From contig JAGCPV010000045.1 in NCBI GenBank assembly GCA_017965475.1, positions 1 through 34,957 of the forward strand: a DNA stretch of 34,957 bases. The letters are read 5' to 3'. This DNA is from Prevotella sp. Lineage in GTDB: Bacteria; Bacteroidota; Bacteroidia; Bacteroidales; Bacteroidaceae. This document shows positions 1 through 34,957 of the stretch, in pieces; the stretch's first letter is position 1, and the number at the start of each line of letters is the position of its first letter. The notes under the pieces are model-generated. The model saw nothing but the letters and a program-made list of their open reading frames with translations. It had not been told where the DNA came from and searched no databases. The translations under genes and the position numbers were made by a program.

Positions 1-426
1 CAGTTCTTCGTAACAGGCCTCTCAGAGGGCGCATTCGTACACAAGGTACAGGGACAGATTTTCAAGGCTCAGGGCTTTACGAAGCTGGGCGAGAAGTACA
101 TCGGCCACTACACGGAGGAGATGGAATGGGTGGAGAAGTTCATCGATCGCATCCTCGACCTCGGTGGTGAGGTGAAGGTGGAGAAGCACGAGGCTCGCGC
201 GCTGTGCTACGACCCCGTGGAGTACATCAAGGAGGATCTGAAGATTCAGGAGCCGGGCGTGGAACTGCTGCGCAAATGCATGGGTTCGGTAAGTGAGGAC
301 TATCTCACTTTCGACATTCTGAAGGCCTATCTGGCCGACGAGGAAGAAGATCTCTACTGGAGTCAGGGCGCACTCGAGACGATTGAGAAGATTGGCGCAC
401 AGAACTGGCTGATAATGCAACTCTAA
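1..426 (+). CDS. Bacterioferritin-like ferritin-fold protein, 3' part (5' end outside window)
   Basis: The reading frame is open from base 1 to the stop at 424-426, so the N-terminus lies upstream. About 141 residues are visible. They include a helix of the type HYTEEMEWVEKFIDRILDLG and a C-terminal stretch with the bacterioferritin-like pattern ALETIEKIGAQNWLIMQL (family pattern QLxxIxxIGxxNYLxxQL). Members are cytoplasmic four-helix bundles that oxidise and store iron. The first metal-binding helix is not in the window, so ferroxidase ligands cannot be fully checked. The next genes are a tiny winged-helix protein and a rubredoxin-like protein, which fits an iron/redox cluster. It could also be a Dps-like or generic ferritin-like protein; bacterioferritin is the best fit. 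Confidence 0.75.
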   Translation, partial: QFFVTGLSEGAFVHKVQGQIFKAQGFTKLGEKYIGHYTEEMEWVEKFIDRILDLGGEVKVEKHEARALCYDPVEYIKEDLKIQEPGVELLRKCMGSVSEDYLTFDILKAYLADEEEDLYWSQGALETIEKIGAQNWLIMQL

Positions 427-459
427 TTTGTTTCCGACCACTAATTAATCGAATAGGTT

Positions 460-630
460 ATGAAAGAGAAGGTATTACAGGCCATGCGTGAGTTCGGCGC
501 TCCCGTGAACGCTGGCAAGATTGCGGAGATCACAGGTATTGACCGCAAGGAAGTGGACAAGGCTTTTGCCGAGTTAAAGAAGGAGGGTGCCATCGTGTCG
601 CCCGTCCGTTGCAAGTGGCAGCCCGCTTGA
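460..630 (+). CDS. 56-aa winged-helix-like small protein
   Basis: ATG at 460, stop TGA at 628-630. The 56 residues (MKEKVLQAMREFGAPVNAGK...) read as one compact helix-turn-helix: a first helix (EKVLQAMREFG), a helix with AGKIAEITG, a recognition-type helix (DRKEVDKAFAELKKEG), and a short wing ending in VRCKWQPA. This pattern is typical of minimal MarR/DtxR-type or archaeal-type winged helices. It sits 33 nt after the bacterioferritin-like gene and 18 nt before the rubredoxin-like gene, so co-transcription is likely. Regulation of the neighbours is an inference from position. No effector domain is present. Confidence 0.7.
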   Translation: MKEKVLQAMREFGAPVNAGKIAEITGIDRKEVDKAFAELKKEGAIVSPVRCKWQPA

Positions 631-648
631 TTTAACGAAAATACGATT

Positions 649-804
649 ATGACAAAGTTCAAATGCCCCTGCAAATATACCTACGACCCCGAAAAGGGCG
701 ATCCCAAGCAGAACATCCCTCCTGGCACTCCTTTTGAGGAACTGCCCGACACATGGCGCTGCCCCCGCTGTAAGCGTAAGAAGTCGAAGTTTAATCCGGC
801 ATAG
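649..804 (+). CDS. Rubredoxin-like protein with a CxC first motif
   Basis: ATG at 649, stop 802-804, 51 residues, the normal rubredoxin length. The family backbone is clear: [11 protein letters not shown], then [19 protein letters not shown]. Rubredoxins bind one iron through two CxxC motifs and carry single electrons in the cytoplasm. The second motif is canonical (CPRC). The first is C-P-C (C6 and C8), not CxxC, so one residue is missing between the ligands. The codons read cleanly (tgc ccc tgc) with no frameshift. It follows the winged-helix ORF in the same operon and ends 25 nt before a terminator-like hairpin. Confidence 0.85.
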
Positions 805-829
805 GACATCAGAAATCCCAATAATCTTT

Positions 830-867
830 AAATCCCAAGGCAAAATCAACCTGCTTTGGGATTTTTT
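830..867 (+). terminator. Hairpin plus T-tract after rubredoxin-like gene
   Basis: Arms AAATCCCAA (830-838) and TTGGGATTT (856-864) pair perfectly over 9 bp. The T-run at 862-867 follows, so it looks like an intrinsic terminator. It is followed directly by a -7 promoter box at 871-879. Confidence 0.6.
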
Positions 868-870
868 GTG

Positions 871-879
871 TATCTTTGC
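871..879 (+). promoter_or_regulatory. Bacteroidota -7 promoter box TATCTTTGC
   Basis: Matches the Bacteroidota consensus TAnnTTTG. It lies 25 nt before the ATG of the 43-aa ORF at 905 and just after the terminator-like hairpin. Confidence 0.7.
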
Positions 880-904
880 GTCTAAATTACGTATAAAGTA
901 AATA

Positions 905-1036
905 ATGAGCAATAACGTTTATCTCGCATCAAAACCGCGTTATGAGATCCTCGCCATCGGTCTGGCCTACGCTGCCCTGAAGCTCTACGACCTGCCCGTC
1001 CGCGAGTGGCTGAAAGGCAAATTGTTTGATAAATAA
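905..1036 (+). CDS. 43-aa hypothetical protein
   Basis: ATG at 905, stop 1034-1036. It is the first ORF after a good -7 box and ends 17 nt before the next ATG, so translation is plausible. The sequence (MSNNVYLASKPRYEILAIGL...) has one hydrophobic, possibly membrane-associated or amphipathic helix (about residues 13-28), then a basic tail with LKGKLFDK. No family was recognised. It may be a leader peptide or small partner of the downstream NimA-like gene. Confidence 0.45.
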   Translation: MSNNVYLASKPRYEILAIGLAYAALKLYDLPVREWLKGKLFDK

Positions 1037-1053
1037 GTTAATGCAAGTAATTT

Positions 1054-1614
1054 ATGAGAAAAGCAAGTAGGCAGATGGATGCCGTCTTCGCATTGGAGGT
1101 GCTGGATAAGGCTCCATACGTAACAGTAAGCATGACGCGACCTGACGGGACTCCATACGGATTACCCCTGTCGTTGGCACGCACAGACGAGAAAACCTTC
1201 TATTTCCATTGTGCCTTGGAGGGTGACAAGTTGGACTGCATAGCACATTGTCCGACGGTGTTTCTGTCGGCTGTTACCAAATGCGCCCCTACAGTTGGTC
1301 CGAAAGATGGTAGCTTTACCCTACAGTACAAATCAGCAACTGCTGTTGGTAAGGCAGAGATTGTAACCGACCGCGAAGAAAAGATTGCGGCATTGCGAGC
1401 CATCTGTCAGCGTTTCCTCCCCCACCACATGGATGCTTTCGATGATGCCATCGCCCGCAGTCTTGAAAGAACGGCAGTGGTTAAGATTACCCTGACTGAG
1501 CCTCCTGTTGGCAAGCGCAAGCAGTATGACAAACAGGGTGATGAAATGACGAACGAGCGAGAGCAGAGCCAAACTCGTTTGAGCTATGCCGAGCGAGGAG
1601 GAATTCGACGATAG
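1054..1614 (+). CDS. NimA-like / pyridoxamine 5'-phosphate oxidase family flavin protein
   Basis: 186 residues. The N-terminus (RQMDAVFALEVLDKAPYVTV) with PYGLPLSLARTD and FYFHCALEGDKLDCI matches the split-barrel FMN-binding family that includes NimA 5-nitroimidazole reductases. These are cytoplasmic dimers that bind FMN or a related cofactor. The barrel seems complete by about residue 150 (VVKITLTEPPVGKRKQYD). The last 30 or so residues are charged, low-complexity and not typical of the family, ending at 1614. It sits in a redox cluster. Substrate and any drug-resistance role cannot be told from sequence alone. Confidence 0.75.
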   Translation: MRKASRQMDAVFALEVLDKAPYVTVSMTRPDGTPYGLPLSLARTDEKTFYFHCALEGDKLDCIAHCPTVFLSAVTKCAPTVGPKDGSFTLQYKSATAVGKAEIVTDREEKIAALRAICQRFLPHHMDAFDDAIARSLERTAVVKITLTEPPVGKRKQYDKQGDEMTNEREQSQTRLSYAERGGIRR

Positions 1615-1671
1615 TCAAATGAAATGGGGACGGATGGAATAATGATTGGCAGAAGATAACGAAGAAGTGAT

Positions 1672-2235
1672 ATGAGCGAATTTGAAAAGATGCGCAATGA
1701 GGAGTTCTATGACTTTACAAGCGAGGAATGCTTGGCGAGTTACTTTAGGGCTAAGCATATTTGTGCAAAACTGCAAACCATGACTGTTGAGGATGAGGAT
1801 TACAGAGAGACCATTGAGCAGTTGATTCCTGGGATTCCAGAATCATCCACTGTTGCACCGCCCTTTCATTGTGACCACGGGCATGGTATCAAATTAGGCG
1901 AGAATGTGTTCATCAACTACAATGGCACCATGCTCGACGGTGGTATGATTACCATCGGCAGCAACACTCAGATTGGCCCTAACTGCCAATTCCTGACACC
2001 CAACCATCCTATTGACTATGTTGAACGTCGCAAACCCATCGAGCGATGCTCTCCGATAACCATAGGCGAAGACTGTTGGCTGGGAGGCGGCGTAACAGTT
2101 TGCCCAGGAGTTACCATCGGCGACCGTTGCATCATCGGAGCCGGTAGTGTGGTGGTAAAAGACATTCCTTCTGATTCCATGGCAGTCGGCAGCCCTGCAA
2201 AAGTAATCAAGAATTTGGAGGATCGGGGGAAGTAA
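1672..2235 (+). CDS. Sugar O-acetyltransferase (maltose/galactoside acetyltransferase family)
   Basis: 187 residues with the full family layout: an N-terminal Mac-type helical segment (residues 3-55, EKMRNEEFYDFTSEECLASY) followed by left-handed beta-helix hexapeptide repeats. These include PPFHCDHGHGIKLGENVFIN, ITIGSNTQIGPNCQFLTPNH and GGGVTVCPGVTIGDRCIIGAGS. The catalytic histidine is expected in the TPNHPID segment. Enzymes of this family move an acetyl group from acetyl-CoA to sugar hydroxyls in the cytoplasm. The gene lies 57 nt after the NimA-like gene and is followed by a terminator-like hairpin, so it probably ends that transcript. Confidence 0.9.
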   Translation: MSEFEKMRNEEFYDFTSEECLASYFRAKHICAKLQTMTVEDEDYRETIEQLIPGIPESSTVAPPFHCDHGHGIKLGENVFINYNGTMLDGGMITIGSNTQIGPNCQFLTPNHPIDYVERRKPIERCSPITIGEDCWLGGGVTVCPGVTIGDRCIIGAGSVVVKDIPSDSMAVGSPAKVIKNLEDRGK

Positions 2236-2251
2236 AAACCCAATAAAATAT

Positions 2252-2290
2252 AAATCCCAAGACAGATTCACTATGTTTTGGGAATTTTTT
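2252..2290 (+). terminator. Hairpin plus T-tract after acetyltransferase gene
   Basis: AAATCCCAA (2252-2260) pairs with TTGGGA-A-TTT (2278-2287) with one bulged A, then a T-run to 2290. It is nearly the same arm sequence as the hairpin at 830-867 and is again followed at once by a promoter. Confidence 0.6.
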
Positions 2291-2292
2291 CG

Positions 2293-2301
2293 TATATTTG
2301 C
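2293..2301 (+). promoter_or_regulatory. -7 promoter box TATATTTGC
   Basis: TAnnTTTG box placed 32 nt before the ATG at 2334. Confidence 0.7.
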
Positions 2302-2333
2302 GACAAGATATTATTAACTAAACAAATACGATT

Positions 2334-2849
2334 ATGAAGATTTTGATTTTACAAGGTTCTCCGAGAGCTAATGGTAACACCGCATGGATGGCGGAAGAAT
2401 ACAAGAAGGCTGCTGAGGCAGCAGGTCATGAGGTGACGCTGGTGAATGTCGCCAGAAAGAAGATTGCAGGCTGTTTGGCCTGTGAGTACTGTCATAATAA
2501 AGGCAATGGCGCCTGCATCCAAAAGGATGACATGCAGGAACTTTATCCGCTGATGAACGAGGCCGAGGTGCTGGTGCTGGCTGCGCCCATCTACTACTTC
2601 ACGCTCTGCGCCCAGATTCAGGCTCCCATCCAGCGTATGTACTGCGTGAACAAACCCGCAAACGTGAAGAAGATGGCGCTGCTGATGTCATCCTACTCTC
2701 CTGGCGTCTATGACGGAGCTACGGCCGAGTTCCGCGACATCTGCAACTACTGGCAGGTAGAGAATATGGGCTTCGTCTCTGCCAAGATTAACGAGCAGAA
2801 GACGGAGGAGACGAAGCAGAAGGTGATTGCATTGGCAGAGAAAATATAG
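2334..2849 (+). CDS. NAD(P)H-dependent FMN reductase-like / flavodoxin-fold protein
   Basis: 171 residues. The N-terminal MKILILQGSPRANGNT is the phosphate-binding loop of the NADPH-dependent FMN reductase superfamily. C-x-x-C at about 47-50 (GCLACEYC) followed by GNGACIQKDDM resembles the cysteine region of iron-sulfur flavoproteins, but no full compact Fe-S set is evident. VLVLAAPIYYFT is the usual second flavin-contact segment. The likely role is flavin-dependent reduction of a small molecule in the cytoplasm; the substrate is unknown. It has its own promoter, and the next gene starts only 6 nt after its stop. Confidence 0.85.
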   Translation: MKILILQGSPRANGNTAWMAEEYKKAAEAAGHEVTLVNVARKKIAGCLACEYCHNKGNGACIQKDDMQELYPLMNEAEVLVLAAPIYYFTLCAQIQAPIQRMYCVNKPANVKKMALLMSSYSPGVYDGATAEFRDICNYWQVENMGFVSAKINEQKTEETKQKVIALAEKI

Positions 2850-2855
2850 GAACCG

Positions 2856-4445
2856 ATGATAATGAGGAAACTGTCTGTACTTTTTGTAATCCTCGCTATA
2901 GCATTGGCTTCCTTTGCTGCCGACAGACTATCGAATTTGCCTTGTCCTATCCTCGGTGGTGAATTGAGTAATTCTGCCGCTACATCGGTGGCTGATATAG
3001 ACGAGGTAATGCTACGGATGAAGGCGTTAGGACTGAATACGGTACTCGTGCCTGCTTATTGGGAACTGATGGAACCTATGGAAGGTAAGTTCGACTTTAC
3101 GCTCATTGACCGTACCATCGATGTGGCGCGAAGGGAGCAGTTGCATATCGTATTCCTATGGTTCGGTGTGTGGAAGAACTCTATGTCGTGCTATGCACCG
3201 GGGTGGTTCAAGCAGGATACGAAGCGGTTCCCAAGGGCGATGACCGCCGAGGGGAAGCAGATGGAGATTGCCTCGTGTTTCAGCGACAATGTGTTGCAGG
3301 CCGATCTGAAAGCCTTCTCTGCACTGATGCGGCATATCAAGGAGCGTGACCCACAATGCGAGGTAGTCGTCATGATGCAGATAGAGAACGAAATCGGTAT
3401 GTTGGAGTCGGCACGCGATCATTCGCCGTTGGCAGAGAAGGTATATAATAAAGAAAGGTGGGCAGAGCGTTACGGCACGGATGAATATGCCGACGAGAAG
3501 TTTATGGCGCTGAGTTATGCCCGCTATGTGGAACATCTGGCTTTGGCTGCCCGAGAGATACACGACATGCCGCTTTATGTGAATGCTGCGATGAACAGTC
3601 GTGGGCGTCGTCCGGGCGAATATCCCTCGGCAGGACCGTTGGCGCATCTCATTGACTTCTGGCACGAGGGCGCACCCAGCATCGACCTGCTCGCTCCCGA
3701 TATCTACGACACTGGTTTCAAGTCGTGGTGTGCACAGTATGCGATGCCTTTGCGTCCGCAAGACGGTGGAAAGATTAAAAATCGCCTCTTTATCCCTGAG
3801 AGCCGTTGCTGCGAGAACAGCGGCGTCCGCGCCCTCTATGCCTTCGGTGAGCATCAGGCTTTGGGTTTCTCACCCTTCGCCATCGACCAAGCCAGTGAGA
3901 AAGAAACGGAATCGGTAACACAGGCCTACAATCTGCTGCGGCAAGTATTCAATGTGAAACGCCCATTGAATTCTTGGGGACTTCTCTTTGATCAAGAAGA
4001 CCGCGAGCGCATCATCGATGACGACGGTGTGGTGATGACTTGTCGTCATTATTTCACTCTCCCTTGGGATCCCCGTGCCACCGACGGCAGCACATGGCCT
4101 GAGGGTGGTGCCATGCTCATCCGTCTCGGCAAATACGAATACTTATTGGCTGGCAGTGGTGTAGTCATCGACTTCAAAACCCCAACCGAGAAGCAACAAG
4201 AGCAGCAAAAGACATTAGGCGAGGACGGTTTTGCTGAAGCAGGTGGGAGTACAGGCCAGAAGGCGAACAAGCGTTTTAGCGGCAAGCGCCTCAGTCTCCT
4301 TTCCGTCGATGAAGTAGCAATCTCTGATGACGGTACGATGCAGTACCTCCGTCGCCATAACGGTGACCAGACTCATCAAGGCCGTCATGCCCGCATCGGC
4401 GTTGGCGAGTGGAAAATCCTCCACATCAAACTTTACGAATATTAG
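2856..4445 (+). CDS. Secreted beta-galactosidase-like glycoside hydrolase (GH35/GH42-like, DUF5597 type)
   Basis: 529 residues, with a signal peptide ending near residue 21 (LSVLFVILAIALASFAADR). An alternative ATG is at 2862. The TIM barrel opens with LNTVLVPAYWELMEPMEGKFDF. The acid/base candidate is E179 in IENE, and the nucleophile candidate is E315 in FIPESR; both fit clan GH-A retaining enzymes. The C-terminal part (AMLIRLGKYEYLLAGSGV) resembles the DUF5597 domain that follows such barrels. A periplasmic or surface exo-beta-galactosidase activity is inferred. Between residues 445 and 475 there is a Q/E-rich linker. It starts 6 nt after the FMN reductase-like gene, an unusual operon partner. 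Confidence 0.85.
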   Translation: MIMRKLSVLFVILAIALASFAADRLSNLPCPILGGELSNSAATSVADIDEVMLRMKALGLNTVLVPAYWELMEPMEGKFDFTLIDRTIDVARREQLHIVFLWFGVWKNSMSCYAPGWFKQDTKRFPRAMTAEGKQMEIASCFSDNVLQADLKAFSALMRHIKERDPQCEVVVMMQIENEIGMLESARDHSPLAEKVYNKERWAERYGTDEYADEKFMALSYARYVEHLALAAREIHDMPLYVNAAMNSRGRRPGEYPSAGPLAHLIDFWHEGAPSIDLLAPDIYDTGFKSWCAQYAMPLRPQDGGKIKNRLFIPESRCCENSGVRALYAFGEHQALGFSPFAIDQASEKETESVTQAYNLLRQVFNVKRPLNSWGLLFDQEDRERIIDDDGVVMTCRHYFTLPWDPRATDGSTWPEGGAMLIRLGKYEYLLAGSGVVIDFKTPTEKQQEQQKTLGEDGFAEAGGSTGQKANKRFSGKRLSLLSVDEVAISDDGTMQYLRRHNGDQTHQGRHARIGVGEWKILHIKLYEY

Positions 4446-4530
4446 CATTGAAAACAGAGTGAATATCACTTTCTGTAATATTGGTAATTCTTTCCAAGAT
4501 TTGGGTAGTGCCTGATTGATAGAATCGTCG

Positions 4531-4539
4531 TACCTTTGC
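4531..4539 (+). promoter_or_regulatory. -7 promoter box TACCTTTGC
   Basis: Matches TAnnTTTG and lies 18 nt before ATG 4558. Its place rules out the upstream in-frame start at 4516, which would lie outside the transcript. Confidence 0.65.
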
Positions 4540-4557
4540 CGCAGATTTCAAAACGTA

Positions 4558-5478
4558 ATGAATATGAGATATTTTGCATTGATTTTGATGTCGCTCCTGA
4601 CGGTGTGCTGCACGAAGAGCGACGAGGCAAAGGCTGCCACCGTACAGGAGGCTGGCAAGACGTTGGTGGTGTACTTTACCAGTTCTGGTAACTCACAACA
4701 GATTGCGGAAACTGTAAAGGCTCAAATGCCGTCAGCTGATGTAATTAGAATAGAAACTGTCAGAGAGACGACAAACGATGAATACATTGCCAATAATTAT
4801 GCTTTAGGCAATGAATTGCTTCAGAAGATTAATGACAACCCAGAAAGTGCTGACAGCTATCCTGCCATCAAACCTGTTGAGAAGGATTGCGCTGACTACG
4901 ACAATGTCATCTTCGTCACACCTCTGTGGCATTCGCAAATGGCAGCTCCGGCACAGAGTTACTTGTTTCAGAATCGTTCGAAACTGGCGGGCAAGTATTT
5001 TGGCATGATTGTTTCGAGCTGGAGTAGCGGTATCAGTACCGTAGTAAGTAATGCCCGCAGACTAGTTCCTGACGTAGTATGGATGGGCGAATCGCTTTGG
5101 ATTAACCATAGCAACCACTCAAATCGTGCTTCGCTGATACAGGACTGGCTGCCAACACTGAACTTCGCAGGAAAACAAACTACTATGGATAAAATGTATA
5201 TTACTATCGACGGCCTGCCCACTGTGGCTTACTTCGCCGACAAGGCCTGTCTGTCGCCCAATTACTTTGGCGATCTGATTAGTAAGGAGAGCGGCACTAC
5301 CGCCCAGCGCCATATTCAGGATGCCGTCATTGAGCGTTCCAAGCAACTCCTCATCGAGACCCGTCTGCCCGTCAGCGAAATCGCCTACCAACTCGGCTTT
5401 GAATACCCGCAACACTTCTCGCGCCTGTTCAAGTCGCGCACAGGTATGACACCGAATGCATATAGATTAACAGCGTAA
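4558..5478 (+). CDS. Lipoprotein-type flavodoxin fused to an AraC helix-turn-helix domain
   Basis: 306 residues from ATG 4558 (or 304 from 4564), chosen because the -7 box lies at 4531. The N-terminus (MRYFALILMSLLTVCCTKSD) looks like a lipoprotein signal, although the lipobox is weak. Residues about 33-205 are a flavodoxin: TLVVYFTSSGNSQQIAETV is the FMN phosphate loop, and DNVIFVTPLWHSQMAAPAQS and MIVSSWSSGIS are the later flavin contacts. From about residue 215 the protein is a full AraC double helix-turn-helix (LSPNYFGDLISKESG, LPVSEIAYQLGFEYPQHFSR, GMTPNAYR). Export and DNA binding conflict, so this is either a real chimera, a deletion product, or two products from one gene. The alcohol dehydrogenase begins 22 nt downstream. 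Confidence 0.85.
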   Translation: MNMRYFALILMSLLTVCCTKSDEAKAATVQEAGKTLVVYFTSSGNSQQIAETVKAQMPSADVIRIETVRETTNDEYIANNYALGNELLQKINDNPESADSYPAIKPVEKDCADYDNVIFVTPLWHSQMAAPAQSYLFQNRSKLAGKYFGMIVSSWSSGISTVVSNARRLVPDVVWMGESLWINHSNHSNRASLIQDWLPTLNFAGKQTTMDKMYITIDGLPTVAYFADKACLSPNYFGDLISKESGTTAQRHIQDAVIERSKQLLIETRLPVSEIAYQLGFEYPQHFSRLFKSRTGMTPNAYRLTA

Positions 5479-5500
5479 AAACAATCAAAAGAATATAGAC

Positions 5501-6673
5501 ATGTTAGGCAACTTTTCTTACTACAACCCCACCAAGCTGTATTTTGGTGATGAGTCTTTGAACTTCCTCAAGGACGAACTGAAGAACTACGGCCCCGTGG
5601 TATTGCTGAACTACGGCAGCGGCAGTGTGAAGCGCAACGGTATTTACGATCTGGTGATAGCCATCCTGAAGGAGGCTGGCAAGACCATCGTGGAGAATCC
5701 TGGCGTGATGACCAATCCTACATTGGAGAAACTGAACGAGGGTGTGAAGATTGCCCGCGAGAATGAGGTGGATCTGATTCTTGCCCTCGGTGGCGGTAGC
5801 GTGTGCGACTATTCGAAGGCAGTAGCAGCATCCGTCTATTACGAGGGCGACTACTGGGATAAGTTCTGGTTGAAACAGGAACAGCCCGATGCCGACCAAA
5901 AGTTGCTACCCGTGGCTTGCATCCTGACGATGGCAGGCACAGGCTCGGAGATGAACGCCGGCACGGTGATTACCGACGCGGAGCACACGTTCAAGGTGGG
6001 CCATGTATTCGACAGCCGACTGATGCCGAAGTTCTCTATCCTGAACCCGAAGTTCACGATGACCGTCCCAGAGAATCAGATGAAGACCGGCATCTACGAC
6101 ATCATGAATCACATCATGGAGCAGTACTTCTCTGATTTCGACGATAACACGAGCGATTATCTCGCAGAAGGCTTGATGCGCTCTGTTATCCACAGCAGTC
6201 GCATCGCCTTGAAGAATCCGCAGGACTACGAAGCCCGCTCGAACATTATGTGGACGGCTACTTGGGCACTGAACACCCTCATCGGACTGGGCAAGCAGGA
6301 GGACTGGATGGTACACATGATCGGTCACAGCGTGGGTGCTTGGACGCATGCCCCTCACGGCTATACACTGGCCTCTGTCTCGATGGCGTACTATCGCAGG
6401 GCTATGGAAAACGGACTGCCCAAGTTCGTGCGCTTTGCCAAAAACGTGTGGAATATCAGCGGTGATGGTCTGACCGAACGCGAACTGGCTGAGGCTGGCT
6501 TACAGGCCCTGAAGGACTGGATGCTGGAGATCGGTCTGCCGCTCACCATCAGCGAGTTGGGTGCGACCACCGACATGATTCCTGGCATCACCGAAACCAC
6601 CGTTGTCTATCCCGCAGGCTATCTGAATCTGACGAAAGAGGATATCACAGAGATATTAAAAGAGAGTATGTAA
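5501..6673 (+). CDS. Iron-containing alcohol dehydrogenase (BdhA/YqhD-like)
   Basis: 390 residues, the full family length. The nucleotide-binding Rossmann-like part holds DLILALGGGSVCDYSKAVAA (GGGS motif), followed by ILTMAGTGSEMN. The metal-binding part has YDIMNHIMEQYF, HMIGHSVGAWTHAPHG and the helices around them, with histidines at the expected iron-ligand places. The enzymes reduce aldehydes to alcohols with NADPH in the cytoplasm. The N-terminus MLGNFSYYNPTKLYFG is the typical start. It lies 22 nt after the flavodoxin-AraC fusion and probably shares its transcript, so it may detoxify aldehydes under that regulator. It ends before a 21-bp hairpin. Confidence 0.95.
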   Translation: MLGNFSYYNPTKLYFGDESLNFLKDELKNYGPVVLLNYGSGSVKRNGIYDLVIAILKEAGKTIVENPGVMTNPTLEKLNEGVKIARENEVDLILALGGGSVCDYSKAVAASVYYEGDYWDKFWLKQEQPDADQKLLPVACILTMAGTGSEMNAGTVITDAEHTFKVGHVFDSRLMPKFSILNPKFTMTVPENQMKTGIYDIMNHIMEQYFSDFDDNTSDYLAEGLMRSVIHSSRIALKNPQDYEARSNIMWTATWALNTLIGLGKQEDWMVHMIGHSVGAWTHAPHGYTLASVSMAYYRRAMENGLPKFVRFAKNVWNISGDGLTERELAEAGLQALKDWMLEIGLPLTISELGATTDMIPGITETTVVYPAGYLNLTKEDITEILKESM

Positions 6674-6711
6674 TACCTACTTCTGATTAATCTGCTTTTG
6701 CAGGACTTTGC

Positions 6712-6756
6712 AGGTGCGCAATGCTTAAAAACCCCGTTTTTAGGTATTGCGCACCT
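6712..6756. repeat. 21-bp-stem inverted repeat overlapping a promoter
   Basis: The left arm (6712-6732) pairs base for base with the right arm (6736-6756) around a CCC loop. All 21 pairs form in RNA, two of them G-U. The outer arm is AGGTGCGCAAT. No T-run follows. The right arm contains the -33 region of the promoter whose -7 box is at 6770, so it may be an operator as well as an RNA hairpin after the dehydrogenase gene. Confidence 0.8.
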
Positions 6757-6769
6757 TATTTATTTGCCG

Positions 6770-6778
6770 TACCTTTGC
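6770..6778 (+). promoter_or_regulatory. Promoter of DUF2023-flavodoxin operon (TACCTTTGC)
   Basis: The -7 box TACCTTTG is preceded by ATTG at the -33 place with a 20-nt gap. A 13-mer TTTTTAGGTATTG (6737-6749) ends on that -33 element. The same 13-mer, gap and box recur before the porin gene at 15440-15481. It lies 20 nt before ATG 6799. Confidence 0.75.
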
Positions 6779-6798
6779 AGCGCAAAATTCAATCAACG

Positions 6799-7200
6799 AT
6801 GACAACGACGAGAACAACGATTCCCACAGAACTCAAGGTACTGATGAACCACATCTACGAACTGAATAAAGGCGTGCGCCAGATGGTGCTGTTCACCTGT
6901 AAGAAGAAGTACGGCGAACAGGCCGTTTCGCGGTTGGAGAGCCAGGGCATCTCCTATGTGTTGCAGCCCGTAGGCCAGCAGAACCTGAACATCTACTTCG
7001 GACGGCGCGAGTGTCTGGAGGCCATCCGGCTCATCGTCACCCGGCCGCTGAACCAGCTCACACCCGAAGAGGACTTCATCCTCGGCGCCATGCTCGGCTA
7101 CGACCTCTGCGCACAATGCGAGCGCTACTGCAAGCGCAAGAACGGATGCAAGAGCGAGTGCAACGGGACATGCGACGGCAAATGCATCAACAAGAATTGA
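6799..7200 (+). CDS. DUF2023 family protein with cysteine-rich tail
   Basis: 133 residues from ATG 6799; the in-frame ATG at 6721 lies inside the hairpin and before the -7 box, so it is rejected. Residues about 10-105 (LMNHIYELNKGVRQMVLFTC, then LNIYFGRRECLEAIRLIV and TPEEDFILGAMLGYDLCAQC) match the DUF2023 family, small proteins typically encoded beside flavodoxin in Bacteroidota and Epsilonproteobacteria. The last 30 residues hold seven cysteines: CAQCERYC, then C-KSE-C-NGT-C-DGK-C with an even x3 spacing. This looks like a metal or Fe-S site, but no such site is established for the family as far as I know. The flavodoxin gene follows after 41 nt in the same operon. Confidence 0.85.
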   Translation: MTTTRTTIPTELKVLMNHIYELNKGVRQMVLFTCKKKYGEQAVSRLESQGISYVLQPVGQQNLNIYFGRRECLEAIRLIVTRPLNQLTPEEDFILGAMLGYDLCAQCERYCKRKNGCKSECNGTCDGKCINKN

Positions 7201-7230
7201 AAATTGTCAAATGGTAAATTGTCAAATAGT
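7201..7230. repeat. Two tandem 15-bp copies between DUF2023 and flavodoxin genes
   Basis: AAATTGTCAAATGGT (7201-7215) is followed at once by AAATTGTCAAATAGT (7216-7230), one mismatch. It fills most of the 41-nt spacer. The function is not evident; such AT-rich tandem spacers can be passive. Confidence 0.8.
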
Positions 7231-7241
7231 AAAATATAAAG

Positions 7242-7736
7242 ATGAACGCAACAATTGTAATCTATGGTTCCTCGACAGGAACCTGCGAGGCCATCGCAGA
7301 GAAGATCGCCTCGAAACTGGGCTGCGAGGCCCTGAACGTACAGGACCTGACAGCCGACATCGTCAGCGCCCACCAGAATCTGATCCTCGGCACTTCGACA
7401 TGGGGTGCAGGAGAATTGCAGGATGACTGGTATGACGGACTGAAGACACTCCAAGGTGCTGACCTCAGCGGCAAGACCATCGCCATCTTTGGCTGTGGTG
7501 ACTGCGCAACCTACAGCGACACCTTCGTAGGCGGTATGGGCGAACTCTACAACGGTATCAAGGAAAGCGGTGCCAAATTCATTGGCTTAGTTGAGACCGA
7601 CGGCTACACCTTCGACGACTCGGAGGCTGTGATCGACGGTAAATTCATCGGTCTGCCCCTCGATGACATCAATGAGGACGACAAGACCGACACCCGCATC
7701 GAGGCTTGGCTCACCGCTATCACTCCCGATCTTTAG
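7242..7736 (+). CDS. fldA: Flavodoxin
   Basis: 164 residues. IVIYGSSTGTCEAIAEKIAS is the FMN phosphate-binding loop (T/S-x-T-G-x-T type). NLILGTSTWGAGELQDDWYD gives the tryptophan of the 60s loop, and AIFGCGDCATYSDTFVGGMG gives the 90s loop with its tyrosine. TDGYTFDDSEAVIDGKFIGL is the long-chain insertion. Flavodoxins carry low-potential electrons in place of ferredoxin, often when iron is short. Its partner upstream is the DUF2023 gene. The promoter of the pair resembles that of the porin-imelysin operon, consistent with iron-linked control. Confidence 0.97.
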   Translation: MNATIVIYGSSTGTCEAIAEKIASKLGCEALNVQDLTADIVSAHQNLILGTSTWGAGELQDDWYDGLKTLQGADLSGKTIAIFGCGDCATYSDTFVGGMGELYNGIKESGAKFIGLVETDGYTFDDSEAVIDGKFIGLPLDDINEDDKTDTRIEAWLTAITPDL

Positions 7737-7778
7737 TCAAAAAAAAGTTCATAAAGTATTTGTTTAGTTTTAGTTGGT

Positions 7779-7808
7779 GGTTGGCTGCGATGGTCAGCCA
7801 CCTTATTT
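7779..7808 (+). terminator. Possible terminator after flavodoxin
   Basis: GGT-T-GGCTG (7779-7787) pairs with CAGCCACC (7795-7802) with one bulge; eight pairs around a 7-nt loop, then TTATTTTA. The T-tract is weak, so read-through into the methyltransferase gene is possible. Confidence 0.45.
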
Positions 7809-7824
7809 TAAAAAGAAAACGTTA

Positions 7825-8436
7825 ATGGGACTAGTAAAGAAACTTTTCACAAACTGTGCCTGTCCGCAAGGACGGATGGGACGCGCCATACTGAAGTTCA
7901 TGAACCTCTGTCATGCGCCACTGACGAACTGGGGTCTGAAACTCGTCGATATCCAGGACGGCTGGACGATGCTCGACATCGGCTGCGGCGGAGGGGCAAC
8001 CTTGCAACGGCTGTTGAAACGGAGCCAAGACGCACAGGTCTATGGTATCGACATCTCTGAGGAGAGCGTGGCAAAGGCCAAGAAGGTGAATGCCGATGTG
8101 CTCGACAAACAGGTCTTTGTCACTCAGGGCTCAGCCGAGAAGCTTCCCTACGAAGACGGGAAGTTTGACCTTGTGACGGCTGTAGAGACAGTGTATTTCT
8201 GGCCCAACCTGCCTAATTGTCTGCAGGAGGTACACCGTGTGCTGAAGCCTGGTGGTAAGTTCGCCATCATGGTGGAAGTCATTGATGGTGACTCCATGTG
8301 GACGAATGTCGTCGAGGGCATGACAGCCTATTCGCCAGAGGAATTGAAGACCATGCTCGATGACGCTGGCTTCATCCAAACGGAGATTCATCGTATGAAG
8401 CCATCGAATGCGACTATCATTGGCGTAAAAGCATAA
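7825..8436 (+). CDS. Class I SAM-dependent methyltransferase
   Basis: 203 residues from ATG 7825; a TTG-started extension to 7774 runs through the hairpin and is not favoured. Motif I is LDIGCGGGATLQRLL (about residues 51-65), followed by VYGIDISEESVAKAK (motif II), GSAEKLPYEDGKFDLVTAVE (motifs III-IV) and VLKPGGKFAIMVE (motif VI). This is the Methyltransf_11 / UbiE-like layout. The N-terminus MGLVKKLFTNCACPQGRMG has two cysteines before the fold. The substrate is not identifiable; small molecules are common for this type. The gene follows flavodoxin by 88 nt and is convergent with the surface-protein operon, 22 nt apart. Confidence 0.9.
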   Translation: MGLVKKLFTNCACPQGRMGRAILKFMNLCHAPLTNWGLKLVDIQDGWTMLDIGCGGGATLQRLLKRSQDAQVYGIDISEESVAKAKKVNADVLDKQVFVTQGSAEKLPYEDGKFDLVTAVETVYFWPNLPNCLQEVHRVLKPGGKFAIMVEVIDGDSMWTNVVEGMTAYSPEELKTMLDDAGFIQTEIHRMKPSNATIIGVKA

Positions 8437-8458
8437 TTTGCAACCGAATTGCGAGTTA

Positions 8459-10018
8459 TCAGTGCCTGCCTGGCCCTTCTCCGCCACCAGGTCCATCACC
8501 ACCGCCGGGACCATCTCCACCACCAGGTCCGCCTCCGCCACCTGTATAGGTGGAAAGATTGACGCTGGAGCCTCCTGTGACATTGGCGTTGATATAGCCT
8601 ACTCCGCCGAAGATGCTGGTGCCGCTGCTGACGGTGACATCACTCTTCAGCGTGGGCTGTGAGGCACCACTCACGACGAGTGTGCTGCCACCGCTTGATG
8701 GTGTCTGGAAGGCGAACGTGTCGCTGCCGACGGTCAGGGCATACCATGTGTTCTTATTCCATGAGTTCGTGGAGTAGCACGACTGCGTGAGGCTGGCTCC
8801 GCTCTCCAGTCCGCCGATGGCCACGAGAGTGCCCCCCGTGAGGTAGAGTTGTTTCCGCTCTTCGCTGTTGGCATCGATGGCTACCTCAGGTGAGTTGGCG
8901 CCGATGGCATAGACCAGTCCACCCTTGATGTAGCAGTTGCCATTGGCGTCAATTCCGTCGTTGCCGGTGGCACGGGCATAGACATAGCCACCGCTGATGG
9001 TCAGGTCGCCCGCTGAGTTGATGGCATCGTCCTTGGCAATGACCGTGATGATACCGCCACTGATGGTCATCGCACCCTTGCTCTCAATACCTTCACCATT
9101 GTTGTTGGTGATGCTGAGCGTACCGCCCTCCAAGTAGATATTACCGCTGTCTTCATCTTCGTGGTCAGTGGTCTCTCCCGTCGAACTGTCACCGTCGAGA
9201 TCGCATTGGATACCTTCGTCGCCAACGCCGCTGATGGTTACTGTACCGCTCTCCATCAGGAAATACTGGTTGCAGTTGATGCCGTCGCCCACGGCCGAGG
9301 TCACGTTGATGGTGGCGTTCTTTAGCGTGATGTACTCACCGGTCTTGATGCCGTGTTTCACATGGCCGACCACATTCAGTGTCCCCTTCTGGGCGAACTC
9401 GACGTGACCTTTTACGTAGAGACAGCCCTTCTGGGAGCCGCTGGCGGCATCACTTAGTGTGTTGGTCGTTCCTTCAACAATCTTTACCTTGATACGTTTA
9501 CCATTCTGGATATGGATGGCTGCACCGCTATATACGGGTGATACGTTGGCCAATGAGAGGCCGTTCAGTTCGACGGTAGCCTTATACGAGCCGGACATGT
9601 AGAACTCACCGTCACTGGATGATCCTGAGAGGTTATAGGTGATCTCATCGTCCACATCGTCGCTCTGCGTGATGCTCACGTGAGCACCGCTCACCTCTGC
9701 CGTGACATAGCTGGCCACGTTGTCGGCCATCGTCACCGTAGCCGTCGAACCGTTATATATGATGTTTACTGTGTTGGCTTCTACATCTGTCGAACTGCTG
9801 CTTTCTTCACCAATCGTCATACTCGTGATGTCACTGATGGTGAACACGTCGCTGCCGACTGTGAGTGTGGTGCCGTCGGCGAACGTGGCAGGCGAATTTT
9901 CTGTCACCTGCGATGCCGAATACTCTTTCGTGCCGCTGCTGGTGGTAATCTTCAGCGTCTGGCCCCAGGCTGCTATCGTCAGCACGAGGGCGGTCATAGA
10001 GAATAATGTGCGCCTCAT
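8459..10018 (-). CDS. Secreted beta-helix protein with Cthe_2159-like carbohydrate-binding domain
   Basis: 519 residues. The signal peptide ends near AAWGQ (residues 1-19). Residues about 20-75 form a small module with GTTLTVGSDVFTISDITSMT that resembles the N-part of the next gene upstream. From about 95 to 470 the repeats (ITYNLSGSSSDGEFYMSG, VVGHVKHGIKTGEYITLKNA, VGDGINCNQYF, KDDAINSAGDLTISGGYVYA) match the Cthe_2159 carbohydrate-binding right-handed beta-helix family, some members of which bind polygalacturonate. The tail is a glycine/proline repeat (GPGGGD units) ending GPGRH, with no sorting-type domain. Its ATG overlaps the stop of the preceding gene (ATGA), so translation is probably coupled. 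Confidence 0.8.
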   Translation of the reverse strand: MRRTLFSMTALVLTIAAWGQTLKITTSSGTKEYSASQVTENSPATFADGTTLTVGSDVFTISDITSMTIGEESSSSTDVEANTVNIIYNGSTATVTMADNVASYVTAEVSGAHVSITQSDDVDDEITYNLSGSSSDGEFYMSGSYKATVELNGLSLANVSPVYSGAAIHIQNGKRIKVKIVEGTTNTLSDAASGSQKGCLYVKGHVEFAQKGTLNVVGHVKHGIKTGEYITLKNATINVTSAVGDGINCNQYFLMESGTVTISGVGDEGIQCDLDGDSSTGETTDHEDEDSGNIYLEGGTLSITNNNGEGIESKGAMTISGGIITVIAKDDAINSAGDLTISGGYVYARATGNDGIDANGNCYIKGGLVYAIGANSPEVAIDANSEERKQLYLTGGTLVAIGGLESGASLTQSCYSTNSWNKNTWYALTVGSDTFAFQTPSSGGSTLVVSGASQPTLKSDVTVSSGTSIFGGVGYINANVTGGSSVNLSTYTGGGGGPGGGDGPGGGDGPGGGEGPGRH

Positions 10019-10389
10019 TTCACTACCATTTTATAGGTTCCCTGCTTTGTCTTTACGATATATACGCCCCTATGCATCTGCTCCTTGGAGACCTTGTGGC
10101 CTTGCAGGTCGTAGATGTCGGTGGCCTCGTCGAGAGTAGCATTGGTGATTTCCTCGATGCCCGTCGTTGTTTCGTCCGTTGTTGAGAAGTACATCTTGCT
10201 TAGGTTCGTCAGGGTGAACGACTGCTCTCCCGCTGTCAATGTTGTCCCGCTGATGCTCAGCGTCAGACCTTCGACAGATACTGAAGCCTTCGCCCCGTCT
10301 GTTGTCTCGAAGGTCAGGTAGGTATAATCCCCGGCCTGCGCCGTCAGCGTTCCCACCAGCATAGTCAGAAATAAAATGATTCTTTTCAT
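10015..10389 (-). CDS. Small secreted protein with C-terminal sorting-like domain
   Basis: 124 residues: a signal peptide (MKRIILFLTMLVGTLTAQA), a short beta module (residues 21-72) with GTTLTAGEQSFTLTNLSKMY, and a C-terminal segment from about residue 76 (GIEEI... IYDLQGHKVSKEQMHRGVYI ... YKMVVK). The end resembles the short C-terminal tails of Prevotella surface proteins that look like type IX secretion signals. It has no catalytic residues that I can see. It is the middle gene of three: 16 nt after the adhesin-like gene, with a 4-nt overlap into the Cthe_2159-like gene. The family is not named, but the same beta module starts that neighbour. Confidence 0.75.
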   Translation of the reverse strand: MKRIILFLTMLVGTLTAQAGDYTYLTFETTDGAKASVSVEGLTLSISGTTLTAGEQSFTLTNLSKMYFSTTDETTTGIEEITNATLDEATDIYDLQGHKVSKEQMHRGVYIVKTKQGTYKMVVK

Positions 10390-10405
10390 TTAGTGTAGTA
10401 GTTTA

Positions 10406-11719
10406 TTATTTGATGACCTTTTTCCCATCCTTGATGACGATGCCTTTTGCGGAATCACTGATGCGCTGACCAGCGAGATTGTATATGGATGTAGATGTGT
10501 TGGTCTGGGACTTCAGGGTCTTGATGCCCGTGGTTTCGTTGATGGTTCCGCTACCGCTGAGCGACGAGTAGGTCAGCGTGTAGCCGTTCTTGTTGATGGT
10601 GCCGTTGTTCTTGAGGGTAGAGATGGTGGCGTCGCTTGTCAGGTTCCATACGGCGCCGCTATTCACGGTCACATTGGCCGTATAGCCCGTGTCATACTTC
10701 ACGGTGCCGCTGTACTCACCGTTGTCGAGGATGAGGTTGCCCGTAGCGCCGCTGGTGCTCCACTGTGAGTCATCCATCACGTACATCAGGATGCCGCTGC
10801 CGACATTGACGGTGACACCACTCAGGGTACAGGTTGCCGTTACGTTGGTGGCCACTTCAAGCAGCGGTGCCGAAGTGTCGCTGGTTGTCAGACTGCCGCC
10901 GGTGATGGTCATCGTCGGATTATATCCGCTAGCATCGCCACTGCCGCTCTGCATCATCAGCAGACCGCGTTCTGAAGAGCCGCTGGTCATCGTGCAGTTA
11001 GTCATCGCAATACTGTTGTCGCCCTCGATGACGGCTATCTCGCCCTTGGTCGATGTGCCGACGAGGTCGGTGGCGGACATGGTGCCAGTGGAGTAGATGA
11101 CTGCCGACTTCGCACCGTTGGCCGTGGCCGAACCGCCATTGATGGTGACGGTGCCGCCGCCACGGTCGGTGGCGATGGTCGAAGAGGTGGCCTCGTTGGT
11201 GGTGATATCGACGTTCGAGGCCGTGATGATGCCGCCATAGGTGGCGTGCAGACCACGCGATACACTGTTGTTATTGACGATGGTAATGCCGTCGATCTCT
11301 ACTGATGCGCCGTTTGTAGCAATCACGGCATTAGCGCCCTGCGAGGAGCTGGTCACCGTACAGTTCTGGATGATAATCTTCGCACCGCTGGCTGCCGTAG
11401 TGCTCTGATAGTCGGTCGAACTGGCGGCTCCGCAATAGATGCTGGAGTTGTTGCCGTAGAAACTTGAATTGTCGCCCGACGAGCCATCGCCGGTCTTCGT
11501 GATGTTGCAGCCCGTCATCGTGAGCGTGCCGTCCGACACCTGTACGGCGTTATAATACTGTGTCGAGCATTCGACATCTTCGGCAAGGGTATTCGTGCCA
11601 CTTGAGTACTGTTTCGTGGCACCCTGCGGATAGGTGGGAGTAGAGTCTGCGGGCGGCTGGGCGTTTATGCCGATGGCTGCTGCCATCAGCATCATTGTTG
11701 TAAATAGAACTTTCTTCAT
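10406..11719 (-). CDS. Secreted beta-helix adhesin-like protein
   Basis: 437 residues. The signal peptide ends near AIGINAQ (residue 21). Residues about 50-370 are Ser/Thr/Asn/Gly-rich parallel beta-helix repeats (TLTMTGCNITKTGDGS, IIIQNCTVTSSSQGA, VDITTNEATSSTIA, TMTITGGSLTTSDTS) like those of pectate-lyase-fold or adhesin-like surface proteins. The last 40 residues (SIYNLAGQRISDSAKGIVI, KKVIK) look like a sorting tail. No catalytic signature is visible, so binding or coating is the more likely role. It is the first gene of a three-gene minus-strand operon with a -7 box at 11759-11766, and is divergent from an AraC regulator that may control it. Confidence 0.8.
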   Translation of the reverse strand: MKKVLFTTMMLMAAAIGINAQPPADSTPTYPQGATKQYSSGTNTLAEDVECSTQYYNAVQVSDGTLTMTGCNITKTGDGSSGDNSSFYGNNSSIYCGAASSTDYQSTTAASGAKIIIQNCTVTSSSQGANAVIATNGASVEIDGITIVNNNSVSRGLHATYGGIITASNVDITTNEATSSTIATDRGGGTVTINGGSATANGAKSAVIYSTGTMSATDLVGTSTKGEIAVIEGDNSIAMTNCTMTSGSSERGLLMMQSGSGDASGYNPTMTITGGSLTTSDTSAPLLEVATNVTATCTLSGVTVNVGSGILMYVMDDSQWSTSGATGNLILDNGEYSGTVKYDTGYTANVTVNSGAVWNLTSDATISTLKNNGTINKNGYTLTYSSLSGSGTINETTGIKTLKSQTNTSTSIYNLAGQRISDSAKGIVIKDGKKVIK

Positions 11720-11758
11720 ATCTTATAGTAGTTTGTAGTTAATAATGTAAATCTGCGA

Positions 11759-11767
11759 CAAAGATAC
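11759..11767 (-). promoter_or_regulatory. -7 promoter box of the beta-helix operon
   Basis: Reads TATCTTTG on the minus strand (CAAAGATA on plus, 11759-11766), about 40 nt before the ATG at 11719. No convincing -33 element was seen. Confidence 0.6.
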
Positions 11768-11854
11768 GGCTTTTTCTCCAAAGTAATGTTGCACAGAGGG
11801 ATGAAATGTTTGACAAGAAGTCGGATAATTATTGGCGGTTTGGCATAAAATGTG

Positions 11855-11863
11855 TATTTTTGC
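11855..11863 (+). promoter_or_regulatory. -7 promoter box of the AraC gene (TATTTTTGC)
   Basis: Fits TAnnTTTG and lies 15 nt before ATG 11878. It excludes the in-frame upstream ATG at 11806. Confidence 0.6.
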
Positions 11864-11877
11864 AGCAAATTATTCCG

Positions 11878-12765
11878 ATGATGAAGCAAGAGATACACCC
11901 TTTAATCCAAAATGCTGCCCTGATTGAGGAGCAGGGAATACTGGTATTGGAAAACGTGACGCACATGCCTGCTTACGGCGACCCCATCGTGTCGCCCTAT
12001 TTCGTCCTTGCCCTCAATCACCAGGGCTGGGTGCATGCGGAATACGACTTCGGTCCCTCTTATTTTCATCAGCACGACTTCGCCCTCATCTATCCGAATC
12101 ATGTGCTGAAAGCCCTGGATTCGAGTGACGACTATCAGGCCACACTTCTGGTTCTTTCGTCCCGCTTCCTGAACCTGTTGCGCGAGACGTACCCCAACCA
12201 CCTTCGATTCGAGTACCACTTCAATTCTTTGCTGCACCTCAACGACCTGCAGTACGAGGGCATCTGTTCCAGTCTTCGCCAAATGAAGGTCATCAGCCGC
12301 CTCGACCATCCCGACCGCAGGGAACTCTTAATGTCACAGGTGGACATCCTGGCACATCTGACTGAAATCTATATGGAACAGAACGGGAATACGTTTCTTG
12401 AGAAGGCGACGCCCGTGCAGCAGTTGCTCGTTCGTTTCATTGCTGCCGTCGCTGAGCATTTCTGTGAGAGCCGCGAAGTGAAGTTCTATGCCCGGCTACT
12501 CTGTCTCTCGCCCAAGCATTTCGGTACCGTCATCCGTCAGGCCACGGGCATCGGTGCCGGCGAATGGATAGCCCGCTACGTGATCGTACAGGCCAAGCAC
12601 TATCTCCACCATCATCGCAACCTGACCATCCAGCAAATCAGCGACCGCCTTGGCTTCTGCGACCAGACCGCCTTCACCCGTTACTTCAGGAATAATGCGG
12701 GGATGACACCGAAAGAGTATCGAGAGCGGGGTCAAAAACTTAGTGCCGGGGTCAGGCCCCAGTAG
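11878..12765 (+). CDS. AraC family transcriptional regulator
   Basis: 295 residues from ATG 11878 (or 11881). The N-terminal cupin-like half (ILVLENVTHMPAYGDPIVSP, HQHDFALIYPNHVLKALD) would sense a small molecule. The C-terminal 100 residues are the two AraC helix-turn-helices (SPKHFGTVIRQATGIGAGEW, LTIQQISDRLGFCDQTAFTR, GMTPKEYRERG). The last codons (QKLSAGVRPQ and the stop) are written by a REP-like palindrome present elsewhere in the window, so the original C-terminus was probably replaced. It is divergent from the beta-helix operon, with 158 nt between starts, making that operon a plausible target. Effector unknown. Confidence 0.93.
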   Translation: MMKQEIHPLIQNAALIEEQGILVLENVTHMPAYGDPIVSPYFVLALNHQGWVHAEYDFGPSYFHQHDFALIYPNHVLKALDSSDDYQATLLVLSSRFLNLLRETYPNHLRFEYHFNSLLHLNDLQYEGICSSLRQMKVISRLDHPDRRELLMSQVDILAHLTEIYMEQNGNTFLEKATPVQQLLVRFIAAVAEHFCESREVKFYARLLCLSPKHFGTVIRQATGIGAGEWIARYVIVQAKHYLHHHRNLTIQQISDRLGFCDQTAFTRYFRNNAGMTPKEYRERGQKLSAGVRPQ

Positions 12766-12773
12766 GAGGTTTT
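12734..12773. repeat. REP-like palindrome, copy A
   Basis: Core GGGGTCAGGCCCC flanked by AAAACTTAGTGCC on the left and AGTAGGAGGTTTT on the right. It shares arms with copies at 14319-14355 and 20343-20416. It overlaps the last codons and stop (12763-12765) of the AraC gene. Confidence 0.85.
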
Positions 12774-12790
12774 CGCGCGCCCGCGCGCGG
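12774..12790. repeat. Alternating CG tract
   Basis: CGCGCGCCCGCGCGCGG is a strongly self-complementary CG tract next to copy A. It could extend the terminator structure or form Z-DNA; this is inference only. Confidence 0.6.
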
Positions 12791-12813
12791 TAGTAGAGGA
12801 ACTTAGAAAATAA

Positions 12814-12882
12814 CCCGCTCATCCCGCTCATCCTACACCCAGAACAAAAAAATTTAGGTGTAGGATGAGCGGGATGAGCGGG
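12814..12882. terminator. Perfect 26-bp inverted repeat in convergent spacer
   Basis: Arms 12814-12839 and 12857-12882 are perfectly complementary; the loop is 17 nt and A-rich. Each arm contains CCCGCTCAT twice in a row (or its complement). It lies between two convergent genes, so a two-way terminator or RNA-stabilising hairpin is likely. A repeated genomic element is also possible. Confidence 0.75.
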
Positions 12883-12908
12883 ATAAAAAGTAAGTATAGC
12901 AACTATAA

Positions 12909-12920
12909 ATGCGCGCGCAT
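12909..12920. repeat. 12-bp perfect palindrome ATGCGCGCGCAT
   Basis: Perfect self-complementary sequence, followed by a second CG-rich stretch (TATGCGCGAGCG). Part of the structured spacer; no known site recognised. Confidence 0.6.
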
Positions 12921-12972
12921 GTATGCGCGAGCGTTGTGGACAAATTGTTTGATGGTTTGGGTGTTGGTTGTT

Positions 12973-12993
12973 GTCCCAGCCATTGGGACTTTT
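12973..12993 (+). terminator. Small hairpin with T-run
   Basis: GTCCCA (12973-12978) pairs with TGGGAC (12984-12989) around GCCAT, followed by TTTT (12990-12993). A weak terminator-like hairpin just before the 21-bp array. Confidence 0.4.
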
Positions 12994-13073
12994 GTAAAGG
13001 TCACCTTTACGTCGCTAAAGGTGACCTTTAGCAGTGTGATGGTCACCTCTACAACTCCAAAGATCACCTTTTC
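12994..13073. repeat. Four palindromic units at exact 21-bp period
   Basis: Units start at 12994, 13015, 13036 and 13057, each 17 bp plus a 4-bp spacer. Unit 1 (GTAAAGGTCACCTTTAC) and unit 2 (CTAAAGGTGACCTTTAG) are perfect 8-bp-arm palindromes around one centre base. Units 3 and 4 keep the GGTCACC or GATCACC core but have decayed arms. The period equals two DNA turns, so all units face the same side of the helix. In one frame it reads as a 7-residue peptide repeat (VKVTFTS-like), which I take as a by-product. It ends 14 nt before the stop of the convergent gene. Confidence 0.85.
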
Positions 13074-13087
13074 GGATCAGGTGTAGT

Positions 13088-14254
13088 TTAAAGTTTCTTC
13101 AGGTGACTGAGGGGAGCCTCCATGATGTTCCAGGAGAGGACGGCGCCGTCGAAGCCGTGGCTGAGTACAGCCTTCAGGGATTCGGAGACGTATTCCGGAG
13201 AGGTGGGGACGATCCCCTCGCGGTAGTTGATCTCGATGCCGGGGTACTTGCCACAGGGATAGGACGCCATGGCCTCCAACTGCACATGGAGGAAAGTCTC
13301 ATTCATCTTCAGATCGGGATATCCATCGGCTTTGGGAAGGGCCTTGCGAAGCAGGTCGTACTCGAAGCCCATGCCTGCGGGGGCGAAGGTCTGACGGTAG
13401 AGCATCGGTTTGATGAAGTCGGCATGTTTGGCGAGGATGGCATAGTCCTGTCCCACGAAGGAAGCCATGAAGGGCGCGTAGAGATCCATGCCCACCTCCA
13501 GACCGCGGCTGCGGAGACTGTCGGCAACGGTGGCCACCGACGTGCTGACCACACGACCCTTGGCCTTGAAGAAGGCGGAGGCCAGAGGATTCACGAAACT
13601 GAAACCTTCCGTCATCTCGTAGCCGTTGACGTCGAAGAAGAGATCGCCTTGAGCTTCGTATGCGGCCTTCACCGTCGCAATGTCAACACCCTCCTTGGCG
13701 AAACGCTCCACGCACAGTGGACAGCCGCAGTTGAGCACCCCACTCACCCCACTCACGAACGACTGGGTGCGGATGCGGTCGAGGAACACCCCGTCGAAGC
13801 CACAATCACTGAACAGACTGTCGTAGATGGCCACGATGTTGGCGATATTCTGCGGGTCGGAGGGACAGTTGAAACGGAAGCCCTCGCCCGCTGCCAGGTC
13901 GTAGTTGGCGGGCACCTGCCCCCAGAGATCGACGGCGGGACTGTTGTCGCAGACCTCCTCGGTCTCGGCGAACACAGGCAGCCACAGCAGCATACGGATA
14001 TCTTTGTCGTGGAGATAGGCACCCACCTGACGGTAGATCTCCTTGTCCTGGCTCCAGCCGATGATGACCTTCTGCACAGGGATCAACCGACTCACGGTGT
14101 CGAGACGCCCAATGATCTGCTCCGCCGTATAGTCCGGCGAATGCCACCCGCCCAGCGATACTTGGACGATATACCCGGCCTGTTGCTGCTGTTTCTGCTC
14201 CTGACAGGCCATCAGGGCCACGAGCCCCATGATGAAGAATACGATCTTTTTCAT
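13088..14254 (-). CDS. Lipoprotein with predicted TIM-barrel glycosidase-like fold
   Basis: 388 residues. The N-terminus MKKIVFFIMGLVALMACQEQ is a clear lipoprotein signal (lipobox LMAC). After a Q-rich linker, the sequence has barrel-like alternation: VQKVIIGWSQDKEIYRQV, DIRMLLWLPVFAE, DCGFDGVFLDRIRTQSF, LEVGMDLYAPF, ADFIKPMLYRQ and GFDGAVLSWNIMEAPL. The segment GFDGVFLDRIR, followed by a cysteine cluster (NCGCPLCVERF), resembles putative glycosyl hydrolase-like barrels with a YxCxCxxC element. The catalytic residues are not certain (D161 in FLDR is a candidate), and a non-enzymatic sugar-binding role cannot be excluded. It has its own -7 box at 14262-14269. Confidence 0.7.
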   Translation of the reverse strand: MKKIVFFIMGLVALMACQEQKQQQQAGYIVQVSLGGWHSPDYTAEQIIGRLDTVSRLIPVQKVIIGWSQDKEIYRQVGAYLHDKDIRMLLWLPVFAETEEVCDNSPAVDLWGQVPANYDLAAGEGFRFNCPSDPQNIANIVAIYDSLFSDCGFDGVFLDRIRTQSFVSGVSGVLNCGCPLCVERFAKEGVDIATVKAAYEAQGDLFFDVNGYEMTEGFSFVNPLASAFFKAKGRVVSTSVATVADSLRSRGLEVGMDLYAPFMASFVGQDYAILAKHADFIKPMLYRQTFAPAGMGFEYDLLRKALPKADGYPDLKMNETFLHVQLEAMASYPCGKYPGIEINYREGIVPTSPEYVSESLKAVLSHGFDGAVLSWNIMEAPLSHLKKL

Positions 14255-14260
14255 ACGGTT

Positions 14261-14269
14261 GCAAAGATA
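14261..14269 (-). promoter_or_regulatory. -7 promoter box (TATCTTTGC on minus)
   Basis: GCAAAGATA on plus, only 7 nt from the ATG at 14254, so the transcript would be nearly leaderless. Confidence 0.55.
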
Positions 14270-14318
14270 CGAAATAGTGAGCGATAAACAAAAAGTTTTT
14301 CCACTTTTCTTCTTCTTG

Positions 14319-14355
14319 ACCTCCTACTGGGGCCTGGCCCCGGCACTAAAGTTTT
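14319..14355. repeat. REP-like palindrome, copy B
   Basis: Inverted relative to copy A: ACCTCCTACTGGGG, then CCTGG, then CCCCGGCACTAAAGTTTT. It writes the final codons and the TAG stop (14346-14348) of the hemerythrin-LuxR gene, as copy A does for the AraC gene. It probably acts as that gene's terminator. Confidence 0.85.
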
Positions 14356-15308
14356 ACTGAGGAGATATCGACGAGGTTGTTGATGATGGCGTAGATGGTC
14401 AGGCCGGCGGGGGAGTGGATCTGCAGCTTGCGGGCGATGTTACGACGGTGGGTGATGACGGTGTTCACGGAGATGCAGAGGTGGTCGGCGATCTCCTTGT
14501 TCGACATGCCCTGTACCAGTGAGATGATCACATCCTTCTCGCGGTCGGAGAGGGCATCGGGGTTCTGGCCAACGCCAGCCTTGAACACCATACCGGAGAT
14601 GTTGCGCGTGACGTCGCTCTGTTTGGTCTGCTGCTCCAGACGGCGGATGGCGGGTACGAAGATTTGATCCTCCACCATCGCGTGCTGCCGCAGCCACACC
14701 TCGTTCTCGTAGATGTCGTGGAGGGTGGCGGTAAGCTGGTTGTTATGCTGTCCGTCCTGGGGTAGGTATTTGATGATCAGAAGTTTCAGTTCCCGCAGTT
14801 TCTTGTCGGCGGCGCCGTGGTGCTTGGAGAAGGTCTCCACGTTATAGTCGTTGGCGGGCTGTCCGTCGATCAGCGACTGCACGTAGGGAAAGAGCGTCTT
14901 CTGCTCATATTTCATGTGACGGCGTATCTCGTGGGCATACTCATCGTAGAAGCGCAGGATCAGTTTGGCCAGCGACTCACTCTCGTCGATGGACTCTTGC
15001 AGCTCGCGGCGGATATAGGGCAACTGGAAGTCGAGGAAATAGGCATGGCTGGCTTCGAGATAGTGGAGCAGGGTGGGGACGGACAACTGCTCGTCGGCCT
15101 CAAACTCCCCATACCCGTTGATGGTGAAGTTAACCACCGCCAGGAAGGTATAGGTATCCACGTCGTTGTCCTCACAGGTCTCCTTGACCGTCTTATCTCC
15201 GAAACCGAGGCTGATGCCGAAGCTACCCAGCATCTGCAAGAGATCATAATTGTCGCGAATCAGCGAGATCATCTTGTCGTCGGCCTCATACATCTTCTGA
15301 TTTTTCAT
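14346..15308 (-). CDS. RIC/YtfE-like hemerythrin domain fused to LuxR helix-turn-helix
   Basis: 320 residues, no signal peptide. Residues about 20-60 (YDLLQMLGSFGISLGFGDKT ... VKETCEDNDVD) resemble the ScdA/YtfE N-terminal domain, but the usual CC pair is replaced by LG. Residues about 75-225 form a hemerythrin-like four-helix bundle. H88 (or H82), H131, E135, H163/H164, H209 and E213 repeat the spacing of the di-iron ligands known in E. coli YtfE. Residues about 250-318 are a LuxR/GerE helix-turn-helix (ALSDREKDVIISLVQGMSNK, EIADHLCISVNTVITHRRNI). No receiver domain is present, so it looks like a one-component regulator sensing oxygen, NO or iron through its di-iron site. It is divergent from the porin-imelysin operon. 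Confidence 0.9.
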   Translation of the reverse strand: MKNQKMYEADDKMISLIRDNYDLLQMLGSFGISLGFGDKTVKETCEDNDVDTYTFLAVVNFTINGYGEFEADEQLSVPTLLHYLEASHAYFLDFQLPYIRRELQESIDESESLAKLILRFYDEYAHEIRRHMKYEQKTLFPYVQSLIDGQPANDYNVETFSKHHGAADKKLRELKLLIIKYLPQDGQHNNQLTATLHDIYENEVWLRQHAMVEDQIFVPAIRRLEQQTKQSDVTRNISGMVFKAGVGQNPDALSDREKDVIISLVQGMSNKEIADHLCISVNTVITHRRNIARKLQIHSPAGLTIYAIINNLVDISSVKL

Positions 15309-15340
15309 AACTATTCGCTACCTACTAATGATTACCGGGT

Positions 15341-15349
15341 GCAAAGGTA
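15341..15349 (-). promoter_or_regulatory. Promoter of hemerythrin-LuxR gene
   Basis: TACCTTTGC on minus (GCAAAGGTA on plus), with ATTG at the -33 place (15370-15373) and a 20-nt gap. A TTAGGTAT core lies farther upstream at 15382-15389. Confidence 0.75.
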
Positions 15350-15439
15350 GGCATTATTTCCGACTTGTGCAATAATCACAATTAGGTATTTTTCTTCCCC
15401 CCGACTACCCGAACAGGTCATTTATGGGCCATTTCATCA

Positions 15440-15481
15440 TTTTTAGGTATTGGTGATACGGTGGATTAGCCCTACCTTTGC
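15440..15481 (+). promoter_or_regulatory. Promoter of porin-imelysin operon with shared 13-mer
   Basis: TTTTTAGGTATTG (15440-15452), 20 nt, then the -7 box TACCTTTGC (15473-15481). The same 13-mer, gap and box occur before the DUF2023-flavodoxin operon (6737-6778). The last four bases (ATTG) act as the -33 element; the TTTTTAGG part is extra. Confidence 0.75.
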
Positions 15482-15503
15482 TGCCGATTTTGAATTAGTT
15501 AGT

Positions 15504-16808
15504 ATGAAAAGGTTATTGAGTGTCATCACGATTGCTGGCCTTGTTGTCACGGCTCAGGCGCAGGTGAATGCAGGCGACAGTGTGATGCAGCATGTGAAAG
15601 GAAACAGGTTGAGTGTGGGCGGCTATGGTGAGGTGGCTTACAGTCGCGAGTACTTCAGCGACCATGTCAACCGTTACAGTTCTCCTCAGAATTATAAGGA
15701 TGATCCCAGCCACGGCAAGTTCGATGTCCCCCACGCCGTGATCTATCTCGGTTATGACTTCGGTAAGGGATGGACGATGGGTACGGAGGTCGAGTTCGAG
15801 CATACGGGCACGGGCTCTGCCATCGAGAACGAGGCCGACGAGGCTGCTGAATGGGAATATGAACAGGAGAAAGGTGGTGAGGTGGAACTGGAGCAGTTCT
15901 GGATCAACAAGCGGTTCTCGAAGGCTGCCAACGTGAAGTTCGGTCATATCATCGTGCCCGTGGGTCTGAACAATGCCCACCACGAACCCCTGAATTATTT
16001 CACCGTCTATCGTCCTGAGGGTGAGAACACCATCCTGCCCTCGACATGGCACGACACGGGTATCTCCTTCTGGGGCCGTTATGGTAAGGTGAAGTATGAA
16101 CTGGAAATGGTGGCTGGCCTCAATGCCATGCTCTTCAACCGCGACAGGTGGATCCACCACGGAGCTGGTTCTCCCTTTGAGTTCAAGCCCGCCAACCAGT
16201 ATGGTTTTGCGGCCCGGGTGGATTATTACGCGATGCCCGGACTCCGTATGGGTATCAGTGGTTATTATGGCAACTCGGCCCATAATACCTATCCCAACGA
16301 CTTGAAGGGCGACGGTAAGCCTTATGACAAGGTGAACGGTACGGTGGCCATCGGCAGTGTGGATGTGACGCTGAACCGCTGGAACTGGATCGTGCGCGGA
16401 CAGGCAGACTATGGTTATGTGGGTGACACGGATAAGTTGAACACCATCAAGGATGCCAAGGCCCACGCCTCGAACTCGCCTGTGAAGAGTGCGATGATCG
16501 GCAAGAATGCCGTGAGTGTGGGTATCGAGGCCGGCTACGACCTCTTCTCACAGATCCAGAAACTGCGTCGCGACGAACAGAAGCTCTACGTCTTCGGCCG
16601 CTACGAGTACTACGACAGTTACATCCCTGCTTCGAACAAGGAGATGTTCGACTATACCAATGTGCATCGTCTGGCCTTCGGTCTGAACTATTACCCCATC
16701 CCGCAGATCGTCCTCAAGGCCGACTATAGCCTCCGCAAGCTGAAGAGCCCCTATAACAACGAACCGAGCCTGAACATCGGCATCGCCTACGAGGGATTCT
16801 TCCTTTAA
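15504..16808 (+). CDS. Outer-membrane beta-barrel porin (porin O/P-like)
   Basis: 434 residues from ATG 15504; an in-frame start at 15450 lies upstream of the -7 box and is rejected. The signal peptide is MKRLLSVITIAGLVVTAQAQ. The mature protein is made of amphipathic strands typical of 16-18-stranded porins: LSVGGYGEVAYSREYFSD, HAVIYLGYDFGKGWTMGTEV, VEFEHTGTG, NVKFGHIIVPVGLNNAHHEP, KADYSLRKLKSP and LNIGIAYEGFFL, ending in phenylalanine-leucine as outer-membrane proteins do. NHH- and acid-rich loops are present. As the first gene before an imelysin and a di-haem protein, it is likely the outer-membrane entry for iron or a related ligand; substrate unknown. Confidence 0.9.
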   Translation: MKRLLSVITIAGLVVTAQAQVNAGDSVMQHVKGNRLSVGGYGEVAYSREYFSDHVNRYSSPQNYKDDPSHGKFDVPHAVIYLGYDFGKGWTMGTEVEFEHTGTGSAIENEADEAAEWEYEQEKGGEVELEQFWINKRFSKAANVKFGHIIVPVGLNNAHHEPLNYFTVYRPEGENTILPSTWHDTGISFWGRYGKVKYELEMVAGLNAMLFNRDRWIHHGAGSPFEFKPANQYGFAARVDYYAMPGLRMGISGYYGNSAHNTYPNDLKGDGKPYDKVNGTVAIGSVDVTLNRWNWIVRGQADYGYVGDTDKLNTIKDAKAHASNSPVKSAMIGKNAVSVGIEAGYDLFSQIQKLRRDEQKLYVFGRYEYYDSYIPASNKEMFDYTNVHRLAFGLNYYPIPQIVLKADYSLRKLKSPYNNEPSLNIGIAYEGFFL

Positions 16809-16841
16809 AACGACAACGAATTACGAATTAAACGAATTAAT

Positions 16842-18080
16842 ATGATGAAAAAGATTTTCTATTCTATGGCAGTCCTGGTGATGGGACTGGCTTTCACTGC
16901 CTGCAGCAGTGACGATGACAAAAAGGATGACAGCAAAATCACTGAGAAGGAACAGGCCATGGAGGCCATCACCAATAAGTATGTGAGCAACGTGATCTTC
17001 CCGATCTACAAGTCGTTGGCTTCGCAGACCTCAACCCTCTTCGACCAGCTTGTAGAGGCCAAGAGCAAGTTCCGTGCCGGTACGCTCACCCAGGCTGACA
17101 TCGACAAGATCTGTTCTACCTTCATCGCCGCCCGTTCGGCCTGGGAGAGCAGTGAGTCGTTCCTCTATGGTGCAGCCACTGACTTCGGTATCGATCCCCA
17201 TATCGACACCTGGCCCCTTGACCGTACAGCCTTGGCCAAGGCCCTGAGCAGTGCGGAGATCATTGAGGATCTCGACGACCTCGACGACGGTGGTATCGAC
17301 AATGCCCGTGCCCTCGTGGGTGAGCAGCAGCTGGGCTTCCATGGCATCGAGTTCATCATCTTCCGTAACGGTCAGAACCGTACCCTCGCTGCCCTGCAGG
17401 GTATTGAGGACGATGAGGCTTTTGAGGGCCGTAACATCACAGGTGAACAGGAACTGATCTTCGCCGCTGCCGTGGCAGGTGACCTGCGCGACAAGTGTTT
17501 CCAGCTGGAGGTCAGCTGGTTGGGTGACCAGGCTCCCGTCGCTCATCAGGAGCGTGTCGAGGAGTGCGAGTTCCCCACGACAGTTGCCGGTGGTGATGCC
17601 TCCTACGGTGAGAACATGCTTAACGCCACCAAGGCCGGTAGTACCTTATCTACATGGCGCAGTGTGATGAGCACCATCCTCGTGGCCGGCTGCAGCAACA
17701 TCTGTGCTGAGGTGGCCGGACAGAAGATCGGACAGGCTTACCTGGGTACCGACCCCGACTATATCGAGTCGCCCTATAGCCAGCGTTCCTACTTCGACTT
17801 CTTCGACAACATCAGCAGTATCCAGTACAGCCTCTATGGCAACCAGGGTACGACGGTCCATGCCAACTCGATCATGACCTATCTTGAGAAGTACAACGCC
17901 ACGATGGCCGCCGATCTGAAGGCGAAGCTCGAAGCCGCCCTCTCGGCACTGAGCACCGCTAAGGCAGGCACCCCGTTCGTGGTCGATTCCCACAGTGCCA
18001 ATGCCAAGGCAGCGATGGATGCCATCAACACCCTCGACGATGCCCTCAACGAAGCCGCTTCCTGGATTTCTGCGAACTAA
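16842..18080 (+). CDS. Imelysin family lipoprotein (EfeO/IrpA-like)
   Basis: 412 residues; the start could also be 16845. The lipoprotein signal ends LAFTACSSDDD. The imelysin fold is marked by ITNKYVSNVIFPIYKSLASQ, FIAARSAWESSESFLYGAAT, DFGIDPHIDTWPLD and the GxHxxE motif GFHGIE (H167, E170). Family members (peptidase M75 group) are periplasmic or surface proteins linked to iron uptake, and no proteolysis is assumed. It follows the porin by 33 nt and precedes the di-haem oxidoreductase by 12 nt. The imelysin plus di-haem oxidoreductase pairing is a known genomic association. Confidence 0.93.
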   Translation: MMKKIFYSMAVLVMGLAFTACSSDDDKKDDSKITEKEQAMEAITNKYVSNVIFPIYKSLASQTSTLFDQLVEAKSKFRAGTLTQADIDKICSTFIAARSAWESSESFLYGAATDFGIDPHIDTWPLDRTALAKALSSAEIIEDLDDLDDGGIDNARALVGEQQLGFHGIEFIIFRNGQNRTLAALQGIEDDEAFEGRNITGEQELIFAAAVAGDLRDKCFQLEVSWLGDQAPVAHQERVEECEFPTTVAGGDASYGENMLNATKAGSTLSTWRSVMSTILVAGCSNICAEVAGQKIGQAYLGTDPDYIESPYSQRSYFDFFDNISSIQYSLYGNQGTTVHANSIMTYLEKYNATMAADLKAKLEAALSALSTAKAGTPFVVDSHSANAKAAMDAINTLDDALNEAASWISAN

Positions 18081-18092
18081 TGAGTTAAATAT

Positions 18093-19811
18093 ATGATCAT
18101 GAACAAGAAATTGCAATTCTTGGTCATGGCAGTCCTCTCCATGGGGACTGCCATGACGTCGTGTACGGACGATGATGACAACGGCGGTAGTGTCAGTCCC
18201 ATTGAAGCCGACTATATCGGCAAGAACGTGGGTAACTTCTCCGCCGAGGAGTGGTTCGTAGGCGGAGAGAAAGGTACCACGATGAACGTCACCCAAGGTT
18301 GTTATGAGGATGAGACACCCGCCGTCACGGAGATGGGACTCACCGAGGCTTTCAACCGTGGTGAACAGTTCTTCGAGCGTAATGTCACCGAGTTCCAGGC
18401 ACCCTTCAACGGACTGGGTCCTGCCTATGTCCGTAAGTCGTGTCTCGACTGCCATCCCGGCTATGGTCATGGCAAGCGTGTGACGCAGTACAATGCCGAG
18501 TGGGGTAATGGCTACCTGCTCGTGATCTACCATCCTGTCGATGGTGAGAACAGTGATGATGGTCCCTACGTGAGTGAGGTGACGGGTATGCCGCAGACGC
18601 GTGCCGTCAGTCCTTTCCTGCCACCTGTCGATGAGAGTGGTATCCACCTGAGTTGGCTGCCGCTGACCACGATGGGTGACGACAGTGAGATCTCTGCCAC
18701 CCAGTTCCCCGATGGTGAGCGCTATGAGCTGATATACCCAGAACTGAGTATCGACCCCTCTGCCTTCAACACCAACCCCACCCCGTGGGAGACGGGCAAC
18801 GGTGCCGTGGCCTTCCGTCTGGAGAGCACCATCGGCATCATCGGCTCTGGTCTGCTCGATGCCATCCCCGACGATAGTATCAAGGCACAGTACCAGCGCG
18901 AGGCTCCCTATGTGGAGTTGAATCCCGCCTTCTGGGATAAGGAGGCCAACGACTTCGCTGAAACGGCGTGGTATGTCAACGCCTCCAGCGGTTTGGAGCA
19001 GGTGAACCGTCTGAAGAAGTTCACCTATGCCATGACCCGTGGTTCGCTGCAGGACGGTGCCGGTGCCAATGCCATCTGGAACATCACCAACGTGAGCCGT
19101 TCCGACCGTCCGAAGTTGTACTCCACCGAACCGTGGGCGAAGGCCATGTCGGAGAATCCCAACGTGATTGCCGCCATCAAGGCCGACCCCACGTCGCCCT
19201 ACTATGCCGACGGTACCGAGGAGGGCATCCGGGAGGCTGTCTATAACCTGCTGTTGCCCTCCACCAACCAGTTCGACAATGTCTGGCACAACTTCCAGCC
19301 AGAGATGAGCGACAACAACTTCTGGGCCTTCCAGGTGTGGCATCGTGGTCTGGCCATTCCCCGTGCCCGTAACCTGCAGGATCCTGAGGTTCAGCGCGGT
19401 AAAGATGTGTTCAACGAGATCGGCTGTGCCACCTGCCATCGTCCGTCGTGGAAGACGACCAGCGATGACTACTGGAGTCCGCTGATCATCGTCTCGCAGA
19501 ATCTGCAGCTGCCCCGTTATCAGAACCAGACCATCTGGCCCTATACCGACATGATCCAGCATCGTCTGTATATGAAGAACGGCATCCACGGTTCGTGGTG
19601 TCGTACCACCCCGCTCTGGGGTCGTGGACTCTCGCTGATCAATACCGGTGCTGAAGACCGTCTGCACGACTGTCGCGCCCGCAACGAGATAGAGGCCATC
19701 CTCTGGCATGGCTACTCGAAGAAGAGCGATGCCTATGGAGCGACGCTGAAGTTCTATAAGCTGCCCAAGGCTGATCGCGATGCAGTGGTGAAATTCCTGA
19801 GAGCCATTTGA
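18093..19811 (+). CDS. Di-haem c oxidoreductase (DHOR family) lipoprotein
   Basis: 572 residues (alternative start 18099). The lipoprotein signal ends AMTSCTDDDD. There are two c-type haem sites: C117-x-x-C120-H121 (CLDCH) and C445-x-x-C448-H449 (CATCH). Family landmarks follow: IWPYTDMIQHRLYMKNGI, RTTPLWGRGL, and LHDCRARNEIEAILWHGYSK near the C-terminus. DHOR proteins resemble cytochrome c peroxidases and were earlier called thiol oxidoreductases; their true reaction is uncertain. Cysteines in SWCRT and LHDCRA are close enough in sequence order to form a disulfide. It needs cytochrome c maturation, and the next gene, overlapping by one base, resembles part of that machinery. Confidence 0.92.
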   Translation: MIMNKKLQFLVMAVLSMGTAMTSCTDDDDNGGSVSPIEADYIGKNVGNFSAEEWFVGGEKGTTMNVTQGCYEDETPAVTEMGLTEAFNRGEQFFERNVTEFQAPFNGLGPAYVRKSCLDCHPGYGHGKRVTQYNAEWGNGYLLVIYHPVDGENSDDGPYVSEVTGMPQTRAVSPFLPPVDESGIHLSWLPLTTMGDDSEISATQFPDGERYELIYPELSIDPSAFNTNPTPWETGNGAVAFRLESTIGIIGSGLLDAIPDDSIKAQYQREAPYVELNPAFWDKEANDFAETAWYVNASSGLEQVNRLKKFTYAMTRGSLQDGAGANAIWNITNVSRSDRPKLYSTEPWAKAMSENPNVIAAIKADPTSPYYADGTEEGIREAVYNLLLPSTNQFDNVWHNFQPEMSDNNFWAFQVWHRGLAIPRARNLQDPEVQRGKDVFNEIGCATCHRPSWKTTSDDYWSPLIIVSQNLQLPRYQNQTIWPYTDMIQHRLYMKNGIHGSWCRTTPLWGRGLSLINTGAEDRLHDCRARNEIEAILWHGYSKKSDAYGATLKFYKLPKADRDAVVKFLRAI

Positions 19812-20344
19812 TGAAACAACTGTTTATAAGTCTGATACTGGCCCTGCTGATGATGGCAGGGCCAGTTGTTGCCCAACCCCGTGTGCTGCCCCAGAAACAG
19901 GCCAGGCATTTCTGTCGGCTGCTGGTCCATGATGGTGAGGGGAAGATCTATCCCCTCTCCCTCTACGCCCAGCGCCTCACCATGTTGCTCTGCCATGATG
20001 ACCACTATGGGGATTATTCCGCCGAACAGGTCTTCACGGGACTCATCTTCTTCTATGACGACTGGTCTCGTGAACGTATGCCTTTCAGTCGCGGACAGGG
20101 TCGTATGCTGATGGAGGAGCTGCACAGTGGTCAGACACTCCGTCTCTTCCCCCATGCAGAGAAACACCGTGTTACTTGGTTCGCCCCCACCGATCCGCTT
20201 CCTGCCTCCATCAATAGCGAACACCAGAAATATATCCGTGAGGTGTTCTCCCGCCTCAATGGCTTGGTGCAAGCCGGCAACTGGTCGTCCGTCGATGCTT
20301 TCATCGACCGTATGATCCGTTACCAGTGTCAATTCGGCCACTAA
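19811..20344 (+). CDS. Small secreted protein resembling the periplasmic segment of CcsBA
   Basis: 177 residues from ATG 19811, which overlaps the preceding TGA (TGATG), so translation is coupled. The signal peptide is MKQLFISLILALLMMAGPVV AQ. The segment GKIYPLSLYAQRLTMLLCHD, then YGDYSAEQVFTGLIFFYDDW, resembles, from memory, the periplasmic part of the fused Bacteroidota CcsBA cytochrome c biogenesis protein (GR..P..T.A....KL.G...Y.G...EQVL.G..F....W). No membrane segments or WWD motif are present, so it cannot export haem itself. Position after a di-haem protein suggests a role in its maturation or haem handling. The stop overlaps a REP-like palindrome. Confidence 0.65.
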   Translation: MKQLFISLILALLMMAGPVVAQPRVLPQKQARHFCRLLVHDGEGKIYPLSLYAQRLTMLLCHDDHYGDYSAEQVFTGLIFFYDDWSRERMPFSRGQGRMLMEELHSGQTLRLFPHAEKHRVTWFAPTDPLPASINSEHQKYIREVFSRLNGLVQAGNWSSVDAFIDRMIRYQCQFGH

Positions 20345-20416
20345 AACCTCCTACTGGGGTCAGGCCCCAGTAAGAGGTTTTTTGATGTCGGGGCCTGACC
20401 CCAGTAGGAGGTTTTT
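20343..20416. terminator. REP-like double palindrome (copies C1 and C2) acting as terminator
   Basis: C1 arms AAAACCTCCTACTGGGG (20343-20359) and CCCCAGTAAGAGGTTTT (20365-20381) pair over 17 bp with one mismatch around TCAGG, then a T-run to 20383. C2 (20390-20416) is an inverted copy: bases 20343-20368 and 20390-20415 form a perfect 26-bp inverted repeat. Two rival hairpins are possible. It marks the end of the porin operon and lies just before the next promoter. Confidence 0.85.
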
Positions 20417-20426
20417 AGCATAATCC

Positions 20427-20459
20427 TTTGGAGATTTCCAAAAGATTATGTATCTTTGC
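20427..20459 (+). promoter_or_regulatory. Promoter of carbohydrate operon
   Basis: TTTG (20427-20430), 20 nt, TATCTTTGC (20451-20459): a near-perfect Bacteroidota -33/-7 promoter, 28 nt before ATG 20488. Confidence 0.85.
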
Positions 20460-20487
20460 AACCTCATCCATTAAAATTAACTTACCA

Positions 20488-21123
20488 ATGAGAAAAACCA
20501 TCATCATGACTCTGTTGCTGGTGGGCTGCCTACAGGTGGCACTGGCACAAAACAGCATTGAGCGTATCCGTAAGGACTATCAGGAGACGAAACAGGTGAT
20601 CGCCGAGATGTGTGAGACCTACCCCTACGAGGGGATGCCGCCTGCCTTCTATCATTTGAGAGTGCTGATGAACCTGCCTGCCACGGGACTTCATGAGGAG
20701 AATATCCGGATGTATTTCGGTGAGATGGAGCAGGATGAGGAAGCAGAGGACTACACCCCTTATCCGCCCCATTACCTGAAATTCCTGACGACGAAGTATA
20801 ACTATGCCGCCCGCCAGTTCTATGAGGAGTATCTCTACGACAAGAATGGACAGCTGATGTTTATCTACGCCCGTACCCCCGACATCGACATGTCGAGGTT
20901 GCACGAGTTGCGCCTTTACTTCGACGGTCAGAAGCTGTTGCGCCTGAACGTGAAGGCGACTCCCGAGGGGATGGACGCTGAGAAGGTGAAGGCGGCGGAC
21001 TTCAAGGATATCTATACAGGTGCCACGATCCCCGAGGCGTATCAGCAGTCCTGTGAGCAGTATCAGGCCAAGGCCAAGCAGTTCCTCAGTATGTTCAAGA
21101 GCATCGACAATACCGTATATTGA
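20488..21123 (+). CDS. Secreted protein of unknown function
   Basis: 211 residues from ATG 20488; the upstream in-frame start at 20428 precedes the -7 box. The signal peptide ends CLQVALAQN. The mature part begins helical (NSIERIRKDYQETKQVIAEM), then has mixed beta segments (YLYDKNGQLMFIYARTPDID and LRLYFDGQKLLRLNVKATPE) and a helical tail (QQSCEQYQAKAKQFLSMFKS). It holds acidic tracts (EMEQDEEAEDY). I do not recognise the family. It is the first gene of a five-gene operon, 19 nt before the alpha/beta hydrolase, so a link to polysaccharide handling is only positional. Confidence 0.8.
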   Translation: MRKTIIMTLLLVGCLQVALAQNSIERIRKDYQETKQVIAEMCETYPYEGMPPAFYHLRVLMNLPATGLHEENIRMYFGEMEQDEEAEDYTPYPPHYLKFLTTKYNYAARQFYEEYLYDKNGQLMFIYARTPDIDMSRLHELRLYFDGQKLLRLNVKATPEGMDAEKVKAADFKDIYTGATIPEAYQQSCEQYQAKAKQFLSMFKSIDNTVY

Positions 21124-21142
21124 ATATTAAACAAGATAGATT

Positions 21143-22042
21143 ATGAAGAAACTGGTTTTATCTTTCATCCTTTGTGGAATGGGGATGCTCGTGAATGCTC
21201 AGGAGGCTCCCAAGTCAAGAATCATTGAAGACGGTGGCACTGGTCCTTACAAGGTCGTGATGACCGAGGTGGCTGGTCTGCCGGAGCACACGGTGTTCAC
21301 GCCGCAGGACCTCTCGGTGTTCAGTGCCGAGAAGCAGCTGCCCGTGCTCGTGTGGGGTAATGGTGCCTGTGCCAACTCGCCCTGGGAACACATGAACTTC
21401 CTCAACGAGATCGCTTCGAACGGCTTCCTCGTGCTGGCTACGGGTATCATCCCGATGACCGACGAGTGGTATCAGGGTCCGATGTCACGTACGGAACAGC
21501 AGATCGAGAGCATCGACTGGGCTTTCGCCCAGAACGCTGATCCCCAGTCGCCCTACTACCAGAAGATCGATGTGAAGAACATCTGTGTGGCCGGTATGTC
21601 ATGCGGAGGTCTGCAGACCCTCTTCAACTGTGCCGATCCCCGTATCAAGGCCCTGATGATCTGTAACAGTGGTCTTTTCAACCGTGACAACGCCGGTCAG
21701 GCCGTGGGTGGTATGCCCATGCCTCCGAAGGAGAAGCTGAAGGAGATCCATACGCCGATCATGTATCTGTTGGGCGGTCCTGAGGATATCGCCTATGGCA
21801 ACGGTATGGACGACTTCCACCGTATCGACCACGTGCCTGCCTGTGCCATCAACTATCCTGTGGGTCATGGTGGTACCTATCGTGAGGCCCATGGTGGTGA
21901 GTTCACCATCCCTGCACTGGCATGGCTGAACTGGCAGTTGAAGGGTGATGCCGAGGCAAAGAAGATGTTCGTGGGTGAGGACTGCGGACTGCTGAAGCGT
22001 GAGAAGTGGACGATCGAGAAGAATGGTCTCTTCGAGAAATAA
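21143..22042 (+). CDS. Secreted alpha/beta-hydrolase (dienelactone hydrolase / PETase-like fold)
   Basis: 299 residues with a signal peptide (MKKLVLSFILCGMGMLVNAQ). The fold shows LPVLVWGNGACANSPWEHMN (oxyanion loop region), the nucleophile elbow GMSCGG with S153, D215 in GGPEDIAYGN, and H242 in YPVGHGGTYRE, giving a complete Ser-Asp-His triad. Members hydrolyse esters; in an operon of xylan- or xyloglucan-type glycosidases it may be a carbohydrate esterase (acetyl or feruloyl), but that is inference. It is followed after 22 nt by the GH43-GH3 enzyme. Confidence 0.85.
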   Translation: MKKLVLSFILCGMGMLVNAQEAPKSRIIEDGGTGPYKVVMTEVAGLPEHTVFTPQDLSVFSAEKQLPVLVWGNGACANSPWEHMNFLNEIASNGFLVLATGIIPMTDEWYQGPMSRTEQQIESIDWAFAQNADPQSPYYQKIDVKNICVAGMSCGGLQTLFNCADPRIKALMICNSGLFNRDNAGQAVGGMPMPPKEKLKEIHTPIMYLLGGPEDIAYGNGMDDFHRIDHVPACAINYPVGHGGTYREAHGGEFTIPALAWLNWQLKGDAEAKKMFVGEDCGLLKREKWTIEKNGLFEK

Positions 22043-22064
22043 TCAATAAGAAAAGAATCATGTT

Positions 22065-25000
22065 ATGAAGAAGAATTATATGATTTCGCTGGTTATGGCG
22101 ATGGCCTGTATGCTCAGTACGAGCGTGAAGGCAGAAGACTATGAGACGCTGAAGATGGAGCCCATCCAGAACCCGATGCTGTGGGCCGACGTGCCTGATC
22201 CCGACGTGATCCGCGTGGGTGACACGTTCTATCTCGTCTCTACGACGATGCACCTGATGCCAGGTGCTCCTGTGATGGCCTCGAAAGACCTGAAGAACTG
22301 GGAGACGGTGGGATATATCTTCGACCGTCTGACCGACTCTCCGAAGTATGACCTCTTGCAGGGTACGGTATATGGACGTGGTCAGTGGGCCACCTCCCTG
22401 AAGTATCATAAGGGTAAGTTCTATGCGCTGATGGCTCCCAACGAGCAGGGTGCGATGGGCGACACCTATATCTTCTCGGCAGAGAAGGCGGAGGGCCCGT
22501 GGTCGCTCGTGTCGCGCATGCGCCACTTCCACGACTGTTCGCTGTTCTTCGACGATGATGACCGCGTGTATGTGATCTATGGAACGGGTGAGATGATGGA
22601 ACTGAAGCAGGACCTCAGCGACGTGATCGAGGGCAGCTATCAGAAGATCTTCGAGCGTGAGGCCGATGAGAAGGGTCTCCTGGAGGGTTCGCGCGTGATC
22701 AAGCACAACGGTAAGTACTACCTGTTGATGATCTCGCATGTCTATGCTCCTGGTAGGCATCGTCGTGAGGTGTGCTATCGTGCCGACGATATCCATGGCC
22801 CGTGGGAGAAGCAGGTGATCCTGGAGAGTGAGTTCAGCACGTTCTCGTACGAGGCCCAGGGAACCATCGTCGATTCGCCCGATGGTGACTGGTACGGTAT
22901 CATCTTCCAGGACCGTGGCGGTGTAGGTCGTGTGCTCACGGTGATGCCCTGCCGCTGGATCAACGGTTGGCCGATGCTGGGTGACGTGAACGGTAAGGTG
23001 CCCGACACCGTGATGCCCTACAAGAGTGGAGAACCTGAGACCAAGATCGTGAAGGCTGACGACTTCTCTGACACGAAGCTGGGTCTGCACTGGCAGTGGA
23101 ACCATAACCCCATTGATAACGCCTGGAGTCTGACGGAGCGTCCGGGATTCCTCCGTCTGAAGACCAACCGTGTGGTGAAGACGCTCTACCTGGCGCCCAA
23201 CACCCTGACACAGCGCATGGAGGGTCCCACCTGTACGGGTGCGATCCTGATGGATCTCTCGAAGATGCAGGACGGCGACTGTGCCGGACTGGCAGCCTTC
23301 AACAGTGACACGGGTGCCCTGACCATCAAGAAGAAGGGTAAAAAACTCGTGCTGGAGATGAACGAGCAGAAGGTGGAGCTCTCCGACCGTGACAAGGAGG
23401 TGACGAAATATGAGGAGAAGGTGATCGAGAGCGTGGAACTGAAGCAGAACACCATCTGGTTGCGCATCGATGCCGACTTCCGTCCGAACCCCGAGGGACA
23501 TGGTGGCAAGGACTGCGCTAACTTCTACTACAGTCTCGACGGTGAGAACTGGACGCAGATCGGTACGAAAGACTACCGTCTGAGTTTCGACTGGCGCCGT
23601 TTCTTCATGGGTACCAAGTTCGGTATCTTCAACTATGCCACTAAGAAGAAGGGCGGTTATGTGGATGTGGATGCCTTCGACTATATCAAGGATCCCGAGA
23701 GTCAGCCTAAGTACCCCTTCCTGAACCCGAAGCTCTCCCGTGAGGAGCGTGTGGAGAACCTGTTGTCGCTGTTGACCCCCGACGAGAAGGTAGGACTGAT
23801 GATGAACAAGTCGGTTTCCGTCGATCGTCTGGGTATCCCCTCATACAACTGGTGGAGCGAGGCTTGTCATGGTGTGCGCCAGGGTGGCTATACGGTCTAT
23901 CCCCAGCCCATCGGTATGGCAGCCGCCTTCAACCCCCAACTGGTGTATAACGTGTTCTCACAGGTGTCTGATGAGGCCCGTGCCAACTGGAACCGTACAG
24001 ACCATCAGGATCCGAATCTCTTCAACGTGCCCCAAGGTGCTACCTATTATCCGGGTAATCCCGAGCTGACTTTCTGGTGTCCGAACGTGAACATCTTCCG
24101 TGATCCCCGTTGGGGTCGTGGTCAGGAGACCTGTGGTGAGGATCCCTATATGAACGCCGTGCTGGGTGTGCAGACCGTGCTGGGTATGCAGGGTAACGAC
24201 GACAAATACTTCAAGACCCACGCCTGTGCCAAGCACTATGCCGTGCACAGTGGTCCAGAGCCCCTGCGTCACTCGATGAACGTGGAGCCTACGAACCGTG
24301 ACCTCTGGGAGACCTATCTGCCCGCCTTCAAGGCCCTCGTCAAGAAGGCCAACGTGCGCGAGGTGATGTGCGCCTACCAGCGTTTTGAGGGGAAACCCTG
24401 TTGTTCGAGTGACCGTCTGCTCATCGATATCCTTCGCAACAAGTGGGGTTACGATGCCATCGTGCTCACCGACTGCGATGCTATCAACAACTTCTTCAAC
24501 AAGGGTCAGCATGAGACGCACAAGGACGGACTCACGGCCTCTGTCGATGCCGTGTTGAATGGTACGGATCTGGAGTGTGGTAAGGTCTTCATGTCACTCG
24601 GTGAGGGTCTGAAGAAGGGCTATATCAAGGAGAGTGACCTCGACCAGCACCTGCGTAAGACGCTCATGGGACGCTTCGAACTGGGTATGTTCGACCCCGC
24701 CGACATGCTGCCGTGGGCGAAGATCGGTCCGGAGAATATCAGCAGTGAGCGTCACGACGCCCTCGCTACGCAGGCTGCCCGTGAGTCGATGGTGCTGCTG
24801 GAGAACAAGGGTGACGTACTTCCCCTCTCGAAGAGCATCAAGACGTTGGCCGTGATCGGTCCTAACGCCGACGATGTGGATCTGCTGAACGGTAACTACG
24901 GTGGTACTCCTACCGACAACCACAAGCACTCACTGCTGGAGGGTATCAAGGCCGCCGTGCCTGGTGCCAACGTGATCTATCAGAAGGCTTGTGAGCTCGA

Positions 25001-26273
25001 CGATGAGTATAACACCATCCACCACCTGCAGGACTTCAACGGTGGCAAGGGTGCGAAGGTGGAGTTCTTTAATAATAAGGAACTCGCAGGCGAACCGGCC
25101 AAGACGGACTACTATAACGAACTGAACTTCTCGACCTTCGGTGCCTGGGGCTTTGCCCAGGGCGTGAACCGCGACACCCTCTCCGTACGTGTCAGTGGTC
25201 AGTATGTCGCCGACTTCACGGGTGAGATGAAATACACGCTCATGACCGATAACGGCTATGTGCTGAAGGTGAACGGTGAGGTGGTGGAAGAGGCACAGCC
25301 CGGTGGTCGTCGTTTCTTCGGCTTCGGCCGTAAGCCCGAGTATAAGTCGTTCCCTGTGGAGAAAGGCAAGACTTACGATATCGTCATTGAATACAAGCAC
25401 GGTAACGGTCAGTTCGCCATGCTGCGTGGTGACATCTGTGAGCGAAACCTTGTAGATTTCACGGCCCTCACCAACGACGTGAAGGCTGCCGACGCCATCA
25501 TCATCATCGGCGGTATCTCTGCCCAGATGGAAGGTGAGGGTGGTGACAAGAAGGACATCGAACTGCCCAAGGTGCAGCAGATGCTCGTGAAGGCCATGCA
25601 CGCCACGGGTAAGCCCGTGATCTTCGTGAACTGCTCCGGTTCTGCCATCGCCTTCGGTAGTGTGGAGGGTGAGTACGATGCCCTGTTGCAGGCCTGGTAT
25701 GCCGGTCAGGGTGGTGCTAAGGCACTCGCTGAGGTCATCTTCGGCGACTATAACCCCGGTGGTAAGCTGCCTGTGACCTTCTATCGCTCGAACGACGATC
25801 TGCCCGACTTCCTCGACTACTCGATGAAGAACCGCACCTATCGCTACTTCACGGGTGTGCCTCAGTATGCTTTCGGCTACGGTCTGAGCTATACGACCTT
25901 CGCCGTCGGCAAGGCTGAGATTTCTACCACAACGACTAACAGGGCTAGTCTGGCTAGTCATGCCAGTGTCGTCACGCTCACCATTCCTGTGACGAACACG
26001 GGCAAGCGTGACGGTACGGAGACCGTACAGGTGTATGTGAAGCGCCTCGATGACGCTGGGGCTCCCATCAAGGCTCTGAAGGGATTCCAGAAACTGTCGC
26101 TGAAGGCTGGTGAGACGAAGACGGCCACCATCACCCTCGACGGGGAGGCCTTCGAGTATTATGACGAGATGATCGACGAACTGGTTGTGAAGCCCGGTCG
26201 TTACAAGATCTTCTATGGTACCTCGTCGCTCGACAAGGACTTGCAGGTGATTGACTTTAGGGTTGAACGATAA
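22065..26273 (+). CDS. GH43-GH3 bifunctional secreted glycosidase
   Basis: 1402 residues with a signal peptide (to VKAED). Residues about 30-330 are a GH43 five-bladed propeller: DVPDPDVIRVGD gives the base (D45/D47), D157 in FHDCSL the pKa modulator, and E207 in GLLEGSR the acid. Residues about 335-540 are a beta-sandwich (DDFSDTKLGLHWQWNHNPID to YVDVDAFDYI) as found after GH43 domains. From about 545 a GH3 enzyme follows, with nucleophile D803 in VLTDCDA and KHYAVHSGPE. A PA14-like insert (about 997-1125) and a FnIII-like end close it. The likely substrates are xylo- or arabino-oligosaccharides. It has two catalytic sites in one chain. Confidence 0.95.
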   Translation: MKKNYMISLVMAMACMLSTSVKAEDYETLKMEPIQNPMLWADVPDPDVIRVGDTFYLVSTTMHLMPGAPVMASKDLKNWETVGYIFDRLTDSPKYDLLQGTVYGRGQWATSLKYHKGKFYALMAPNEQGAMGDTYIFSAEKAEGPWSLVSRMRHFHDCSLFFDDDDRVYVIYGTGEMMELKQDLSDVIEGSYQKIFEREADEKGLLEGSRVIKHNGKYYLLMISHVYAPGRHRREVCYRADDIHGPWEKQVILESEFSTFSYEAQGTIVDSPDGDWYGIIFQDRGGVGRVLTVMPCRWINGWPMLGDVNGKVPDTVMPYKSGEPETKIVKADDFSDTKLGLHWQWNHNPIDNAWSLTERPGFLRLKTNRVVKTLYLAPNTLTQRMEGPTCTGAILMDLSKMQDGDCAGLAAFNSDTGALTIKKKGKKLVLEMNEQKVELSDRDKEVTKYEEKVIESVELKQNTIWLRIDADFRPNPEGHGGKDCANFYYSLDGENWTQIGTKDYRLSFDWRRFFMGTKFGIFNYATKKKGGYVDVDAFDYIKDPESQPKYPFLNPKLSREERVENLLSLLTPDEKVGLMMNKSVSVDRLGIPSYNWWSEACHGVRQGGYTVYPQPIGMAAAFNPQLVYNVFSQVSDEARANWNRTDHQDPNLFNVPQGATYYPGNPELTFWCPNVNIFRDPRWGRGQETCGEDPYMNAVLGVQTVLGMQGNDDKYFKTHACAKHYAVHSGPEPLRHSMNVEPTNRDLWETYLPAFKALVKKANVREVMCAYQRFEGKPCCSSDRLLIDILRNKWGYDAIVLTDCDAINNFFNKGQHETHKDGLTASVDAVLNGTDLECGKVFMSLGEGLKKGYIKESDLDQHLRKTLMGRFELGMFDPADMLPWAKIGPENISSERHDALATQAARESMVLLENKGDVLPLSKSIKTLAVIGPNADDVDLLNGNYGGTPTDNHKHSLLEGIKAAVPGANVIYQKACELDDEYNTIHHLQDFNGGKGAKVEFFNNKELAGEPAKTDYYNELNFSTFGAWGFAQGVNRDTLSVRVSGQYVADFTGEMKYTLMTDNGYVLKVNGEVVEEAQPGGRRFFGFGRKPEYKSFPVEKGKTYDIVIEYKHGNGQFAMLRGDICERNLVDFTALTNDVKAADAIIIIGGISAQMEGEGGDKKDIELPKVQQMLVKAMHATGKPVIFVNCSGSAIAFGSVEGEYDALLQAWYAGQGGAKALAEVIFGDYNPGGKLPVTFYRSNDDLPDFLDYSMKNRTYRYFTGVPQYAFGYGLSYTTFAVGKAEISTTTTNRASLASHASVVTLTIPVTNTGKRDGTETVQVYVKRLDDAGAPIKALKGFQKLSLKAGETKTATITLDGEAFEYYDEMIDELVVKPGRYKIFYGTSSLDKDLQVIDFRVER

Positions 26274-26286
26274 ACATTGAGCATTG

Positions 26287-28254
26287 ATGATGAAGAGACT
26301 ATCTATTATCGGTTTGGGGCTGTTGCTGTCCGTGATGACGGCCAAGGCCCAGTCTGTCGCCAGTCCTGACGGTAAGGTGACGGTGATCATGGAACTGATA
26401 GACGGGGGCCATCCCTGCTATCGTGTGCTATATGAGGGACAGGATGTCGTGCAGCGTTCTGCGCTGGGACTGAAGACCAACATCGGCGACTTCACCCAGG
26501 GTCTCGTCCTGAAGGAGATAAAACAAAACCAGATGAGCGACACCTACCAGTTGCGTAACATCAAACAGAGTTGTGTGGATTACGAGGCTACGGAGGCCGT
26601 GGCCACCTATGTGAAGAATGATATGCCAGTGATGGACATCGTTTTCCGAGTGAGCAATCGCGATGTGGCCTTCCGTTACAGGATCCATCCGCAGAAGGAG
26701 ACGCGTGTCTGTGTGGTGACGGAAGAGACCTCGGGCTTTTCTCTGCCCGACGGTACGACAACCTTCCTCTGTCCGCAGTCGAAGCCGATGGGTGGGTTCG
26801 CCAGGACCTCACCCAGCTATGAGACCCCCTATACCTGTGATGAGGCCGTGGGTAAGAACGGCTGGGGCGAGGGCTACACCTTCCCCTGTCTGTTTAAGGT
26901 GCCTGGATATTTCGGAAAACCCAGCATCTCCAGAGAAGCCTGGGTGCTCATCAGTGAGACGGGTACGGATGGCGGGTATGTGGGTTGTCGCCTGTTGAAC
27001 GAGCAGGGTGGCAACTACCGTATCGGCTTCCCGCAGGCGGGCGAGTTGAATGGTGCCGGTGCCACGTCGGCAGCCGTCGCCCTGCCCTGTGAGACCCCGT
27101 GGCGCACCATCACCGTCGGTCCGCTGGCGAACATCGTGGAGACCACGGCCGCCTTCGACCTCGTGCAGCCGAAGTACAAGGCTTCACAGGAGTATATCTA
27201 TGGCAAGGGCTCGTGGAGCTGGATCATCGGCATGGACCCCAGCTGTAACTTTGACGAACAGAAGCGCTATATCGACTTCTCGGCCGCCATGGGTTACCAG
27301 AGTGTGCTCATCGATGCCTTCTGGGATCAGCAGATCGGCTACGAGAAGATCGCCGAACTGGCCCGTTATGGAAAGGAGAAGGGTGTGGGTATCTTCCTGT
27401 GGTACAACTCCAACGGTGCATGGAACGATGCCTTCCAGACGCCGATCGGTAAGATGAACAACAGCCGTATCCGTCGGGAGGAGATGAAGTGGATGCAGGA
27501 GAACGGCATCCGGGGTATCAAGGTGGATTTCTTCGGTGGTGACAAACAGCCGATGATGCAGCTCTACGAGGATATCCTCAGCGATGCCAACGACTTCGGA
27601 CTGCTCTGTATCTTCCACGGTTGTACGCTGCCGCGCGGTTGGGAGCGGATGTACCCCAACTATGCCGCCTCTGAGGCTGTGCTGGCCTCCGAGAACCTCC
27701 ACTTCGGACAGGGTGCCTGTGATGCGGAGGCCTATAACGCCTGTATCCATCCCTTCGTACGGAATACCGTGGGTTCGATGGACTTCGGCGGTTCTGCCCT
27801 GAACAAGCGTTACAGTGCGGATAACCAGCACGGTACCACCCGTCGTACGTCGGATGTGTTTGCCCTCGCCGTGGCCGTACTCTTCCAGAGTGCTGTCCAG
27901 CACTTCGCCCTGGCACCCAACAACCTGGAGGATGCCCCTGTCTGGGCCATCGACTTCATGAAGCGCGTGCCGACAACGTGGGATGAGGTGAAACTGATCG
28001 ACGGCTATCCCGGCAAGTATATCATCCTGGCCCGCCGTTGTGGTCAGCAGTGGTTTGTTTTGGGTATCAACGCCCAGAAGGAACCCTTGAAGAAGACCAT
28101 CGCCCTGCCGATGTTTGCCGCAGGCTCTTCGCTGCAGTTCTATAGCGACGATGCCCAGCTCAACGGCAGTGTGAAAACCATCAAACAGAATAAACGACAG
28201 CAGCTGACTGTCACCATTCCCTGTAATGGTGGCGTCGTTCTGACAAACGAATAA
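26287..28254 (+). CDS. GH97 family retaining glycosidase (probable alpha-galactosidase)
   Basis: 655 residues from ATG 26287 (or 26290). The signal peptide ends MTAKAQ. The N-terminal beta-sandwich begins SVASPDGKVTVIMEL, the usual GH97 start. The barrel contains DAFWDQQIGYEKIAELA, GIFLWYNSNGAWND and GIRGIKVDFFGGD, with D414 as the likely nucleophile and E469 (or E463) as acid/base in ASEAVLASEN. An aspartate nucleophile points to the retaining subgroup, which includes alpha-galactosidases, and not the inverting SusB-type glucosidases with two glutamates. It is the fourth gene of the operon, 13 nt after the GH43-GH3 gene and 4 nt before GH31. Confidence 0.93.
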   Translation: MMKRLSIIGLGLLLSVMTAKAQSVASPDGKVTVIMELIDGGHPCYRVLYEGQDVVQRSALGLKTNIGDFTQGLVLKEIKQNQMSDTYQLRNIKQSCVDYEATEAVATYVKNDMPVMDIVFRVSNRDVAFRYRIHPQKETRVCVVTEETSGFSLPDGTTTFLCPQSKPMGGFARTSPSYETPYTCDEAVGKNGWGEGYTFPCLFKVPGYFGKPSISREAWVLISETGTDGGYVGCRLLNEQGGNYRIGFPQAGELNGAGATSAAVALPCETPWRTITVGPLANIVETTAAFDLVQPKYKASQEYIYGKGSWSWIIGMDPSCNFDEQKRYIDFSAAMGYQSVLIDAFWDQQIGYEKIAELARYGKEKGVGIFLWYNSNGAWNDAFQTPIGKMNNSRIRREEMKWMQENGIRGIKVDFFGGDKQPMMQLYEDILSDANDFGLLCIFHGCTLPRGWERMYPNYAASEAVLASENLHFGQGACDAEAYNACIHPFVRNTVGSMDFGGSALNKRYSADNQHGTTRRTSDVFALAVAVLFQSAVQHFALAPNNLEDAPVWAIDFMKRVPTTWDEVKLIDGYPGKYIILARRCGQQWFVLGINAQKEPLKKTIALPMFAAGSSLQFYSDDAQLNGSVKTIKQNKRQQLTVTIPCNGGVVLTNE

Positions 28255-28258
28255 ACAG

Positions 28259-30394
28259 ATGAAAAAGGTATTGATATCAATCGTGATGATATGTCTGGGT
28301 ATGACGGCCCAGGCACAGGGAACGTTAACTGTGAAGAAATTGGCACGCAACGCCGTCAGGATCCAGTATCAGGAGGTCGCAGCCACCGACACGCTGCCCG
28401 ACTGGCTTTACGTGAAGCATACGGAGACGGATTGCGATCTTCAGGTGAAGACCGATACCCAGGCAAAGACCGTGACCATCAAGGATCGTGATGGGCACCT
28501 GCTGTTCCATGCCACCCGTCATGAGCTACGGGATGGTGGTGCCACACTGGCCTTCGACTCCCCGAAGGATGAATACCTCTTTGGTCTTGGACAGTTCCAG
28601 GACGGCTACAGCAACGTACGCGGTCTGTCGCGACGACTGACTCAGGTGAACACCCAGATCAGTCTGCCAATGCTCCTCTCAAGCAAGGGCTACGGTATCC
28701 TGTGGAACAACTACGGACTGACGGAGTTCAATCCCAGTGACCAAAGCGTCAGCTTGACCAAGCGTTCTGGAGCCGGTCAGAGTGAGGTGGTCGATGTCAC
28801 CTCGACGGAGGGTGGCAAGCGCGAAGTGCGCGAGCGACATATCTTCGAGTCTCTCATCAGTGTCGAGGAGGAAGGTGACTATGCGCTGCTGCTCGATGTC
28901 GGACAGAAGATGGCGCGCCGTCATAACCTCGTCATCGACGGGGAGACGGTGATTGAGATGCAGAACCTCTGGCTACCGCCTACCGCCTCGACGATCGTGC
29001 ACCTGAAGGCAGGTCAGCATGTCGTGACGGCGGAACTCACGAAGGAGGACACCCCCACGCTCTATTATCATCCGGTGAAGGACGAGACCGTCTTCCGCTC
29101 TCCCGTGGCCCATGCCGTCGATTACACCGTGTTCACGGGAACGCCCGACGAGATCATCGCCACCTTCCGTGAGCTGACGGGACAGGCACCCCTGATGCCG
29201 GACTGGGCACTGGGCTATATCCACTGTCGCGAACGATTCCACTCCTCCGCGGAGATCCTGGAGACGGCCAACCGCTTCAAACAGGAACAGATGCCCATCA
29301 GTATGATCGTACAGGACTGGCAGTATTGGGGAAAGTACGGGTGGAACGCCATGCGCTTCGACGAGGAGTTCTACCCGGATCCCAAGGCGCTCACCGACAG
29401 TCTGCACCAGATGGACATCCGTCTGATGGTCAGCGTGTGGTCGAAGATCGACAAGACCTCCGAGGTGGGTCGTCAGATGGAGGCCGCCGGATATTATATC
29501 CCTGGCACTGACTGGATCGACTTCTTCAGCCCAGAGGCGGCTGCCGCCTACTGGAAGAACTTCTCGCAACGGCTTGTTCCCCTCGGTATCGATGCCTGGT
29601 GGCAGGATGCCACGGAACCGGAGAACGATGACCTGGCAGGCCGTCGTGTGAACAAAGGTCAGTGGGCAGGTGAACAGGTGCGTAATGTCTATCCCCTGAT
29701 GGTCTGTAAGACGGTCTATGAGGGACTCTTACAGGCAGGTAAGACGCCAATGATCCTCACCCGTTGCGGTTTCCCCGGTATCCAGCGTTATGGTGCAGCC
29801 CTATGGAGTGGCGATGTGGGTAACGACTGGGAGACCTTCCGTCGGCAGATCGTCGCTGGTCTCGGCGTGCAGGCAGCGGGTCATCCGTGGTGGACCTATG
29901 ATGCCGGTGGCTTCTTCCGTCCGCAGAACCAATATACCGATAGTGCCTATATCGAACGGATGCTCCGTTGGATAGAGACAAGTGTCTATCTGCCCCTGAT
30001 GCGCGTGCATGGTTATATGAGTAACACCGAACCCTGGAACTATGGTCCCGAGGCCCAGGCCATCATCGCCAACTGTCTGAAGGAGCGTGAGAAGCTACAG
30101 CCTTATCTCAAGGCGTGTGCCCGTCGGATCAGTGAGGAGGGCTATACCCTGATGCGTCCGCTGGTCTTTGACTTCGCCGACGATCCCGAGGCCCTTCGTC
30201 AGAAGTATGAGTATATGTTCGGTCCCGACCTGCTGATCAGTCCTGTCACCGAACCGGGTGTCACCACGTGGCGCACCTATCTCCCCAAGAATGAAGGTGG
30301 GTGGACTGACTACCATACGGGCAAACATTACGACGGGGGTCAGTATATCACCACCCCCGTCGATCAATCCTTTATCCCTGTCTTCGTCAGGTAA
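28259..30394 (+). CDS. GH31 family enzyme (alpha-xylosidase type), C-terminally short
   Basis: 711 residues with a signal peptide (to MTAQAQ). The N-terminal beta-sandwich holds a PA14-like insert (about residues 185-270, EEEGDYALLLDVGQKMARRH to LKAGQHVVTAELT). The barrel starts MPDWALGYIHCRERFHSSAE. D450 in WWQDATEPE is the nucleophile, and D519 in WSGDVGNDW the acid/base. These features fit alpha-xylosidases acting on xyloglucan side chains. The chain stops at SFIPVFVR, where family members normally continue with AGSIIP and a distal beta-sandwich (about 100-250 more residues). The stop touches the convergent CotH gene with no spacer. Confidence 0.93.
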   Translation: MKKVLISIVMICLGMTAQAQGTLTVKKLARNAVRIQYQEVAATDTLPDWLYVKHTETDCDLQVKTDTQAKTVTIKDRDGHLLFHATRHELRDGGATLAFDSPKDEYLFGLGQFQDGYSNVRGLSRRLTQVNTQISLPMLLSSKGYGILWNNYGLTEFNPSDQSVSLTKRSGAGQSEVVDVTSTEGGKREVRERHIFESLISVEEEGDYALLLDVGQKMARRHNLVIDGETVIEMQNLWLPPTASTIVHLKAGQHVVTAELTKEDTPTLYYHPVKDETVFRSPVAHAVDYTVFTGTPDEIIATFRELTGQAPLMPDWALGYIHCRERFHSSAEILETANRFKQEQMPISMIVQDWQYWGKYGWNAMRFDEEFYPDPKALTDSLHQMDIRLMVSVWSKIDKTSEVGRQMEAAGYYIPGTDWIDFFSPEAAAAYWKNFSQRLVPLGIDAWWQDATEPENDDLAGRRVNKGQWAGEQVRNVYPLMVCKTVYEGLLQAGKTPMILTRCGFPGIQRYGAALWSGDVGNDWETFRRQIVAGLGVQAAGHPWWTYDAGGFFRPQNQYTDSAYIERMLRWIETSVYLPLMRVHGYMSNTEPWNYGPEAQAIIANCLKEREKLQPYLKACARRISEEGYTLMRPLVFDFADDPEALRQKYEYMFGPDLLISPVTEPGVTTWRTYLPKNEGGWTDYHTGKHYDGGQYITTPVDQSFIPVFVR

Positions 30395-33300
30395 CTATCT
30401 TGCGAACTTACAACTGGTCTGATGACCCTTGCCATCGTTGACGACGGCCACATAGACACCGTTGGAGAGGCTGGTGAGCGGTACTTCCGCATATCCGCCG
30501 GTGATCGGTGTCGTCAGTGAGGCGACCGTCTGTCCGGCCAGGTTATGGATGAGTACCTGTACCTGGTCAGTGGTGTAGCCGTTGATGACGAGGCGCCCTG
30601 CCGTATAGGTGACAGACAGACCAGTATCCTCAGCGGTGATGTCCTCGATGCCACTGCCACCGGGCTGGTTAACAGTCGCCAGATAGCTTGTCATGAGGTT
30701 GGAATGGTCAATCGTCGGGACGTTCATCACAAAGACATCAGCAGCACCGTCCGGCCAGCGTCCTGCCGTCTGGTCACTCTTCAGGGCCGTATAGGCGAAC
30801 AGGTCGTTCCAGCTCTCGTTCTGGGCAGTGAGCACCACATGACCACCCTCTGCGGGGAGCTTGAAGGGAGCATGGAGCTGTGAACTGGGATTCTCCTTGT
30901 CACACCAGATAATGAGATAGCCGTGGGCGGGAATGATGGTAGAGGCCTGACTCTCACCCTTGGTAATCTGGTTTGCCGTGGGATTCTCGGGATCAGTGCT
31001 GAGGTACATGCCCTCGACATCGATGTCGGCATCGGTGGTGTTATAGAGCTCCACCCAGTCCTCGCGCTTCCAGTACTCATTGGCGAAGATACCGTTGGCA
31101 GCGCTCACCTCGTTGATGCGGACAGCCGGGAGACTTTCACCGCTCTTCTCGAAGGTGGCGGTGAGACTCACACCACCCGAGGGCAGATCGATGACCGTAT
31201 TCGTGGAGACGGTCTCGCCACCGTCCTTCCAACCCGTGAACTTATACCCGGCAGGTGCCTGGGCCTTCAGTTTGACAGGTGCGAAGAGGTGACCGTTGAA
31301 GTCTGCATAGGGAACCTCGATATCGTTGACGAAGAGACGGGCACCCTCCGTGTTGGTGCTCAGGGTGACGGCCTGGGCATTGGTGGTGAGGTGGAAGTCA
31401 GAGAAATTCTTCATGTAACCGGTCATCTTGTAGGAACGGTTCTTCAGGTTGTCCTTGATGGTGGTGGCGGCTCTGTCCGGGTCGTGACCATCGTTGATGC
31501 CCTGGTCCTTCATCAGCTTACACATGTCCTTGACATTATTCAACAGCTCATTGACGATGATGTTGGCACGGTTAGGCTCGAAGACACTACCGCCCACGAC
31601 ACAGAAGGTGTCAATGAACTTCTTGCGGTAGCCCTCGTGCTCCAACAGGTTGAGGAAGAAGACAACGAACTTCTTGTTCTTATCATTCTTGTTCTTGAAG
31701 CTGCTGAACCATTTGAAGGGATCCTCGCCGCTGTCACCCCAACAGCCTGCGAAGGCATAGTCGAGGTCGTAGCTGATGAAACGGTAGCGTCCGTCATTAC
31801 GGCTGCGATAACCCTTGATATTGTTATTGGGCCAGTCGTCGTTGAAGAGGAAGAAGGTGACGGCCATGTAGTTGGTGAACTCGTCGATGTCGAGCAGCGT
31901 CTTCAACTCATCGTAGGCACCGCTGTTGTTGATATTCTTTCCTAACTCGAAGATACGTTCGAGGGCCTCGTCGTCACCGTCCTTCATCTCCAGGTTCTCG
32001 AAGGCATCGAGATTATCATCATCGTAGCCCCAGTTGGCGTAGGCGAACTTGTCGTTGTTCGGTTCACGCAGGTTCAGGACACCGCGCAGTTCACCGTTCA
32101 CGTATTCGATCACGGGCACGTATGACTGCACATCGACATCGATACCGGAGCGCTGGATGATGGTCTCCAGGGCAGGATCCAGGAAGCGGGCGTTATCTCT
32201 CCAGACATCGTTACCACCGTTGCGCACTAGCAGGTTCTTATGACGGTTGTAGGGCTTCTGCGGGAAGAACGGGTAGTCTAACCGGTTCTGACCGTCGAAA
32301 ATCTTGCTTGATTTCAGCTTGAACGAACGGAAGCGCTGCGAACGGGTATAGCCGCCAGAGACGCTGATGTTCACATCCTGGTTGAAGAGCATCTCACCCT
32401 CGGAAGTGAGGTAGCTGAAGTTCACAGGACGGTCCCAGCTCTGATTATAGTTCTTCGGCGTGTTCTGACCATTGCCTGTTGCTCCATTGGTACCATCACC
32501 GTCGCAGTCGATACCGATCTTCGGGTCGATGAAGAACTTCTGGTCGCCCACGATGCTGACCACGGGGAGGGTGTATTTGTTCGTGGTTTTGATATAGCTG
32601 CGGGTCACAGGTGCACTGGGCAGATAGCCGTCCTGATAGAGACGGAGCACGAGGCTAGTGGTCTCCGTGATGGAGAACTTACCGTCAAAACTCTCCTCCG
32701 TGGTGTCTGTCACACCACTGGTAGTATCAAATTCCCACGACACCTCGTCGAAATAGAAATTGTTGTCTATTCTGTCGATGTTCAGGTTGAAGGCGATGGT
32801 CTGCATGTCCTTGTAGGTCACGGGCTCGACACCCCACCAGTTCCACTCACCACCCGACTTGCCGACCTGCTCGTCGGTGATGGTGCCTTCATAATAGAAC
32901 TCCTGCCACTCGGTGGTGACGTTGAAGCTCTTTCCGTCGAACATCTGATAGAAGATATAGTTATGGGGTGTGGTGTGCGACTGTGCCGCAATCTTGGCGG
33001 CCTTGTCGGCACGAACCTTCATGCGGAAGCGGTATCTCTCACCGGTATGCCAGATATGGTTAGGGGTATAGATGAAGAACTGGGCATCGTGGTCGTTCTG
33101 CGCGGTACTGGTGGCGTGCACCTTCATTCCCCTGGAACCGTTGTAGCCCACCCCTGGGGTGATGTCCGACACATCCTTGCTTTGGTCAGCATTGCGACAA
33201 GAGAGACTGACGGTCTCCTCGCCCTCGCAGTCACCGTTGATCACGAATTCCTTCCAGGGCGATACCGTCTCACCAGGTGTGGCAGGTGCACTGGGCAGAC

Positions 33301-33862
33301 TGCCGTCGGTGGTGTACATCAGTCGTGCACCTGAGGGGATGTTGACACTGATATTGAGGGTTCCATTGAAGAGCCTGCTGTCCTCACTGACCTTTGGAGC
33401 GTCCAGACGTTGACTGACAAACTTCGCCGTGGCATTGCTCTCGCCAGGGGTGGCGTCATTGGTCCAGCCCCAGTCGTCACTGTCAACACTCTTACGGGCG
33501 TAGGAGGCATGACTGAAGGCCTTGGGATAATCCTCACTGGCGATCAGATTGCCTGAGGCATCACTGAGGCTGATGGTTCCACCGTCGCAGTTGAGTTTGA
33601 AAGGTGCCTGCCACTCGTCAATATCATTCGAGCCGAGCCATAACACCAGATAGCCCTTGGCGGGAACGGTGCCATGAGGAATCCTCCAACTGTTATCCTC
33701 GTTGTCGCTCAGGTACATGCCGTTCAGATCGACATCCTGATCGGAGGGGTTATATAGTTCTACCCAACTGTCGAAGTTGATAGCGGGGCTCATCACGTCG
33801 CCCACGTTGGCTGCCATCAGTTCGTTGATGATGACAATGGTTGATAGTAAAAAAGAGATCAT
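30395..33862 (-). CDS. CotH-kinase surface protein with lamin-tail and carbohydrate-binding-like domains
   Basis: 1155 residues. Domains in order: lamin-tail domain (about 8-150, IVIINELMAANVGD, DSWVELYNPSDQ); a chitobiase-C-like module (about 155-415, ARLMYTTDGSLPSAP) that is split by a CBM4/9-like sandwich (about 203-385, EFVINGDCEGEE ... NFYFDEVSWEF); a CotH kinase domain (about 445-830, with SYDLDYAFAG); a repeat-type beta domain (AGYKFTGWKDGG); a second lamin-tail domain (about 905-1060); and a C-terminal sorting-like tail (VQVLIHNLAGQTVAS ... VYVAVV). Secreted CotH-type kinases may phosphorylate proteins; here the CBM suggests surface or glycan attachment. The start is fixed by an in-frame stop just upstream, leaving a poor signal peptide. 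Confidence 0.9.
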   Translation of the reverse strand: MISFLLSTIVIINELMAANVGDVMSPAINFDSWVELYNPSDQDVDLNGMYLSDNEDNSWRIPHGTVPAKGYLVLWLGSNDIDEWQAPFKLNCDGGTISLSDASGNLIASEDYPKAFSHASYARKSVDSDDWGWTNDATPGESNATAKFVSQRLDAPKVSEDSRLFNGTLNISVNIPSGARLMYTTDGSLPSAPATPGETVSPWKEFVINGDCEGEETVSLSCRNADQSKDVSDITPGVGYNGSRGMKVHATSTAQNDHDAQFFIYTPNHIWHTGERYRFRMKVRADKAAKIAAQSHTTPHNYIFYQMFDGKSFNVTTEWQEFYYEGTITDEQVGKSGGEWNWWGVEPVTYKDMQTIAFNLNIDRIDNNFYFDEVSWEFDTTSGVTDTTEESFDGKFSITETTSLVLRLYQDGYLPSAPVTRSYIKTTNKYTLPVVSIVGDQKFFIDPKIGIDCDGDGTNGATGNGQNTPKNYNQSWDRPVNFSYLTSEGEMLFNQDVNISVSGGYTRSQRFRSFKLKSSKIFDGQNRLDYPFFPQKPYNRHKNLLVRNGGNDVWRDNARFLDPALETIIQRSGIDVDVQSYVPVIEYVNGELRGVLNLREPNNDKFAYANWGYDDDNLDAFENLEMKDGDDEALERIFELGKNINNSGAYDELKTLLDIDEFTNYMAVTFFLFNDDWPNNNIKGYRSRNDGRYRFISYDLDYAFAGCWGDSGEDPFKWFSSFKNKNDKNKKFVVFFLNLLEHEGYRKKFIDTFCVVGGSVFEPNRANIIVNELLNNVKDMCKLMKDQGINDGHDPDRAATTIKDNLKNRSYKMTGYMKNFSDFHLTTNAQAVTLSTNTEGARLFVNDIEVPYADFNGHLFAPVKLKAQAPAGYKFTGWKDGGETVSTNTVIDLPSGGVSLTATFEKSGESLPAVRINEVSAANGIFANEYWKREDWVELYNTTDADIDVEGMYLSTDPENPTANQITKGESQASTIIPAHGYLIIWCDKENPSSQLHAPFKLPAEGGHVVLTAQNESWNDLFAYTALKSDQTAGRWPDGAADVFVMNVPTIDHSNLMTSYLATVNQPGGSGIEDITAEDTGLSVTYTAGRLVINGYTTDQVQVLIHNLAGQTVASLTTPITGGYAEVPLTSLSNGVYVAVVNDGKGHQTSCKFAR

Positions 33863-33886
33863 GTCTTAAATCTTATAATGGTTTTG

Positions 33887-34957
33887 TTATCCTACTTGAC
33901 TGCCTGGTTTCACGTCCTTGGTGGTGGTGACGACGCTGAGGCTCTCGTCTGCATCGACGGCAGAGAGGATCATGCCCTGGCTCTCGATACCCATCATCTG
34001 ACGGGGAGCGAAGTTGGCCACGAACAGGATGCGCTTGCCGATGAGTGCCTCGGGGTTCTCGTAGAAGGCGGCGATACCTGAACAGATGGTGCGGTCGGTG
34101 CCGGAACCGTCGTCGATGGTGAACTGGAGGAGTTTCTTCGACTTCTTCACCTTCTGACAGTCCTTCACGAGACCGACACGGATGTCGAGCTTCTCGAACT
34201 CCTCGAAGCTGACGGTATCCTTGATGGGAGCGGCCTTGTAAGCGGCTGCCTCATTGGCTTTCTTGGTAGCCTCCAGCTTGTCGAGTTGCTTCTGGATCAC
34301 CTCATCCTCGATCTTCTCGAAGAGGAGGGCGGGCTCACCCAGCTGGTGACCGGCTTTCAGGAGGTCGGTGCTACCCAACTGCTCCCACTCGAAACTGTCG
34401 ATGGCGAGCATTTCACGGAGTCTCTTGCTGCTGAACGGCAGGAACGGCTCGAAGGCGATGGCCAGGTTGGCCGTCAACTGCAAGCAGATGTTGAGGATGG
34501 TCTCACAACGCTTGGGATCCTCTTTCCACACCTTCCAGGGCTCGCACTCGGTGATATAACGGTTGCCGATGCGGGCGAGGTTCATGGCCTCGAACTGGGC
34601 ATCGCGGAACTTGAACTGCTCCAGCAGCGTCTCCACCTTCTCCTTCACGTCCTTGAACTCTGCCAGTGCCTGCTTATCGACGTCGAGCAGTTCACCACAG
34701 GCGGGCACGATGCCGTTCCAGTATTTCTTAGTCAACTGCAAGGCGCGGTTCACGAAGTTGCCATAGACAGCCACCAACTCATTGTTCACACGAGCTTGGA
34801 AATCAGCCCAGGTGAAGTCATTATCCTTCGTCTCTGGAGCATTGGCAGTAAGCACATAACGGAGCTCGTCCTGCTTGTCAGGAAGATCCTCAAGATATTC
34901 GTTAAGCCAGACAGCATAGTTCTTGCTGGTTGAGATTTTCTTGCCTTCAAGGTTAAG
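33887..34957 (-). CDS. metG: Methionyl-tRNA synthetase, C-terminal part (5' end outside window)
   Basis: 357 residues are visible, open to the window edge. Near the edge is KKISTSKN, the KMSKS-like signature of this enzyme type, then the helical anticodon-binding domain ([40 protein letters not shown]). The end is the appended tRNA-binding EMAP/Trbp111-like domain ([51 protein letters not shown]). It charges tRNA-Met in the cytoplasm. The CotH gene starts 24 nt after its stop on the same strand, so the two may share a transcript. Confidence 0.97.

Follow-up and report, generated by a model that had tools for sequence, protein, structure and literature searches.

What does a protein do that joins a di-iron domain of the YtfE/RIC type to a LuxR-type helix-turn-helix, and which genes does it serve? 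This question is raised by a gene of a Prevotella sp. (contig JAGCPV010000045.1 of assembly GCA_017965475.1), which lies divergently from a porin-imelysin-di-haem operon in the 34,957-nucleotide stretch of DNA that was analysed as a whole and is called the window below. The first-pass annotation had taken its product for a one-component regulator and a candidate sensor of NO, oxygen or iron. Judging from its sequence and its neighbourhoods, this protein is probably a fused CdhR that acts as a one-component activator of an iron-starvation regulon in Prevotella-type Bacteroidaceae, in which the di-iron site is likely an iron gauge. The features of the regulator and of the divergent operon are the following.

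14346..15308 (-), fused CdhR-type regulator, 320 aa (ScdA-like N-domain, RIC-type hemerythrin domain and LuxR/GerE helix-turn-helix)
15084..15308 (-), ScdA_N-like N-domain, residues 1-75 (approximate), from profile alignment to ScdA/YtfE; the CC of YtfE/ScdA is replaced by G35-F36; invariant C45
14646..15071 (-), hemerythrin domain, residues 80-221, with ligands H88, H131, E135, H164, H209 and E213 (Pfam and alignments)
14388..14555 (-), GerE/LuxR helix-turn-helix, residues 252-307 (Pfam)
15504..16808 (+), outer-membrane beta-barrel protein resembling a porin, with which the divergent operon begins (best Pfam match OMP_b-brl, 20.5 bits, under the cut-off)
16842..18080 (+), imelysin (Peptidase_M75) lipoprotein (Pfam)
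18093..19811 (+), di-haem oxidoreductase (DHOR; Pfam)

Translation of the open reading frame and Pfam bear out the gene, its coordinates and its domains as first proposed. The RIC/YtfE-type hemerythrin domain occupies residues 80-221 (Pfam Hemerythrin, E 5e-14, well above the cut-off) and the GerE helix-turn-helix residues 252-307 (E 8e-17, 61 bits against a cut-off of 23.5); the latter had been thought to follow the di-iron domain directly, and the order holds, with a linker of about 30 residues in between. Because a match at E <= 1e-20, nearly always aligned over the full length, is found in 106 of 120 genomes of the genus, the reading frame is not due to chance. A match at this threshold was also obtained in the family sample for 180 of 201 genomes, representing 28 of 30 genera; some of the weaker ones may be other hemerythrins. 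The window protein is the one hemerythrin-family match in its own genome, which is 85% complete. With Pfam, neither the fused protein nor either of the two split LuxR partners scanned (see below) showed a phospho-receiver domain at E <= 1, and a phospho-relay through a receiver was rejected on this ground.

A hemerythrin profile built from eight parts (the window protein and seven stand-alone relatives) matched ScdA (9j47) over nearly the whole chain (2-223; E 1.8e-6) and YtfE (5fnn) with an E of 1.3e-5. In the profile alignment, H88, H131, E135, H164, H209 and E213 pair with H84, H129, E133, H160, H204 and E208, the ligands given for YtfE in the relevant part of PMC9268430. These six residues, together with C45, do not vary in any of the 33 rows of an alignment that comprises 26 fused proteins, the window protein among them, and seven stand-alone relatives, and that leaves out two further distant matches (L031 and L033). 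The YtfE-like ligand spacing proposed earlier is thus confirmed, and the choice left between H163 and H164 falls on H164, as H163 varies. The canonical hemerythrin has a fifth histidine in its third motif, HxxxH, as described in a passage of PMC10101095; this histidine was not found here, the residue four positions after H164 being D168 (85 D, one G and one S in an 87-row set). The curated RIC model TIGR03652 gave 50.1 bits with the window protein and 41-79 bits with the five stand-alone relatives scanned, all below its cut-off of 204.7, and with a score so far below the cut-off a plain YtfE/RIC enzyme was rejected.

The CC pair of YtfE and ScdA was said to be replaced by LG, and its loss was read as the turning of a repair enzyme into a sensor. 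The pair is indeed absent, but the profile alignment places it opposite G35-F36, one residue from the L-G, and G35-F36 is fixed in 26 of 26 fused rows. The argument from cysteine loss is weaker than claimed, since CC is missing from this place in the seven aligned stand-alone relatives as well, and C45 is kept in every row. Part of PMC9268430 describes E125 and E159 of YtfE as glutamates that control iron release, and these correspond to positions 127 and 163 of the window protein. Position 127 is E in 7/7 stand-alone relatives and in 6/26 fused rows, the window protein (E127) among these six, and is E throughout the 87-row set, which consists mostly of close orthologs; position 163 is H in 24 of the 26 fused rows, again including the window protein (H163). 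Both positions would fit a change from iron donor to sensor in part of the family, although they prove nothing.

Hemerythrin and CdhR gene pairs were described in PMC10434189 (2023) for P. gingivalis (PG1236-PG1237) and B. thetaiotaomicron (BT_0519-0520), and a figure legend in that paper gives a fused hemerythrin-CdhR, PIN17_RS10465, in P. intermedia. According to passages of the same paper, low iron induces these pairs 6.9-7.3-fold in P. gingivalis and 16-20-fold in B. theta, and in B. theta the flavodoxin and DUF2023 genes belong to those that low iron induces most strongly (PMC10434189). CdhR is named as an activator of the hmu (haem uptake) genes of P. gingivalis in citing passages of PMC10101095, where cdhR of this species is also reported to be down in microaerophilic conditions. 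In our material, two g2 genomes examined closely (L026 and L027) have a 234-aa hemerythrin gene that overlaps a LuxR gene of ~203 aa beside fldA; these split pairs share 51% identity with the window protein in the hemerythrin part and 57-60% in the helix-turn-helix. A hemerythrin domain fused to a LuxR-type protein in the window, or paired with one in L026 and L027, is what characterises the CdhR type, and its tie to iron-starvation genes is seen by association only, in that the box described below precedes a flavodoxin gene, the porin-imelysin operon, TonB receptors and one HmuY gene. Judging from the sequence, the window protein is the fused form of the CdhR regulator; because pairs and fusion have been reported (PMC10434189), its architecture is already in print and it is a further member. 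The one-component reading of the first-pass annotation stands, while neither the printed CdhR nor a target set beyond the divergent operon had been foreseen.

The spacer between the regulator and the porin gene (15309-15503) holds two copies of one motif, O1 and O2, each of which ends on a -33 TTG with TAnnTTTG exactly 20 nt on. The motif precedes the regulator, the divergent porin-imelysin-di-haem operon and a DUF2023-flavodoxin gene pair 8.7 kb away. The sites and the genes of that pair are listed here.

15370..15390 (-), candidate operator O1 of the regulator's own promoter, AATACCTAATTGTGATTATTG, with its end on the -33 TTG
15342..15349 (-), -7 element TACCTTTG of the regulator promoter, 20 nt from the TTG
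15319..15334 (-), O3, third operator-like dyad, TAATCATTAGTAGGTA, directly following the regulator's -7 element and possibly a site of autorepression
15432..15452 (+), candidate operator O2 of the porin promoter, TTTCATCATTTTTAGGTATTG, likewise with its end on the -33 TTG
15473..15480 (+), -7 element TACCTTTG of the porin promoter
6672..6689 (+), weak operator-like site AATACCTACTTCTGATTA, with one mismatch, upstream of the fldA promoter
6729..6749 (+), candidate operator before DUF2023-fldA, whose right half TTTTTAGGTATTG ends on the -33 element; -7 element TACCTTTG at 6770-6777
6799..7200 (+), DUF2023 protein
7242..7736 (+), flavodoxin FldA (NF006738, 196 bits against a cut-off of 172)

By computation, we propose as new here the candidate palindromic operator AATACCTA-N4-TAGGTATTG, which ends on the -33 TTG and is followed 20 nt on by TAnnTTTG. 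An operator or target set for CdhR or its fused form was not found in the literature searched; the original CdhR papers lie outside that coverage, and an earlier mapping is possible. The weak site AATACCTACTTCTGATTA may be due to chance, because a similar one-mismatch match elsewhere lies within a gene.

Exact matches to TANGTATTG-N20-TANNTTTG number three in the window's genome (before the porin gene, at 6741-6777 before DUF2023-fldA, and before a DUF2023-fldA copy on contig C151), against one match of the reversed control with up to one mismatch. The bare 11-mer TTTAGGTATTG occurs four times in this genome (reversed control, one), three times with the promoter element exactly 20 nt on; the fourth copy lies within a coding frame. 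For the core pattern AATACCTAANNNTGATNA with up to two mismatches, the genome gave 20 matches against 14 for the reversed control, and only the two exact matches, both in the spacer, are taken as evidence, one of the two one-mismatch matches lying inside a gene. A looser consensus with three mismatches was dropped as not clearly better than shuffled sequence (five matches in the whole window against a shuffle mean of 2.6, five being reached by 9 of 100 shuffles), and a stricter 48-base pattern found the fldA site only, missing the porin site. Four one-mismatch matches to the promoter pattern, which include a match upstream of a TonB receptor gene on contig C66 and another inside the window's AraC gene, are near chance and were left uncounted. 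In the genome of the window itself, the genes behind the boxes include no haem-uptake gene.

Several neighbouring observations are recorded in their own right. A SAM methyltransferase gene lies directly after fldA (7774-8436, +), and its relative in L238 has an operator-like box of its own. In the open reading frame at 4516-5478 (+), a signal that by eye resembles that of a lipoprotein is joined to a flavodoxin domain (PF12682) and, at the C-terminus, to an AraC helix-turn-helix (PF12833); this is either a topologically odd, exported-looking flavodoxin-DNA-binding fusion or a misread start or fusion. On contig C151 of the window's genome (L144, 237-3066), the second DUF2023-fldA, with the same operator, is followed by a ferritin gene and then by a convergent LuxR gene without a recognised receiver, after which hemN, hemG and hemE were read by eye. 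This may be a further regulator locus for iron or haem, or else a sign that the assembly contains two strains.

The arrangement is well kept in orthologous loci. Among 86 distinct leaders of close orthologs, 84 have the own-promoter pattern, always with N20, and 78 of these 84 begin exactly with AATACCTA; the porin-side promoter is present in 69, of which 63 end in TAGGTATTG, and at least two of the 17 leaders that lack it have too little upstream DNA. A near-perfect palindrome is possible in more divergent orthologs (e.g., ATTACCTAAAAGTAGGTATTG in L249), and by eye the box could be read in 16 of 25 divergent fused orthologs, nine having no clear own-promoter box. The split locus L027, also read by eye, has AATACCTAATAATGGTGATTG in the equivalent position ahead of its hemerythrin gene; its -7 element carries a single change. 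Near-perfect palindromes AATCACTA-N4-TAGTGATT lie between fldA and the hemerythrin gene of this locus (1340-1420), and they are perhaps a Bacteroides-type version of the operator.

The O3 dyad sits inside the presumed transcribed leader of the regulator. An O3-like pattern, made after O3 had been seen, occurs in 64 of 101 leaders with a promoter match, 62 of these with the pattern 6-7 nt after TTTG, and in 4 of 5050 letter-shuffled leaders. It is confined to the close clade, being present in 63/83 leaders of orthologs with at least 80% identity and in 1/18 below. Because a site at this place would block transcription rather than help it, O3 likely provides negative feedback on the regulator in the window's clade.

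Absence of the divergent operon offers a means of tying the box to the genes that it faces. We used 68 loci with at least 5.5 kb of upstream DNA, in which the divergent porin operon is present in 58 and absent in 10. TAGGTATTG with a promoter facing the divergent side was found in 53/58 loci with the operon and in 0/10 without it (p 1e-8, kinship ignored); the counts were 53/58 and 1/10 when no promoter was required, and 56/58 and 2/10 with a half-site that was widened after variants had been seen. The own-promoter operator O1 is kept in nine of the ten loci without the operon. These counts, and the place of O2 at the -33 element of the porin promoter, support the link to the divergent operon that had been suggested from its orientation. 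The proteins of this operon in the counterparts L037-L116 are 26-92% identical to the window's (15504-19811) in their best segments, and the regulators of the same loci are 84-95% identical. Because the operon varies so widely while the regulator stays at 84% or more, the uptake system seems to have been exchanged under one regulator.

In the genus, TTTAGGTATTG-N20-TANNTTTG is present at 200 sites in 95 of 120 genomes, and chance was rejected as its source because the reversed pattern occurs in 0/120 genus genomes and 0/201 family genomes. The left half of the site, left free in this search, carries 0.66-1.14 bits per base over six positions. We examined 95 distinct sites of the 200 (30 loci, 60 chosen regions of which one is a repeat, the window and contig C151), the chosen regions being mostly from complete or multi-site genomes. 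By BLAST clusters, the first genes behind these 95 sites are 22 TonB-receptor, 20 fldA, 15 porin and 7 DUF2023 genes, followed by 5 methyltransferase, 2 regulator, 2 LCM-type methyltransferase, 2 TetR and 18 single genes, with two sites lacking an open reading frame. The methyltransferase cluster thus stands behind 5/95 sites, and several of the 18 single genes are probably unrelated, some being doubtful reading frames. Pfam, applied to 20 downstream proteins, recognised TonB receptors (3 of the 22), methyltransferases (3 of the 5), LCM, TetR, PepSY_TM, an ABC exporter, one HmuY, a CbiX/ferrochelatase-like protein, HMA and flavodoxin; the remaining proteins were LRR or calycin-like, or without a family. 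Among the same 20 proteins, neither a nitrosative-stress gene nor a peroxide or oxygen defence enzyme was recognised, the other downstream genes having been clustered by BLAST only.

The box also follows the regulator across genomes. In the family sample it occurs in 0/21 genomes without a P0001 match and in 69/180 with one (p 1.2e-4, kinship ignored), where a match at E <= 1e-20 may include other hemerythrins and one of the 21 was assigned by exclusion; the corresponding figure outside the genus is 56/167 (p 6e-4, kinship ignored). The box adjoins the regulator in other genera too, e.g., in G553, G457, G591, G590 and G513. The genus sample is a weaker test and runs partly against this reading, with the box in 7/14 genomes without a detected regulator and in 88/106 with one (p 0.01, kinship ignored); six of these seven regulator-less genomes are under 90% complete.

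The domains, the invariant ligands and the candidate operator with its position, neighbours and conservation can be read off the sequences. From them we infer that the box is bound by the window protein, which would act there as an activator and respond to iron occupancy rather than to O2 or NO. A dimer of the regulator would bind the palindrome AATACCTA-N4-TAGGTATTG with its downstream end abutting the -33 element, and would recruit RNA polymerase to the divergent operon and the DUF2023-flavodoxin pair. In related genomes it would do so at TonB receptor and haem-capture genes as well, and it would further act on its own promoter. Class II-like activators commonly have a site that ends on -33. 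The RIC-type di-iron site would report cell iron: the iron-loaded form would hold the helix-turn-helix off, and under iron shortage uptake and iron-sparing genes would be activated by the apo or half-loaded regulator.

An iron regulator is the best reading of these gene associations, with oxygen as the signal, or another owner of the box, as its rivals. The box could belong to Fur, a homolog of which is present in the window's genome (E 7e-6), or to another of the LuxR proteins found there, in which case the fused protein would be merely one more target. One of these is the 194-aa LuxR paralog near the second fldA and ferritin, with TVITHRKNI in its recognition-helix region where the fused protein has TVITHRRNI, and the half of the regulator-less genus genomes that keep the box also speaks for such an owner. 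We nevertheless consider it rather unlikely, given that the box recurs at the regulator's own locus, in other genera as well, and is missing from all 21 sampled family genomes without a P0001 match; in addition, the dyad form and the fixed place at -33 would fit a LuxR-type activator better than a Fur repressor.

A different signal at the same operator is an alternative of another kind. Hemerythrin-type centres react with O2 and H2O2, as stated in part of PMC12022348, and the microaerophilic decrease of P. gingivalis cdhR (PMC10101095, in the passage cited above) points the same way, so that the di-iron centre might sense oxygen, peroxide or redox state, with low iron and oxidative stress overlapping at the promoters. 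This seems unlikely to us, as most of the genes recognised behind the box serve iron saving or the uptake of iron or haem, Pfam found no oxygen or peroxide defence enzyme among the 20 proteins, and the homologous pairs respond to iron depletion in the passages of PMC10434189. The RIC-type ligands and a similarity that extends over the whole ScdA chain would also suit an NO-responsive regulator or a bifunctional iron-centre repair protein, yet this we regard as very improbable: the TIGR03652 score, the missing CC motif and H163 in place of E159 stand against it, as do the 20 of 26 fused rows without E at the E125 position (though the window protein keeps E127) and the lack of a nitrosative-stress gene among the 20 Pfam-scanned proteins. 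Of the three signals first suggested, then, iron is favoured by the low-iron induction of homologous pairs (PMC10434189, as above) and by the box before flavodoxin, TonB receptor and HmuY genes, and nothing specific to NO was found. We return to the fused CdhR as an iron-responsive activator. A wider proposal, that Bacteroidaceae gauge iron by a RIC-type di-iron centre on a LuxR helix-turn-helix, that this regulator and not Fur is their main iron-starvation activator through the -33 palindrome, and that O3 limits its own synthesis in the window's clade, is offered tentatively, as a conjecture that we ourselves hold somewhat doubtful.

The candidate operator, the target list and the six invariant ligands turn this regulator into a direct bench question in harmless gut and rumen commensals, and if our reading of the box is true, a predicted regulator site can be read before iron-scavenging genes in related genomes. 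The window protein has the same domain pair as CdhR with its hemerythrin partner, the fused form being known from P. intermedia (PMC10434189, figure legend), and differs from the pairs in that its gene is divergent from the porin-imelysin-di-haem operon. This operon resembles the Efe and imelysin-EfeB iron systems discussed in part of PMC3143127. The RIC proteins YtfE and ScdA share with it an N-domain and a hemerythrin-type domain with the same six ligands (PMC9268430, in the part cited), whereas the window protein has no CC pair, has H at the E159 position, scores far below the RIC cut-off and carries a DNA-binding domain. With LuxR regulators of the NarL/FixJ type it shares the GerE domain and a palindromic site of two half-sites. 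The NarL site, with which the candidate operator was compared, has a 7-2-7 arrangement of TACYYMT. Unlike NarL and FixJ, the fusion has no receiver domain, nor did Pfam find one in the two split partners scanned. In animals, FBXL5 is a hemerythrin iron sensor. For plants, part of PMC12022348 proposes the hemerythrin-type di-iron centre of BRUTUS as a cell iron gauge, as we do here. BRUTUS and FBXL5 are ubiquitin ligases, whereas the window protein would be a bacterial transcription regulator with a proposed sensing role; if its di-iron site is indeed a gauge, a bacterial transcription factor joins the hemerythrin folds that plants and animals use as iron sensors.
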